Shown here piece after piece: positions 1 to 56,585 of a stretch of DNA of 56,585 nucleotides (positions are counted from its first letter, which is position 1; every line of letters starts with the position of its first letter). Source of the stretch: a virus; the IMG/VR virus record IMGVR_UViG_3300044568_002602, positions 1 through 56,585 of that record, one strand, 5' to 3'. The position numbers and the translations under genes are program-made. Below the pieces are notes generated by a model. That model saw nothing but the letters and a program-made list of their open reading frames with translations. It had not been told where the DNA came from and did not search any database.

Positions 1-1230
1 GTTCAAGCGGATCAACAGGAACCAGTGGCAGCAGCGGTGCTGCGGGTGCAAACGGTTCAAGCGGATCAACAGGAACCAGTGGCAGCAGCGGTGCTGCGGG
101 TGCAAACGGTTCAAGTGGAACCAGTGGCAGCAGCGGTGCTGCGGGTGCAAACGGTTCAAGTGGAACCAGTGGTGCTGCGGGTGCAAACGGTTCAAGCGGA
201 TCAACAGGAACCAGTGGCAGCAGCGGTGCTGCGGGTGCAAACGGTTCAAGTGGAACCAGCGGTGCTGCGGGTGCAAACGGTTCAAGTGGAACCAGTGGCA
301 GCAGCGGAAGCAGGGGCTCAAGCGGAACAAGCGGTGCCAACGGAGCCAACGGAGCCAACGGTTCAAGTGGAACCAGCGGTGCTACTGGCGCAAACGGTTC
401 AAGCGGAACAAGCGGTGCAAACGGTGCCAACGGAGCCAACGGTTCAAGTGGAACCAGCGGTGCTGCGGGTGGAACTGGTTCAAGCGGAACAAGCGGTAGC
501 AGTGGCACAAGCGGTGCTGCGGGTGCAACCGGTTCAAGCGGAACAAGCGGCAGCAGCGGAAGCAGAGGTTCAAGTGGAACAAGCGGTGCCAACGGAGCCA
601 ACGGTTCAAGCGGAACAAGCGGTGCCAACGGTGCCAACGGTGCCAACGGTGCAAACGGCAGCAGCGGAACCAGCGGTGCCAATGGTGCCAACGGAGCCAA
701 CGGTTCAAGTGGAACCAGCGGTGCTACTGGCGCAAACGGTTCAAGCGGAACAAGCGGCAGCAGCGGAAGCAGAGGTTCAAGTGGAACAAGCGGTGCCAAC
801 GGAGCCAACGGTTCAAGTGGAACAAGCGGTGCTACTGGCGCAAACGGTTCAAGCGGAACAAGCGGTAGCAGTGGCACAAGCGGTGCTGCGGGTGCAACCG
901 GTTCAAGCGGAACAAGCGGCAGCAGCGGAAGCAGAGGTTCAAGTGGAACAAGCGGTGCCAACGGAGCCAACGGTTCAAGTGGAACCAGCGGTGCTGCGGG
1001 TGGAACCGGTTCAAGCGGAACAAGCGGTAGCAGTGGCACAAGCGGTGCTGCGGGTGCAACCGGTTCAAGCGGAACAAGCGGCAGCAGCGGAAGCAGAGGT
1101 TCAAGTGGAACAAGCGGTGCCGCAGGCGCAGCTGGTACAAGTGGCACATCAGGTAGCAGTGGTACAAGTGGCGCAGCGGGCAGTCCGGGTGGAAATGGTA
1201 CATCTGGTAGTGCTGGCACAAGCGGAGCTG
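1..1230 (+). repeat. Tandem DNA repeats encoding the Gly-X-Y shaft
   Basis: Blocks of 9-36 bases such as ggttcaagtggaaccagc, ggtgctgcgggtgcaaac and ggtgccaacggagccaac recur many times in varied order. All are multiples of nine bases, so gain or loss of units keeps the frame. The stretch is clearly richer in G+C than the rest of the window. Near-identical units make it a likely recombination hot spot and a place where assemblies may collapse. Confidence 0.9.
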
Positions 1231-1751
1231 GCACCATATCCGGCGGCACAGCAAATTATGTTGCAAGATTTACTGGAACATCAACACTATCAACTGGTGT
1301 AATATATGATGATAATACTAATGTGGCAATTGGAAAAAGTACACCAATCAATGCCAAGTTGGATGTGAATGGAAACACCAAAATAACAGGTTCATTGGCT
1401 GTGTCTGGTGACATTACTGCTGTAGGTAATATTACTGCATATTTTTCTGATGATCGTCTTAAAAATAATCTTGGTAATATTCCAGATTCACTAAATAAAG
1501 TATTGTCTCTTAATGGATTTTATTTTGAACCTAATCAAACTGCAATAGATTTTGGTTATATAAAACAAAAAGAAGTGGGTGTATCTGCTCAACAAGTACA
1601 AGCAATATTACCAGAAATTATTGCAGCTGCTCCAATTGATCCAATATATATGACAGTAAGATATGAAAAACTTATTCCACTACTTATTGAAGCTATCAAA
1701 GAACAAAATTCTATGATAGTAGATTTGCAGAAAAAAATAAATAGATTATAA
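1..1751 (+). CDS. Collagen-like tail fibre with C-terminal S74 intramolecular chaperone domain (5' partial)
   Basis: The reading frame is open from the window edge (codons begin at base 3) and its start lies upstream. Bases 3 to about 1230 encode Gly-X-Y triplets (GSSGTSGAAGAN-type), a collagen-like trimeric shaft. A short linker with a repeated 'xVxGN/ SGDI' fibre texture follows, then a C-terminal S74 peptidase/chaperone domain (about 1440-1751). That domain is marked by the motif FSDDRLKNN, with the presumed self-cleavage serine at 1446-1448, and by the terminal helix IEAIKEQNSMI. In this family the chaperone drives trimerisation of the fibre and is then released by autoproteolysis. The role, a host-contacting tail fibre or spike, is inferred from the architecture and from the tail genes downstream. 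The alternative frame over the repeats, with runs of VQTVQAEQA, is a repeat artefact. Confidence 0.85.
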   Translation, partial: SSGSTGTSGSSGAAGANGSSGSTGTSGSSGAAGANGSSGTSGSSGAAGANGSSGTSGAAGANGSSGSTGTSGSSGAAGANGSSGTSGAAGANGSSGTSGSSGSRGSSGTSGANGANGANGSSGTSGATGANGSSGTSGANGANGANGSSGTSGAAGGTGSSGTSGSSGTSGAAGATGSSGTSGSSGSRGSSGTSGANGANGSSGTSGANGANGANGANGSSGTSGANGANGANGSSGTSGATGANGSSGTSGSSGSRGSSGTSGANGANGSSGTSGATGANGSSGTSGSSGTSGAAGATGSSGTSGSSGSRGSSGTSGANGANGSSGTSGAAGGTGSSGTSGSSGTSGAAGATGSSGTSGSSGSRGSSGTSGAAGAAGTSGTSGSSGTSGAAGSPGGNGTSGSAGTSGAGTISGGTANYVARFTGTSTLSTGVIYDDNTNVAIGKSTPINAKLDVNGNTKITGSLAVSGDITAVGNITAYFSDDRLKNNLGNIPDSLNKVLSLNGFYFEPNQTAIDFGYIKQKEVGVSAQQVQAILPEIIAAAPIDPIYMTVRYEKLIPLLIEAIKEQNSMIVDLQKKINRL

Positions 1752-1783
1752 AAATAATAGAAAAAATAAATCTATCGTATATA

Positions 1784-1797
1784 TTGTAAATTTACAA
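1784..1797. repeat. 14-bp perfect palindrome
   Basis: TTGTAAATTTACAA lies in the 106-base gap between the fibre gene and the next small gene. It could be a protein-binding site, or chance in very A/T-rich sequence. It lacks the U-run expected of a terminator. Confidence 0.3.
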
Positions 1798-1857
1798 ATA
1801 CAAATATAGTTATATATAAGCAGCAAATATTAGCGGCGTTAAAAAAACAAAAAAATC

Positions 1858-2082
1858 ATGCCAAGCATACCAACAATTTCAGACAATCCACCAACACCAG
1901 AACAAATTGCAGAAGCTCGTGCCAATGCATTAGCTGCCAGTCATCCAGCATCATGGGTATGGGACGAAACTGCCGTCAGCTTTGTGCCACCTGTGGCATG
2001 GCCAACTGATGGACTGCCTAAGTTATGGGACGAAGCTTCACAATCCTTTATACCATTTCCGGGATTTCCAACAACCAGCTAA
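1858..2082 (+). CDS. Small hypothetical protein with a duplicated W-D-E-x-SF-P motif
   Basis: This is a 74-residue protein with a Pro/Ala-rich N-terminus. A short element occurs twice: WVWDETAVSFVPPVAWP (about residues 33-49) and LWDEASQSFIPFPGFP (about 56-71). Such tryptophan/proline repeats are common in small phage tail or fibre-associated proteins, but no family is assigned. The start follows an A-rich leader without a Shine-Dalgarno sequence. It lies between the fibre and adhesin genes and is probably co-expressed with them, so a fibre accessory or assembly role is plausible but unproven. Confidence 0.6.
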   Translation: MPSIPTISDNPPTPEQIAEARANALAASHPASWVWDETAVSFVPPVAWPTDGLPKLWDEASQSFIPFPGFPTTS

Positions 2083-2143
2083 AAATATATACAACAGCGG
2101 TTATATAACCAACTTACTGATACTATTAATAATAAGTAAATTT

Positions 2144-2497
2144 ATGAACCCAGAAACAACAATTGAAATTGTTCCGGTCAAAATCCAGACCAGAATTGGG
2201 GAATTTTTAGCAAATAAATTTGAAGTTCGCTATATCAACTATCATCAACTAACTGGCTATCGGATTTTGGCTTTCAGTCTTTGGGTAGATCGTGGAACAT
2301 CACTCGGTATTGAGTTTAGATATACCGTCATACATATCACTACTCAACAAGCTGCCCTCTGGACAACCGACGCAGAATCCTTGGCTGTATTGGCAATTAA
2401 TGCCGGTTTTACACCAATAACGGTGACGCCAGTATCAGCGACTCCGATAGTATTGGTGTACACCAGCAGTTTAAATAAGCACGGGGTATACCTGTAG
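2144..2497 (+). CDS. Hypothetical 117-residue protein in the tail-fibre region
   Basis: Translation from the ATG at 2144 gives 117 residues. An earlier in-frame start (1982) would overlap the preceding gene, so the internal ATG is preferred. No known family is recognised. The middle is beta-prone with alternating hydrophobics (FEVRYINY, YRILAFSLWVD, IEFRYTVIHIT). The C-terminus is Thr/Val/Pro-rich (GFTPITVTPVSATPIVLVY). Its position between fibre genes suggests a structural or accessory role. Confidence 0.55.
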   Translation: MNPETTIEIVPVKIQTRIGEFLANKFEVRYINYHQLTGYRILAFSLWVDRGTSLGIEFRYTVIHITTQQAALWTTDAESLAVLAINAGFTPITVTPVSATPIVLVYTSSLNKHGVYL

Positions 2498-2549
2498 TTT
2501 AAGTGATAAATTCGGGACTCGTTATTAATAACTACCACAATATAATTAT

Positions 2550-3491
2550 ATGGCACTACCAGCATCAGGTCCAATTTCAATGAGTATGGTAAATACCGAA
2601 TTGGGGTATTTAGCAACTGCATCAATCTCATTAAATGATGCAGCAGTAAGAACTTTATTTAATAAATCAAGTGGTGCAATATCTTTGAGTGATGGATATG
2701 GAAAAAGTGCAGGACCAACCGTGGTCACTTTCACAACTGCAGGTTCGACGTTTACAATTCCTTCCGGCGTTTCTGTCGTCAATGTTAAGCTTTATGGAGC
2801 GGGTGGGCGTAATTTCGGTCCTGGTGGCGGGTCGGGGGCTTATATTTCAGGAAGTTTTGCGGTATCCTCCAATGATGTGCTGCACTTCTATAATACAGGA
2901 GACAACACGTCAGTTGCTTCAAGCGTAACATGGAAGCGGGCGGGGGTCGTACAGGGTTATGCTATTGCTGGAGCTGGTGGCGGTGGTGGTGGGGACGGCG
3001 ATGATGGCGGAGATAACTGGGTAGACCGATATGGTGGCACTGGTGGCGCGGCTGGTCTCCTTGGTGGCACCGCTGCCAACGGCAGCAGCGCCACCGCGAA
3101 TTATTCCGAGTTCGGTTACGGCGGATCACAATCCGCTGTTGGCGCTGGTGGAAGTGGGGCGAACCAAAATGGTAGTCCTGGAACTGCTGGTGGTTCTGGG
3201 GGTGCTGGTGCCGGTGGTAACGGTGGTTCCGAATCAAGTGGCACAAATGCGAACGGCGGCAGCGGTGGTCCTGGTGGCGGGGGCTACTACGGTGGTGGTG
3301 GTGGTGGTGGTGGGCGAGGGCGCGACGACTATCCTGACAGTGGAGATGGAGGTGGCGGTGGTGGTGGCGGCAGTTCCTTCCAAAGCAACATGACTGGTGC
3401 AAGCTCGGGCTACTGCGACGGGTACTCTGATGGCTATCGAGGGACTGCCGGAAATCCGGGTGAACTTGGTAAGGTAGTCATTATATATTGA
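2550..3491 (+). CDS. Glycine-rich tail adhesin-like protein
   Basis: The 313-residue protein opens with a module seen at the start of many phage tail proteins: SGPISMSMVNTELG, then ISLNDAAVRTLF, then SGAISLSDGYGKS (residues 7-52). A beta-rich segment follows (VTFTTAGSTFTIPSGV). Residues about 100-285 are very Gly-rich (AGGGGGGDGDDGG, GGGGYYGGGGGGGGRG), as in T4-like gp38-type adhesins and other receptor-binding tips where polyglycine loops carry specificity. The C-terminus GKVVIIY closes a beta-strand. A role as receptor-binding tip or fibre-associated adhesin is inferred from composition and from the neighbouring fibre gene. Confidence 0.7.
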   Translation: MALPASGPISMSMVNTELGYLATASISLNDAAVRTLFNKSSGAISLSDGYGKSAGPTVVTFTTAGSTFTIPSGVSVVNVKLYGAGGRNFGPGGGSGAYISGSFAVSSNDVLHFYNTGDNTSVASSVTWKRAGVVQGYAIAGAGGGGGGDGDDGGDNWVDRYGGTGGAAGLLGGTAANGSSATANYSEFGYGGSQSAVGAGGSGANQNGSPGTAGGSGGAGAGGNGGSESSGTNANGGSGGPGGGGYYGGGGGGGGRGRDDYPDSGDGGGGGGGGSSFQSNMTGASSGYCDGYSDGYRGTAGNPGELGKVVIIY

Positions 3492-3523
3492 ACAATATTT
3501 CGTTAACACAGATTCAAATAAAA

Positions 3524-3763
3524 ATGAACAACAATCCAATCAGCCTCATGTTCAATTTGAGTGAGTCTGTATTGAAATCTTTAGAAGGTATGGCAAAAAA
3601 TGGCGTGCTTATGGCAACAGAAGAAAAAGCACAATCTCGTATGCAGATATGTTCAACTTGCACTTGTTTTGAAGTAGCATCAGCACGCTGCAAACTTTGT
3701 GGCTGCTTTATGACCACCAAAGTAAGATTGGATGCCAGCAAGTGTCCAGCCAATAAATGGTAA
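3524..3763 (+). CDS. Small Cys-rich, zinc-ribbon-like phage protein
   Basis: The 79-residue product has an N-terminal helical segment (SESVLKSLEGMAKNG) and then a Cys cluster: CSTCTC, CKLCGCFM and, near the end, SKCPANKW. The CxxC...CxxCGC...K...CPxxKW pattern is a recurrent small protein family in T4-like marine phages and probably binds zinc. Its function is unknown. An upstream in-frame TTG (3488) would overlap the preceding stop, so the ATG at 3524 is chosen. It follows the adhesin gene by 32 bases. Confidence 0.65.
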   Translation: MNNNPISLMFNLSESVLKSLEGMAKNGVLMATEEKAQSRMQICSTCTCFEVASARCKLCGCFMTTKVRLDASKCPANKW

Positions 3764-3840
3764 ATTTTTAGTTATTATATATATTGTTTGAGTATATATA
3801 TCCATATATATGAATGAATCATTAAACGTTATAAAACTAT

Positions 3841-4128
3841 ATGGAACTAAATCAACCTGCTCAAAATACGGCCAATAGCCCAACTAAATTCAACGAAGCT
3901 GAAATAACAGAACTTTCTGCTATTCGTCAAGGTTATGAAGAAACCACATTGGCTCTTGGTCAATTGGAACTTCAAAAGCGTGAAGTCAAAAAGAATGAAG
4001 GTAGAATTGAACAAAAAATCACTGCTATTGAAAATCAAGAAAAAGTATTTCTAGACAAAATTGTTGCCAAATATGGTGAAGGAACATTTGATATAAACAC
4101 CGGTATTTTCTCTCCTAAAGTAAGTTAA
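3841..4128 (+). CDS. Hypothetical coiled-coil protein
   Basis: This is a 95-residue, highly charged protein with a long predicted helix (about residues 20-78: ELSAIRQGYEETTLALGQLE, then KREVKKNEGRIEQKI). It ends in KYGEGTFDINTGIFSPK. Similar short coiled-coil proteins ending in KYGxGxxDxxTGxF occur in many T4-like phages without known function. It sits just upstream of the sheath gene. Confidence 0.6.
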   Translation: MELNQPAQNTANSPTKFNEAEITELSAIRQGYEETTLALGQLELQKREVKKNEGRIEQKITAIENQEKVFLDKIVAKYGEGTFDINTGIFSPKVS

Positions 4129-4215
4129 TTAATTATTTGATTATAGAAGTAGATATTTTTTATGTTTTGAGTTTTTCTAACATACTTATATATAGACTTT
4201 TTATCCACATTTAAC

Positions 4216-4220
4216 AGGAG
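4216..4220 (+). promoter_or_regulatory. Strong Shine-Dalgarno of the sheath gene
   Basis: AGGAG lies 10 bases before the ATG at 4231. It is one of very few clear Shine-Dalgarno sequences in the window, which suits the high expression a major tail protein needs. Confidence 0.7.
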
Positions 4221-4230
4221 AAAATAACAT

Positions 4231-7200
4231 ATGGCAATAGAACAAAATGCAAAGTATAGCCCTTCAGAACGTATCGTTTCACCAGGTGTATTCACTCGTG
4301 AAATTGACCAATCGTTTCTGGCACAGGGTGTAGCAGCAATCGGAGGAGTAGTCGTTGCTCCCTTTAAAAAGGGACCAGGATTTTCGCCAACGGTAATAAC
4401 CAGTGAGGGTGACTTAACAAGCATCTTCGGTGATCCTGATGGTACACTATATGGTCCAATTACCGCACAACAATACTTGCGTCAGCAAGGTCAAGTCACA
4501 GTCTGCCGCGTCGGTGGATTGGGTGGCTATGAACAAAAAGATGCTCTGGTCATCAGTGCAATTCCGGGTCAATACGCACGCTTTGTTGAGAGCGGTTCGT
4601 TCAGTGGGTATTTGCTTGATGGTTCGTGGGTATACTCCGGAGTAGCTGGACAATTCGTAATTTCAGGTTCTTTGAGTCTGGAATTTTCCTCTGGTATCTA
4701 TTCCGGTTCTACAGTGGTTGTTGGAGATGTTGCTTTTACTACAGTATCTAGCAGCACCGTTGCATTGTCAGGCTCCACTCCAGGCGTGTTTGACCAGTTT
4801 GTATCTACAACAAAACTCAACTTACCTCTAGTTTCGTGGAACATTCCTACTACAGCAACCATTCCAGTCGCATCTATTGTTTCCAATCCAACTAATGCGT
4901 GTAATTACACTTTGGATATATCGGGTGTTTTGTCCGGTTCTTATGGTTCTATTAATACTAACAGCTGGACCCCAAGTGGAGTTTCCAGTGAAGACGATTG
5001 TGGAAGTGCGTCGGCTGTACCGGTGCGTGACGAAGTTGTTTTGGCTGTTCTGGCCAATACTGCATATGATCGCGGTCAAAACCTATTTGGTTTCAGTGGC
5101 TCTGTTTTAACGCCAAGTAATGCAACAGTTGTCGGTGCGGATTATAGTCTAGCACTAAACGATGTTCATTTCGATACTGACACAAATCAATATGTCAGCA
5201 GTTCTTATGGAACATACACCTTCTCGTTAGATACAGAATCATCTGCTTATCTAACCAATGTGTTTGGTACCGATCCAATGGCTGGTTATTATCCAGTTTC
5301 CGCTGGTCAAAAGATCGAAGCTGCTTATACATACAAAAACTTCAAGAACAGAACCAAAGAAATTATCAATGAAATGTTGGATTCCGGTAGCTGGAAGATT
5401 CAGATTTCTTCTCGTGATAACATGAAGTTCGCCGATGATAGAACTCCTGATACAAGCACGTCGGACTTTGATCTAACAAATGCATATACTCCATATATTC
5501 GCTCGCAATTGGTTGCTGGTTTTAATACCACATCTTCACTGGCTTATGATTTGTTCAAGGTTCATACTTTGAGCGACGGTACTTCGGCCAATACTTCATA
5601 CAAAATTGAAATCAGCAATGTTCGTTCGGCTGGTTCGATTCCCGGTACAAAATATGGTTCATTCTCGCTAATTCTACGCGACTTCTCCGACACAGATGCA
5701 AGGACACAAATAATAGAACGATACGACAATCTAAACTTGGATGTCAACAGCAGCAACTATGTTGCTCGTCGTATCGGTGATATTTATAACTACATCGACT
5801 TCAACGGCAAGATTGTTCAATTTGGTGATTATGTCAACAAAAGCAAGTTGATCCGCGTTGAGATGGCAACATCTCCGTGGCCAGTTGGCTCAATTCCATT
5901 TGGATTTGGTCCATATTCCGCACCAATAAGTGGAGATTATGCACGTCTAGGTAAGTTACCAGCAATGCAATATTGCAGTGCGTCTGCTTACCCATTGCAA
6001 CCGGGTCGTTATGCATCTGGTATCGTATTCCAACCAGCCCCAGCCCAATCCGATGAAGATCTGCTGGCTCTGTATCCAAACGGAAGTTCGGTTGGTCCAG
6101 AACTTGACAACAAGCAATATTTTTCTCCAATTCCACTGGGCGCTGAATCCATCAATGAAACTGGTGCAAACGTTGCCTTCGATTTAGAAACAAAATGTGG
6201 TATTACTCCATTGTATGTCGCTAGCGAAGAAAACTTAAACATCAAAAAACGTCGTTTCATTCTTGGATTCCAAGGTGGGTTTGATGGTCAATCTCCTTCA
6301 GTTCCATTGCTGGTTGGTAATGACATTTTGCCAACCAATCAACAAGGATTGGATTGTTCTACCAACAAAAGTTATGGTTCTTACGCATACAAACAATGTT
6401 TGACTGCGTTGAGCAATGCTGATGAGTTTGACTTTAATCTTATCACGGTTCCTGGTATTGAATATCAAGATCACCCATATGTTGCTTCACTGGTTATTGA
6501 TACTTGTGAACGTCGCGGTGATGCATTCTATATCATGGACATTGCACCAAACCAAATGGCTGGCGATACTTCTATCCAAAATGTGGTAGACCTGGCTGCA
6601 CAGTTTGACACAAACTATGCTGCCACCTATTATCCTTGGATCAAGATTCAAGACACCAACAGCAATAAGATCATACCAGTTCCACCATCTGTCGTTATGA
6701 TGAGCGTATATGCCGCCAACGACAATGTGGCAGCTGAATGGTTTGCCCCAGCAGGTCTGAACCGTGGTGGCATTCCACAAGCAGTTCAAGTTGCTGACCG
6801 TTTGACACACACTGAACGCGATACTCTATACGAGGGTCACGTTAACCCAATCGCTGCATTTCCGGGTCAAGGTGTGGTAGCGTGGGGTCAAAAGACACTA
6901 CAACGTCAGGCTTCCGCTCTGGACCGAGTTAATGTACGTCGTCTATTGATTGCACTGAAGAAGTTCATCGCATCTTCTTCTCGCTATCTAGTGTTTGAAC
7001 AAAACGTATCAACAACTCGTCAGCGTTTCTTGAACATCGTTAATCCATATCTAGAAAGCGTACAACAACGTTCTGGTATCTATTCCTTCAAGGTAATCAT
7101 GGATGACAGCAACAACACTGCTGATTTGGTTGATAGAAACATCCTTTATGGACAAATCTATATTCAACCAACAAAGACCGCAGAATTCATTGTGCTCGAT

Positions 7201-7242
7201 TTCAATGTACTCCCTTCGGGTGCCGTTTTTCCGGGCGCATAA
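4231..7242 (+). CDS. Tail sheath protein (gp18-like), enlarged
   Basis: The 1003-residue protein is the contractile sheath subunit. The N-terminus has the classical sheath features: SPGVFTREIDQS, a central Gly/Val beta segment, FGDPDGTLYGPITAQQYLRQ and VTVCRVGG. The C-terminus carries the conserved core: RRLLIALKKFI, TRQRFLNIVNPYLESVQQRS, FKVIMDDSNNT, IYIQPTKTAEFIVLDF. T4 gp18 is 659 residues, so there is extra material. Residues about 105-250 form a Ser/Gly/Val-rich beta-type insertion, and further insertion is likely around 290-450. The extra domains should project from the sheath surface. The gene is followed by an intrinsic terminator. Confidence 0.92.
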   Translation: MAIEQNAKYSPSERIVSPGVFTREIDQSFLAQGVAAIGGVVVAPFKKGPGFSPTVITSEGDLTSIFGDPDGTLYGPITAQQYLRQQGQVTVCRVGGLGGYEQKDALVISAIPGQYARFVESGSFSGYLLDGSWVYSGVAGQFVISGSLSLEFSSGIYSGSTVVVGDVAFTTVSSSTVALSGSTPGVFDQFVSTTKLNLPLVSWNIPTTATIPVASIVSNPTNACNYTLDISGVLSGSYGSINTNSWTPSGVSSEDDCGSASAVPVRDEVVLAVLANTAYDRGQNLFGFSGSVLTPSNATVVGADYSLALNDVHFDTDTNQYVSSSYGTYTFSLDTESSAYLTNVFGTDPMAGYYPVSAGQKIEAAYTYKNFKNRTKEIINEMLDSGSWKIQISSRDNMKFADDRTPDTSTSDFDLTNAYTPYIRSQLVAGFNTTSSLAYDLFKVHTLSDGTSANTSYKIEISNVRSAGSIPGTKYGSFSLILRDFSDTDARTQIIERYDNLNLDVNSSNYVARRIGDIYNYIDFNGKIVQFGDYVNKSKLIRVEMATSPWPVGSIPFGFGPYSAPISGDYARLGKLPAMQYCSASAYPLQPGRYASGIVFQPAPAQSDEDLLALYPNGSSVGPELDNKQYFSPIPLGAESINETGANVAFDLETKCGITPLYVASEENLNIKKRRFILGFQGGFDGQSPSVPLLVGNDILPTNQQGLDCSTNKSYGSYAYKQCLTALSNADEFDFNLITVPGIEYQDHPYVASLVIDTCERRGDAFYIMDIAPNQMAGDTSIQNVVDLAAQFDTNYAATYYPWIKIQDTNSNKIIPVPPSVVMMSVYAANDNVAAEWFAPAGLNRGGIPQAVQVADRLTHTERDTLYEGHVNPIAAFPGQGVVAWGQKTLQRQASALDRVNVRRLLIALKKFIASSSRYLVFEQNVSTTRQRFLNIVNPYLESVQQRSGIYSFKVIMDDSNNTADLVDRNILYGQIYIQPTKTAEFIVLDFNVLPSGAVFPGA

Positions 7243-7261
7243 ATCGTAAAAAACTGATTAC

Positions 7262-7293
7262 AAGAAACCCACTTTTTGGTGGGTTTCTTTTTT
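7262..7293 (+). terminator. Rho-independent terminator after the sheath gene
   Basis: An 11-bp perfect stem (7262-7272 with 7279-7289) with a 6-base loop is followed by a T run. It ends the sheath transcript and separates it from the homing endonuclease downstream. Confidence 0.9.
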
Positions 7294-7344
7294 ATATAGC
7301 AGGATTTCATCATTTTGCCTACAGGGTCGTATATTTATGTTTAT

Positions 7345-8142
7345 ATGAAAACAAATTATGGAAACCCAGAGTCAATAAATAAAATTTGCGAATGGACTGG
7401 TAAATCTTTCACGGTTGATTGGAAGCACAGAAATAAAAGATTCATAGACACAAAAGCCATGTATGCTTGGAGAAAATCGCAAAATCACGAAATTGTAAAT
7501 TGCCTAAATTGCAATAAACCGTTTGATAGATATAAAAGAATACTACATCCAAGGTCTGGAAAATTGCAGCAATATTGTTCAAATGAATGTAACAGAAGTT
7601 CAAAAGAAAAGAAAGAAAAACTTAAAGTTTGGATAAATGATAATAATCCTATGAACGATCCAATTTCGGTTGAAAAGATATCAAAAACCAAACTGACAAA
7701 ATACGGAAATTATAAATACAACAACTCAGAAAAAGCTGCAAATACTTGTATGAAAAAATACGGAACCGCGTGCTATTTTGATAGCCCTTCTGCTATATTA
7801 TCAAACGGAAAACGCATATCAAAGTTTCAAAAACAAACTTATGATCTTGTTTTATTAGAATATCCAGACGCACTGTTGGAAGAATATCTAAAAGATGCAA
7901 GATGTTCGGTGGATATTTATATACCATCGTTAAAAAAAGCAATAGAATGCTACGGTGATTATTGGCATTGCAATCCATCAAAATGTCAGCCGAATTATTA
8001 TAATAAGTCGTTGCGTATGACAGCAAAAGAAAAATGGGACAAAGATGCCATTAAAACAAATAAGTTGATGTTGGCCGGTTATGGTGTTGAAATAGTTTGG
8101 GAAAACTCAAAGAAAAAACTCGCTCATTCAACAAAATCATGA
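7345..8142 (+). CDS. VSR-type homing endonuclease
   Basis: A zinc-finger-like block (CLNCNKPFDRY ... QYCSNEC) is followed by short repeats of the TKLTKYGNYKYNNSEKA / KKYGTACYFDSP kind, as in phage homing endonucleases. The C-terminal nuclease core resembles very-short-patch-repair (VSR) enzymes: CSVDIYIPSLKKAIECYGDYWH, then KWDKDAIKTNKLMLAGYGVEIVWE. The ATG at 7345 is preferred; an in-frame TTG at 7315 would add 10 residues, and neither has a Shine-Dalgarno. It is shorter than the two related genes at 10250 and 12462 and lacks their C-terminal YADRRF region. It sits directly behind the sheath terminator, a typical selfish insertion site. Confidence 0.75.
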   Translation: MKTNYGNPESINKICEWTGKSFTVDWKHRNKRFIDTKAMYAWRKSQNHEIVNCLNCNKPFDRYKRILHPRSGKLQQYCSNECNRSSKEKKEKLKVWINDNNPMNDPISVEKISKTKLTKYGNYKYNNSEKAANTCMKKYGTACYFDSPSAILSNGKRISKFQKQTYDLVLLEYPDALLEEYLKDARCSVDIYIPSLKKAIECYGDYWHCNPSKCQPNYYNKSLRMTAKEKWDKDAIKTNKLMLAGYGVEIVWENSKKKLAHSTKS

Positions 8143-8150
8143 TATTTATA
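8143..8150 (+). promoter_or_regulatory. TATTTATA element before the HAD gene
   Basis: GATATTTATA overlaps the end of the endonuclease gene and ends 4 bases before the ATG at 8155. It is one copy of an element recurring in intergenic positions of this window (see findings). Confidence 0.35.
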
Positions 8151-8154
8151 GTAT

Positions 8155-8715
8155 ATGCATATATTGTTAAAAGATCTATTGAAGGAAGAAGAAGAAAAAA
8201 GTGCTCTGCAAGTTCAATTATACTGCGACATGGATGGAGTTTTGGTTGATATGGACGCTGGATTTAAGGAACTTTCAGATGGATTGGCTCCAAAAGAATA
8301 TGAAGAAAAGAACGGAAAGAGTTCATTTTGGAAATTAATTGCAAGCAAGCCAAATTTTTGGATTGATTTGAAACCGACTCCAGATGCTAAAATTCTTTGG
8401 GATTTTATCAAAGAGAACTTCAAGAACCCACTGCCGGTTATTTTGAGTGCAGGTCAAGGCAGCAGCATTGTTCAACAAAAAACTGCATGGATTCGCAAGC
8501 ATATTGATCCAACTGTGAAAGTTATTATTGCGTCTGCTGGTTCAAAGAAACCGGAATATATTCTAAAAACGACCGGTCGTGTTACTCACGTGTTGCTAGA
8601 TGATACTCAAAAGAACATAAATGTTTGGGACAATGTTGCATTGCATCGTATTGCTATTCATCACACCGACGCTTCAAGTAGTATCAAAAAATTACAACCA
8701 TTTGTGATCGAATGA
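8155..8715 (+). CDS. HAD-superfamily phosphatase / 5'(3')-deoxyribonucleotidase-like protein with N-terminal tag
   Basis: The 186-residue protein has HAD motif I, YCDMDGVLVDMD (about residues 23-34; nucleophile Asp25, acid Asp27). Motif II-like LSAGQG is near residue 98, a Lys-containing motif III is around SAGSKKPEYIL, and motif IV is LLDDTQKNINVW. This layout fits phage 5'-nucleotidase-like HAD enzymes, which dephosphorylate nucleotides. The first 15 residues (MHILLKDLLKEEEEK) precede the HAD fold and resemble the (L/I)-x-E leader on other proteins here, so the enzyme may be head-targeted. It overlaps the next gene by 4 bases (ATGA), implying translational coupling. Confidence 0.75.
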   Translation: MHILLKDLLKEEEEKSALQVQLYCDMDGVLVDMDAGFKELSDGLAPKEYEEKNGKSSFWKLIASKPNFWIDLKPTPDAKILWDFIKENFKNPLPVILSAGQGSSIVQQKTAWIRKHIDPTVKVIIASAGSKKPEYILKTTGRVTHVLLDDTQKNINVWDNVALHRIAIHHTDASSSIKKLQPFVIE

Positions 8716-9422
8716 AATATCCTTTATACAGAGATACTCTTTGTCCAAAACTTTGGAACATCAATGAAGATGGTGCCAAACTTGATAATATAGTGCGCAA
8801 AGGATTATATCAGATTGCAAAAGATTTTGTAAACAATCTCAAGACAGAAAATAATATAGATATAAAGATACATGATATTGTTATCATTGGCAGCATCACC
8901 AATTATAATTGGACAGATTATAGTGATATTGACTTGCATGTTGTCACAGATTTTAAAGATTTAGATATGACAGCAGATGATGCTCAAACATTATTTGATG
9001 CTATAAAAGTGGGTTGGAACAACAAGCACAACATAACCATGAAAGGTCATGATGTTGAAATATATGTTCAAGACACAGCGCATGTACCTACTTCAGCCAG
9101 TTCATATAGTGTGTTGAAAAATGATTGGATTCAAGAACCTGTTAAAGAAAGTCCAACTTTCAACAAAGAACTTATAAAAAAGAAGTATAAAGAATACAAG
9201 AAGAAAATAACAACACTATTGTCAAAACATGATGAAACTGCTCTAAAGAGTCTGTTGGACAAGCTTTATAAGTATCGTCAATCTGGGTTGGACAAAGGTG
9301 GCGAGTTGAGTGAAGAAAATATAGTATTCAAGATTATTCGTGCATATGGATATTTGGATAAAATCAAAGATAATATAGCCAAGAACTATGATAAAAAAAT
9401 GAGCGTCAAAGAAATTTCATAA
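8712..9422 (+). CDS. Nucleotidyltransferase-fold protein
   Basis: The 236-residue protein contains the Pol-beta-type nucleotidyltransferase signature: IVIIGSITNYNWTDYSDIDL (about residues 57-76), with GS followed by SDIDLHVV supplying the two catalytic Asp residues. A third acidic candidate is in HDVEIYVQD. Close relatives are widespread in T4-like marine phages (N-terminal MYRDxLCPxxW, then YSVLxxxW as here), but their substrate is unknown. The C-terminal half is helical and Lys-rich. It is coupled to the HAD gene by a 4-base overlap, so the pair may act on one substrate. It is followed by a terminator. Confidence 0.75.
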   Translation: MKYPLYRDTLCPKLWNINEDGAKLDNIVRKGLYQIAKDFVNNLKTENNIDIKIHDIVIIGSITNYNWTDYSDIDLHVVTDFKDLDMTADDAQTLFDAIKVGWNNKHNITMKGHDVEIYVQDTAHVPTSASSYSVLKNDWIQEPVKESPTFNKELIKKKYKEYKKKITTLLSKHDETALKSLLDKLYKYRQSGLDKGGELSEENIVFKIIRAYGYLDKIKDNIAKNYDKKMSVKEIS

Positions 9423-9423
9423 C

Positions 9424-9455
9424 AAAAAGCCCCGATTTCTCGGGGCTTCTTTTTT
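9424..9455. terminator. Bidirectional rho-independent terminator between convergent genes
   Basis: A 9-bp stem (9427-9435 with 9440-9448; core AGCCCCGA/TCGGGGCT) has a TTTC loop. A T run follows on the plus strand and an A run precedes it, so it works for both the rightward nucleotidyltransferase and the leftward EF-hand gene. Confidence 0.9.
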
Positions 9456-9478
9456 AAGTGAATTATTTCTTCACGAAC

Positions 9479-9694
9479 TTATTGCTTCTTTTTACCAGCG
9501 GGAGGAGGCGGCAACTTTGCTGCATCTTCTGGGGTAATCTTTGCTCGTTCTTCTTTGTCCAACTTACCATCCTTGTTGGTATCATACTTGGCAACGATTG
9601 CTTTTTGCGCATCGGTCAGTGGCGGGCGTTCTTTCTGTTCTGCGGCTACAACTGACAATACTGATACTAGTGCTAATAGGATATACTTTTTCAT
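9479..9694 (-). CDS. Exported small EF-hand protein
   Basis: Translation from MKKYILLALVSVLSVVAAEQ gives 71 residues with a clear signal peptide (KK, hydrophobic core, A-x-A-like cleavage region near VVAAE). Seven residues upstream (ATG at 9715) are an alternative start. One canonical calcium-binding loop is present: DTNKDGKLDKEE (D-x-N-x-D-G-x-L-x-x-E), preceded by LTDAQKAIVAKY. The tail is Pro/Lys-rich (PPPPAGKKKQ). Such secreted EF-hand peptides are typical of bacterial chromosomes, notably Verrucomicrobiota and Planctomycetota, not of phages. The gene is more G+C-rich than its neighbours (30 of 60 bases at 9481-9540) and is transcribed leftward, so it is probably a recent host acquisition (moron). 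Confidence 0.75.
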   Translation of the reverse strand: MKKYILLALVSVLSVVAAEQKERPPLTDAQKAIVAKYDTNKDGKLDKEERAKITPEDAAKLPPPPAGKKKQ

Positions 9695-9787
9695 ATTTTT
9701 CTTTTGTTGCATCAACCGTTATTAGTTGACAATAAGTAGTGTTATCGTATTGGATGATATAGTCAACACTATTTGTACTATATTAAA

Positions 9788-10219
9788 TTATTCTTTCCAT
9801 TCTCCAATTCGCTTCAATTCTTTTTCAATAAGGAACCAATCTTTATCGCCTTCAAATCCGGCTTTATCATCTAAAATCACATTGGTATAAAACTTTTTGC
9901 TAAAGTCGCACAATGCGTCGTTTGGACATTCTGGATTGCAATTTACATGCTTGAAATATACATTATGTTTTTCAAGATTATCCAACACTTTACTGGCAGG
10001 TAAGACATGACTACTTGTCCATAATATCAGAGATATATCTTCACGCTTGCTCCATTGCTGCAATACTTTGATTGCATTTGGCATATAACCCGCACCATCA
10101 TTATTTAGATTATATTTAGCTTCTAATATAACATCATGCACATCTACAGCAATAAAGATTTTATTCCAACGACGCTTGGCTTTTTCTGTGAAAGATTTTT
10201 CTATATTGAATATAGTCAT
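9788..10219 (-). CDS. HAD-like phosphatase-fold protein
   Basis: The 143-residue product has IFIAVDVHDVIL (motif I-like, DxHD in place of DxD), a Thr/Ser motif II (LILWTSS) and an acidic C-terminal motif (VILDDKAGFEGDKDW). This layout is that of small HAD-superfamily proteins. The atypical motif I means phosphatase activity is uncertain. It forms a leftward block with the homing endonuclease upstream (30-base gap) and the EF-hand gene downstream. Confidence 0.6.
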   Translation of the reverse strand: MTIFNIEKSFTEKAKRRWNKIFIAVDVHDVILEAKYNLNNDGAGYMPNAIKVLQQWSKREDISLILWTSSHVLPASKVLDNLEKHNVYFKHVNCNPECPNDALCDFSKKFYTNVILDDKAGFEGDKDWFLIEKELKRIGEWKE

Positions 10220-10249
10220 ATATGCACGCTATTCATAAATCATGAAATG

Positions 10250-11773
10250 TCAAACTGTTTTGGGTTTGTAAATCCATTTGGTATGACCGCAGTCCCATAT
10301 TCTATCAAATCCATTAACTTTCATATTTTCCCATTCAGACAATGACTCATCAAATTTTTGTAATTTTTTCTTTAGTTTGGATTTTTGAAACATCTGGCGA
10401 TTGAATAATGTGCTAAAATCCGGCGATACATAATGATATCCTTGTGCAGTATTTCCAGCAAACTCCATGCCAAGTCTATTATATATATCTCCTGTAAAAA
10501 ATCGTCTATCAGAATAACTTACCACGCTATTTGGTTTATAATCTTCTAAAAATACACTGAATAATTTACTAGCACCGCCAAGTATTCGTGTATTGAGTGA
10601 ATTGCAAAATCTTGATATTTCCCATTCTATTTTCTTATCAAATCTACTCTTACAAAATGTCATAATACTCACAAGAGAATCTTTATAGTATAATCCATAA
10701 GCAACACTGCAACGATCATCACCTTGTATATGACAATTATTCAAGAAATCTCGCTTGCTGTTTTTATCAACTTTTTTGATTTCACAGTCTCTGCCATATA
10801 TTTTAGCCATTGAACCGCCCAAACTTTGGCGAATAATAGATTTAACAATATTTGTTTTATGCTTCCATTCATTCTCAAATATATGAATCAATCGTATATT
10901 TTTCTCTGCACATTTTGTTGTTTTATCCAAATGATAGTTTTTACTCATTCTTGTTTGACCTTCTCTGTGCCAATATAAACCATTATATTCAATAGCAAAG
11001 TTTAATTCTGGTATATAAAAATCAAGTTCTTTGCCTTCTAATATAGTTCGGTTATGTCTTGACACAGTTTTTCCATTTAGTTCAGACACCAAAAACTCGT
11101 GCAATGATGTTTCGGCAGTGATTTTCTTTTCAGGATGACACAATTCACAAAATACGTCTGTTGGAACATATACAGTAGAATCAAATCCGCCATTGCATTT
11201 CTTGCACTTAAAGTTATATTTCTTGGAAAAATGATAACCATCATATTCTTCTGGTTGTATCAACCATTCTATTTTTTGATCATTAAAATATACACAAAGT
11301 TTTTCATAATGATTTTCTTGTTTTACTTTACTTCTGCGATCTATAACTTCACGAGATTTACCAGGATTATCCACTCCATATTTTTTCATCCAACCATCTA
11401 TTATCTTTTCTCGTAATGGACTGTTTTTCTGTAAAATATTTTCAACTCCATAGTTTATCATGTTGGTTCGCTTGGACTTGTCGTTGATAGATTTTACTTG
11501 TTGAGCAAACTCTTTGCCATACTTTGCTTTCATACTAATCTTGAGGTTTTCTACAACACTTGCTGTCTGCATAGGATGTTCCACACCATATTTTAGCAAC
11601 GAAGTTTGCTTTTGAGATTGCCTCATTTTTGATAAAACCTCTGGGTCTTTGTTGGCACATGACTTACAGCAATATTTTTGTATATTTCGTTTGACCCATT
11701 TCACTTGAAAATCCATTTGGCATGTCTTGCAAAGCATGTTTGTGTGTATTGGATTTTTCTTGGGTCTTGCCAT
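10250..11773 (-). CDS. VSR-type homing endonuclease (507 aa)
   Basis: An N-terminal CxxC zinc finger (CKTCQMDF ... YCCKSCAN) is followed by four or five repeats of the KYGVEHPMQ type (LLKYGVEHPMQT, AKYGKEFAQQ, INYGVENILQ, KKYGVDNPGK), probably DNA-binding. A second zinc finger (CKKCNGGF ... CELCHPEK) precedes the nuclease core LDFYIPELNFAIEYNGLYWH, then RLIHIFENEWKHK. The C-terminal region has SYSDRRFFTGDIYNRLGM and MKVNGFDRIWDCGHTKW. It is a paralogue of the gene at 12462 but on the opposite strand. It stands between sheath and tube genes, which are adjacent in T4. Confidence 0.8.
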   Translation of the reverse strand: MARPKKNPIHTNMLCKTCQMDFQVKWVKRNIQKYCCKSCANKDPEVLSKMRQSQKQTSLLKYGVEHPMQTASVVENLKISMKAKYGKEFAQQVKSINDKSKRTNMINYGVENILQKNSPLREKIIDGWMKKYGVDNPGKSREVIDRRSKVKQENHYEKLCVYFNDQKIEWLIQPEEYDGYHFSKKYNFKCKKCNGGFDSTVYVPTDVFCELCHPEKKITAETSLHEFLVSELNGKTVSRHNRTILEGKELDFYIPELNFAIEYNGLYWHREGQTRMSKNYHLDKTTKCAEKNIRLIHIFENEWKHKTNIVKSIIRQSLGGSMAKIYGRDCEIKKVDKNSKRDFLNNCHIQGDDRCSVAYGLYYKDSLVSIMTFCKSRFDKKIEWEISRFCNSLNTRILGGASKLFSVFLEDYKPNSVVSYSDRRFFTGDIYNRLGMEFAGNTAQGYHYVSPDFSTLFNRQMFQKSKLKKKLQKFDESLSEWENMKVNGFDRIWDCGHTKWIYKPKTV

Positions 11774-11887
11774 AAGTGTATTTGAGTTCGTATGCAGTAT
11801 AGTATTATATATCTTATATGTAAAGAAAATATTTCATTGACAGTTGTTTATTTATTATTAGTGAAAACTCACAGCAAACAATCAATC

Positions 11888-11892
11888 GGAGA
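11888..11892 (+). promoter_or_regulatory. Shine-Dalgarno of the tail tube gene
   Basis: GGAGA lies 9 bases before the ATG at 11902. It is the second clear ribosome binding site in the window, again on a major structural gene. Confidence 0.65.
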
Positions 11893-11901
11893 AACATAAT
11901 T

Positions 11902-12396
11902 ATGGCAGAACTATTAAGCGCAAATGAAATATTCTTTACGAGTTTTGAACCTAAAGTTCAGAACCGTTTTATCATGAACATCGACGGCATTCCAGCATAT
12001 CTTATCAAAGCTGCTGCTCGTCCAAGCATCACAAATGGAACAATCAAACTTGACCACATCAACACATATCGCAAACTGAAGGGCAAGAGCGAATGGCAAG
12101 ACATTCAAATTTCTTTATATGACCCAATCGTTCCATCCGCTGCTCAAGCATGTATGGAGTGGGTTCGTTTGGCTCATGAATCTGTCACAGGTCGTAACGG
12201 ATATGCTGATTTTTACAAAAAAGATGTTAGCATCGACGTTCTTGGACCAGTAGGTGACAAAGTTGAACAATGGCAACTGAAAGGGTGCTTTCCATCCACC
12301 GTTGATTTCAATGGTGCTGGTTTGGATTGGAGTGCAAACGAAGCATTGACCATTAGCATGACGCTGACCTACGACTACGCGATTTTACAATATTGA
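11902..12396 (+). CDS. Tail tube protein (gp19-like)
   Basis: The 164-residue product matches the T4 gp19 family in length (gp19 is 163 residues) and layout: PKVQNRFIMNIDGIPAYLIK near the N-terminus, IKLDHINTYRKLKGKSEWQDI in the middle, and GAGLDWSANEALTISMTLTYDYAIL at the end. It polymerises into the inner tube inside the sheath. It is followed by a strong terminator that isolates it from the next homing endonuclease. Confidence 0.92.
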   Translation: MAELLSANEIFFTSFEPKVQNRFIMNIDGIPAYLIKAAARPSITNGTIKLDHINTYRKLKGKSEWQDIQISLYDPIVPSAAQACMEWVRLAHESVTGRNGYADFYKKDVSIDVLGPVGDKVEQWQLKGCFPSTVDFNGAGLDWSANEALTISMTLTYDYAILQY

Positions 12397-12425
12397 TATA
12401 ACATCTCAAGCGGTCACGCTTTCGC

Positions 12426-12461
12426 AAATCTCTGTGCTATTTATACGCACAGAGATTTTTT
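12426..12461 (+). terminator. Rho-independent terminator with TATTTATA in its loop
   Basis: A 12-bp stem (12426-12437 with 12447-12458) with a 9-base loop is followed by a T run that reaches the ATG of the next gene at 12462. The loop contains TATTTATA (12438-12445). Confidence 0.9.
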
Positions 12462-14168
12462 ATGAACAAAAATATAGAAATTGACAATGATAGCAAAAAT
12501 GACCATACTATATGTGTGCAAAAAAATTTAAAATTTTGGCAAGAAACAAATTGCAAAATTTGCAACACGTCGTTCTGGTCGCTGATAAAGCGTGATCAAA
12601 AAACTTGTTCTGCTAAATGCAGTGGCATATATGTGGCAAGAAATCCAACGAGAATTGCCAAGATTAAAAAGACAAAGTTGGAAAAGTATGGTAACGAAAC
12701 ATATGTAAATTCGGAAAAAGCCAAAGTTACTTGTTTAAGTAGATATGGAGTAGATAATGCATCAAAAAGTGAACAAGTATTAAAAAAGATACAACAAACA
12801 AATCAAGAAAAGTTTGGCGTAGACTGGGCATTTCAGTCAAATGAGGTGATAGAAAAAACAAAATCGCACAATATTAAATTGTATGGAGTGGAACATGTAT
12901 CTCAACGAAGTGATGTAAAAGATAAAAAGAAAAAAACTTGCTTGATTAATAATGGTGTAGAAAATCCATTTCAATCGTCTGATATCAGGAAAAAGATAAA
13001 GCAAACAAATCTTGATAAATATGGTGCGGAGCATCCAAGTAAAATGTTGCACGTCAAAGAAGCAAAACGTAAAAAATTTATTGACGCTTTTTACGATATA
13101 TTGCTGAATGAACACAAATTAAATGTTGGGTATATTCCGTTATTTACAAAGGAAGAATATATCAACACAGATAGAATAAATTTGTATAAATTTCAATGCA
13201 AGTCATGCAATGATATATTTTCAGACCATATAGACGGTGGGCATCTTCCTCGCTGCTTAAAGTGCAATCCGATAGAATATGAAAAAACATCTATTGCAGA
13301 AAAAGAAATAGTAGAGTATATAAAATCTATCACCAACGAATCTATAGTTGAAAATAGTAAAGATATTTTACCATCTGGGTTGGAGCTTGATATATACATT
13401 CCATCAAAGAAAATCGCTATTGAATTTAACGGATTATATTGGCATTCAGAGATGGCTGGAAAATCAAAAAAATATCATTTGCTCAAAACTGAAGAGTGTG
13501 AGTATAATGATATACATCTAATTCATATATTTGAGGACGAGTGGAAGAACAAAAAAGAAATAGTAAAACAAAAATTGCGTTCTCATTTTATATATGAAAA
13601 AAGAATAGGTGCGCGAGAATTGATAATATCAGAAATATCAAATGTTGAAAAAGATAAATTTCTTGATGTACATCATATACAAGGAAAAGATATATCATCT
13701 GTGAGATATGGTGCTTTTTATAATAAAGAATTGGTGGCAGTTATTACATTTGGAAAAGAGCGAGCTGCACTTGGAATCAAAAACCCCAACAAGGATACAT
13801 ACGAATTGGTTAGATTTGCAACCTCTGTTTCTATAGTTGGAATTGTTTCAAAGTTTTTAAAAGTGTTTATATCCGAACATAACCCTAAAAAAATAATAAG
13901 TTATGCAGATCGTAGGTTCACATATATACAAAAAAATATATACAGTTCAATAGGAATGAAATTGGCGCATATATCTCCTCCAAATTATTGGTATTTTAAA
14001 AATGGTTATTATAATAAATATCATAGATTTGGGTTCAGAAAACAGGTACTAAAATCAAAATTACCTAAATTTGATGCTATTTTAACAGAATGGCAGAATA
14101 TGCAAAATAATGGATATAATCGTATTTGGGACTGTGGTAATCTCAAATACGAGATGAATCTGTTATAA
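12462..14168 (+). CDS. VSR-type homing endonuclease (568 aa)
   Basis: It has the same architecture as the gene at 10250. A zinc finger (CKICNTSF ... TCSAKCSG) is followed by at least six KYGxxxxxxS repeats (EKYGNETYVNSEKA, SRYGVDNASKSEQ, EKFGVDWAFQSNE, KLYGVEHVSQRSD, INNGVENPFQSSD, DKYGAEHPSKMLH). A second finger (CKSCNDIF ... CLKCNP) precedes the nuclease core LELDIYIPSKKIAIEFNGLYWH. The C-terminus has SYADRRFTYIQKNIYSSIGM and NGYNRIWDCG. Its ATG abuts the T run of the tube terminator, so it should be transcribed only by read-through. This is a common way for phages to keep homing genes low. Confidence 0.82.
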   Translation: MNKNIEIDNDSKNDHTICVQKNLKFWQETNCKICNTSFWSLIKRDQKTCSAKCSGIYVARNPTRIAKIKKTKLEKYGNETYVNSEKAKVTCLSRYGVDNASKSEQVLKKIQQTNQEKFGVDWAFQSNEVIEKTKSHNIKLYGVEHVSQRSDVKDKKKKTCLINNGVENPFQSSDIRKKIKQTNLDKYGAEHPSKMLHVKEAKRKKFIDAFYDILLNEHKLNVGYIPLFTKEEYINTDRINLYKFQCKSCNDIFSDHIDGGHLPRCLKCNPIEYEKTSIAEKEIVEYIKSITNESIVENSKDILPSGLELDIYIPSKKIAIEFNGLYWHSEMAGKSKKYHLLKTEECEYNDIHLIHIFEDEWKNKKEIVKQKLRSHFIYEKRIGARELIISEISNVEKDKFLDVHHIQGKDISSVRYGAFYNKELVAVITFGKERAALGIKNPNKDTYELVRFATSVSIVGIVSKFLKVFISEHNPKKIISYADRRFTYIQKNIYSSIGMKLAHISPPNYWYFKNGYYNKYHRFGFRKQVLKSKLPKFDAILTEWQNMQNNGYNRIWDCGNLKYEMNLL

Positions 14169-14303
14169 GAACATGTCATTGAGCATTTTGTTCTTGACAT
14201 CTGTATATATCCGACTATACAATCTTGCTTATAAGCATCACAAATCACACAGTAGATGCAAACACTGTATAACTTAGTTACACTTTTTTTATAAACTTAT
14301 TGA

Positions 14304-14311
14304 TATTTATA
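14304..14311 (+). promoter_or_regulatory. TATTTATA element upstream of the tagged-protein operon
   Basis: TGATATTTATATA lies 28 bases before the ATG at 14340, inside the only non-coding gap (14169-14339) ahead of a five-gene rightward run. Its position fits a promoter. Confidence 0.45.
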
Positions 14312-14339
14312 TATACTTAATAATAAGAATAGAAAATCT

Positions 14340-14705
14340 ATGAATAAAGCTCAATTGAAACAATTAGTAAGACAAATAGTAAAAGAAGCAATTGGATTGG
14401 GAGTTGCCGAAACTAATATACAGGAATCTGCTCCACCAAATTTTCCAGCTGCTCTTGAAAAGAAACTATTGGCACAGTATAAAGATGTTCCACAAAAAGC
14501 TTATGCTACAATGTGGAAGATGCACAATGCTAAAAACGAAGGTAATCAGCGTGTTTGTGAAATGTGGGCTGCTTGGGAAAATAAGGGAATGAATGAAGAA
14601 CATGATGAAACAGACATGAATAATCCGGAAGAAAAGCGTGAAGTTGAATTGGCCAAAAAAGCAAAAGCTGCTGCTGAAGAAATATTAAAAATGCACGGCA
14701 AATGA
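14340..14705 (+). CDS. Hypothetical protein with capsid-targeting-like N-terminus (121 aa)
   Basis: The leader MNKAQLKQLVRQIVKEA is an amphipathic helix ending in V-K-E-A, like the peptides on neighbouring genes. The body has an aromatic/Ala segment (YATMWKMHNAKNEGN, VCEMWAAWENKGM) and an acidic, helical C-terminus. No enzyme motif is seen. It overlaps the next gene by 4 bases (ATGA), so the two are coupled. A head-core or internal-protein role is inferred only from the leader. Confidence 0.6.
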   Translation: MNKAQLKQLVRQIVKEAIGLGVAETNIQESAPPNFPAALEKKLLAQYKDVPQKAYATMWKMHNAKNEGNQRVCEMWAAWENKGMNEEHDETDMNNPEEKREVELAKKAKAAAEEILKMHGK

Positions 14706-15022
14706 AAAAATCTGAACTAAGAATTATCATCAACGAAATTGTTCAGCGTAAGCTGAAAGAAATCGGTGAAGTTGGTGCATCTCAATTTGGAGTATCTGCT
14801 CCGGAATCTGGTATGACTGATTCAGACAAAAAATCATTGGCAACATATCAAGCCGCTTTGGATAAAATCACAAATGATATTCGCAAAATTGACGCTGATA
14901 TAGTCAAACTGCATGCACCGGTTCAAAGAAAAATAGAAGGACTTGAACGTAAAAAGGCAAGTTTGTCAAAGAAGCAAGGTCAAGTCATTGACAGAATAAA
15001 TTCCATCAAAGACAAACAATAA
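14702..15022 (+). CDS. Coiled-coil protein with capsid-targeting-like N-terminus (106 aa)
   Basis: The leader MKKSELRIIINEIVQR contains I-N-E at residues 10-12. The remainder is a Lys/Asp-rich coiled coil (ALDKITNDIRKIDADIVKLH, then KIEGLERKKASLSKKQGQV). Long helical, charged sequence behind such a leader resembles prohead scaffold-core or internal proteins. It is coupled to the previous gene by overlap and lies 3 bases before the next. Confidence 0.6.
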   Translation: MKKSELRIIINEIVQRKLKEIGEVGASQFGVSAPESGMTDSDKKSLATYQAALDKITNDIRKIDADIVKLHAPVQRKIEGLERKKASLSKKQGQVIDRINSIKDKQ

Positions 15023-15025
15023 TGT

Positions 15026-16414
15026 ATGAAAAAGTCTGAACTAAAGAGTTTGATAAAACTGATAGTCACTGAAAGTCATGATCTGTATTTGGGTGAAGAA
15101 TCAACTCATAAAGTAAAATCCGGAGACAGAGTTCGTTTGATAAACAAAGGTGGATACAACAACTATCAAGGAACTGTAACAAAAATTCAGATGCATGGAA
15201 ATTCTGGTCCTTGGGCTGACATAAAATGGGATATGCCACATCATCCATGTACAACTCCGATGGAAACCAAGCATCTGGAAGTTGTTATGAATGAAGGTGA
15301 ACATCCATTGCCACAAGACACACATGCCACTGATTTGAATGAGTTGGTTGACAATTCTGTTATGATACAGACTATCAAAGGACCATATAAATTTTGGGCA
15401 GATGAAGATCGTGAAGAAGATAATATCAAGTTGTTTCATTATGTCAAAGGACCGGATGGAAAAGAACATGACGTGAACATCAGTCCATATGAAATTAACT
15501 GGAAATCCCCAGCTATGATTGAAAAAGTAAAGAAGTGGATTGAATCTGATATGCCAAATACAAAAATCAGCGAAAATAATTTACAAGAAAACAAAACTAC
15601 CATGAAAAAGTCTGAACTAAAAGCACTGTTAAAAGTTATTATTCAAGAAGTTGTTGCTGTAAAGCAAAAACGTATTGACGAAACCAAAGGATTGTCTGGA
15701 TTCAAAAAATCCAAAGATTCAAATGATCACACAGAAAATGTTGCTTCATCAAAAGATCTTACGGGCAAGGGACCAGTAGAAAAACAAGAAGGTAAGAAGC
15801 TTCCTGTTGTCAAGAAGCCAGCAACTCCACAAAAAGTCGGCAGCATAAAAGAAGAAATTTTAGAAATGATCCGCGAAGCTATTGATGAATCGGATATTGA
15901 AGAAATTCGTGTTAAAGGTGCTGTGGGCAGCAAGTTCAAGGCTCAAGACGCAAGTTCTCCAACTGGTTGGGTAGTCAAGGGACACAAGACCATTCCAGAT
16001 GGCACACCAACCGAAGCTCCAAAAGGACCATATATTCCAAAAGGAATTGCTGGTATGGGTCGTCCAAAGAAAGTTGCACCAGTTTCAAGTACCGGTGGAA
16101 CTGATTTTGATACAGCAACTCGTGGCGCAATCGAAAATATTTTGACCGCCGCTCCAAACACAACAGACAACGATATCATGCAACAATTGTCTTCAAGTGC
16201 AAGCGAAGAAGAAGTATCTCTAAATCTAGATCCAGCGTTTGTCAAGAAAACAGCAGATGCATTGAGAAAAGAACTTTCTGCTGACACAGACAATCAACTA
16301 GACGACGCTCCAGAAAGCGATCTTGCTGCAATGGCATCATCGGAAGAAAAAAGAAAAGCTGCACAGCGCGCATTTATGATCAAGAAACTACAAGCAAGAC
16401 GAGCAATCAAATAA
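15026..16414 (+). CDS. Tagged multidomain protein with internal second tag (462 aa)
   Basis: The leader is MKKSELKSLIKLIVTES. Residues about 30-90 look like an SH3/KOW-type beta barrel (VKSGDRVRLINKGGYNNYQG ... WADIKWD). At residue 193 (base 15602) the leader recurs almost exactly (MKKSELKALLKVIIQEV), preceded by a Glu-rich linker. The C-terminal part is acidic, disordered and Ala/Ser-rich, ending in basic KLQARRAIK. The internal copy could be a processing site separating two mature proteins, the scar of a gene fusion, or an internal start (no Shine-Dalgarno visible). Enzymatic function is not recognised. Confidence 0.6.
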   Translation: MKKSELKSLIKLIVTESHDLYLGEESTHKVKSGDRVRLINKGGYNNYQGTVTKIQMHGNSGPWADIKWDMPHHPCTTPMETKHLEVVMNEGEHPLPQDTHATDLNELVDNSVMIQTIKGPYKFWADEDREEDNIKLFHYVKGPDGKEHDVNISPYEINWKSPAMIEKVKKWIESDMPNTKISENNLQENKTTMKKSELKALLKVIIQEVVAVKQKRIDETKGLSGFKKSKDSNDHTENVASSKDLTGKGPVEKQEGKKLPVVKKPATPQKVGSIKEEILEMIREAIDESDIEEIRVKGAVGSKFKAQDASSPTGWVVKGHKTIPDGTPTEAPKGPYIPKGIAGMGRPKKVAPVSSTGGTDFDTATRGAIENILTAAPNTTDNDIMQQLSSSASEEEVSLNLDPAFVKKTADALRKELSADTDNQLDDAPESDLAAMASSEEKRKAAQRAFMIKKLQARRAIK

Positions 16415-16418
16415 CATC

Positions 16419-17402
16419 ATGAAAAAACTAGTCATATCATTTCTGGCTCTGTTGCTGTTGACAGGATGTCCAAGTATACCAAAAATGCCCAGTTTTGGAA
16501 AGAAACTAGAAAAATCCGAACAAATAGTAAAAGAACCAGAAGTGAATGTGGCGGCAGTTGTTGCAGCGCAGTCAGCAAAAGAAGCAATGGAAAGGGCAGA
16601 AATAGCGGAAAAAAAAGCAGCAGATGACAAAAAAAATATGGAGGCTGAATATGCCAAGTTAAAGGCAGAAACACAAAAGGCATATAATGATCTTCGCGAA
16701 AAAGACCTTGAGAATTTCGCTAAGATATCAGAAATAAACTATGGTGTATATCATGTAACTCAAGAAAAGAAAAAAGTAGACATTAATACCACCATTGCAC
16801 ATTTACGTTCAAAAGAAATAATGATGCGCACGGATATTCTAACTGACGCTAAAAAAGCAGAAATTCAAAAAGAAGTTGCTGAAGAAAAAATCATTAAAGA
16901 ATCTCTTCAAAAAAGTATAGATGGATTGTATATAAAATACAAAGCAACAATTGAATTGGCTGTGAATCAAAAAGCTCAATTGGATGATGCTGAAGCAATA
17001 ATTGTTCAAAAAGAAAAAGAAAAGTCGCAACTAAAAGAATCCAATCGTATTGCAATTGAAAAGATAGAAGCTGAAAAGAAAATAGAAGTTGATCGCATTC
17101 GTGCTGATGCAGTAGATCAAGTTCGTTTATTAAAAGAAGCACAACAACAAGAACTTATGGTATGGTTGGTTAGATTGTTGGGTGGTATTGGAATATTGTT
17201 TGTGATTCTCGGCGTGTTATTCAAGAGCTTCAATATGATTTTTTCTGGCATCACATTTCTGGGTCTTGCATATATGGCAACAACAATTCCTATGTGGATC
17301 GTTGGAGCAATAGCGGCTGGTTCTATATTATTGATGGGTGTTGTTCAATTGATTGCTGCAAATAAAAAGAAAGCAGCGGATGAAGATAAGAAAAAGATAT
17401 AA
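16419..17402 (+). CDS. Lipoprotein with long coiled coil and C-terminal membrane helices (candidate u-spanin)
   Basis: MKKLVISFLALLLLTGC is a lipoprotein signal peptide with lipobox LTGC (Cys17). Residues about 35-240 are a long Ala/Glu/Lys coiled coil (AAQSAKEAMERAEIAEKKAA, VEVDRIRADA-like heptads). The last ~85 residues hold about three hydrophobic segments (WLVRLLGGIGILFVILGVLF; MIFSGITFLGLAYMA; IVGAIAAGSILLMGVVQLI) and end in a Lys-rich tail. An outer-membrane lipid anchor plus C-terminal inner-membrane anchor joined by a periplasmic coil is the topology of unimolecular spanins. Those fuse the membranes at lysis, but known ones have one membrane helix and are much shorter. It is 5 bases from the preceding gene. 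Confidence 0.6.
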   Translation: MKKLVISFLALLLLTGCPSIPKMPSFGKKLEKSEQIVKEPEVNVAAVVAAQSAKEAMERAEIAEKKAADDKKNMEAEYAKLKAETQKAYNDLREKDLENFAKISEINYGVYHVTQEKKKVDINTTIAHLRSKEIMMRTDILTDAKKAEIQKEVAEEKIIKESLQKSIDGLYIKYKATIELAVNQKAQLDDAEAIIVQKEKEKSQLKESNRIAIEKIEAEKKIEVDRIRADAVDQVRLLKEAQQQELMVWLVRLLGGIGILFVILGVLFKSFNMIFSGITFLGLAYMATTIPMWIVGAIAAGSILLMGVVQLIAANKKKAADEDKKKI

Positions 17403-17481
17403 ATAATATCTTAGTTTTTATATATACACAAAACTTTTTGTAGTTCATATATATGAGTAACAATCAATCGTTACAAATATT

Positions 17482-18345
17482 ATGTCAGACACAACCATTC
17501 CTGTATCAAAGTCAGCACCGTTCAATAACGCGGTCAAAACTGCATTGATTCAAAATCAAGCAGAAGCACCAAAGCAAAATATACCAACTGAAAATGTAGA
17601 TTTGCCATCTCAAGGTTATTTTTATCCAGCCAATCATCCATTGAGCAATGGCAAGATTGAAATATACCAAGTCACAGCTCGCCATGAAGACATTCTGAGC
17701 AACACCAATTTACTCAAGAAAGGCACAGTGTTGGATGAGTTTCTAAAAGCACTTATTGCTACACCAAATGTTGGTATAGAAGATCTGCTTATTGGTGACA
17801 AAAATGCATTGTTTATTGCTGCTCGCAAAAGTGCATATGGTGAAAATTATACCACAAAAATCAAGTGCCCAGAATGCGGCGTTGAATCAAATGTGGAAAT
17901 TGATTTGGGTGTATTAAAAGCCAAACCACTGAACACAGATATGCTGACAAAAGGTGAAAACAGATTGTCGTTCAAATTGCCAAATTCTGGTAAAGTTGTT
18001 ACAGTCAGTTTGCTGACCCATAAAGATGAAACTGATATTGACGCTGAACTAAAAGCATTGGCTAAATTTAGCGGAGCCAACAATACAAATGCTCCGGAAA
18101 TCACCACTCGTTTGAAATATACTATAAAGTCGATTGATGGTGAATCTGATCGTGGTAAAATTAAGAATTTTGTTGATACTCAACTAACAGCCAAAGATAG
18201 TTTGGCTCTACGCAAGTTTGTGCGCGAAAACACACCAGACATGAATATGAATTTTGACTTTACTTGTCCAGCATGTGGGCATCAAGTCAAGATGACTGTT
18301 CCATTGGGAGCAAATTTCTTCTGGCCAAACTTGACCGAGAACTAA
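17482..18345 (+). CDS. Baseplate hub assembly protein, gp26-like
   Basis: The 287-residue protein has the T4 baseplate (gp26/gp51) family features: NVDLPSQGYFYPANHPLSNGKI, then EIYQVTARHEDILSN, a long helical segment with DLLIGDKNALFIAARKSAYG, and paired Cys motifs (CPECG and CPACG) that can bind zinc. It should act in assembling the central hub or wedge of the baseplate. It is followed after 8 bases by a paralogue of the same layout, and then by the tape measure gene, matching the T4 hub gene cluster. Confidence 0.75.
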   Translation: MSDTTIPVSKSAPFNNAVKTALIQNQAEAPKQNIPTENVDLPSQGYFYPANHPLSNGKIEIYQVTARHEDILSNTNLLKKGTVLDEFLKALIATPNVGIEDLLIGDKNALFIAARKSAYGENYTTKIKCPECGVESNVEIDLGVLKAKPLNTDMLTKGENRLSFKLPNSGKVVTVSLLTHKDETDIDAELKALAKFSGANNTNAPEITTRLKYTIKSIDGESDRGKIKNFVDTQLTAKDSLALRKFVRENTPDMNMNFDFTCPACGHQVKMTVPLGANFFWPNLTEN

Positions 18346-18353
18346 AATGAAGC

Positions 18354-19271
18354 GTGAATCTGCACGCCGAAATCATTGATCTGGCATCAGAAGGATATTT
18401 CTATCCAAGCGGTTCGCGATATGCTTCCGGTAAATTAAATATATTTCCTATAACGGGACAACACGAAGAACTGTTGTGTAATAATAATTTGGCCAAACGC
18501 GGCCTATTGGAAACATCATTTCTTGATGCTGTTGTAGAAGGTGGTATAGACACCAGTGAATTGTTGTATTGTGATAAGCAAGCAATATTATTGAATCTGC
18601 GTATTGCCAATTATGGTGCTTATACAAAAATGAAAGCACAATGTTCAGAATGTGATTCTGAATATGAACATGATATATCATTTGCATTTCGCGGCAAAAT
18701 GTTTGATTTTTCAATATATGAACGCGGAAATAATTGTTTGAGTTACACTTTTCAAAAATGCAAAAAGAATGTATATTTCAAATTACCAACCTGCAATGAA
18801 CATGATATATATATAAAACATGGTTGGTTGGCTTTTGCCAAAGCCATAACTTTGAGAATAGATGATGTAGAAGATATAAATAATTTTTATGAATATGAAC
18901 TGAGTGCAACAGATAGCAAATTGTTTAGAAAGTTTTATGAAGAACATACACCAGGTTATATAAATGAAATAGCAGTAAGTTGTCCAACATGCAACGCGGT
19001 AAGAAAGAGTAAAATGGACATAAATACAGATATATTTGCCATAAGACCAGAAAGTAAAATGAACATACACAGTGAGATATTTGATCTTTGTTATTATAGT
19101 AATGGAGCATTTACTCAAGAAGGTGTATATAAAATGCCCACAATGCTGCGTGCGTTTTATATCAAAAAGTTGGTGGATGCCAAGAAAGCAGAAGCAGACG
19201 CCAACAAATCAGCCAGTGAAGGAAGCAAACAACCCAGCAAGATAGCACGTCCTCCAACGGCAAAAAAGTAA
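18354..19271 (+). CDS. Second gp26/gp51-like baseplate hub protein
   Basis: The 305-residue product parallels its neighbour: EIIDLASEGYFYPSGSRYAS, FPITGQHEELLCNNNL, LLYCDKQAILLNLRIANYGA, and CSEC/CPTC pairs. It carries an extra C-terminal block typical of the family, NIHSEIFDLCYYSNGAFTQ then YKMPTMLRAFYIKKLVDAKK. The start is GTG at 18354, since the family motif begins within 10 residues. An out-of-frame ATG at 18347 opens only a 10-codon reading frame. The Lys/Pro/Ser-rich tail is probably disordered. Confidence 0.7.
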   Translation: MNLHAEIIDLASEGYFYPSGSRYASGKLNIFPITGQHEELLCNNNLAKRGLLETSFLDAVVEGGIDTSELLYCDKQAILLNLRIANYGAYTKMKAQCSECDSEYEHDISFAFRGKMFDFSIYERGNNCLSYTFQKCKKNVYFKLPTCNEHDIYIKHGWLAFAKAITLRIDDVEDINNFYEYELSATDSKLFRKFYEEHTPGYINEIAVSCPTCNAVRKSKMDINTDIFAIRPESKMNIHSEIFDLCYYSNGAFTQEGVYKMPTMLRAFYIKKLVDAKKAEADANKSASEGSKQPSKIARPPTAKK

Positions 19272-19281
19272 CCAAAAGTGA

Positions 19282-19289
19282 TATTTATA
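19282..19289 (+). promoter_or_regulatory. TATTTATA element before the tape measure gene
   Basis: GTGATATTTATAATATAA lies 26 bases upstream of the ATG at 19316, in the 44-base gap after the second hub gene. Its position fits a late promoter -10 element. Confidence 0.45.
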
Positions 19290-19315
19290 ATATAACACTA
19301 ACGAATTTATAATAA

Positions 19316-22300
19316 ATGGCCGACGACCCAATCACAGACGCATCAGATTCTACCAAGAAATTGGCAAGACATATATTAGACGCAGAAAAATCGTCTAAAG
19401 ATTTTGTTGAAAATTTTAAAGATAGTTTGGATGTTGCTAAATTGCTGACGAAAACGGTAGAAAATTTATTTAATGAGATAGAAAAAAACCAACTAAAACT
19501 AAACAAAAATAATGAAATTTTAAAAAAAGTTAATGGTGCGATACAATCAAACTTGGCAAAACAGGCAGCAATAGAAGCAAGCATTACTTCACATCAACAA
19601 GAGAGAAACAAACTTTCCGGTGATTTGTGGTTGAATGAAGAAAAAAAGTTGGATTTGTCCAAACAATTATTGGCGATTGAATCTGAAATGGATGACGCTC
19701 AAATGCGGGCAATACACAACGAAGAAGACTTGTCAGAAGAATATAGTAAAATGATGCAAGTAAGAGAAAAAATCATGTCCGACCAGAAAAAAAACTCCAT
19801 CGAAGGAGCATCGTTATCTAGAAAATTGCAAGTCAATGAACGGCAACTAACCGAAGATATTGGCAAGAGGAACAAACTGGGAGAACAGTATAATAAATTA
19901 GTAGAGCGAAAAAATAAATTAGAGGATAACAACAAAGGATTGGAATCGGCAATTGATGCATTGGAGCAACAAGTATTTTTGGTAAAATGGATACAACTTG
20001 CGTATGAAAGATTTGTTGAATTAGATAGAGCAGCCGAATCATTCAGAAAAGAAACGGGATTTAGCAATACTCAAATGGTAGAATTGCGATCAAATGCAGA
20101 ATCTGTTAATAGACAATTCCAAGATATGGGCGTTAGTATAGAAAAAGCATACGCCTCGGCAAAAGCATTGACTGATGTATTTGGTAGAACTTCCCTTGTA
20201 ACAAAAGAAACTCTTGGGAATGTAGCGTTGTTGTCAGCAAACCTTGGCGTGGCAGAAGCAGATTCTGCAAATGTATTGGCTAATTTCCAAGGACTTGGTG
20301 GAGCCACGCAAGAAGCCGCGATGAATGTAATCAAGGTTGGTGCTGGTATATCCGAGAAGGCGGGCATACCGTTTAAGTTGGTGATGAATGATATTGCCAA
20401 TGCATCTGAACAAACCACAGCGATGTTGGGTGCAAATCCAAGCAAGCTCATGAAGTCTGCAATTGCTGCAAGAGCACTGGGAACAGACATGAACAAGATT
20501 GTATCTTCTCAGCGCAAATTACTGGATTATAGCAGCAGTATCAATGATGAATTGGAAACCAGTGCATTGTTAGGCAGAAGCATATCTTTCCAAAAGTCTA
20601 GACAACTTGCATATGATGGAGACATAGTTGGTGCTGCCAGGGCAACACTTGAAACTGTAAAGCGTGCCGGTGATTTTGAGAAGATGAGTGTGTATCAACG
20701 CGAGGCACTCGCCAAGGCGGCAGGCATGGAACTCAAAGACCTCACCAAGATGATTGCCGTTGAAAAGCAAAGAGATGCTATATTACTAGGCGGGGATCAA
20801 GCGGCAAAAGATAAACTATTAGCACAAGAAGCCGAGTTGGAAAACTTAAAAAATATGACATCTCTTGATGATGCCAACTTGGTAAAACAAAATGAAAAAG
20901 TACTGATGCAACAAAAAATGCAAGGAATGATGAGTAACTTTGCAAACACGTTCCAATCACTTTTGGTTTCATTGGCAGACATTCTTGAACCGGTCGTTCG
21001 AGTGGTTGCAATGATACTTTTACCGGCATTTAAAATAGTGTCAGCTTTGATACGCGGAATGTTGAAACCAATACTAAACATTGGACAGGCTTTGATGGGA
21101 AATGCAGAAAATACAAAGAAATTTGCAGCTTTTGCAGAAAAAGTATCGGCTGTTATGGTGACTGTATATGATTGGTCTGAAAAAATTGGAGAGGTGATTG
21201 GGGAAATTTTCTTGGCACTAAACAGAGTTACTGGTATTGCTAGATTATTTGGAAGCAACTTTGACGCAGTTGCATCAACCGCAAAACTTATTTCATCACT
21301 TGCTGGAAAAATAGGAACTAATTTTGGATTTTTAAAAACAATATTTCAATCGGTGGTACCGATTGTGGAATTTATTGCATCCGGATTCTCCAGAGTTTAT
21401 AATTTATTTAAGCCATTAATTTCTATGGCAAGCAACTTTTTTGGAATTGCTTCTAAAGGAGCATCATTTGTTGGTCCTTTTGTTAAAGTTTTTGGTATGA
21501 TTGCAAAGTTTGCGGGACCAATTGGGTTAATAATAAATGCGGTACAAGTTGTAGTTGATCTTGTAGGTCAATGGATGGACATATGGTCAAGTGAGGATAT
21601 GGATCTTGGTGATAAATTATTACAGTCATTTCTCGCAATTCCGAGTGCATTATTCAATGTATTAATATCGCCATTTATAGATTTGGGAGTATGGATAGCA
21701 AGAAAATTTGGAGCCGACATACCAGATGATATGGTCGAAGGTATAAAATCTGTCGGAAGAGAAATTACACAATGGTTATTGATGCCATTTGTGAAAGCAT
21801 ATGAATGGTTAAAGAAAACATTCCTTGGCAACTCTCCTTCTGAAATTGGTTTGATGATAGTGGATGGTATAAAAGCAATCGGCGGAATGTTACTCGATGT
21901 AATAACATTCCCATTCAGAACCGCGTTTAATTTTATATCTGGTATATTCGGTGGAGACGGTGATCTTGGAGACACTATAATTGATGGTGTGAAGTCGATA
22001 GCAGGATTTGTGTTCGATGTGTTGACATGGCCACACAGAAAACTATTGGATTTTGTATCCGATTTGTTTGGTGGCGATGGTGATATTGTTGGAACTATGA
22101 TAGATGGAATTAAAACCGCAGCAGGTTTTATTTTTGACGTTTTAACTCTTCCATTCAGATCAATTGTTAATTTTATCTCTGGTATATTTGGTGGAGACGG
22201 AAACCTTGGAACTTCTATTGTAGATGGTATCAAATCCTCGTTTGGTGCTGCTTTTGATTTTATCACATCCGCATTCTCACTTGTTGTAGATAGCATTAAA

Positions 22301-22696
22301 AATGCAGCGTCCGAAATATTTGGTTTCATTACATCTCCATTCAAAAAAGCACTTGATTTTGTTAAAAACATTCCATTTATTGGAAAATTGTTTGGTGGAA
22401 ATGATATCGCTGCCGAATCCAAGCCTCAAATAGACAGCACCACGATGGAAACGGCTGGTGTCATAGAAGTAAAGAATCTAGATGCATTGAGAGAAGTTGT
22501 GCAACAATTAACAGATGCTGTAGCAAATCTTGGCAAATCTGATAAAACAGAAACACTAACAGCCGGAACAAAAATTGACACATCTGCATTAGAAGATAAA
22601 CTTGATAAACTAACTGATTTATTGGTCGGTGGAGCTGTAAGAGTATATTTGGATGGAAGTGATGTGAGTGCAGCCATGTCAGCAACTGGAAGATAA
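19316..22696 (+). CDS. Tape measure protein (gp29-like)
   Basis: The 1126-residue protein is the longest in the window and lies between hub and tube-cap genes, the T4 gp29 position. Residues 1-230 are a long coiled coil. The middle has phage tape-measure features (LVKWIQLAYERFVELDRAAE, QKSRQLAYDGDIVGAARATL, YQREALAKAAGMEL). Residues about 550-760 contain hydrophobic, Gly/Ala-rich membrane-like segments, as expected for a protein that passes into the host envelope. Residues about 800-1020 are tandem repeats of ~42 residues (FPFRTAFNFISGIFGGDGDL type). The C-terminus is a short coiled coil. The protein should set tail length and help pore formation. Confidence 0.85.
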   Translation: MADDPITDASDSTKKLARHILDAEKSSKDFVENFKDSLDVAKLLTKTVENLFNEIEKNQLKLNKNNEILKKVNGAIQSNLAKQAAIEASITSHQQERNKLSGDLWLNEEKKLDLSKQLLAIESEMDDAQMRAIHNEEDLSEEYSKMMQVREKIMSDQKKNSIEGASLSRKLQVNERQLTEDIGKRNKLGEQYNKLVERKNKLEDNNKGLESAIDALEQQVFLVKWIQLAYERFVELDRAAESFRKETGFSNTQMVELRSNAESVNRQFQDMGVSIEKAYASAKALTDVFGRTSLVTKETLGNVALLSANLGVAEADSANVLANFQGLGGATQEAAMNVIKVGAGISEKAGIPFKLVMNDIANASEQTTAMLGANPSKLMKSAIAARALGTDMNKIVSSQRKLLDYSSSINDELETSALLGRSISFQKSRQLAYDGDIVGAARATLETVKRAGDFEKMSVYQREALAKAAGMELKDLTKMIAVEKQRDAILLGGDQAAKDKLLAQEAELENLKNMTSLDDANLVKQNEKVLMQQKMQGMMSNFANTFQSLLVSLADILEPVVRVVAMILLPAFKIVSALIRGMLKPILNIGQALMGNAENTKKFAAFAEKVSAVMVTVYDWSEKIGEVIGEIFLALNRVTGIARLFGSNFDAVASTAKLISSLAGKIGTNFGFLKTIFQSVVPIVEFIASGFSRVYNLFKPLISMASNFFGIASKGASFVGPFVKVFGMIAKFAGPIGLIINAVQVVVDLVGQWMDIWSSEDMDLGDKLLQSFLAIPSALFNVLISPFIDLGVWIARKFGADIPDDMVEGIKSVGREITQWLLMPFVKAYEWLKKTFLGNSPSEIGLMIVDGIKAIGGMLLDVITFPFRTAFNFISGIFGGDGDLGDTIIDGVKSIAGFVFDVLTWPHRKLLDFVSDLFGGDGDIVGTMIDGIKTAAGFIFDVLTLPFRSIVNFISGIFGGDGNLGTSIVDGIKSSFGAAFDFITSAFSLVVDSIKNAASEIFGFITSPFKKALDFVKNIPFIGKLFGGNDIAAESKPQIDSTTMETAGVIEVKNLDALREVVQQLTDAVANLGKSDKTETLTAGTKIDTSALEDKLDKLTDLLVGGAVRVYLDGSDVSAAMSATGR
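21830..22270 (+). repeat. Four or more ~126-bp repeats in the tape measure gene
   Basis: The encoded unit of about 42 residues is (I)VDGIKxxxGxxxDVxTxPFR followed by xxxxFxSGIFGGDGDLGxT. It occurs three times clearly (near 21860, 21985 and 22110) with degenerate copies before and after. DNA copies share blocks such as ggtatattyggtggagacgg. Confidence 0.75.
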
Positions 22697-22699
22697 TGA

Positions 22700-22707
22700 T
22701 ATTTATA
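22700..22707 (+). promoter_or_regulatory. TATTTATA element before the gp48-like gene
   Basis: ATGATATTTATATAG starts 2 bases after the tape measure stop and ends 6 bases before the ATG at 22714. If it acts as a -10 element the transcript would be almost leaderless. Confidence 0.4.
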
Positions 22708-22713
22708 TAGAAT

Positions 22714-24801
22714 ATGTTAGAAGAATTACCAATACCAAACGGATTTAGCCCAATACAAAGAACAACGGCTGATCAAAGAGTGGCTACATTTCAAGCCAAC
22801 TCTAATTCTATATATAATAAATATAGTCCGTTCACAACATATAGTATTGGACCATCACAGCCATTTGTATATACCAAAATAAGTGATTCAACATTTATTA
22901 AAAATCTTACCAAATATGATAGCCAAGCATCTCCGATTGGTTCAACAGTAAGAGATTTGCAAAGAATTGGTAAATATTCAGTAACAGGAAATGGATTCAA
23001 GTTCTTCAGCAGTCAGAGGTCGATGCAAAATGCAAATGCTTTTAATGAAACAAGAGTATACAATCCATTAAGTTTATTGAAAGCAACAGCAAAACCCGGT
23101 TCGTTTGGATTGATTGATTATCCGATTCGTCACATGGAAACGGTTGGATTAGACTTTTTTAGGACTGCAATTCTTAGTACGCTTGGCATACAATCCTGTG
23201 AAATGGAAGCCCAAAGTGCAAATCCAATAGATGGAACTGCGACTCGCGACGTTTCAGACTATGCGGGTGGCCGGGGAGGAAGCAGAGCGGGAAAACTTCG
23301 TCTTAATACAGCAATGTCGGCAGACGATAGATTTTCAAGAACATGGATTACTACCACAAGCGGTCCAAAAAAAAATAAGACTTTTTTACAAAATTTGTTG
23401 GATGGTTTGATAAAAAATTTAAAAAATAATATTTCGGGTACCAATCCACGCTGGCGCAGTGGTATAAACGGAAACCCAGATTTATCTTGGGAATTTAGAC
23501 CGGAATATCCAAATGGCAACGACGGTGCATATCATGTATTTTTGGAAGACAAGGCTGAATTACTATCCACTACCGCCACAAACTATCCAAAATTTTACAA
23601 TGGTAAAATTGAATTAAACATTGATCTAAAAAATAACGTTAAAGTTTTTCATAAATATTCACCACAAAAACAAAAGAGAAAAGATACAATAGTTTGGTAT
23701 GCAGATGATGATAAAATTAAAACTGAAGGATTAACTTCAGACCCAAGTACCGGTGGAATAGGAGCATTGCAAGGAACTACGGGGTTGAAAAATGTGTATG
23801 CGGAATACATTAAAACTATTGAGTCGTTTGATATAAATAAACCTATTCAATCCAGACGGTCAACAGAAGCATATGATAGATTAAAATTTAAAAATCCAGA
23901 CGGAAATGAAACGTCATATCCATCTTATAAAGACATACCGGGTAAAGGAAGCACCAACGAGAAGTTTGAATCTCTGATGCAAAAAGCGGCGGGAATTATT
24001 ACTCTTGATGATAGAATGTTTGCAAAAGTATCTGACTATGAAGACAATTCTTTGGCAAATGCAAGTGACCAATATAATGAATATGATGTCATTAAGGGAG
24101 AAAGAGGAACTGTACCAAATGAGTTATTGGCAAAATCCGATAACAAGCAATCTCAAGATTTAATCTTTTTTTACTTTTATGATTTGATCAACAAGATATA
24201 TGTACCATTCAGAGCAACTATCACATCTTTGAGCGACCAACACAGTGCAGAATGGGAAGATATAAGTTATATTGGTCGCGCAGATAAATTATTTTTGTAC
24301 AAAGGTTTTAGCCGAGATGTAAACTTTTCATTCACTGTATATGCAAACAGTGCGCTAGAAATGCTACCGATGTGGAACAGAATCAATTATTTGGTTGGAT
24401 TTACAAAACCAAGCAAATACACCGGTAAAGCAACTGTGACAAATGACGCAGCAACCGATGATACATCCGGAAAAGAAAGTCGTTTTATTTATCCACCAAT
24501 GGTTACATTGCGATTAGGAGATTTATTTTATGATCAACCGTGCGTGGTCAGTAATATTGGCATAAATATACCAGATGACACAAATTGGGAAACACTGCGT
24601 TCGGAAGATTATTCATATGTAGCAAGCCCAACCAAAACAATCAATATCAATGGTGTAAAATCTCGTCAATTACCAATGAAAGTGGATGTATCAATTGCAT
24701 TAAAGTTGATGGAAAAACGACAATCGCTGGGCAGCGATGCTCACTACGGCAATGCATCATATAAAACAGATGGAACAGTAAACGAGAGGTGGTTATTATG
24801 A
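22714..24801 (+). CDS. Baseplate tail-tube cap protein (gp48-like)
   Basis: The 695-residue protein carries the gp48/tube-cap signature in its C-terminal third: FFYFYDLINKIYVPFRATI, WEDISYIGRADKLFLYKGFS, FTVYANSALEMLPMWNRINY, YPPMVTLRLGDLFYDQPCVV, and SRQLPMKVDVSIALKLMEK. This region caps the tape measure and nucleates the tube. The N-terminal ~400 residues are less conserved, so it is about twice the length of T4 gp48 (364 residues). It ends in an ATGA overlap with the LysM gene, consistent with coupled synthesis of baseplate parts. Confidence 0.7.
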   Translation: MLEELPIPNGFSPIQRTTADQRVATFQANSNSIYNKYSPFTTYSIGPSQPFVYTKISDSTFIKNLTKYDSQASPIGSTVRDLQRIGKYSVTGNGFKFFSSQRSMQNANAFNETRVYNPLSLLKATAKPGSFGLIDYPIRHMETVGLDFFRTAILSTLGIQSCEMEAQSANPIDGTATRDVSDYAGGRGGSRAGKLRLNTAMSADDRFSRTWITTTSGPKKNKTFLQNLLDGLIKNLKNNISGTNPRWRSGINGNPDLSWEFRPEYPNGNDGAYHVFLEDKAELLSTTATNYPKFYNGKIELNIDLKNNVKVFHKYSPQKQKRKDTIVWYADDDKIKTEGLTSDPSTGGIGALQGTTGLKNVYAEYIKTIESFDINKPIQSRRSTEAYDRLKFKNPDGNETSYPSYKDIPGKGSTNEKFESLMQKAAGIITLDDRMFAKVSDYEDNSLANASDQYNEYDVIKGERGTVPNELLAKSDNKQSQDLIFFYFYDLINKIYVPFRATITSLSDQHSAEWEDISYIGRADKLFLYKGFSRDVNFSFTVYANSALEMLPMWNRINYLVGFTKPSKYTGKATVTNDAATDDTSGKESRFIYPPMVTLRLGDLFYDQPCVVSNIGINIPDDTNWETLRSEDYSYVASPTKTININGVKSRQLPMKVDVSIALKLMEKRQSLGSDAHYGNASYKTDGTVNERWLL

Positions 24802-25100
24802 ACAGATATATATCAAACAAGAACAATGTGTTTAATCGTTATGACGGAAAAAGAGTGTATAGAACCACTCGCTATCCAAAAATACCATATTATACCAATG
24901 ATATTTATGTGGTGGCCAATGAAACAGATTATTTAGATAGCATGGCCAGCAAATATTATGGAGATGCAACTTTGTGGTGGATTATTGCTCAAGCCAATGG
25001 CATCAAAGCCACACTCAAAGCACCAACGGGAAAACAAATAAGAATACCAATAAACACAGACACAATCGTCTCAAATTTTAGAAGAGAGAATTCAATATAA
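24798..25100 (+). CDS. LysM-type baseplate protein (gp53-like)
   Basis: The 100-residue protein has YVVANETDYLDSMASKYYGD followed by TLWWIIAQANGI and GKQIRIP, the LysM-like pattern found in baseplate proteins such as T4 gp53 and in P2 gpX-type tail proteins. The start is the ATG at 24798 inside the ATGA overlap, with GAGAGG 9-14 bases upstream. A GTG at 24789 is less likely. The product should tie wedges or bind the hub. Confidence 0.75.
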   Translation: MNRYISNKNNVFNRYDGKRVYRTTRYPKIPYYTNDIYVVANETDYLDSMASKYYGDATLWWIIAQANGIKATLKAPTGKQIRIPINTDTIVSNFRRENSI

Positions 25101-25112
25101 AGGTTATATACT

Positions 25113-27356
25113 ATGGCAAACTTACCCAAGCAAATATTTCCGTGGGGATTGCATCCACTCGACGGTTGGATCAAAAACGAGCTTGACAGAAGAACTCGCG
25201 AGTATGGGTCCAATCCAGAAGGAAAACCATACAGCGGTCCAAAGACCGCGTGGGTACGAGTATTTTCTAATGGTATATCATCTATGGCAGATGCGGGGCA
25301 AGAAGGCTTTGTGATGGGAGGAACCGAGGGATTTGATGAAAGTTATGGATTTTCTCCGGACGGATATATAACCATCGGAGTTGATGCTTATGGAAAGCCA
25401 CATCAATTGGGAACAATGACGGGTGAAGCTGTTGTGGATGGTAGATCCAAACTCTTTTCAGATTTTCCACACCGTCCACCCCCAAGTATTGTTTCAATAG
25501 ATACTGAATTTTCCGGTGGTGCAAATGGTGGATTTAATGCATTGTGTCGCAAAACAAAGATAACATGGAAATGTTATTCATTGTCACAACTTGAATATCT
25601 TACTCCGTATTTTCTTACACCTCGAATTACTTGTTTGGTGGAATGGGGATGGAACCATTATGATACAATTTCTTTGGTTGACTTGACAGACACAAAATGG
25701 TTGTATGGAATTTTTGAAGGAACGCCGGAATACACAACGGATTGGGTTGAAGCTTCCAACGGAAATTATGATTTGGCTATGGGGTTTATAACAGATTATG
25801 GATATTCAATCAATGAATTTGGAGGATATGATTGTTCTACAACAATAACAAATGCAAATTATTTGGTTGAAGGACAATCATACCAAAATAAACAGGCTTC
25901 ACAAACAGATCCAAAAGACAAAAAGAAAACTATTCAATTAAAAGATTTTACCGAGTTTGCTTTCAGTGGTGATATGGAAAATATGACTATACAGGATAAA
26001 CCTGACAAAAAAACAGATGTGGCCAAAAAATTAAACATAAAAACTGAAGGTAGAGTGTTTAAGTATGAAAAAGACGCTTGGATGAGAATGGATCTGGTTG
26101 CTGACATAATAAACACGTTCTTCTCTATAAAGTTTATTGATAAAGACGGAAATGATACCAATGTCGGCGCGTCAAGGTTTGATGTGAAAGATGTCACAAT
26201 CTGTGCACACCCTGCACTAAAATCTACCAACAAAAACATTCTGATTCCAAATCAATTTGCTCCCAGGTTTGTAACTAAAGACCCAAAAGCAACCCAAGGA
26301 AAAAGTCTTGCAGATGCATCGACGCAGTCCGGTAATTATTACACGTTGTTTCCGGATATTAAAAACGTAATAGATAAATTTGAATTTGACGGATCATATG
26401 ATGATATACAATCCGTCATAAACAAAAACGGGAATTCTTTTCCGGTATATAGCATATATCCAAGTTTAGATGGAACCGGTCCAACGTCTGGATATTGGGG
26501 ATATCTGGACGATATATATATTTCTGTAGATTTTTTTAAATCACTTGTTAAGAAAAATGAAACTATACTGAAATTGGTAGAAGAATTGTTGCAGCATATA
26601 TCCGAAGCAATGTGTAATATTTGCCAATTGCAATGCAGACCCGTTGAAAGAAATGGAACGGTATACACGGTTATAGATTCCAATTTTAGTCCAATCAACA
26701 CGGTAAAAGATGCCAAAAGTTTATTGACAATATCAATTGGGTCGGTAAATTCCGCGTTCATGAAATCGGCAGAATTTTCTGTAAAGTTGAGCGGCGAAAT
26801 GTCCAATCAAATGGTCATGCAGAGCGCAAGTGGAAAAGATCTACCGGTAGAATATGGCACCGCAAACTATGATGCAAAGACGATGGAAATAAGTAAGTTC
26901 TCTCGCGGAGACAGATTGTTTGATAGAGGCGTCATTCCGCCAGACAAAACAACCCCGTCAAATAATACCAAGGATAATAGCCAAACTAAGCTTAAACGAA
27001 TGTTCAAATCTGAAAACAATAAAGAATTTTATGTTTATACAGCACCGGACAAAAAAACAGTTCATATTTTGGCTGAAAATGGACCAAGTTTCTTGAAGTC
27101 TGTTTTGTTGAATACAAAAGACAAACGATCTGTTTATACCAACAACGGATTGATGCCAGGTACCAATTTCACTATGGAATTATTGGGTATTGGTGGAATT
27201 ACAGCACTTTCTCAATTTACACTTGACCATGTACCAAGTTCATATAATTATGAAAGATGCGTATGGCAAGTTTCGGATGTGAAGCAGAAAGTTGAAAATA
27301 AAGTATGGACCACATCTGTTACTGCACAAGCAAGACCACTAACATCAATTGAATAA
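25113..27356 (+). CDS. Large baseplate structural protein, possibly hub (gp27-like)
   Basis: This is a 747-residue protein. Features include PKTAWVRVFSNGISSMADAG, PSIVSIDTEFSGG, KITWKCYSLSQLEYLTPYFL and ITCLVEWGWNHY. This last segment, a beta-strand block ending in a 'VEWGW' turn, resembles hub/spike-platform proteins that surround the tail axis. The C-terminus (SQFTLDHVPSSYNYERCVWQ, then TTSVTAQARPL) is again beta-rich. Position after tube cap and LysM genes supports a baseplate hub or wedge role. Direct equivalence to T4 gp27 or gp54 is unproven. Confidence 0.6.
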   Translation: MANLPKQIFPWGLHPLDGWIKNELDRRTREYGSNPEGKPYSGPKTAWVRVFSNGISSMADAGQEGFVMGGTEGFDESYGFSPDGYITIGVDAYGKPHQLGTMTGEAVVDGRSKLFSDFPHRPPPSIVSIDTEFSGGANGGFNALCRKTKITWKCYSLSQLEYLTPYFLTPRITCLVEWGWNHYDTISLVDLTDTKWLYGIFEGTPEYTTDWVEASNGNYDLAMGFITDYGYSINEFGGYDCSTTITNANYLVEGQSYQNKQASQTDPKDKKKTIQLKDFTEFAFSGDMENMTIQDKPDKKTDVAKKLNIKTEGRVFKYEKDAWMRMDLVADIINTFFSIKFIDKDGNDTNVGASRFDVKDVTICAHPALKSTNKNILIPNQFAPRFVTKDPKATQGKSLADASTQSGNYYTLFPDIKNVIDKFEFDGSYDDIQSVINKNGNSFPVYSIYPSLDGTGPTSGYWGYLDDIYISVDFFKSLVKKNETILKLVEELLQHISEAMCNICQLQCRPVERNGTVYTVIDSNFSPINTVKDAKSLLTISIGSVNSAFMKSAEFSVKLSGEMSNQMVMQSASGKDLPVEYGTANYDAKTMEISKFSRGDRLFDRGVIPPDKTTPSNNTKDNSQTKLKRMFKSENNKEFYVYTAPDKKTVHILAENGPSFLKSVLLNTKDKRSVYTNNGLMPGTNFTMELLGIGGITALSQFTLDHVPSSYNYERCVWQVSDVKQKVENKVWTTSVTAQARPLTSIE

Positions 27357-27359
27357 TAT

Positions 27360-27746
27360 ATGAAATATAATGATGATATAACATCGCAATATGGTAAATT
27401 TAGTGAAATATCCACAGGGGAATCTCCATTGCCATTTAAGCCAACACCATCTTCAAGAAATTACACAAACGGAAATTTCACCAGAGCATTTGCAAAGAAA
27501 ATAAACGACAATGTTCTTGTTGAAATAAAAAGCGAACAAGCAAACAAAATAAATCAAGATTTATATAAAGTGGTATATATAAATTGGGTGATTATTGGAC
27601 CAAGAGAAAATCGCAACATCAATGGTGTGATTGATCCGGGTGTTTCTGACTTGAATCGTTTTGAAATTGAACGAGTACAAAAAGAAGTTGGCATTGACTT
27701 AAAAAAATTATTGCCCAACCTTTTGGAATATTGGCAGGGCCATTGA
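27360..27746 (+). CDS. Hypothetical baseplate-region protein (128 aa)
   Basis: A short N-terminal disordered part (ISTGESPLPFKPTPSSRNY) is followed by a compact domain with KVVYINWVIIGPRENR and a helical end (VGIDLKKLLPNLLEYWQGH). No family is recognised. It starts 3 bases after the hub-like gene, so it is almost certainly co-translated with it and probably structural. Its stop codon is in the same frame as the following polymerase gene. Confidence 0.6.
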   Translation: MKYNDDITSQYGKFSEISTGESPLPFKPTPSSRNYTNGNFTRAFAKKINDNVLVEIKSEQANKINQDLYKVVYINWVIIGPRENRNINGVIDPGVSDLNRFEIERVQKEVGIDLKKLLPNLLEYWQGH

Positions 27747-27788
27747 TATCTGGTTGACAAAAGCACAAATTTCATTCAACGTGAATAT

Positions 27789-29156
27789 GTGCAAATTGTA
27801 GAAACAGATTTTGAATTGCAACTATTGTTGTCTCATATCACATCAGATATTATGGTGATAGATGCAGTGTGTATGGACGCAGAAAAGCATATTGCAAACA
27901 ATCAAGTTAGTGTTTTGTTCTTTTACTTTTTGGTATCAAAATCATATTGGTGCGTGCCAATCAAACACAATGAAGGCTCGACGCCGCCAGAATCTTTGTA
28001 TAAAATCAAAGAAGCATTGAAAATCAGTATTCGCAACAAGTTTGTTATAGACAAAAAGAATATGGTGCAATTGATGGGCAAAGATTATGATTTTGTGGAT
28101 GTTAATTTGATAAAGTATTTGAGCGACGGTAAAATTGATGATGTTGATTATAGCACAAATGCTCACAAGTTTGTTGAAAATAATTTCAGAAATGTACCAG
28201 ATGTAAACATGTGTGTGCCATTGCTAAAGCATGCTCGCTCGTTCATGGAAAAAATAAAAGGTATTGATGAACTAGACACAAGTATTATAAAAGAAGATGG
28301 ATTTAAGTTTGTAAACAATACCACCACAAACTGTTTTGCAGAACTTGAAGCCAATGGCATATGCGTGAATGAGGATTTTACTGAAGAATTTGGTAATGAA
28401 CAAACCAAGCATGTAAAAAACAATCTGGTATATACACAATATAACTTGTTGACTTCAACAGGCAGACCAAGCAATAGATTTGCAAGTGTAAATTATGCTG
28501 CTTTAAATAAAAGCGATGATAGCAGAACATGTTTTGTTAGCAGACATGGCAATGATGGTATGCTTGTTATGATGGATTATAATGCTTTTCATCCTCGTCT
28601 TATTGCTCATTTGGTCAATTTTCATATGGAAACAAACGAAAATCCATATGCTTATCTATCCAAGTATTATTTTAATAAGAAAGCGGCAAATGAAGAAGAT
28701 ATTGCAGTAGCCAAAGCATATACCTTTCCACAGATTTATGGAGGGTTTGATAAGAAATGGCTACACATACCATACTTTGCCAAGATTCAAGAGTATATTG
28801 ACCATAGATGGAAGTTCTATAATGAGAATGGATATATTGAAACTCCCAAATATAAAAGAAAAATCAAGACTTGTCATATTCCACAAGCCAATCCAAGCAA
28901 ATTGTTTAATTATATATTACAAGCATTTGAAACCGAGATGGCAGTTGATGTTTTAGGTGATCTATTAGAGTACCTAAAAAACAAGAAAAGTAAGACTGTG
29001 CTATATACATATGACAGCATATTGTTTGATATGCACAAAGATGACAAGATGGATACTATAAAAAGACTAAAAAGTATCATGGAACGCGACAAGTTTCCGG
29101 TCAAAGTATATATTGGTAAAAATTACAAAGATATGAAGCATATTGATCTTGCTTGA
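27789..29156 (+). CDS. Compact family-A-like DNA polymerase
   Basis: The 455-residue protein keeps the family A palm layout. TSTGRPSNRF (222-231) corresponds to TATGRLSS. Motif A is DYNAFHPRLIAHL (catalytic Asp263; the usual Glu of DYSQIELR is His). Motif B is reduced to KAYTFPQIYGG (Lys309, Tyr317-Gly318). Motif C is LYTYDSILFD (Asp409 in place of HDE). The N-terminal ~150 residues resemble a 3'-5' exonuclease fold (FELQLLLSHI ... IMVIDAVCMD) but lack the DxE catalytic pair. The start is GTG at 27789, with no better in-frame start after the previous stop. It lies between baseplate genes and head-tag genes, away from the replication cluster. Confidence 0.7.
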   Translation: MQIVETDFELQLLLSHITSDIMVIDAVCMDAEKHIANNQVSVLFFYFLVSKSYWCVPIKHNEGSTPPESLYKIKEALKISIRNKFVIDKKNMVQLMGKDYDFVDVNLIKYLSDGKIDDVDYSTNAHKFVENNFRNVPDVNMCVPLLKHARSFMEKIKGIDELDTSIIKEDGFKFVNNTTTNCFAELEANGICVNEDFTEEFGNEQTKHVKNNLVYTQYNLLTSTGRPSNRFASVNYAALNKSDDSRTCFVSRHGNDGMLVMMDYNAFHPRLIAHLVNFHMETNENPYAYLSKYYFNKKAANEEDIAVAKAYTFPQIYGGFDKKWLHIPYFAKIQEYIDHRWKFYNENGYIETPKYKRKIKTCHIPQANPSKLFNYILQAFETEMAVDVLGDLLEYLKNKKSKTVLYTYDSILFDMHKDDKMDTIKRLKSIMERDKFPVKVYIGKNYKDMKHIDLA

Positions 29157-29164
29157 TATTTATA
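29157..29164 (+). promoter_or_regulatory. TATTTATA element, first of two before the tagged nuclease-like gene
   Basis: TTGATATTTATAATATAG overlaps the polymerase stop codon region and lies 55 bases before the ATG at 29220. Confidence 0.4.
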
Positions 29165-29207
29165 ATATAGTTGTATATATCATAGACGGTTTTGTGGTAT
29201 ATATGAA

Positions 29208-29215
29208 TATTTATA
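29208..29215 (+). promoter_or_regulatory. TATTTATA element, second of two before the tagged nuclease-like gene
   Basis: GAATATTTATATATT ends 4 bases before the ATG at 29220. Together with the copy at 29157 it gives two elements in a 63-base gap. Confidence 0.4.
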
Positions 29216-29219
29216 TATT

Positions 29220-30794
29220 ATGGAAAATCCAAAGATCATAAACGACATTTTGAATGAATGGGCAATGCGTTCACACGATGGATTGGTGTCTGGACATGAC
29301 ACACCAGAAAACATGATAGTACTAAATGAGATATTGTCCGAATATGGATTGGAACAGAATCAAGTTGATGGAGCGATAGGCGATATGTTTGGCGAGGCAA
29401 AAAAGACAGTCAATACTGGCGAAGACTATGAATATCTATTCAAAGTATCCGATCCAAACAAAAAAGATAAGGCACCGACGTTGATATCAATAGGACACCC
29501 AGATCAAGAAAAATATCCAGATTATCCAAAATCACAGAAATACAATGGCCCGCACGATCTTAAACCTGAACAATACAGAGTAGCAAACGATCAGAATATC
29601 AACAATGCTATTGCGGCATCAGAAAAAGATCCAGTGTTCCAGAAATTAAGAAATGTTAAAAAAGTGTCACTGGCAAATGTTAGGAAGTTGAAGGAAATAT
29701 TTGAAACATTTGAAAATAAATCGTTGATAAATAAATACCGCAGAATGTATGACACGATACCAACAATTGAAGAAGCACTTGATATATACAGCGGAAAAAA
29801 ATACCCAGAGTTTCAGCAATTGATCAATAAGATAGACGACAATAAGTTTGCGGGTGCTGGTCGAGGTGAAATGCCGATTGTATTTTTGCTACAAGGAGCA
29901 TCGTCCGGTGGAAACAGAAAAATGGATATCATCTTTGCTGAATTTGGAGACAAGGAGGGTGGTGTAGAAGTCAAAGAAGTTTCCGGTGGAACGATTGCAA
30001 TCAGTGCACCTACACTCGACAAATTCTCGAATTCAAAATTCAATATAGCGATCCATGAACTTGCATTGGCGGCGAACAAGGAACCAAAGATGAAAGATTT
30101 TATGCTCAAGATTTTAAAGGATGTTGGTGTAAACAACGGAGGATTGTATCCCAACGTTGGTGAAAATCCAAATCTGGACAAACATGAAACCGCAATCAAT
30201 GCATTTTTTGAAGACCCAAAAGTTGGCGAAGTTTCACAATTTCTATTGGATTCAATTTTTATAATATCCGAGAAGATACTACGTCAAAGAGAGAATCCGG
30301 ACAACAAAGAAAAAGAATCAATTGGATCTGTAGAGATTGACATCGGAAACAAGCATCGTGAATTTAAAGTACCAGACGATAAAGTGCCTGAATTAAATGC
30401 GGCAATAGATTCTGCCCAAGGAGAAAAAACCACGTTGAATGTACCAATATCTCCCAAAGATGAAGAAGGTGATGAAGTGATTGCAGAAAGAGCAATGAAG
30501 TTATCTTTCTTTAGAGAAAATTGGGATCAAGCTCGCGTTCAAAACGAAATTATGAAGTTGATCGTTGACAAGTATACCAAGATGATAATCATCGACAAAC
30601 GTAAGAAGCAAAACAATGCATATCTCTACGACAAAGCACAGATAAGAACTTTGGAATTTATTGCGCTTGGTTTTGGGAAACTATTCATGTATGTTCCTGG
30701 TATGGGCAGAAGCAAGGCACAGGCTTCGGGAGATGTTGGTGCAACCGCAACCGCAACCGCAACCGCAACCGCAACCCCAACCGCAACTTCATAA
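29220..30794 (+). CDS. Tagged protein with PD-(D/E)XK nuclease-like core (524 aa)
   Basis: The leader MENPKIINDILNEWAMRS contains L-N-E at residues 11-13. Around residues 215-265 a restriction-nuclease-like constellation appears: GAGRGEMPIVFLLQG (a helix Glu), KMDIIFAEF (Asp) and GGVEVKEVSGG (E-V-K after a short loop). This matches the E...D-X(n)-(D/E)XK arrangement of the PD-(D/E)XK fold. The rest is helical and unrecognised. The C-terminus is an (Ala-Thr)n tail from hexanucleotide repeats. If the leader is a head-targeting signal this could be a packaged nuclease. The function is inferred from motifs only. Confidence 0.6.
   Translation: MENPKIINDILNEWAMRSHDGLVSGHDTPENMIVLNEILSEYGLEQNQVDGAIGDMFGEAKKTVNTGEDYEYLFKVSDPNKKDKAPTLISIGHPDQEKYPDYPKSQKYNGPHDLKPEQYRVANDQNINNAIAASEKDPVFQKLRNVKKVSLANVRKLKEIFETFENKSLINKYRRMYDTIPTIEEALDIYSGKKYPEFQQLINKIDDNKFAGAGRGEMPIVFLLQGASSGGNRKMDIIFAEFGDKEGGVEVKEVSGGTIAISAPTLDKFSNSKFNIAIHELALAANKEPKMKDFMLKILKDVGVNNGGLYPNVGENPNLDKHETAINAFFEDPKVGEVSQFLLDSIFIISEKILRQRENPDNKEKESIGSVEIDIGNKHREFKVPDDKVPELNAAIDSAQGEKTTLNVPISPKDEEGDEVIAERAMKLSFFRENWDQARVQNEIMKLIVDKYTKMIIIDKRKKQNNAYLYDKAQIRTLEFIALGFGKLFMYVPGMGRSKAQASGDVGATATATATATATPTATS
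30741..30788 (+). repeat. Hexanucleotide GCAACC repeat
   Basis: Six perfect copies of gcaacc (30741-30776) are followed by two variants, in frame, encoding Ala-Thr pairs at the C-terminus. Slippage would change length by two residues without a frameshift. Confidence 0.9.
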
Positions 30795-30806
30795 AAAATA
30801 AAGACA

Positions 30807-31670
30807 ATGAATAATTTTATAAATAATATAATAACAGAAGCATCGTTGGATTATAGAATTCAAAATGGAATGGTAAACTTGAAAAACACAGAACATATTC
30901 AAGTAGTTGCCGAGGCGATGTATGATGCTTGTGGAAATGAACAAGCGGTGAATGAGTTTGTTGAAAAATTCATGGATGAAGGTAAATACCCAGAACGTCA
31001 GGCATATAACAAAGATGGTTGGCTCGTAACATTTCCATCAGCCGAATATAAACAAAAAGCAATCAAGAAAGGTACTCATTATGGGTCCGATCCAACTCAC
31101 GGCAAAGGTGGAATGCATTTGTATTATAAGAAACGCGGTAAGCAAAAGAGACAAACACAACAAGCCGTTTCATCGACCGACTCAACACAACAATCCGCAG
31201 TAAGTCCTAAACAAGCTAATAGAACGCCGGAACAAAAACCGGCGACTGCTGCACCAACAAGCGTCGGTAATAATGATGCTTCTGCACGTGCTTCCAGACT
31301 GGCAAAGATTTCTGGGGCAACCAACAAACAAAGCACAGGTGCATCAACCACACAAACGGATGCTTCGGTTGATACAAAAACAGCAACCCAGAACGGAAAT
31401 AAAAAACCGGATTCAGATGCAACGGGGCAGTCATCGTTAGAACCTAGAATGGCGACACAACCATCACCTGTCGCCGTGCCTGCACCAAATTATGTATCCG
31501 TGTCTGTTAAATTTGCCAACAGTAAAGGTTGGAAAGAAGTGCCATATGGTGAATGGCATGATGCCATGGGCAACACATCTGCAATAGTTGCATTATCTGG
31601 TGAAGTTGTGCCAGTCAAGAGTGTTGAACGCGATGAATTGAAACTTCTCGCAGACAAGAACAAGATATGA
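30807..31670 (+). CDS. Tagged low-complexity protein (287 aa)
   Basis: The leader MNNFINNIITEASLDYR contains I-T-E-A at residues 9-12, an almost ideal T4-type prohead protease site. Residues 20-110 form a small domain (VVAEAMYDACGNEQAVNEFV, WLVTFPSAEYKQKAIKKGTH). A long Gln/Thr/Ala/Ser-rich disordered region follows (about 110-230). The C-terminal domain has KGWKEVPYGEWHDAMGNTSA. No enzyme motif is visible. It is in an operon with the nuclease-like gene (12-base gap). Confidence 0.6.
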   Translation: MNNFINNIITEASLDYRIQNGMVNLKNTEHIQVVAEAMYDACGNEQAVNEFVEKFMDEGKYPERQAYNKDGWLVTFPSAEYKQKAIKKGTHYGSDPTHGKGGMHLYYKKRGKQKRQTQQAVSSTDSTQQSAVSPKQANRTPEQKPATAAPTSVGNNDASARASRLAKISGATNKQSTGASTTQTDASVDTKTATQNGNKKPDSDATGQSSLEPRMATQPSPVAVPAPNYVSVSVKFANSKGWKEVPYGEWHDAMGNTSAIVALSGEVVPVKSVERDELKLLADKNKI

Positions 31671-31673
31671 TAT

Positions 31674-32069
31674 ATGCCAGAATATAATGCACAGCTGTTG
31701 TGTACGTTTGCGAAATATCAAACTTACGAAAATGAAATAACTGCATTAAGCAGCTATTATCAAATCGTGGACAACAAAGTGTATGTATTACAAAGTGGAG
31801 ACAACATTGATGATATATTTTTGACTTATAATGTAGTAAAGAATGGCAGTGAGTTTTATCCACATACCATGAGTGTGCATCGTAAAAAAGAATATAACAT
31901 TATCTATAGCATAAATGCTCTCAACGAGTTGATCAAACTTGAGAATAATGGAGTAATGTCATCTTCACATCAAATATCTTGGAACAATTATCGTAGCTGT
32001 TTTATCACATCGCGTGACGGAAAAGTAAAAATCACGCCAACAAAATTAGTCAAAATTGTTAAAATATAA
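31674..32069 (+). CDS. Hypothetical protein (131 aa)
   Basis: The sequence mixes beta-prone segments (YYQIVDNKVYVLQSGDNIDD, DIFLTYNVVKNG, CFITSRDGKVKITPTKLVKI) and is rich in Tyr, Asn and Ile. No family is recognised. It starts 3 bases after the preceding gene and ends the run before the gp32 leader. Confidence 0.5.
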   Translation: MPEYNAQLLCTFAKYQTYENEITALSSYYQIVDNKVYVLQSGDNIDDIFLTYNVVKNGSEFYPHTMSVHRKKEYNIIYSINALNELIKLENNGVMSSSHQISWNNYRSCFITSRDGKVKITPTKLVKIVKI

Positions 32070-32099
32070 TTACTAAATTTTTGAGGCATTTACCCTCTA

Positions 32100-32107
32100 T
32101 ATTTATA
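32100..32107 (+). promoter_or_regulatory. TATTTATA element upstream of the gp32-like gene
   Basis: CTATATTTATACTT lies at the head of the 200-base non-coding region before the ssDNA-binding protein gene, 162 bases from its ATG. Confidence 0.35.
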
Positions 32108-32269
32108 CTTATATTTGAATTAACTAATGACTAATTAACGATTAAAAAATGAGCATATTGCTTATTATAGATTGACCATTGTCATTTATTGATGCATTGT
32201 ATCAACCTTGACCTAGTTGATGCACTTCAAATTGGTCAAACAAGATTAAACATTAACAAATAAAAAATT
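32108..32269 (+). promoter_or_regulatory. Repeat-containing leader of the ssDNA-binding protein gene
   Basis: The 162-base leader contains two TTGATGCA direct repeats (near 32188 and 32217), two TTGACC copies (near 32172 and 32208) and one inverted GGTCAA (near 32235). An unstructured A-rich stretch leads into the ATG. T4 gene 32 is repressed by its own product binding an upstream pseudoknot and an A/U-rich leader. A similar autoregulatory role here is inferred from position and composition. It contains no convincing gene (only an 8-codon frame). Confidence 0.4.
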
Positions 32270-33088
32270 ATGGCATTGGACCTATCAAAAATTAAATCGC
32301 GTCTTGATTCTCTCAAGAGCAACACAACAAAATCCACTTCATTGTGGAAACCGCAAGGTAAACAAACGATTCGTATTGTTCCTTATTCACACAATCCTGA
32401 AAATCCGTTCATTGAACTGCTTTTTCATTACAACATGAATGGCAAGACATATTTGTCTCCATCTTCGTTTGGTCGTCCAGATCCAATCGTTGAGTTTGCC
32501 AGCAAGCTCAAGAAGACCGGCAGCAAAGAAGAATGGAAACAGGGTCGTGCATTGGAACCAAAACTTCGTACATATGTTCCTATTCTTGTTCGCGGTCAAG
32601 AATCTGAAGGTGTGAAATTCTGGGGTATGGGCAAGCAAGTATATCAAGAAATTCTTGCCATCATTGCTGATCCTGACTATGGTGATATTACTGACCTAAA
32701 ATCTGGTCGCGATATTACTGTGGAATTCAAAACCGCAGAAGAAACCGGAAAGTCATTTCCAGAAACTACAATTCGCGTCAAGCCAAACGCAACTGTTGCG
32801 TTTGATGTGAATGATGGTGCGGTCAAGGAAAAGGTCAAAAATCAGAAGAACGTCACAGACCTGTTTCCCGAATTGACTTATGATGAACTGGCATCTGTTA
32901 TGGATACTTGGCTCAATGCCTCAGAAGCAAATCCAGACGGTGATGCTGCTCCAGAAACAACCGACACTACATCGGAAGAATCTGCTGCAAAGCCGGTTGT
33001 GAGTGCAACCGCCAAGTCCGCTGTCAAGGCTCCTGCCACTACAAAGGCAATTGCTGACGAGTTTAATGATTTGTTCAACAACGCCTAA
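32270..33088 (+). CDS. Single-stranded DNA-binding protein (gp32-like)
   Basis: The 272-residue protein aligns in layout with T4 gp32: an N-terminal basic cooperativity segment (LSKIKSRLDSL), the OB-fold region (QTIRIVPYSHNPENPFIELL, YVPILVRGQESEGVKFWGMG) and an acidic C-terminal tail ending NDLFNNA, which in T4 recruits partner proteins. It contains no cysteine, so the zinc site of T4 gp32 is absent. It precedes uvsX and is followed by a terminator-like hairpin. It coats ssDNA during replication and recombination. Confidence 0.85.
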   Translation: MALDLSKIKSRLDSLKSNTTKSTSLWKPQGKQTIRIVPYSHNPENPFIELLFHYNMNGKTYLSPSSFGRPDPIVEFASKLKKTGSKEEWKQGRALEPKLRTYVPILVRGQESEGVKFWGMGKQVYQEILAIIADPDYGDITDLKSGRDITVEFKTAEETGKSFPETTIRVKPNATVAFDVNDGAVKEKVKNQKNVTDLFPELTYDELASVMDTWLNASEANPDGDAAPETTDTTSEESAAKPVVSATAKSAVKAPATTKAIADEFNDLFNNA

Positions 33089-33120
33089 TAAGCGTTGATC
33101 AATCAATAAACTAAATTCTA

Positions 33121-33158
33121 AAAGGGTGTACTGCTGTACACAATGGTACACCCTTTTT
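33121..33158 (+). terminator. Terminator with an alternative internal hairpin after the gp32-like gene
   Basis: AAAGGGTGTAC (33121-33131) pairs with GTACACCCTTT (33146-33156) and runs into T residues. GTGTAC (33126-33131) can instead pair with GTACAC (33136-33141), giving a shorter exclusive hairpin that would weaken the terminator. Confidence 0.8.
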
Positions 33159-33181
33159 AACTTTCAAAAATAATAATTATT

Positions 33182-34414
33182 ATGGAAAAAGAAAAAAAGA
33201 AAAAGTCCGTAGAAGTAGAAATTACCTCCGGTCGAGATGAACTGGCAGAAGCATTGGCCGAGTCCATCAACAAGAACAGTGACGGTAAAGTTGCTTTCTT
33301 TCTTGATGCCGAAGATGATCCTTCTCAAATAGTCGATTGGGTTTCTAGCGGAAATAGTTTGGTTGATTTGGCTATCGCCAATCGCCCAAACGCAGGTTTA
33401 CCTGTTGGTCGAATTACTGAACTAACTGGTCTTGAAGCATCCGGAAAAAGTTTGATGGGTGCTCATTTGCTTGCAGAAACACAACGCAAGGGGGGTATGG
33501 CAGTTTTCATTGATACAGAAACATCCGTTTCAACTGAATTCTTGACTGCGATTGGAGTTGATGTACCAAAAATGTTGTATATCAATGTTGATACTGTCGA
33601 AGATATTTTTGATAAAATCGAAGAAATCATCGGCTATGTTCGCAAGAGCAGCAAGAATCGTCTTGTTACAATTCTTGTTGACTCGGTTGCTGCTGCTTCC
33701 ACAAAAAAAGAAATGGCAAGCGATCACGGTGCTGATGGTTATGCCACTGGCAAAGCTATCGCAATCAGCAAAGCAATGAGAAAGATCACAGGGCTGATTG
33801 CCAAACAGCGTATTTGTTTGGCTTTCACCAATCAACTTCGCCAAAAGGTTGGCTTTGTTGGATTGGGCGATCCATACACAACCAGTGGTGGCAAGGCTCT
33901 TGCTTTCCACGCCTCGTTGCGTTTGCGTCTAAAGAGTATCGGTCAAATCAAAAACAACGACAAGCAAGCAATTGGTATCAAAACCAAATGCACGGTTATC
34001 AAAAATCGCATGGGACCACCAATGCGTTCTGTTGAGTTTGATATCTACTTTGACCGTGGCATTGACAACTATGGAAATTGGTTGGAAAAACTAATTGAAT
34101 GGGATGTTGTTACCAACGCCAAGAAAGTGAAAGTTGCGGGTGAGAAAAAAACCAAGAAGCAGTTGGAAGAAGAAAAAGAAGAAGACAAGAAAGCAAAGAA
34201 TCTTCAATTCATCATGGAGGTTGCTGGTAAAGACCCAGAAACCGTTGTGTTTGAAAAGAGAGACTTGCCAAAGTTGCTTGTTGATCGCCCCGAATGTAAA
34301 GAATACTTGTATTCTAAGATTTGCGAGCAATTCGTAATGAAATACAAGGCACCGAATAGTGAAATGGCAGATGACATTTCGTATGATTCGGAAGCAGAAG
34401 GAATGGAAGATTAA
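33182..34414 (+). CDS. uvsX: UvsX/RecA-type recombinase
   Basis: The 410-residue product has Walker A GLEASGKS (83-90), the Glu/Asp strand GGMAVFIDTETS, Walker B LVTILVDSVAA (Asp167), and RecA-type L1/L2 features (KRICLAFTNQLRQKVGF-like segment, then DPYTTSGGKALAFHASLRLRL). It catalyses homologous pairing for recombination-dependent replication and works with gp32. It is near T4 UvsX length (391) with an extra Lys/Glu-rich stretch (about 320-340). It is flanked by the gp32 terminator and a stem-loop. Confidence 0.92.
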   Translation: MEKEKKKKSVEVEITSGRDELAEALAESINKNSDGKVAFFLDAEDDPSQIVDWVSSGNSLVDLAIANRPNAGLPVGRITELTGLEASGKSLMGAHLLAETQRKGGMAVFIDTETSVSTEFLTAIGVDVPKMLYINVDTVEDIFDKIEEIIGYVRKSSKNRLVTILVDSVAAASTKKEMASDHGADGYATGKAIAISKAMRKITGLIAKQRICLAFTNQLRQKVGFVGLGDPYTTSGGKALAFHASLRLRLKSIGQIKNNDKQAIGIKTKCTVIKNRMGPPMRSVEFDIYFDRGIDNYGNWLEKLIEWDVVTNAKKVKVAGEKKTKKQLEEEKEEDKKAKNLQFIMEVAGKDPETVVFEKRDLPKLLVDRPECKEYLYSKICEQFVMKYKAPNSEMADDISYDSEAEGMED

Positions 34415-34424
34415 AGAAATTAAT

Positions 34425-34450
34425 CGTGTGGAGTGGAATACCTCCACACG
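34425..34450 (+). other. Stable RNA hairpin without U-run after uvsX
   Basis: CGTGTGGAG (34425-34433) pairs with CTCCACACG (34442-34450) around an 8-base loop. GTTCTC follows instead of a T run, so it is a weak terminator at best and may stabilise the uvsX 3' end or attenuate downstream genes. Confidence 0.6.
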
Positions 34451-34468
34451 GTTCTCAAATAAAATATT

Positions 34469-34705
34469 ATGGCAACAAAAAAAGAAAACAAGAAAAAAGT
34501 TCCTCTCGAAGAATTGAGTTATGAGAGTTTTGAAAAGATGACTGAAGAAGAAGTGTTTAAAACATATTCGGCTGACATTAAAGATTACGGGCGTTGGCTT
34601 TGGAGAGAACAAGATAAAGGTGGTCCCACATATTCTTTGCAGCAATGCATTGAACAAGCAAAGCGGGAATTGATGGAAGGCAACTGGGGTCCAGCATCCG
34701 AATAA
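34469..34705 (+). CDS. Small hypothetical protein (78 aa)
   Basis: It is a charged, helical protein with a basic N-terminus (MATKKENKKK) and an aromatic patch (DYGRWLWREQDKGGPTYSLQ). No family is recognised. It lies between recombinase and nuclease genes, 4 bases ahead of the next gene, with a typical ATTATGG start and no Shine-Dalgarno. Confidence 0.55.
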   Translation: MATKKENKKKVPLEELSYESFEKMTEEEVFKTYSADIKDYGRWLWREQDKGGPTYSLQQCIEQAKRELMEGNWGPASE

Positions 34706-34709
34706 TATT

Positions 34710-35066
34710 ATGGCTACAAGAAATAAATATATTACATCAAATTTTACACCATCTGAACCGGAAGAATTTCAGAAATGGTGCAAAGAAAATAAGATTGAAA
34801 TTCATAAAACTGGATATGGAGATAATGTATATTTGACTACAAATAAATGCAGTCTTAGATATGATGAGCAACTTGTTCGTTTTACAAAACATGACAATGT
34901 AGCACTTCGCACTGTTATGCTTTGTGAAATACGATTCAAAGGAAATGAACTGATGGGATCAACATTTTGTAAAGTAGATGACAGTGGTATAAAAGAAGTT
35001 GGTGGATTGTCATATCTACACAATATGCAAAGATTCTTCGACGCTATAATGGAACAAACAAAGTAA
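34710..35066 (+). CDS. Hypothetical protein in the replication cluster (118 aa)
   Basis: It mixes beta strands and helices (EFQKWCKENKIEIHKTGYGD, NVYLTTNKCSLRYDE, VMLCEIRFKGN) and ends in YLHNMQRFFDAIMEQ. No motif identifies it. Its stop codon directly abuts the ATG of the exonuclease gene, so the two are probably translationally coupled. Confidence 0.55.
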   Translation: MATRNKYITSNFTPSEPEEFQKWCKENKIEIHKTGYGDNVYLTTNKCSLRYDEQLVRFTKHDNVALRTVMLCEIRFKGNELMGSTFCKVDDSGIKEVGGLSYLHNMQRFFDAIMEQTK

Positions 35067-36131
35067 ATGCAAGATCCAACAAAAAAGAAATTCGCATCAA
35101 TATTCTCTCAGATAAAATCTGAACATGCTTCATTGCCTGTAAACACAAAGAAAGAAAAAAATAGTGATATTCTTGTCGTCGATGGACTAAACCAGTTTAT
35201 CAGGGCGTGGGTGGCGGTCCCGACATTGAGTAGCAATGGTGAGCATGTTGGTGGCGTGTCTGGGTTTTTGAGTAGTTTGGGTTATGCTATCAAACTGTTG
35301 CGTCCAACCAGAGTCATTGTTGTATTTGACGGCAAAGGTGGCAGTGAACGTCGTAGAAAGTTATATCCACAATATAAAGATGGCAGAAAGGTTATGAAAC
35401 GACTTAATCGTGCATATGAGGATATGAGCGATGGCAACACTGAACAAAAATCAGTTGTAGAACAAATGGGCAAACTTGTATCATTTCTGCAAGAACTGCC
35501 TGTGAGCATTGTATCAATTGATTATATTGAAGCAGATGACACAATTGGATATATTGCCACACAGATGTATAAAGATAGTAGAATCACTATCATGAGTGCT
35601 GATAAAGATTTTCTACAACTGGTAAATGATCGTGTTCAAATCTGGAGTCCAATCAAGAAAAAGATTTATGGAGTACAGGATGTAATCAATGAATATGGTA
35701 TTCATCCCAGCAACTTTATTTATTATCGTATATTAGAAGGAGATTCTTCTGATAATATTGATGGTGTAAGCGGCATTGGACTAAAAACTGCCATCAAAAG
35801 ATTTCCTATGCTTGTTGAATCAACCGAAACTTCGGTAGAAAATATTCTGCTTCGAGCCAAAGATTGTATCAATGAGTCTAAAGTATATGCCACAGTTGTT
35901 GAAAATTCAGAAATTGTACAACGTAACTATACGCTGATGCAACTGAAAGAACCGAATTTTGCACCATCTTTGCAAATGAAGATTGACGAATCGGTACAAC
36001 GCATATATGATTTCAACAAGTTTCGTTTCATTCAGAAACTAACCACATATGGTATGCATACAAGTATACCAAATTTTCACGTGTGGTTGCAAGAAGTGTT
36101 TTATCCTTTATCGGTGTTGGCCACTTCTTAA
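35067..36131 (+). CDS. rnh: RNase H / 5'-3' exonuclease (T4 Rnh, FEN family)
   Basis: The 354-residue protein has the FEN-type metal ligands: ILVVDGLNQF (Asp39), VIVVFDGKGGSERRRKLYPQ (Asp88 with the basic arch), IEADDTIGYIA and SADKDFLQLV. The helix-three-turn-helix DNA-binding element is EGDSSDNIDGVSGIGLKTA. In T4 this enzyme removes lagging-strand RNA primers, helped by gp32. The longer N-terminus (about 30 residues before the first catalytic Asp) is basic and unassigned. Confidence 0.87.
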   Translation: MQDPTKKKFASIFSQIKSEHASLPVNTKKEKNSDILVVDGLNQFIRAWVAVPTLSSNGEHVGGVSGFLSSLGYAIKLLRPTRVIVVFDGKGGSERRRKLYPQYKDGRKVMKRLNRAYEDMSDGNTEQKSVVEQMGKLVSFLQELPVSIVSIDYIEADDTIGYIATQMYKDSRITIMSADKDFLQLVNDRVQIWSPIKKKIYGVQDVINEYGIHPSNFIYYRILEGDSSDNIDGVSGIGLKTAIKRFPMLVESTETSVENILLRAKDCINESKVYATVVENSEIVQRNYTLMQLKEPNFAPSLQMKIDESVQRIYDFNKFRFIQKLTTYGMHTSIPNFHVWLQEVFYPLSVLATS

Positions 36132-36151
36132 TTTTACATTCTAATTAACAA

Positions 36152-36180
36152 TTGACTAAATAACAAATACGAAATATCGT
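36152..36180 (+). promoter_or_regulatory. Candidate sigma-70-like promoter for the helicase gene
   Basis: TTGACT (36152-36157), a 17-base spacer and TATCGT (36175-36180) lie upstream of the ATG at 36198. The -10 match is poor. Confidence 0.35.
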
Positions 36181-36197
36181 ATTAACAAATAACTATT

Positions 36198-37595
36198 ATG
36201 GCACCAGTAATCATCGACAATCTACATAAATTTGGCTTGGAATTCCAAGTAAAAATTGTAGCAAGTATTTTAACTGACAAAGTATTTCTTGAAAGAATAT
36301 GCGACATTATTGATGTGGATGCGTTTGAAAACGAAGCCCATCAATGGATTCTCAAAGAAATTATTCAATATCATATTCAATACAAAGACTTGCCAACACC
36401 GCAAGTATTCAAGGTTCGTATTGACACTATTGAAAATGATGCATTCAAATCTTCTGTGGTACAGCAACTAACACAAGTTTACACAAAAATCAGTGAAAAA
36501 GATTTGCAGTTTGTGCGTGAACAATTTCTTGAATTCTGTAAGAATCAAAAGTTGAAGAGTGCCATTATTGAATCAGTTGATCATCTAAAAACTGGTGAAT
36601 ATGATAAAATTAAGGGGTTAGTTGATAAGGCAATGAAGGCTGGTATGGAACGTAATCTTGGACACAACTACCATAAAGAAGTTGCAGGACGCATGAGTGA
36701 AATGTGCCGCAAGACTATATCAACGGGTTGGGAAGTCATTGACAGCCTCATGGATGGCGGTCTTGGGCCTGGTGAACTTGGCATCATTGTGGCTCCAGCG
36801 GGCATTGGTAAAAGTTGGCTGCTTTGCTCTCTCGGAGCCAGAGCAATGAAATCGGGAAAGAATATTGCTCATTTCACACTTGAACTGAATGAAAACTATG
36901 TTGGTCTTCGTTATGATTGTTGTTTTACAGGAATTGAGTTTCAAGAAATTAAACATCGTCAATCCGACGTTGAAGAAAAAATCAAAGACATCAAAGGAAA
37001 ACTTTTTGTAAAGTATTTTCCATTGAAGACAGTAAGTGCTCAATCATTGAAGTTTCATATTGAACGCATTCAAGCATTAGAAGGAATTCATATTGATGAA
37101 ATGGTGGTTGATTATGCCGACATTTTGCGACCGCTTGAAAAAGAAACCAACAGCAACAGTTATAGCGAGGCTGGTGGTATATATGAAGAACTGCGTCAGG
37201 CTGCTGGTGAACTACAGATTCCAGTATGGACTGCTTCACAAACCAATCGCGGTGGTGGTCAAGAAGATGTTGTTCAAGCGCATAACATTGCGGATTCATA
37301 TCGTAAAATCATGACTGCTGACTTTGTATTGAGTGTTGCTCGCAATACAACAGATAAAGCAAATAATACTGCTCGTTGCCATGTTATCAAAAATAGATTT
37401 GGACCAGATGGTATTACCTTGTATGCCAATATGAACACCAGCACTGGTCAAATTGATTTGTATGACGCCAAATCCAAAGAATCTATGGCAATCCAATCAA
37501 CAATGGAAGGTGATGATAATAGTGTAAAGAACATGTTGAAAAATAAATGGAACAGTGGTCGCCAAAAGCAAAATGGCGAAAACACCAATTTGTAA
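36198..37595 (+). CDS. Replicative DNA helicase (gp41/DnaB-like)
   Basis: The 465-residue protein has the DnaB-type RecA core. Walker A is APAGIGKS (199-206), and the H1a-like segment is NIAHFTLELNENY. Walker B is IDEMVVDYADIL, the motif H3 region is LQIPVWTASQTNRGG and the arginine-finger region is HVIKNRFGPDGITL. The N-terminal ~150 residues form the helical primase-interaction/hexamerisation domain (QFVREQFLEFCKNQKLKSAI). It unwinds the fork on the lagging strand. No primase gene is visible in this window. Confidence 0.9.
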   Translation: MAPVIIDNLHKFGLEFQVKIVASILTDKVFLERICDIIDVDAFENEAHQWILKEIIQYHIQYKDLPTPQVFKVRIDTIENDAFKSSVVQQLTQVYTKISEKDLQFVREQFLEFCKNQKLKSAIIESVDHLKTGEYDKIKGLVDKAMKAGMERNLGHNYHKEVAGRMSEMCRKTISTGWEVIDSLMDGGLGPGELGIIVAPAGIGKSWLLCSLGARAMKSGKNIAHFTLELNENYVGLRYDCCFTGIEFQEIKHRQSDVEEKIKDIKGKLFVKYFPLKTVSAQSLKFHIERIQALEGIHIDEMVVDYADILRPLEKETNSNSYSEAGGIYEELRQAAGELQIPVWTASQTNRGGGQEDVVQAHNIADSYRKIMTADFVLSVARNTTDKANNTARCHVIKNRFGPDGITLYANMNTSTGQIDLYDAKSKESMAIQSTMEGDDNSVKNMLKNKWNSGRQKQNGENTNL

Positions 37596-37681
37596 GAAAA
37601 TATTCTAAAATTTTTTTACAAATTTATTTTTTATAAAATGTATTTATTCACCACACAACACCCAAACAAAAACTAACCTTT

Positions 37682-38656
37682 ATGACTATTTTCGACGAAC
37701 AAATTGCACGCAAACCGAATCGCTATCCTTGGGCACAAGAATATATAGACGCAATGTGGGCAGGACATTGGACTCCAAACGAGTTCACATTTACATCTGA
37801 CTTGCAACAATACAAGACTGAGATGACTATACAAGAACAACTCATTACCAAGAATACATTGAGTGCTATTGGTCAAATTGAAATTTCTGTAAAGAAGTTT
37901 TGGACAAAGTTGGGTGATACACTTCCACATCCAGCATTATCTGATTTGGGTATTACTATGGGAAACATTGAAGTTATTCACAACAATGCATATGAAAAAC
38001 TATTGGATGTGCTACAATTGCAGGATATATTTGAAGAAAATCTAAAGTTGGATATTATTCAAGGCAGAATAAAGTATTTACGCAAGTATCTTGATAAGAA
38101 CTATGAAAATGATAAAAAACAATTTGTATACTCTCTTATTCTATTCACGTTGTATGTAGAGAACGTGTCATTATTTAGTCAGTTTTATATCATCAATTGG
38201 TTCAATCGTTACAAGGGTCTGCTCAAAGACACTGCACAACAAGTTGCATACACGGCCAAAGAAGAAACACTACATGGTCTTGCTGGCGTTAAGATCGTAA
38301 ATACAATTCGACAAGAAATGCCAGAATTATTTGACGCTGAATTGGAAGCACGCATTCTGCACGAAGCCAAAGAATCATACGACGCAGAATCCAAAATCAT
38401 TGATTGGATGATTGGTGACTATAAAGATTCAAGAATCAGTGCAGATATTCTCAAAGGATATGTACAAAAGCGATTAAATGATTCACTAGAAATGATTGGA
38501 TTCAAAAAGATTTTCAATGTGTCTCAAGAAATTATTGATTTGACTATGTGGATGGATGAAGATGTAATGGGCAATACTATGACTGATTTCTTTCACAAGC
38601 GTCCAGTAGAGTACTCAAAGAAAACACAGTCTATCACATTCGACGATCTATTTTAA
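37682..38656 (+). CDS. nrdB: Class I ribonucleotide reductase small subunit
   Basis: The 324-residue protein carries the radical-site set: Glu67 (IGQIEISVKKFW), Glu97 and His100 (NIEVIHNNAY), Tyr104 as the radical tyrosine, Glu160 (LYVENVSLF), and Glu195 and His198 (KEETLHG). The first ligand is Glu, not the Asp of E. coli, and the sequence style (HWTPNEFTFTSD, TLSAIGQIEISVKKFW) resembles Bacteroidota-like NrdB. The C-terminal peptide ITFDDLF should dock in NrdA. It lies 5 bases before nrdA, an order inverse to E. coli. Confidence 0.9.
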   Translation: MTIFDEQIARKPNRYPWAQEYIDAMWAGHWTPNEFTFTSDLQQYKTEMTIQEQLITKNTLSAIGQIEISVKKFWTKLGDTLPHPALSDLGITMGNIEVIHNNAYEKLLDVLQLQDIFEENLKLDIIQGRIKYLRKYLDKNYENDKKQFVYSLILFTLYVENVSLFSQFYIINWFNRYKGLLKDTAQQVAYTAKEETLHGLAGVKIVNTIRQEMPELFDAELEARILHEAKESYDAESKIIDWMIGDYKDSRISADILKGYVQKRLNDSLEMIGFKKIFNVSQEIIDLTMWMDEDVMGNTMTDFFHKRPVEYSKKTQSITFDDLF

Positions 38657-38661
38657 TATAT

Positions 38662-40311
38662 ATGAGCAAAGACATTTATTGGCTAAACAAAGACAGCGTA
38701 ACATTTCTTGAAAGAGGATATCTACCCAAGGGTCAAACACCCGAGGAACGAATTCATGAAATATCAAAGGCTGCTGAAAAAATTCTAAAGAAAAAAGGAT
38801 TTGCTGAAAAGTTTGAGTCTTATATGCACAAGGGATGGTATAGTTTATCATCCCCAGTGTGGGCAAATTTTGGCAATGGTCGAGGATTGTCTATTTCATG
38901 CAATGGTTCATATGTGTCAGACACAATGAATTCTATTCTAGAAAAGACTGCTGAAGTGGGTATGCTTACAAAGTATGGTGCCGGAACGTCTGGTTATTTT
39001 GGAGAACTGCGAGCCAGAGGCACACCAATCAGCGTCGGTGGGTCCAGTTCTGGTCCTGTTCATTTCATGGAAATGTTTGACAGCGTGACTAGAGTTGTTT
39101 CACAATCAAATGTTCGTAGAGGTTCATTTGCTGCATATTTGCCAATAGATCATCCGGATATCATGGAATTTCTTGGTATTCGTGAAGAAGGTCATGCTAT
39201 TCAAGATTTGAGTATTGGTGTTTGTGTCAACAACAAGTTCATGAAGAAGATGATTGATGGAGACAAAGACGCTCGCTCAATTTGGGCAAAAGTGCTCAAA
39301 AAGCGTTTTGAAAGTGGTTATCCATATATCTTTTTCAGCGACAATGTAAACAATAATGCCCCTCAAGTATACAAAGACAAAAAGATGAAGATATATGCCA
39401 GCAATCTTTGTAGCGAAATTTGCTTGAGTTCGTCAGCAGATGAAACATTTGTTTGCAATTTATCATCTATGAACTTGCTTCATTATGACGATTGGAAAAC
39501 AACTGACGCTGTTGAAACATTAACATACTTTCTTGATGCTGTGATGGAAGATTATATTCATGCAACTGAAAATATTCCGTTTCTCAAGGCTGCTCATAAC
39601 TTTGCTAAAAATCAAAGAGCACTTGGTATTGGAGTTCTTGGTTGGCATTCATATCTGCAAAGCAAAATGATTGCGTTTGAAAGTTTAGAAGCCAAACTGC
39701 TCAATACTCAAATTCATCGTGTTATTCGCGACAAGAGTATTGCTGCAAGCAAAGAAATGGCAGAAGAATATGGTGAACCAGCATTGCTGAAGGGTTATGG
39801 GTTGAGAAACGTCACCACAATGGCAATCGCACCAACCACAAGCAGTTCATTTATTCTTGGTCAAGTATCTCCTTCTGTTGAACCGCTAAACAGCAATTAT
39901 TATACAAAAGATTTGGCTAAAGGTAAGTTCACTTATCGCAATCCATATCTTGAAAATGTACTAGAAAAGCATAGCAAGAACACTCAAGAAGTATGGAAGA
40001 GTATTCTGCACAAGGGTGGTTCTGTACAACATCTTGAATTTTTGAGCGATCATGAAAAAGAAGTGTTCAAGACATTTGGTGAAATCAGTCAAAAGGAAAT
40101 TGTAATACAGGCTGCTGCTCGCCAAAAGTTTATTGATCAGGGGCAAAGTATAAACTTGCAGATACATCCCAAGACTTCGGTCAAAGAAGTCAATCAATTG
40201 ATTATATTTGCTTGGGAACAGGGTGTAAAGTGCCTATATTATCAACGTGGCACAAACCCAGCCCAAGAACTTGGACGAAGTATCCTTGATTGTAAGAGTT
40301 GTGAAGCTTAA
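38662..40311 (+). CDS. nrdA: Class I ribonucleotide reductase large subunit, lacking the ATP cone
   Basis: The 549-residue protein has Asn248, Cys250 and Glu252 (SNLCSEICL), the redox pair Cys80 (SISCNGSYV) and Cys265 (FVCNLSS), the radical-transfer tyrosines (KCLYYQRG) and the C-terminal thiol pair CKSC. It reduces ribonucleotides to deoxyribonucleotides with NrdB. It starts straight at the helical region before the barrel, so the ~90-residue N-terminal ATP-cone that gives overall activity control is missing. The enzyme should therefore escape dATP shut-off. It ends with a terminator. Confidence 0.9.
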   Translation: MSKDIYWLNKDSVTFLERGYLPKGQTPEERIHEISKAAEKILKKKGFAEKFESYMHKGWYSLSSPVWANFGNGRGLSISCNGSYVSDTMNSILEKTAEVGMLTKYGAGTSGYFGELRARGTPISVGGSSSGPVHFMEMFDSVTRVVSQSNVRRGSFAAYLPIDHPDIMEFLGIREEGHAIQDLSIGVCVNNKFMKKMIDGDKDARSIWAKVLKKRFESGYPYIFFSDNVNNNAPQVYKDKKMKIYASNLCSEICLSSSADETFVCNLSSMNLLHYDDWKTTDAVETLTYFLDAVMEDYIHATENIPFLKAAHNFAKNQRALGIGVLGWHSYLQSKMIAFESLEAKLLNTQIHRVIRDKSIAASKEMAEEYGEPALLKGYGLRNVTTMAIAPTTSSSFILGQVSPSVEPLNSNYYTKDLAKGKFTYRNPYLENVLEKHSKNTQEVWKSILHKGGSVQHLEFLSDHEKEVFKTFGEISQKEIVIQAAARQKFIDQGQSINLQIHPKTSVKEVNQLIIFAWEQGVKCLYYQRGTNPAQELGRSILDCKSCEA

Positions 40312-40330
40312 ATATTATAAAAACAACACA

Positions 40331-40357
40331 AACCGCCAATAACATGGCGGTTTTTTT
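40331..40357 (+). terminator. Rho-independent terminator after nrdA
   Basis: AACCGCCA (40331-40338) pairs with TGGCGGTT (40345-40352) around a 6-base loop and continues into seven T residues. Confidence 0.92.
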
Positions 40358-40368
40358 GTGGACTCAAC

Positions 40369-40376
40369 TATTTATA
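40369..40376 (+). promoter_or_regulatory. TATTTATA element before the next tagged gene
   Basis: ACTATTTATATACT follows the nrdA terminator and precedes the ATG at 40398 by 21 bases. Lying just behind a terminator, it has the best positional support of all copies for being a promoter. Confidence 0.5.
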
Positions 40377-40397
40377 TACTAAACGCATATATACACT

Positions 40398-41102
40398 ATG
40401 AACAACAGAGATCTTATCAAAAAAGCCATCAAAAAATTAGTATTACAAGAAATTGCCAACAATCAATTTGGTGTACAAGTACACGTAGATAATGCCGACA
40501 AAAAAGGTTCTGATGCCTTGGGCAAAGCAATGGGTAAAAATAATGCTGGCAACATCATTGGAACTGGCAAAACTGCTGGATGTGATGACAATCAAAAGGT
40601 TGAGTTGAGCAAGAACGCAGAAGACAACTATGATGTTGTATCAGTTACCAATGAGTCAGAACGCAAGATTGCTCGTGGTGTTTCACTTGAAGCTGCTATG
40701 GAACTTGTAAAGAAACATGCAGGTGATTCTGAAAAGACATATGTTCAAAAAGCATATGACAAAAGTCTAAAAGGATTTGGAAAGAAACCAGCCAAGGTTG
40801 ATGAGAAAAAAGAAAATGATACTATGGATGATGCTGATGAAGAATTGCAGATTGATATTGCAGATGACAATACTGAAAAAGCAGATGTTAAAGCAGACAA
40901 AGAAAATGGTCCAATCAACAAAGATGTATCTGCATCAATGGGTGGAGAAATGGTAGATAAGATTGAAAAGATTATTGATCGTATCTTAAAGAACAAAGCT
41001 GATGCGAAAACAGCTCACTTAAAAACGGACAAAGATATGGAAAGTTCAGACAAGCTTACCACAAAACTAAAAGACACTCCTGCTCTCAAAGAAAAGAAGT
41101 AA
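40398..41102 (+). CDS. Tagged acidic/helical protein (234 aa)
   Basis: The leader MNNRDLIKKAIKKLVLQEIA contains L-Q-E at residues 16-18. The body is highly charged (SLEAAMELVKKHAGDSEKTY, an Asp/Glu-rich stretch about residues 140-170, and EMVDKIEKIIDRILKNKADA) and lacks enzyme motifs. The composition resembles scaffold-core or internal head proteins. It is 6 bases ahead of the next gene. Confidence 0.6.
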   Translation: MNNRDLIKKAIKKLVLQEIANNQFGVQVHVDNADKKGSDALGKAMGKNNAGNIIGTGKTAGCDDNQKVELSKNAEDNYDVVSVTNESERKIARGVSLEAAMELVKKHAGDSEKTYVQKAYDKSLKGFGKKPAKVDEKKENDTMDDADEELQIDIADDNTEKADVKADKENGPINKDVSASMGGEMVDKIEKIIDRILKNKADAKTAHLKTDKDMESSDKLTTKLKDTPALKEKK

Positions 41103-41108
41103 TAATTT

Positions 41109-42248
41109 ATGAACAAACGTGAATTACAATACGAAAAAAATAAAATTCATGAAGGCATAGCTGATTCATTATTTAGTGAATTGACCAATTTTCAGAATTT
41201 ATCCGCGCTTGTTAAATCGGTTGCATACGGTATGCCCATAGCACTGTTGGTTGGATTTTTTCCACAAATACTAAACAGTTTTATAACAGATATGCCCCAA
41301 TTTTTTGCCGACAAAAAGTTTGCAAAAGAATTTCAAAAATATTGCACATCTCGTGCGGAAGAATTAAAAAAAACACCAGATATACAAAATGCTATTAGAA
41401 AAGGTAATACCAAAGAGCTAATTGCGGCAATAAAAAAGAACATGTCTTCTAAAGATGAGAAGATTCATAGAGAAGCACTGCATAGAGGTTTGGGAAAAAG
41501 ACAAAGTGATATTGATCCACTTAAATACACCGGTGAGCAAGATTCCGGTTATCGTGATGATATTATTGCTCAAAATCTGAAAGGAACCGAAGATCACGAG
41601 GGTGGAATATATCCAAAGCTGGCAAAAATATTAAAAAGTAAGAAAAAACCATCCACGTTGAATGCGAAAGAAAAGCCAGAAGAATTTCTAGCAGGATCTA
41701 TTCCGGCGATGGCAGAATCTAAAAACACAATGAAAAAATCAGAACTCAAAGCATTGATACAAGAAGTTGTAGAAGAAGTTTCTAAGATGGAAAATCCATG
41801 TTGGAAAGGCTATAAAGCATATGGCACAAAGAACAAGGGTGGTAAAGAAGTTCCAAATTGTGTGCCTGTAAATGAAGAAGAAGAAGTTGAAGAAATATAT
41901 GAATCAACCAAATGGGATATTATTCCAGAAGGCGATGAACATACATGTGAAGGTGATGAATTTTATGAAATGTATGGTGATATGAATGCTGATGCTACAT
42001 TAGAAGAAGCAGAATATCGTGGTCGCAAAGTAAAACTTGGCAAGCCAATGCGTGGCGATGTAAAAAAATTCAAAGTGTTTGTTAAGAACCCAAAGACAGG
42101 TAATGTAAAGAAAGTAAATTTTGGTGATCCAAACATGCGTATCAAAAAGAGCAATCCAAAGCGTAGAAAGAGTTTCAGAGCAAGACATCATTGCGAAAAT
42201 CCAGGTCCAAGAACAAAAGCAAGATATTGGTCGTGCAGAGCTTGGTAA
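41109..42248 (+). CDS. Multidomain structural-type protein with internal tag and basic C-terminal domain (379 aa)
   Basis: The N-terminal ~100 residues include a hydrophobic segment (SVAYGMPIALLVGFFPQIL) and a helical region. At residue 208 (base 41730) the leader recurs: MKKSELKALIQEVVEEV. Next come ENPCWKGYKAYGTKNKGGKE followed by VPNCVP, an acidic stretch, and a basic C-terminal domain (YRGRKVKLGKPMRGDVKKFK, FGDPNMRIKKSNPKRRKSFR, then HHCENPGPRTKARYWSCRAW). These last two modules recur in proteins of T4-like marine phages. The mix suggests a fusion of two head-associated proteins. A GIY-YIG gene follows directly. Confidence 0.6.
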   Translation: MNKRELQYEKNKIHEGIADSLFSELTNFQNLSALVKSVAYGMPIALLVGFFPQILNSFITDMPQFFADKKFAKEFQKYCTSRAEELKKTPDIQNAIRKGNTKELIAAIKKNMSSKDEKIHREALHRGLGKRQSDIDPLKYTGEQDSGYRDDIIAQNLKGTEDHEGGIYPKLAKILKSKKKPSTLNAKEKPEEFLAGSIPAMAESKNTMKKSELKALIQEVVEEVSKMENPCWKGYKAYGTKNKGGKEVPNCVPVNEEEEVEEIYESTKWDIIPEGDEHTCEGDEFYEMYGDMNADATLEEAEYRGRKVKLGKPMRGDVKKFKVFVKNPKTGNVKKVNFGDPNMRIKKSNPKRRKSFRARHHCENPGPRTKARYWSCRAW

Positions 42249-42249
42249 T

Positions 42250-42855
42250 ATGAGGTATTTGATATACAAAATCACTAACCTCGTTAATGGAAAATATTAT
42301 ATTGGTAGACACAGTACTAATGATATAAATGATTCATATATGGGAAGTGGCATTGGTATTAAAAATGCGATAAAAAAATACGGAATTGAAAACTTCAAAA
42401 AAGAAATAATCATCGAGGCAACATCTTCCGATGAATTGTGGGAGATGGAAAAAAATATAGTAAATGATGGCGTTGTTAAAGATAGAATGTCATATAATAT
42501 GGCATATGGTGGAAAACATTACTTACATGGACTAAAACAGCACAATATAGAGGCGTTTACAAAACACCAAAGCGATGCCGGTAAGAAAGGTGGAAAGGCC
42601 GTGCTAAAAAATATTAATAAAGAATGGCACAAAAAAGGTGGATCTGCATCTTCAACAAAACGAAGTGCTATGTATTTATATAAAATAACAACACCAATCG
42701 GTGAAATATTCAATGTAAATGGTCTTGAATTTAAGGCAATTTGCGAACAAAGAGGGTGGAACTATAATACTCTGCATTGGAAAAAGTCACAAGGAAAATT
42801 TATAAAAAGAGGAGAACACAAAGGATTTAAAGTGGACCTGATTCAATCTCCATGA
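42250..42855 (+). CDS. GIY-YIG homing endonuclease
   Basis: The start at 42250 follows the previous stop by one base. The GIY-YIG core is MRYLIYKITNLVNGKYYIGR, then YMGSGIGIKNAIKKYGIENF, with Glu in the helix ELWEMEKNIV. The C-terminal part is Lys/Gly-rich (HQSDAGKKGGKAVLKNINK) with a DNA-recognition-like end (FKAICEQRGWNYNTLHWKKS), as in phage Seg/Mob-type enzymes. It is free-standing, is inserted between a head-type gene and the AAA+ gene, and ends before a terminator. Confidence 0.85.
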   Translation: MRYLIYKITNLVNGKYYIGRHSTNDINDSYMGSGIGIKNAIKKYGIENFKKEIIIEATSSDELWEMEKNIVNDGVVKDRMSYNMAYGGKHYLHGLKQHNIEAFTKHQSDAGKKGGKAVLKNINKEWHKKGGSASSTKRSAMYLYKITTPIGEIFNVNGLEFKAICEQRGWNYNTLHWKKSQGKFIKRGEHKGFKVDLIQSP

Positions 42856-42883
42856 AATTTAAATAATATTCACACTATCAAAT

Positions 42884-42911
42884 CCCCACTATATAAAAAG
42901 TGGGGTTTTTT
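42884..42911 (+). terminator. Rho-independent terminator
   Basis: CCCCACT (42884-42890) pairs with AGTGGGG (42899-42905) and is followed by six T residues. It closes the unit ending with the GIY-YIG gene. Confidence 0.88.
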
Positions 42912-42923
42912 ATGATATGGTAC

Positions 42924-42953
42924 TTGACTTTCTATAAAAAGAAGTCATAGTTA
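42924..42953 (+). promoter_or_regulatory. Candidate sigma-70-like promoter for the AAA+/VWA genes
   Basis: TTGACT (42924-42929) and TAGTTA (42948-42953) with an 18-base spacer lie between a terminator and the ATG at 42959. A similar CTTGACTTT block precedes the rIIA-like gene. Confidence 0.45.
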
Positions 42954-42958
42954 TATAC

Positions 42959-43258
42959 ATGAGTAAAACAAAGAAATATTCAATCAACGAAGTCAAAGAC
43001 ATCATTGACACTTGCTATTCACTCAAGCCCGATAAGCTATTTATGGGCGAATTGAAATGGAAGTATCTTGTACGCAGTGCTTTGCGTGGCAAAAACATTC
43101 TGTTGCTTGGACCGGCTGGTCAAGGCAAAACATTGGCATGTCGATGTCTGGCCGAAGCCTTGAAGGAAGAGGTGACAGAAGAGGTGACGGAAGAACAACT
43201 AAATTTGCTTAAAAACGATCCTAACGTACATATTATAAAAACGGAAATAGTAGAATAA
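42959..43258 (+). CDS. CobS/MoxR-like AAA+ ATPase, N-terminal fragment
   Basis: The 99-residue product contains KWKYLVRSALRGKNILLLGP, then AGQGKTLACRCLAEALK, a Walker A (GPAGQGKT) in the MoxR/CobS style. After LAEALK the sequence changes to an unrelated acidic tail (EEVTEEVTEEQLNLL) and stops. In intact relatives this point continues directly into a strand like RPLFVVNLGSTQDAR, which is found at 44016 in a different frame. The gene is therefore split by the homing endonuclease insertion. Whether the fragment works in trans, or is rejoined by splicing, is unknown. Confidence 0.8.
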   Translation: MSKTKKYSINEVKDIIDTCYSLKPDKLFMGELKWKYLVRSALRGKNILLLGPAGQGKTLACRCLAEALKEEVTEEVTEEQLNLLKNDPNVHIIKTEIVE

Positions 43259-43297
43259 TAGCGTGGAATATCCTACCAACTAATACTTATTAGTAGT

Positions 43298-44017
43298 ATG
43301 ATAATATATAAAACCATAAATACTCTAAATCAACGTTATTACATCGGAAAAGACGCAGCCAATAATCTAAACTACTATGGCTCGGGGAGGGCGATAAAGG
43401 CGGCAATCAAAAAATACGGAAAGAAAAACTTTACAAAACAAACAATAGAAGTAGTGGGTGGAACCGATTTGGGAAAACTTTTGGAGAGAGAGATATACTG
43501 GATAGACAAATATGATGCCATAAATGACAAAAAATCATATAATATACAAAGAGATAGCGGTTTGCGTCCAAAGGTTACGACGAAAGAAGAAACAAGAAAA
43601 AAGATTAGTGCAGCCGTGAGGATGGCGTATGAAACAAACGAAGAATACAGAAAGAAAATAACAGAGCACAACCAAGGAGAAACAAATCCAATGTTCGGAA
43701 GAACTCAGTCCGAATATCAACGAAAAAGAGTGAAAGACGCCAACACAGGAAAAGTTTATTCCGAAGAAACCCGCAAGAAGATAAGTGAGGCAAGAATGGG
43801 AACGTCGTTTCTAACAGAAGAAGGAAAGAAAAATATAGGAGAGGCAACCAAAGAAAGATGGGCGAAATATAGAGAACAAAAAATAAAAAAGTATGGAATA
43901 AAAGTTCCACTCACAAAAGAAGAAATAAAGAAAAAACAATCCGATGCAGCAAAAAAAAGATGGGAAAAATATAGAAATGAAAAACAAAAAATACAAAGTA
44001 ACTTACAACAGAACTAA
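43298..44017 (+). CDS. GIY-YIG homing endonuclease inserted in the AAA+ gene
   Basis: The 239-residue protein has MIIYKTINTLNQRYYIGKDA and YYGSGRAIKAAIKKYGKKNF with the helix LEREIYWIDKY. NUMOD3-type DNA-binding repeats follow (NPMFGRTQSEYQRK, YSEETRKKISEARMG). The usual catalytic Arg after YIG is Lys here, so activity may be altered. The Lys-rich C-terminus overlaps the start of the downstream ATPase fragment by 41 bases. No group I intron core (P, Q, R, S elements) was recognised in the flanks. Confidence 0.85.
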   Translation: MIIYKTINTLNQRYYIGKDAANNLNYYGSGRAIKAAIKKYGKKNFTKQTIEVVGGTDLGKLLEREIYWIDKYDAINDKKSYNIQRDSGLRPKVTTKEETRKKISAAVRMAYETNEEYRKKITEHNQGETNPMFGRTQSEYQRKRVKDANTGKVYSEETRKKISEARMGTSFLTEEGKKNIGEATKERWAKYREQKIKKYGIKVPLTKEEIKKKQSDAAKKRWEKYRNEKQKIQSNLQQN

Positions 44018-44750
44018 ACCATTATTTGTGGTAAATCTCGGAAGCACCCAAGATGCTCGTGCCACGATTATAGGAAATACCCAGTTGTCCAAAGAAACCG
44101 GAACATTCTTTCAAGAATCCCCGTTTGTAAAAGCCATTTCTACCACCGGATCAATAATCATTCTGGATGAATTGAGTCGAGCCAACCACGACGCCGTGAA
44201 TATATTGATGCCCGTCCTCGACAATCAAAGATATTTGCGATTAGATGAGTGGGGTGGAAAGGTCGTCAAGGTCGCGGACGGAGTGTGTTTCATCGCTACG
44301 GCAAACATTGGCAATGATTATACTGCCACACGAGTCATGGACAAAGCTTTGACTGATCGTTTCACAGTTAAGATTGAAGTTGATATTCTTTCTTCTGAAG
44401 AAGAATTGAAGTTGATAAAGGTGGTTTGTCCTGATGCTGATATGAATCTCATGGACAAGATTTCACAAATTGCTGCTACAACTCGTGAGTTTACAAAGCA
44501 AGGAAAGTTGAGTCGCTTTGTTTCTACTCGTTCTGTAGTAGAAATGGCTGAACTCACTGTTGATGGATTTGGTTTGGTAGAGTTGGCCGAAATGGTGATT
44601 TACCCAGACTATCCAGACGATGGTGGTTTGGACAGTGAACGCACAATGGTCAAACAAGTTGTACAAAAACATGTTCCAGTCAAATCCGACCCACTGAACA
44701 AAGTGTTCAACTCAAACAACAATAACAAGGACGATTTGCCCCCGTTCTGA
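43977..44750 (+). CDS. CobS/MoxR-like AAA+ ATPase, C-terminal fragment
   Basis: From about base 44016 this frame reads RTKPLFVVNLGSTQDARATI, then GNTQLSKETGTFFQESPFVK, Walker B IIILDELSRANHDAVNILMP, the sensor region VCFIATANIGNDYTATRVMD, and an arginine-finger region RFTVKIEV. This is the remainder of the MoxR/CobS ATPase missing from the fragment at 42959. The start is taken as the ATG at 43977 (or 43944), inside the endonuclease gene. The first ~19 residues are non-homologous. TGATG couples it to the VWA gene. Confidence 0.8.
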   Translation: MKNKKYKVTYNRTKPLFVVNLGSTQDARATIIGNTQLSKETGTFFQESPFVKAISTTGSIIILDELSRANHDAVNILMPVLDNQRYLRLDEWGGKVVKVADGVCFIATANIGNDYTATRVMDKALTDRFTVKIEVDILSSEEELKLIKVVCPDADMNLMDKISQIAATTREFTKQGKLSRFVSTRSVVEMAELTVDGFGLVELAEMVIYPDYPDDGGLDSERTMVKQVVQKHVPVKSDPLNKVFNSNNNNKDDLPPF

Positions 44751-46762
44751 TGAAAACAAAAATTTTAGCAGATCATTCCAAGTTTTGGCTTGGCGACGAT
44801 TTCAATACTCAAAAGTTTGATGCCAGTTCCACAATGGCGTTGCTCAAACTTTCGGCATATCGCCGTGCTATTGGCAACTTTGTATATATTCTTACCGGAA
44901 AGAACATTCCTGTTCGTTTCGCCGAGAACTCAACATCCATGACTGATGGCAAAGTTATTTACATTGGTGGTGAATTGACCAAGGGTGAATTTGACCCTAC
45001 GGTTGGATTGTCGTTGCACGAAGCTATGCATATCGTCAAAAGCGATTTTGACTTGATCAAGACCATGTGGGGAAAAATTCCTCGCAGTTTGACTGCTGCT
45101 GCCAAAGGTCATTTTGATCAAAACTATATTGGTAATTTGGCAAAATATATTCTCAATGTAGTTGAAGATAGATATATTGATGCATGTGCATATGAAAGTG
45201 CGCCGGGCTATCGTGGATATTATCAAGCATTATATGACCGTTATTTCAATCTGCCTGAAATTGGTGAAGCATTGAAGTCCGATGCTTATAGAAATACCAC
45301 TGTCAAAAACTATAAATTTCGTTTTACCAATATCACCAATGTTAATACTGACTTGGATGCTTTACCAGCTTTGCGTAAGATTGGCGAATTGTTGGATTTG
45401 AATAATATTCTGAGGACTGAACTATCAAATCCCAAGGACCGTCTGGAACTTGCGTATCAAATCACAGAAGAAATACTCAAGAGTGTTGTAGAAGAAAAAG
45501 AAAATCCCAAGCAACAAGACAAAAATAAAGACAATCAAGATAAGCAATCTGGTGGCGATGAACCATCCGATGATAAATCAGAACAGTCAGATTCCAACGA
45601 CGATGTTGATGATGTATTGGGCGGAACTCCGTCTTCTGCAAATCCTATTCAAGACGATGTTGATGAAACACCGGATGAAAATCCGTCCAAAGATTTGTCC
45701 AACGCCGAAAAGAAAAAGGTCGATAAACTCATTGATAAACAAGAACAAATTGTTACACGTGAAGTTAAGCAATCTGCATTTGATAAAGATACAATCAAAA
45801 AACTTCAAATCCTTGAACAAAGCTCCGTTGATATTGTACAGGTGGGAGATGAAACTGTACCAAAGGTTGATTGTATTGTGGTAAAAAACATGACTCGTGA
45901 ACTCATGATGACATCGGAATTTCCTTATACCAGCAAGTTTTCTCGCGAAACTGGAAATCCCGCTTCCTCACGAGGAGTACAGCAGGGAATTATTATCGGA
46001 ACCATGCTTGGTAGAAAATTGCAAATTCGCAGTGAAGTAAAAACCACAAAATTCACTCGCCTACAAAAAGGTAAGATTGATAAACGTTTGTTGGCATCTA
46101 TTGGATTCCAAGGAGAAAATTTGTTTTATCAAACCACCACAGACAAATATAAGAATGCTCATTTGCATGTAACTGTGGATGCTTCTTCTTCAATGAAAAC
46201 AAAGTGGGAAAAAACAATGACAACACTTGTTGCAATTGCCAAGGCTGTTAGTATGATCAATAATGTAACTTTGAGTATTTCATTTAGAAGTGGAGTTTCT
46301 AAGGATCGTGGTGGATATGAAACTCCTTATATTGTTTTGGCATATGATTCGCGTAAAGACAAGTTCAATAAGATTGTTCAATTATTTCCATTGTTATTTC
46401 CACATGGTTCTACCCCAGAAGGACTTGCATTTCAGGCAATTATCAAGCATATTCCTGCTTCTACACACGAAATGGATAGTTATTTTGTAAATCTGTCTGA
46501 TGGCGAACCTGCATTTGGTGCGAGTTATTATGGAAACGTCGCAGCAGAACACACAAAGAAGCAAATCAATAAAATTCGTGAAATTGGCGTATCCGTTTTG
46601 AGCTATTTTGTTGAATGTAATAATACAAATAGCAAACTTTCTGAGAAAAATTCCAACTTGTTTCGCACCATGTATGGCAAAGATGCACAATTCGTTGATG
46701 TTCAGAATGTTGTGCAGATTGCTCATACATTGAATAAAATGTTTCTTTCTAAAGAAAGTTGA
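44750..46762 (+). CDS. CobT-like VWA protein with HExxH metallopeptidase motif
   Basis: This is a 670-residue protein. The N-terminal domain carries LSLHEAMHIVKSD (His90-Glu91...His94), a putative zinc-metallopeptidase site. The centre (about 245-320) is very acidic and Asp/Ser/Gln-rich, a CobT hallmark. The C-terminal von Willebrand A domain has the MIDAS motif VDASSSM (about 475) and NLSDGEPAF. MoxR/CobS ATPases with VWA partners form chelatase-like or chaperone machines. The gene is one base from its ATPase partner. Its target is unknown, and CobT naming does not imply cobalamin synthesis here. Confidence 0.78.
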   Translation: MKTKILADHSKFWLGDDFNTQKFDASSTMALLKLSAYRRAIGNFVYILTGKNIPVRFAENSTSMTDGKVIYIGGELTKGEFDPTVGLSLHEAMHIVKSDFDLIKTMWGKIPRSLTAAAKGHFDQNYIGNLAKYILNVVEDRYIDACAYESAPGYRGYYQALYDRYFNLPEIGEALKSDAYRNTTVKNYKFRFTNITNVNTDLDALPALRKIGELLDLNNILRTELSNPKDRLELAYQITEEILKSVVEEKENPKQQDKNKDNQDKQSGGDEPSDDKSEQSDSNDDVDDVLGGTPSSANPIQDDVDETPDENPSKDLSNAEKKKVDKLIDKQEQIVTREVKQSAFDKDTIKKLQILEQSSVDIVQVGDETVPKVDCIVVKNMTRELMMTSEFPYTSKFSRETGNPASSRGVQQGIIIGTMLGRKLQIRSEVKTTKFTRLQKGKIDKRLLASIGFQGENLFYQTTTDKYKNAHLHVTVDASSSMKTKWEKTMTTLVAIAKAVSMINNVTLSISFRSGVSKDRGGYETPYIVLAYDSRKDKFNKIVQLFPLLFPHGSTPEGLAFQAIIKHIPASTHEMDSYFVNLSDGEPAFGASYYGNVAAEHTKKQINKIREIGVSVLSYFVECNNTNSKLSEKNSNLFRTMYGKDAQFVDVQNVVQIAHTLNKMFLSKES

Positions 46763-46781
46763 TACTTTTTATCAAAACGTC

Positions 46782-46811
46782 TTGACTTTATATATTATGT
46801 CGGCATACTAA
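46782..46811 (+). promoter_or_regulatory. Candidate sigma-70-like promoter for the rIIA-like gene
   Basis: TTGACT (46782-46787) and TACTAA (46806-46811) with an 18-base spacer stand 22 bases before the ATG at 46833. Confidence 0.45.
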
Positions 46812-46832
46812 TAGCATAGTAATAAAAAACAC

Positions 46833-49025
46833 ATGATTATCACACAAGAAAAATCCTCACCAGTCATCAGCAATATTCTTTCTGCGCCGACTCGTTTCAA
46901 GATCAAGGCGTCTGCCAAGGCGTTCAAGATTTTGTCTGGTTTTTATAGCGAACCAATTCTCGCCATTCCGCGTGAACTTGGTGCCAATGCATGGGACAGT
47001 CATGTCAAGGCTAAGAACACTGAAAAGATGTTTGAGGTTCATGCGCCCAACACACTGGAGCCGTGGTTCAGTGTTCGCGATTTTGGCACTGGTTTGACTC
47101 CAGACGCTATTGACACTATCTATACTACATATTTTGAGTCCACAAAGACTGCTGATAATGACAGTGATGGTTGCATGGGACTGGGTAGCAAGACTCCGTT
47201 CAATTATACCGATAACTTCAATGTGACTTCTTTCTATAAGGGTACGAAACATGTTTACAACTGCTTTATTGATGAATCTGGTTCTCCCAGTATTCTGCAT
47301 GTTGTTACACAAGATTCTAATGAACATAATGGTGTAGAAATCAAGTTTGGTGTAAAGATTGGTGACATTGGTATGTGGCAAGACAAGATTGTTCGTGCAT
47401 ATGAACCGTTTCGTTATCGTCCAACCATTGTTGGTGCCAATATTGAATACAAGCCACGCGAGTATATCTATACTGGCAAGCGTTGGTCTATGCGCAAGAA
47501 TGATGGCGGCTATTATAACCGTGGATGCAATGCGTTCATGGGCAACTATTGCTATCCTATCAACGCCAGTGCTTTGCGTAATGCCTTGCGCAATGTTCCC
47601 AATAACGATGTTTACAAGCTTGAACAAGCTTTGAACTATGGCAATTTTGACTTTTTCTTTGATATTGGTGAACTGGAAGTTGCGCCCAACAAAGAACAGC
47701 TTCAGTATGAAGACAATAATGCCACCACATTGGCTATTATTTCTGTACTACGAACCGCCGTTGACGAACTAAAAGAAATGGTATATAAGAGCATTGAAAC
47801 TCCCAAGAGTCGTTGGGAAGCTATGCATCTATACGCCAAATATAATGGCTATAACAGTCAGTATAGTCATATTCGCAACATCATTGGTGATATTCCAATC
47901 AAGTATAATGGATTGAGTGTAACTTATGGCAGTGAAAATATCAATACTGTGCATAAAGCAACTGGAGCATTTGACCCAACAACCAATGTTGGTGGTGGAT
48001 TTACGGTGTATATGCTTGATAGCGTCACTGGTCGTTTCAAGCGCACTTCAAATTATAGTACGTATTCTGAAAACCGTGGTGTAGATATTTTTTATACAAA
48101 TCTTTCCGCAATCAAGAGTGTTCGTCTGCGACATCATTTGCGTACAAAGTATGCTACTGGTGTATTTCCCACTTGCTATATCATCACAGATGAATCCAAG
48201 AACAATGATACATTCAATAAGCATATGAATTATTTTGGTTGGGACTCTAAAATTGTCACCAATATTGAGTCTTTGCCAAAACCGCCGCCAGCACCTCGTC
48301 AAAAGAAAACCGCTGGTACTGACGAAATTTTCTATGCAGATATTAGTGAGTTTATCAAACCCACAAAGAATGATCGTAATTATCGTCCGCATGCTTATTT
48401 TGGCAAAAAAGCCGCTACATTTGATTCTGCTGGTACATATTATTATGTTGATTTCTTTTATGCCGATCCTGTTTGGAACAATGGTAAGAATATTGAAGAT
48501 CATATGTCTGAAGCATTAAAATTGTTTGTAGACAACAAGCTCAATGGTTCTGAAACCATGATTTATGGCATCAATGTAAAGAACAAAAATCTGCTCAAGA
48601 TTGGCAAATGGATCAATATTTTTGATGTTGTAAAGAAAGTTGTGCATGCTGACAAAGCCAAACATGAACAAGATTTGTATCGCATGCAAAGTCGTGCTAA
48701 GTTTGAAACAGCCAGTGGTATTTATAACAAGCTTACTCGCTGTCCGCAAATCGTGAGCAATATTACAAATATCGACACTCGCAAAAAGTTCCAAACATTT
48801 GTAAAATCTTATAGCGAACTGCTTAAAGATAGTTCCAATAATGTCAAGTTTTTGGAACTGTTTGACATCAAAGCAAATAAACATACCGAGTTGGATATTG
48901 ATCCAACTGAGTTCAAGAAAATGTTGACTGAAAAGTATCTTGGTGTGCTGGACATTGGAGAACACTACTCCACAGTTTCTGCACCGATTTATAAAATCAT
49001 CAATTTTATTGACGAAAATAGCTAA
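46833..49025 (+). CDS. rIIA: rIIA-like GHKL ATPase-fold protein
   Basis: The 730-residue protein matches T4 rIIA (725 residues) in length. It has an N-terminal GHKL ATPase fold: N-box IPRELGANAWDSH (Glu48, Asn52), G1 box RDFGTGLTPD (Asp83) and G2 box MGLGSKTPFNY (about 115-125). A Pro-rich hinge is near KPPPAPRQKKTAG. In T4, rIIA with rIIB protects replication against prophage exclusion and interacts with membrane and replication proteins, but the mechanism is not settled. It is followed by an rIIB-like gene, as in T4. Confidence 0.88.
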   Translation: MIITQEKSSPVISNILSAPTRFKIKASAKAFKILSGFYSEPILAIPRELGANAWDSHVKAKNTEKMFEVHAPNTLEPWFSVRDFGTGLTPDAIDTIYTTYFESTKTADNDSDGCMGLGSKTPFNYTDNFNVTSFYKGTKHVYNCFIDESGSPSILHVVTQDSNEHNGVEIKFGVKIGDIGMWQDKIVRAYEPFRYRPTIVGANIEYKPREYIYTGKRWSMRKNDGGYYNRGCNAFMGNYCYPINASALRNALRNVPNNDVYKLEQALNYGNFDFFFDIGELEVAPNKEQLQYEDNNATTLAIISVLRTAVDELKEMVYKSIETPKSRWEAMHLYAKYNGYNSQYSHIRNIIGDIPIKYNGLSVTYGSENINTVHKATGAFDPTTNVGGGFTVYMLDSVTGRFKRTSNYSTYSENRGVDIFYTNLSAIKSVRLRHHLRTKYATGVFPTCYIITDESKNNDTFNKHMNYFGWDSKIVTNIESLPKPPPAPRQKKTAGTDEIFYADISEFIKPTKNDRNYRPHAYFGKKAATFDSAGTYYYVDFFYADPVWNNGKNIEDHMSEALKLFVDNKLNGSETMIYGINVKNKNLLKIGKWINIFDVVKKVVHADKAKHEQDLYRMQSRAKFETASGIYNKLTRCPQIVSNITNIDTRKKFQTFVKSYSELLKDSSNNVKFLELFDIKANKHTELDIDPTEFKKMLTEKYLGVLDIGEHYSTVSAPIYKIINFIDENS

Positions 49026-49031
49026 AATATA

Positions 49032-49060
49032 TTGACATTAATAAATAATCCACATAATAT
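49032..49060 (+). promoter_or_regulatory. Candidate sigma-70-like promoter for the rIIB-like gene
   Basis: TTGACA (49032-49037), a 17-base spacer and TAATAT (49055-49060) lie in the 73-base gap before the ATG at 49099. Confidence 0.5.
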
Positions 49061-49098
49061 AGCATCATTGAATAGATTAACTAATAAAAAATAATAAT

Positions 49099-50322
49099 AT
49101 GAGTAATACACAAAACAGCATTCCGTATGTCATCAAGACCAACGGCTCCGTCACACTCTATCTAAAGAACGAGTGTTTGACTGTGGCACCAGACCACCCC
49201 AACTATAATAAAATCATTGACAGCATCAAAGCAGGAGAGTTCAACAAAATTGAAAATCTCGTCAATGTTGCCAAAGCTGTATCTCAATACACTGGTAATC
49301 GTGTGAAGATTGAGAATGGTCAAATCTTGTATGGTGGTTTTGTTGTTCATAATACCCTAACCGACCGCATCATCAAAATGATGAGCGAAGGTTTCAAGTT
49401 TGATCATATGATCAAGTTCCTTGAAAATCTTATGCAGAACCCTTCTGCTCGTGGCGTGAGTGAAACCTATTGGTTCCTTGAGAACTATGGTCTTCCTATC
49501 ACAGACGATGGTTGCTTCTTGGCATATAAAGCGGTTCGCAGCGATTATACCGACATTTACTCCGGCAAGTTCTTGAATAGCGTTGGTTCGGTTGTTTCTA
49601 TGCCTCGCAATATGGTTGATGACAACTATGGCATTGATTGCAGCAAGGGTCTGCATGTTGGTGCTCTTGATTATGTCGTTGGTTATGGTCACTTTGTCAA
49701 GGGAGAAGTTCGTTCTGCGAACGGAAACCGCTTGTTGATCGTCAAGGTCAACCCCAAGGATGTTGTGAGCGTTCCGAAATACGAGGGTCACACCAAGATG
49801 CGTGTGTGTGAATATACCGTTGCGTCTGAAATCCTTGATGTTGTCAAGGAATTGGACAAGGTTGTTTATACAAGCAACGCCGAAGAGATCAATACCGATT
49901 GGGATTATAATCAAGAACCCACCGATGGTGCATGTGAAGATGATTACTCTTGTGATAGTAAATCCTCAACCACATCAAAGGTTGACACAACCTCGCCATG
50001 GAATGCAGAAGCTTATAGCGAAGGTTATGAACTTGGTGAGTCTGATCTCAACGGCGACATGCAATATGGAACCAGTCGTGACTATAGCCGAGAAAACTCT
50101 TATCGTATTGGTTATAATGACGGTTATAATCAACGTATAAACCAAGCCGATTCGGATATTCCGGACGACGAAGATGCGGACGATGATGAATATACTGATG
50201 GTTATATTCAAGGAGAACACGATGCCAGATATGATCTTCCATATCAGACCAATCTAATCAATGATGCCAGCGATGAGCATCGTGATGGTTATTCGGACGG
50301 ATTCAACGATCACGTGCGATAA
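49099..50322 (+). CDS. rIIB: rIIB-like protein with C-terminal GY repeat
   Basis: The 407-residue product contains rIIB-family features: GRVKIENGQILYGGFVVH-like strand, HMIKFLENLMQNPSARGVSE, WFLENYGLPITDDGCFLAYK, and SKGLHVGALDYVVGYGHFVK followed by LLIVKVNPKDVVSVP. T4 rIIB is 312 residues. The extra C-terminus is acidic and holds four short repeats (SEGYELGESD, YRIGYNDGYN, YTDGYIQGEHD, HRDGYSDGFND). Its function is taken from the rIIA/rIIB pairing: protection against superinfection or prophage exclusion. Confidence 0.83.
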   Translation: MSNTQNSIPYVIKTNGSVTLYLKNECLTVAPDHPNYNKIIDSIKAGEFNKIENLVNVAKAVSQYTGNRVKIENGQILYGGFVVHNTLTDRIIKMMSEGFKFDHMIKFLENLMQNPSARGVSETYWFLENYGLPITDDGCFLAYKAVRSDYTDIYSGKFLNSVGSVVSMPRNMVDDNYGIDCSKGLHVGALDYVVGYGHFVKGEVRSANGNRLLIVKVNPKDVVSVPKYEGHTKMRVCEYTVASEILDVVKELDKVVYTSNAEEINTDWDYNQEPTDGACEDDYSCDSKSSTTSKVDTTSPWNAEAYSEGYELGESDLNGDMQYGTSRDYSRENSYRIGYNDGYNQRINQADSDIPDDEDADDDEYTDGYIQGEHDARYDLPYQTNLINDASDEHRDGYSDGFNDHVR

Positions 50323-50367
50323 AAAAGTTTGCCAGAAATAAAATAAATCAACTAACTAATAAAATAT

Positions 50368-50763
50368 ATGTCAAATAAAACAAATAAGACAAGTAAGAAA
50401 AACTCGTTCATCATTGAATGGCCCACAAGCCACTTTACAATTGAGGACATTCAAGGTAAGTATCCAGATGCAGTCAATATCACCCTTCGCTTTCGTGTAA
50501 AGCAGGCTGTTGAAAACAAAGATGTTATGGTCATTGGCAAAATCAAACCCGCCATTGGTCGCCCAAAGCTTGTATTCTCTCGCGCAAATCCTAGCAAGGA
50601 ATTGCTCGAAGCCGCAAAAGCTGCTGGTGTTATTGCCGCCAGCGATACGTTGACAACCGTTTCGGTTGCCGAGGTTAATACCGACAAGAAGAACAAATCC
50701 GTGATTCCTGTCACTGCCAATGTTACCGCAACTACAAACACCGTCGCTGCGTCTGCAAGCTAA
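50368..50763 (+). CDS. Hypothetical protein downstream of rIIB (131 aa)
   Basis: A basic N-terminus (SNKTNKTSKKNS) is followed by a small domain: FIIEWPTSHFTIEDIQGKYP, TLRFRVKQAVENKDVMVIGK, IGRPKLVFSRANPSKELLEA. The tail is Ala/Thr/Val-rich and probably disordered. The FTIEDI...T.R.Rvk.av segment suggests a winged-helix-like fold, but this is uncertain. It ends before a strong terminator. Confidence 0.5.
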   Translation: MSNKTNKTSKKNSFIIEWPTSHFTIEDIQGKYPDAVNITLRFRVKQAVENKDVMVIGKIKPAIGRPKLVFSRANPSKELLEAAKAAGVIAASDTLTTVSVAEVNTDKKNKSVIPVTANVTATTNTVAASAS

Positions 50764-50793
50764 AAAATAGAACTAGTTATAGTTCAATTAACC

Positions 50794-50826
50794 AAACCGC
50801 CGAAGCCTAAAAGCTTCGGCGGTTTT
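50794..50826 (+). terminator. Rho-independent terminator after the rII region
   Basis: A 13-bp stem (50794-50806 with 50813-50825; core ACCGCCGAAGC/GCTTCGGCGGT) with a 6-base loop is followed by a short T run. Confidence 0.92.
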
Positions 50827-50827
50827 C

Positions 50828-50835
50828 TATTTATA
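50828..50835 (+). promoter_or_regulatory. TATTTATA element directly behind a terminator
   Basis: TCTATTTATATAT follows the hairpin and ends 3 bases before the ATG at 50839. Being behind a terminator supports a promoter role. It would give a leaderless or near-leaderless mRNA. Confidence 0.45.
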
Positions 50836-50838
50836 TAT

Positions 50839-51183
50839 ATGAAAAAGAAGCCGCTTCATTTAAAAGAAATAGACCCCAAAGAAACAATTTTTTACTGGTA
50901 TGATTTAGGAGAATCGACGTATGCTTTATATGATGGTGATATGGGTGAACCAATTTCATATGGAAGTTTAAACTTGGTTGTTGGTACAATAAGAGCCATA
51001 AATGGAGAAGTAACAGAAGGAAAGCGAAAGAAATGTATTTTATGGTATTTCAAACGAGACGCTACACAAGGATGGAAAAAACAAACACCTCCAGTTTTGT
51101 TTAATTGGAACCCAGAAACAACAGATAAGAAAACTGCGACCGATAAAAAGAAATCTGAAGACACAGATAAAAAAACAGTATAG
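50839..51183 (+). CDS. Hypothetical protein with Lys/Thr/Asp tail (114 aa)
   Basis: Residues 1-85 form a small beta-rich domain (ETIFYWYDLGESTYALYDGD, ISYGSLNLVVGTIRAINGEV, ILWYFKRDATQGWKK). The last 25 residues are repeats of DKK with Thr/Ser (TTDKKTATDKKKSEDTDKK). No family is recognised. Confidence 0.5.
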   Translation: MKKKPLHLKEIDPKETIFYWYDLGESTYALYDGDMGEPISYGSLNLVVGTIRAINGEVTEGKRKKCILWYFKRDATQGWKKQTPPVLFNWNPETTDKKTATDKKKSEDTDKKTV

Positions 51184-51195
51184 TAAAATAAATGT

Positions 51196-51223
51196 TTGAC
51201 AGATGGTTGTGTTTATGTATAGT
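51196..51223 (+). promoter_or_regulatory. Candidate sigma-70-like promoter
   Basis: TTGACA (51196-51201), a 16-base spacer and TATAGT (51218-51223) form one of the best consensus matches in the window. It overlaps the first codons of the next frame. If real, that gene probably starts at the ATG at 51233. Confidence 0.45.
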
Positions 51224-51430
51224 TCTGTTTATATGCTTCAAGATATACTTCATATGATACAAGCGTGGGATGTTTGGGGGCAATTCTTTTTTGTTATAAT
51301 TATTGCCACACTAGGCACGGCAGTTGGTATGGCATTTTTTGGCATGGTCGGTGAATTTATAAACAAGACATTACCGATATTGATCCGAGGATATCCAAAA
51401 AAAGAGGAGGACATAGACGAGCACAAATGA
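51203..51430 (+). CDS. Small membrane protein (75 aa)
   Basis: One clear transmembrane helix (WGQFFFVIIIATLGTAVGMA, extending into FFGMVGEF) is followed by a basic, then acidic tail (RGYPKKEEDIDEHK). An overlapping promoter-like sequence suggests the true start may be the in-frame ATG at 51233 (65 residues). The function is unknown. Small single-span proteins beside rII genes in T4-like phages are often lysis- or exclusion-related, but nothing here is specific. Confidence 0.5.
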   Translation: MVVFMYSSVYMLQDILHMIQAWDVWGQFFFVIIIATLGTAVGMAFFGMVGEFINKTLPILIRGYPKKEEDIDEHK

Positions 51431-51487
51431 TAGAATCATAGCTCAGTTTGCCAGAATTCCTCAGTTAATTGATACTTATAACAATAC

Positions 51488-52120
51488 ATGTCTATTATTA
51501 TAAGAAATACCGTAGGATATTATGGAGACCCAAATAATGTATTGGATGGTCCCAAAGGATCGCAGTTTTACAAAACTGGCAGTCTTTATAAGATAAATTA
51601 TTCCGGTTCTGTTGCTTCTGGGTGGGAAAATTTATATTTTCAACAATTAAGTATACCTACATATGCCATAACTTCGGAAGATTTGTCATTGGATCAGACC
51701 GGCACCGGTTCATTTTTGTATGTAAAAACCACCAAAATTGGAAATAAAAACGGCTGGATATTGTTGGCAAACAAAAGTCCATTGATTCGTGCGAGCAACA
51801 CACCAACGCCAACACCAACAAATACTCCAACACCGACAGATACTCCCACCCCCACACCAACAAATACTCTTACTTCGCCCACTCCAACTCCCACACCAAC
51901 GCCGACCGCTACACCAACACCAACACCGCACTCAACATGCCCAGAACGACCACTTCGCCCAACACCGACACCGACTGCGACGCCGACGCCAACACCGACA
52001 CCGACACCGACTGCTACGCCGCCACCAACGCCGACTGCTACGCCAACACCGACTGCTACGCCGACGTACTACTACGAAGCGATGCGGCGAGCGCCGGGTG
52101 GATTTGAGTCGTTTCCATAA
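51488..52120 (+). CDS. Structural-type protein with long Pro-Thr repeat
   Basis: Residues 1-105 look like a small beta-rich domain ([53 protein letters not shown]). Residues about 106-195 are Pro-Thr-x-Pro repeats ([15 protein letters not shown]), a stiff extended linker, interrupted by [11 protein letters not shown]. The C-terminus is [17 protein letters not shown]. Such proteins are typical of phage neck, whisker or fibre parts. The repeat Thr residues could be glycosylated by the adjacent glycosyltransferases, which is speculation. Confidence 0.6.
51805..52066 (+). repeat. Proline-threonine codon repeat
   Basis: Tandem CCAACACCGACA-like units (ccaacaccaaca, ccgacgccaaca, ccgactgctacg) encode Pro-Thr/Pro-Thr-Ala-Thr in one frame. 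Units are multiples of six bases, and the strand bias (almost no G) is striking. Confidence 0.85.
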
Positions 52121-52145
52121 CTAATACAATTTTTAACTGTTATAT

Positions 52146-53768
52146 ATGATTTCTGCCAACGACGTTACATTTATAGTTCCAATTTATAAATTGGGAATTG
52201 ATAGGTTGAATAATTTAAAATTTATTTTGCCTAATATCATAAAGACAGGTGCTAGAGTTTTGGTGGTTGAGCAAGTTAAAGAATCTGCTACATCACTAGA
52301 CTTGAAAGAATTTAACTCTGAACATTTATTATATATCTCGAAGAGCGAAGAGTTTCATAAAACTGGCATAATAAACTGGGCAGTAAAAAATCACGCAAAC
52401 ACAAAATATGTTTGGGTAAATGACGTGGATTTTTATATGAAATTTGGTAACGTGTTTGGTGTTGAATGGACAGAAGATTTTATAAAGCCATACTCAACCG
52501 GAAAAAAATTAACGAGCGACGATAGCACACGAATATTACGGGGAGAAAAGATCGATGTATCATACGAAGATGAATCCACCGAATATATCTCCTTGTACAG
52601 TGCTCTTTCATTTATATTTAATAAACAAGCATTTCTAGACATTGGTGGAATGGATGAAAGTTTGTTTGGATGGGGAAAAGAAGATATTGAGTTTAGTGAA
52701 CGGGTTAAGTCCAAGAATACACCGATTCAAGAGTTTGATTATAAGGGAATACATTTATGGCATCCAATAAAAAATGCCGATTTGTTACTGGATAATACCT
52801 ACGGTTCGGGTGGAGAAAAAGATATGGCGATCATAACGTGCTATTTTAATTGGTGTGGATTTATCAGTCCGACAAGAAATTTTAATAGATTTCTACGTCA
52901 GATGGATATATTGGGATATCCTGTATATGGGGTGGAACTATCACTGAATGATAGATTCGAGACCACAGGCAGAGTCGGCTGGAAGCAGATCCGAGTTGAT
53001 AAAAAAAATATATGTTTTCAAAAAGAGGCGTGTATAAATCTGGCAGAAAAATTTGTCCCAAAAAAATACAAAAAAATAGCATGGATTGACCCAGACTTTT
53101 CTTTTACGAATCCGAATTGGTACAATGATACATCTAAAAAATTGGACACACTTAAATTGGTTCAGATGTATGATAAAGGAATCGGTACAGATCGTTTTGG
53201 AAGGATAGACCGAATTCATCCCGGTTTGATGTCTATGCATGGTAAAGTTCCGATGGTGGATTGGTATCATCATCCGGGACATCCTGGTGGCGCATGGGGG
53301 GCTAATAGAAATTTATGGAAATGGGGCGGATTGTATCCATACGCAATAATGGGTGGAGGAGATACTGTGTTTATTTATACGATATTTGGATTTGATTTTT
53401 CCGGTGCGTCGTATGAACATTTAAATATCGGAGAAAATTCGACATTTTTGGAATATATTAATTGGAAGAAAAAAATAATGTCTTACATTAAACCGGAAGA
53501 TGTTTCTTATATAAGTGGGTCATTTATTCATGAATGGCATGGAGACAGAGACAACAGAGGTTACAACACTCGCCATAAAATATTAGAGAGAATCGACTTG
53601 AATACAAATGTCATTCTAAATAATAATAGAATAATAGAATTGCGAGGAATATCAAAAAGGTCAACTTACGATCAAATACTGGGATATTTTGAGAATCGCG
53701 ACGAAGACGCCTTTTTATCTGATTGGAAAAAATATTTAACCTTTAGAAAAAAAGAATCGTTGCAATGA
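52146..53768 (+). CDS. Two-domain glycosyltransferase (GT2/GT27-like)
   Basis: The 540-residue protein has an N-terminal GT-A domain: VTFIVPIYKLGIDRLNNL, the DxD-type motif VWVNDVDFYM (about 95-105), and the acceptor-site motif DIGGMDESLFGWGKEDIEFS typical of galactosyltransferase-like GT27 domains. From about residue 222 a second domain starts (MAIITCYFNWCGF) with IAWIDPDFSF as a second DxD-like motif and WGANRNLWKWGGLYPYAIMG. It presumably transfers sugars from nucleotide-sugar donors. The acceptor (virion protein, DNA or host glycan) is unknown. Confidence 0.75.
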   Translation: MISANDVTFIVPIYKLGIDRLNNLKFILPNIIKTGARVLVVEQVKESATSLDLKEFNSEHLLYISKSEEFHKTGIINWAVKNHANTKYVWVNDVDFYMKFGNVFGVEWTEDFIKPYSTGKKLTSDDSTRILRGEKIDVSYEDESTEYISLYSALSFIFNKQAFLDIGGMDESLFGWGKEDIEFSERVKSKNTPIQEFDYKGIHLWHPIKNADLLLDNTYGSGGEKDMAIITCYFNWCGFISPTRNFNRFLRQMDILGYPVYGVELSLNDRFETTGRVGWKQIRVDKKNICFQKEACINLAEKFVPKKYKKIAWIDPDFSFTNPNWYNDTSKKLDTLKLVQMYDKGIGTDRFGRIDRIHPGLMSMHGKVPMVDWYHHPGHPGGAWGANRNLWKWGGLYPYAIMGGGDTVFIYTIFGFDFSGASYEHLNIGENSTFLEYINWKKKIMSYIKPEDVSYISGSFIHEWHGDRDNRGYNTRHKILERIDLNTNVILNNNRIIELRGISKRSTYDQILGYFENRDEDAFLSDWKKYLTFRKKESLQ

Positions 53769-53829
53769 AAAATTGTAATTTATTAAAAACCGATTCGGAG
53801 ACGTTTATTACCAACCAAAACAAAAATAT

Positions 53830-54462
53830 ATGAAACACATTATAATAACGAGATGTAATTTTAAAGACGAGTTTTTGTTTCAAAAATATTTTGAAGTGAT
53901 GAAACGAGCATATATACCATCCGTTATAAACCAATCGTGCAAAGACTTTAAATTATTTATACACACAAACAAAGAACTTCCACATCACCTGGAGTTAATA
54001 CGAGAACAATTTAGTGGAAGTGATGTAGATTTAGACTTGAAATTGACTGGATTTAAAGAGTACGTCGTGAGAGAAAAATACAATATTCAAACCAGACATG
54101 ATTGTGACGATTTCATGTATCCAAATTACATAGAAGCAATACACGATATGTATGATAGGGAAATAAAAAACCACGATGAATTTCTTATTCATGCGCAGCC
54201 GACGAAGTTAAATTTTTATACTATGGTAGAATATTTTGCCCGAACATATAAGCCAACATCCACATCCATGTTTTTATCATTGTGTCAAAAAAATGTATCA
54301 AAGAATATTCTTCAGGAACAACACTCAAAGTTCCCAAGCATAGTCCCCAATGTGTTCAGTTTGGGGACTGGATTCGTTAAATTGATCATTCATGACAATA
54401 ATAAATTGTCAAAAATAGAGTCCACCGACAAAAATATTGGGCCTACTGACGTAAATATATGA
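53830..54462 (+). CDS. Putative glycosyltransferase (rhamnosyltransferase-like)
   Basis: The 210-residue protein starts MKHIIITRCNFKDEFLF and has LFIHTNKELPHHLELI, YNIQTRHDCDDFMYPNYIEA (a D-x-D-D motif in the place of the GT-A metal site) and a C-terminal FPSIVPNVFSLGTGF. The layout recalls the putative rhamnosyl transferase family. Assignment is by motif only. It belongs to the sugar-modification cluster. Confidence 0.55.
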   Translation: MKHIIITRCNFKDEFLFQKYFEVMKRAYIPSVINQSCKDFKLFIHTNKELPHHLELIREQFSGSDVDLDLKLTGFKEYVVREKYNIQTRHDCDDFMYPNYIEAIHDMYDREIKNHDEFLIHAQPTKLNFYTMVEYFARTYKPTSTSMFLSLCQKNVSKNILQEQHSKFPSIVPNVFSLGTGFVKLIIHDNNKLSKIESTDKNIGPTDVNI

Positions 54463-54535
54463 ATAAAATTTAATTCCAAACGACAAAAAGAAAAAATATT
54501 GGTAGAGTATATACGTCGCGCATCTAAAAAATATT

Positions 54536-55282
54536 ATGAAAACTTTAATAATTGGCTATGGAGAAATAGGAAAATCTCTTGAGAAGGTGTTGAGTAAAAA
54601 ATACGAAGTATACGTTAGGGACGTGGAATTGATGCCAGATATACAATCTGCGCATGTCATGCACATATGTTTTCCATACAGCAAAAAGTTTGTGCGAGAA
54701 GTAAAGAAATATCAGAAATTCTATAGTCCAAAATACACCATTATTCATTCGACAGTTCCCATTGGAACTTCCAATAAATGTAATGCATATTATTCTCCAG
54801 TAAGAGGCGTACATCCGCATTTGGAAGAAAGTTTGAAGACGTTTGTAAAATATTTTGCACCAAAAAATAGATATCTCAAAAATTACTTCACCCATGTAGG
54901 CATACCGATTGAAGAAGCTGATAAACGTGAAACACTGGAAGTTATGAAACTATATTGCACAACCTTGTATGGACTAAACGTCATTGCCGAAAAAGAGATA
55001 TGGACTTATTGCAAAAAGCACGATTTGGACTTTGATTTGGTATATACCAAGTGCAATCAAACTTACAATGAAGGATACAAGAAGTTGGGATTTCCGCAAT
55101 ATAGTAAATATGTCTTGAATCATAGCGACGGTAAGATAGGTGGGCATTGCATAATACCAAACTGCTATTTGCTTGATACAGACATCGCAAAATTCATTTT
55201 AAACCAGAACAATAAGTATCCCTTCAAATTGACAATGCGCGGAAACAACAAAATTAAAAAAAATACTTCAGAAGTCCCGTAA
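54536..55282 (+). CDS. Nucleotide-sugar dehydrogenase-like NAD-binding protein
   Basis: The 248-residue protein opens with a Rossmann motif IIGYGEIGKSLEKVL (GxGxxG). VMHICFPYSKKFVREVKKY and IIHSTVPIGTSNKC follow, as in UDP-glucose/UDP-ManNAc dehydrogenases. The catalytic-region helix is ETLEVMKLYCTTLYGLNVIA and the signature is GKIGGHCIIPNCYLLD. It is much shorter than the ~400-residue enzymes and lacks the C-terminal UDP-binding domain, so it may be a reduced enzyme or act on a different substrate. Confidence 0.6.
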   Translation: MKTLIIGYGEIGKSLEKVLSKKYEVYVRDVELMPDIQSAHVMHICFPYSKKFVREVKKYQKFYSPKYTIIHSTVPIGTSNKCNAYYSPVRGVHPHLEESLKTFVKYFAPKNRYLKNYFTHVGIPIEEADKRETLEVMKLYCTTLYGLNVIAEKEIWTYCKKHDLDFDLVYTKCNQTYNEGYKKLGFPQYSKYVLNHSDGKIGGHCIIPNCYLLDTDIAKFILNQNNKYPFKLTMRGNNKIKKNTSEVP

Positions 55283-55312
55283 TATTTAGCCAAATGAAAT
55301 TAAAAATTATAT

Positions 55313-56104
55313 ATGAAAACTATTGATATTATCAGTGCTACCTACGGCAACTTACCGATTGTGAAAGAATGTCTGGAAACATGGTTTCCATTGAGGACCA
55401 ATTGGAAGGTACGTGTATATGACAGTAAAGCATCGGAACTCGACGGTACAAAGGAATATCTACATTCCAGAAAAAATGAACTTGGATTCAATTTGATTGA
55501 CGACGGTAGAATACTTACACACAGTCAAGCAATTGAAGAATTGTTGAAGTATTCCACTGCCGATTGGGTATTGCATTTGGATTCTGACGTGAAAGTGTTG
55601 GATAAAGGCGTATTTGAATGGATAGAAAATACAATAAACACCACAAGTAATAAAGTGTTTGGAAGAATTGACGACAGACATTTTGCTCCACATTTCGATC
55701 ACTACGCAAAGGACGGAAACTATCGGTTTTGTTTACCCAGAACAGCATCATGGATTCTGTTATTTGAGAGAAAATTCATAAACGACCACAAACTATCTTT
55801 CGGCAATATGGATTTGCGATTCTCAGCAACACCATCAACAAATATCATGAATTTGGCAATCGCCCATAAGGTAGACCCCAAAACAGGGCAAATTGTTGCA
55901 CCAACGACGTTGAATGTATTGGCCGATGTCTCGTGGCAACTTTTTTGGGAATCGTATCGTTGCGAAGTCTTTGAAAAAATTCCAAAAGATATTTGGGATA
56001 AGTTTGATCATAAACACGGTGGTTCAAGAAAATGGCACGCGGACAACCGAGACGCGCTTAATAATATGAGGTTGGAATTGAAAAAATCCGCTCAAAATAT
56101 TTGA
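55313..56104 (+). CDS. Family 2 glycosyltransferase
   Basis: The 263-residue protein has the GT-A/GT2 start IDIISATYGNLPIVKECLET and the metal-binding motif WVLHLDSDVKVLDKG (D-S-D, about 84-86). A Trp/His-rich C-terminus (FDHKHGGSRKWHADNRDALN) follows. It is the last of three transferase-like genes in the cluster. The acceptor is unknown. Confidence 0.75.
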   Translation: MKTIDIISATYGNLPIVKECLETWFPLRTNWKVRVYDSKASELDGTKEYLHSRKNELGFNLIDDGRILTHSQAIEELLKYSTADWVLHLDSDVKVLDKGVFEWIENTINTTSNKVFGRIDDRHFAPHFDHYAKDGNYRFCLPRTASWILLFERKFINDHKLSFGNMDLRFSATPSTNIMNLAIAHKVDPKTGQIVAPTTLNVLADVSWQLFWESYRCEVFEKIPKDIWDKFDHKHGGSRKWHADNRDALNNMRLELKKSAQNI

Positions 56105-56134
56105 CTAAATAAAAAAACTGAATAATTTGAGTGT

Positions 56135-56584
56135 ATGAACAAATCTATTTTAGCAGTCATGGTTGGTATAAGTGGCTCGGGCAAGAGCACATATGCCAAC
56201 GGATTAAAAACATCACTCAAAGCAGAGTTGGTGGAAACTGATGCAGTTCGTGTGGAACTGACTGGTAATGCAGAAGATCAAAGTCAAAATGGACGAGTAT
56301 TTGATATTGCAAGAAAGCGTGTAAACGATTATTTATCACAAGGTAAAAATACTATCATTGATGCCACCAGTCTTAATATCAAAGAACGCAAAGATTGGAT
56401 TGATATTGGCAAAGCAAACAATGCTGAAATAAGAGCATATTTTATTGATACTCCTGTAAGTGATTGTAAAGCACAGAATAGCAAACGTGAACGCAAAGTA
56501 CCAGAGTGGGTTATTGACAAACAAGCCAGCAAGTTGTTTGGTCCAACCAAGTCAGAGGGTTTTGATAGTGTTACAACGATTTGA
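56135..56584 (+). CDS. P-loop polynucleotide kinase-like protein
   Basis: The 149-residue protein has a Walker A motif GISGSGKST (11-19) and the acceptor-binding strand AELVETDAVRVEL. LSQGKNTIIDATSLNIKERK (Walker B-type Asp) follows, then the lid arginines SKRERKVPEWVIDK. It resembles the kinase domain of T4 Pnk (PseT), without the phosphatase domain. The role is phosphorylation of 5'-OH ends, for example in tRNA or DNA repair. It ends one base before the window edge and appears complete. Confidence 0.78.
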   Translation: MNKSILAVMVGISGSGKSTYANGLKTSLKAELVETDAVRVELTGNAEDQSQNGRVFDIARKRVNDYLSQGKNTIIDATSLNIKERKDWIDIGKANNAEIRAYFIDTPVSDCKAQNSKRERKVPEWVIDKQASKLFGPTKSEGFDSVTTI

Positions 56585-56585
56585 T

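Follow-up and report, generated by a model that had tools for sequence, protein, structure and literature searches.

A shared leader on modular precursor proteins of uncultured T4-like phages, probably a capsid-targeting tag with predicted gp21-type cut sites

Why should phage genes for otherwise unrelated proteins begin with one and the same short peptide, and what could such a peptide do for the virus? The question is raised by the IMG/VR virus record IMGVR_UViG_3300044568_002602, of which positions 1 to 56,585 were analysed; this whole stretch is referred to as the window, and its genes are named by their start positions. The 56.6 kb come from a T4-like virus of bacteria, in which T4-like tail and replication genes were located by family matches:

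4231, tail sheath (family match)
11902, tail tube (family match)
17482, baseplate hub (family match)
33182, UvsX (family match)

According to the gene content of the fragment, the head genes lie outside the window. No tRNA genes were found in the 56.6 kb, and there were zero matches to Rfam families. When the window was searched at the DNA level against phage records, no close match was obtained; the best isolate relative, judged by the tape-measure protein, is the Microcystis phage Mel-JY01. Among isolates there was a match neither to the 15026 protein nor to the bare 20-aa leader. A syntenic close relative is the 297 kb contig G002, in which the leader genes and their neighbours are found in the same order as in the window, with roughly 56-97 % identity over the matched segments.

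Several other features were recorded in the window. The long ORF at its left end (25-1302, with VAAAVLRVQTVQ repeats) is an off-frame reading; frame 3 of this region gives a collagen-like Gly-rich repeat and is likely to encode a tail-fibre protein. Repeated KYGV(D/E)NP-type motifs occur in three ORFs (7315-8142, 10250-11773 on the minus strand, and 12462-14168); the 12462 ORF matches PHROG homing endonuclease families (E 2e-123), and the 7315 and 10250 ORFs are similar by eye. The tail tube gene is flanked by the 12462 and 10250 ORFs, the former of which lies just upstream of the leader genes. A CobS/MoxR-like ATPase gene (42959-44750) is present in two ORFs (42959-43258 and 43944-44750), being split by a GIY-YIG homing endonuclease-like ORF at 43298, and no intron family scored above the Rfam cut-off in this split gene. 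Of a phage DNA polymerase family (phrog_17), the 27789-29156 ORF matches the C-terminal part only (positions 958-1237 of 1445). Directly downstream of the leader gene cluster is the gene of a putative lipoprotein (16419-17402), which starts with a lipobox-like sequence (LLLLTGCPS) and has hydrophobic helices further on; its identity to the G002 counterpart is 88 % over most of the length. The start contexts of 14702, 15026 and many leader genes of relatives are A-rich, with no clear Shine-Dalgarno sequence. Start contexts lacking a Shine-Dalgarno sequence are common among Bacteroidota genes, and those seen here are a possible hint at the host.

The first-pass annotation had listed seven genes (8155, 14340, 14702, 15026, 29220, 30807 and 40398) whose N-terminal peptides reach an (L/I/V)xE motif within residues 11-18, and all seven starts and peptides are present as quoted. 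The bare rule shows nothing when taken alone, since it was satisfied by 11 of the 51 plausible genes of the window, in comparison to about 6.9 expected by chance from internal windows of similar length. What is shared by 14340, 14702 and 15026 is a true leader, MKKSELKxLIxxIVxE. A position matrix built from the IMG/VR pattern hits described below scored 20-53 at five copies in the window (14340, 14702, 15026, 15602 and 41730), and no score above 12 was seen in about 1.2 Mb of shuffled ORFs. Two of these five copies are internal and in frame, 15602 in the 15026 ORF and 41730 in the 41109 ORF, and both had been overlooked in the earlier reading. The leaders and the sites associated with them are as follows:

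8155..8187, plus strand, short, different leader MHILLKDLLKE on a deoxyribonucleotidase-like protein
14340..14426, plus strand, leader and linker of the 14340 protein, MNKAQLKQLVRQIVKEAIGLGVAETNIQE (matrix score 20.6)
14702..14761, plus strand, leader of the 14702 protein, MKKSELRIIINEIVQRKLKE (matrix score 30.3; predicted cut after E20)
15026..15073, plus strand, leader of the 15026 protein, MKKSELKSLIKLIVTE (matrix score 41.7; predicted cut after E16)
15581..15589, plus strand, predicted cut site L186-Q-E188 of the 15026 ORF, a short way upstream of its internal leader
15602..15682, plus strand, internal in-frame leader and linker of the 15026 ORF, MKKSELKALLKVIIQEVVAVKQKRIDE (matrix score 40.5)
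40398..40451, plus strand, probable divergent leader, MNNRDLIKKAIKKLVLQE (below the matrix threshold)
41709..41717, plus strand, possible cut site M-A-E, ahead of the internal leader in the 41109 ORF
41730..41777, plus strand, internal in-frame leader of the 41109 ORF, MKKSELKALIQEVVEE, followed by a CWKGY module (matrix score 52.8)
42000..42008, plus strand, predicted cut site in the 41109 ORF, L-E-E300, before its YRGRKV module
42009..42245, plus strand, YRGRKV module (phrog_7595, PHROG match), predicted mature product of the 41109 ORF

For the 14340 protein the predicted cut falls after E29, and possibly there is one after E16 as well; behind the internal leader at 15602 it is predicted after RIDE, before TKGLSGFKK. 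The body that follows this internal leader is a separate leader gene in other phages, and in G002 the equivalent of the 15026 leader stands directly upstream of the sequence that forms the second part of the protein in the window. The NNLQE sequence of the L186-Q-E188 site is kept in G002 and in other relatives. With these internal leader copies the picture shifts from tagged single proteins to modular precursors.

The remaining four genes of the list differed in their outcome. The 40398 N-terminus, which is identical in G002 and still leader-like in a distant homologue (G009), is probably a divergent copy of the leader. The 8155 leader is by its sequence unrelated to the MKKSELK consensus and belongs to another type, M[HQNP][IM]LLK[DN][LI]L[KQ]E, which about a dozen homologues share while the linker that follows varies in length and sequence; its body, described earlier as HAD-like, matched a 5'-3' deoxyribonucleotidase family (phrog_2643, E 2e-19). 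We dropped 29220 and 30807 because the Glu is lost in homologues (LLQDW; IISDA; LLLSVC) and because the peptide is continuous with the body, the homology running through into it with no leader boundary. In addition, a nuclease-like body had been mentioned, and 29220, the sole candidate for this remark, was supported by none of Pfam, PHROGs and NCBIfam. The comparisons given below lend good support to the proposal of a prohead-core leader that is removed by a gp21-type protease cutting after (L/I)xE. The first idea was correct in kind, but part of its member list was wrong. The nucleotidyltransferase-like protein at 8712-9422 has 236 aa in the window and is longer in G002 (19879 onwards), where a HAD-like part is followed by a degenerate internal leader and then by a module; this module has its own MKKSELK gene elsewhere (L007, L046).

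Beyond the window, one degenerate DNA pattern retrieved 110 stretches of viral contigs from IMG/VR, whereas a near-reversed control pattern, which was slightly stricter than an exact reversal, retrieved 0. After the removal of near duplicates, 164 leader copies were counted before about 70 unrelated body families, and G002 carries 13 leaders. The leader is N-terminal and conserved independently of the protein body. Column statistics gave M-K-K-S-E-L-K-x-L-I-(R/K)-E-(I/V)-(V/I)-x-E, in which position 8 is free and position 16 is E in 142 of 167 copies. Family searches returned no function for most of the bodies. Proteins of the GP88 family (PF17338) bear the leader in relatives (L029 5525, L014 4336 on the minus strand, and G009 68361), the last of these genes being located just downstream of gp23. 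A literature search found no paper containing the string MKKSELK. Mel-JY01 has Peptidase_S77 and is devoid of an MKKSELK-type leader, which implies that the leader is not universal.

We consider it quite probable that MKKSELKxLIxxIVxE is a capsid-targeting leader of the T4 kind and that the modular precursors bearing it are cut by gp21. According to this model, the leader, a short helix, would recruit the precursor into the scaffold core of the growing prohead, and a gp21-like (Peptidase_S77) prohead protease would cut after (L/I/V)-x-E and so remove the leader. In composite ORFs, of which 15026 and 41109 are examples, the protease would separate the modules as well. Small mature proteins (the YRGRKV module, the GLSGFKK module and, in relatives, GP88-like proteins) would stay in the head with the DNA, and the deoxyribonucleotidase-like enzyme with its other leader would be kept there too. 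Docking of the helix to the core, cleavage, packaging, ejection and the function of the cargo are the parts that we infer. As a leader and a cut site would make any body deliverable, bodies could be freely swapped, inserted and fused. The leader was predicted as a helix in AlphaFold models; the mean pLDDT was 53.5 for the 15026 precursor and 42.1 for the 41109 precursor, and owing to these low values only the leader helices and the loose linkers of the models are suggestive.

In T4, targeting by the capsid-targeting sequence (CTS), transfer of the CTS to foreign proteins and cutting by gp21 are established (PMC9958956; PMC3012670), and the internal proteins of T-even phages are described as diverse defence proteins in which only the CTS is conserved (PMC3012670). 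As with the CTS of the T4 internal proteins, Alt, gp23 and gp24 and their gp21 processing, a leader of 10-20 aa stands at the N-terminus of diverse proteins, [LI]xE precedes the mature part, and Peptidase_S77 and Gp23 belong to the same families. The differences are equally clear. The MKKSELK-type leader shows no homology to the T4 CTS, its consensus MKKSELKQLIREVVEE differing in both sequence and length from the T4 signal of roughly 10 residues, and the short T4-type leader pattern had no match in the window or in G002. Moreover, about 70 bodies carry the leader in this sample in comparison to a few in T4, there are leader copies inside ORFs, and precursors made of several modules have sites at every edge. 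Judged from sequence, the leader thus works like the CTS but is not the T4 CTS. In phage P1, the N-terminal signal of DarB, fewer than 30 residues long, takes a reporter into the capsid, and the Dar proteins yielded no consensus (PMC9024508), whereas here a strong consensus is common to many proteins. In the giant phage SPN3US, mass spectra proved that N-terminal propeptides of head and ejection proteins are removed by a prohead protease cutting after Glu, and the packaged proteins enter the cell (PMC10052503). The arrangement predicted here from sequence is similar in that an N-terminal propeptide would be cut after Glu; SPN3US, however, belongs to another phage lineage, most of its propeptides have 111-254 aa, and they share no short leader.

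A gp21-like protease gene is present in G002, where Peptidase_S77 (T4 gp21) is found at 275840 and Gp23 at 280648. The leader contigs that strongly match the major capsid protein, 13 in number with G002 among them, all have this gene. Among the 38 leader contigs, 13 had S77 and the same 13 had the strong Gp23 match; in three more the Gp23 match was short or weak, and the remaining contigs are mostly fragments. When contigs of at least 80 kb were considered, S77 was detected in 8 of 9 leader contigs and in 4 of 7 random contigs, which is not a significant difference. Leader clusters were located within 3 kb of the gp21-gp23 block in 10 of 28 cases in comparison to 2.9 expected (p 5e-5), and this was seen in 8 of 9 genomes. 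In G007 three consecutive leader genes, and in G026 one, are located directly upstream of gp21, the position occupied by genes 67 and 68 in T4. The capsid protein of the leader phages has [IL]xE|[AG] at the cleavage position of T4 gp23, which is LTE65|A in T4 itself.

This neighbourhood could also mean that the leader marks scaffold-core proteins (gp67/gp68/gp22-like) which are cut to peptides and expelled, so that the same proteolysis would have a different outcome. Several leader genes at the gp67/gp68 position are indeed short and highly charged (G007, G026, G001, G004), and T4 gp67, gp68 and gp22 are digested by gp21 (PMC9958956). However, many bodies are enzyme-like or are compact conserved modules (deoxyribonucleotidase, GP88) that have the sites at their edges and not inside, and most leader genes are found away from the head block. 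We therefore regard this explanation as unlikely for the leader in general, while some of the leader proteins adjoining gp21 are likely to be scaffold parts that are digested rather than cargo. Between gp21 and gp23 of G004, a leader protein (116324) consists of tandem repeats, GLTAAQEKLPEPLKKAIL and GNAFGAAV, each opened by (V/I)EE|G; it is possibly a repeated core or cargo protein.

If capsid-targeted precursors are processed by gp21, conserved bodies are expected to have cut sites exactly at their edges, with a linker that is free to drift. The following counts are strong yet share ancestry in part and do not represent independent trials. In the GLSGF family, whose body forms the end of the 15026 ORF, [LIV]xE stands directly before the body in each of the 17 distinct leader-linkers, although these range from 16 to 28 aa and have seven different middle residues in the motif. 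The same holds for the 14340 family, in which 15/15 distinct leader-linkers of 20-35 aa end with [LIM]xE directly before the body, and RK[LIM]xE is present in 9/9 relatives of the 14702 family, the G002 homologue having an extra module of about 60 aa, ending with IQE, exactly at the cut point. Among 54 distinct upstream contexts of the YRGRKV module, which are otherwise unrelated to each other, 52 have exactly [LIV]xE|A at the module edge; the WSxKYK module is directly preceded by [LIVM]xE in 19 of 21 contexts, and the CWxGY modules by [LIVM]xE within 8 aa in 27 of 27. Of 23 internal leaders, 12 have a cut-site motif in the 12 aa upstream (5.1 expected), and unselected homology breakpoints have one nearby in 105 of 183 (47 expected). 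For the HDETDM anchor a site lies within 8 aa in 8 of 11 contexts, its place not being fixed, and for the ICEGEGC anchor a site was found in only 3 of 10. The motifs at module boundaries agree with the specificity expected of gp21.

The YRGRKV module, for which no relative was found in the PDB, could also be compared between isolates with and without the protease, some of the twelve being closely related, so that the effective sample is smaller than twelve. In all eight phages that lack Peptidase_S77 (Aegir, Kolga, CRP-901, CRP-3 and four HTVC 'P' phages) the module makes up an entire protein, which starts with MA, whereas in all four S77 phages (HTVC008M, C48C1, immuto and Melnitz) it forms the end of a longer protein, and in three of these four LEE|A, LTE|A or LDE|G directly precedes it. 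Exceptions at the edge are Melnitz (MES|E), S-SRM01 (where the bead starts the protein) and Bellamy (FQE). Cutting at the edge of the embedded module would thus release what other phages make directly. Composite proteins annotated only as hypothetical in the T4-like cyanophages and pelagiphages S-SM2, C48C1 and HTVC008M contain the same beads (WSxKYK, CWxGY, YxGKxV), several of which start after [LI]xE; on beads of this kind S-SM2 (MKTLKQFLKE) and C48C1 (MKKFKQYIDE) have short T4-type leaders, not MKKSELK. The cytidylyltransferase T4-GC190 has been detected in S-SM1 virions (PMC3037559). Its homologue in Melnitz has a CTS-like start, and we left the virion detection unused because the Syn1 homologue has none.

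The leader could instead be a docking or oligomerisation helix destined for another place (the tail, the replication site or a host target), in which case (L/I/V)xE would reflect helix composition and shared ancestry. The predicted helicity of the leader would fit such a function, an E-rich leader conforms to (L/I/V)xE at positions 12 and 16 by its build, and the sequence behind leaders is in general only slightly (1.37-fold) enriched in [LIV]xE. On the other hand, the sites at the far edge of the linker are kept while linker length and middle residue vary, sites recur before modules whose upstream sequences are unrelated, and in protease-less phages the free module starts at the same point, which makes this function quite improbable. 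It is very improbable that the shared 5' end is a DNA-level cassette (a start region or recombination hot spot) copied between genes with a functionless peptide, as upstream AT-rich stretches repeated between some neighbouring leader genes and bodies clearly shuffled behind a constant start might indicate, since internal in-frame copies keep the peptide though no start is needed there, and conservation of the peptide contrasts with variation at position 8 and in the upstream DNA.

Returning to the capsid-targeting leader, a broader statement, to which we give about an even chance, is that many uncultured T4-like phages make their head cargo as polyprotein-like strings of small interchangeable modules, each string being addressed by at least one capsid-targeting leader and cut to separate mature proteins by gp21 in the prohead, the same modules being made as free single proteins in protease-less phages. 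If this is true, modular strings would represent a general and rapidly evolving means by which aquatic phages deliver injected proteins, and a trick of a few T4 proteins would be widened into a large modular system. Hypothetical genes make up much of the genomes of large aquatic phages. A readable grammar of tag and cut site would allow packaged, and probably injected, proteins to be predicted from sequence only, together with their mature ends and the starts of modules in composite ORFs. In addition, the MKKSELK leader would be a new candidate for loading foreign proteins into phage heads, and the question of what T4-like phages inject would become testable at scale.
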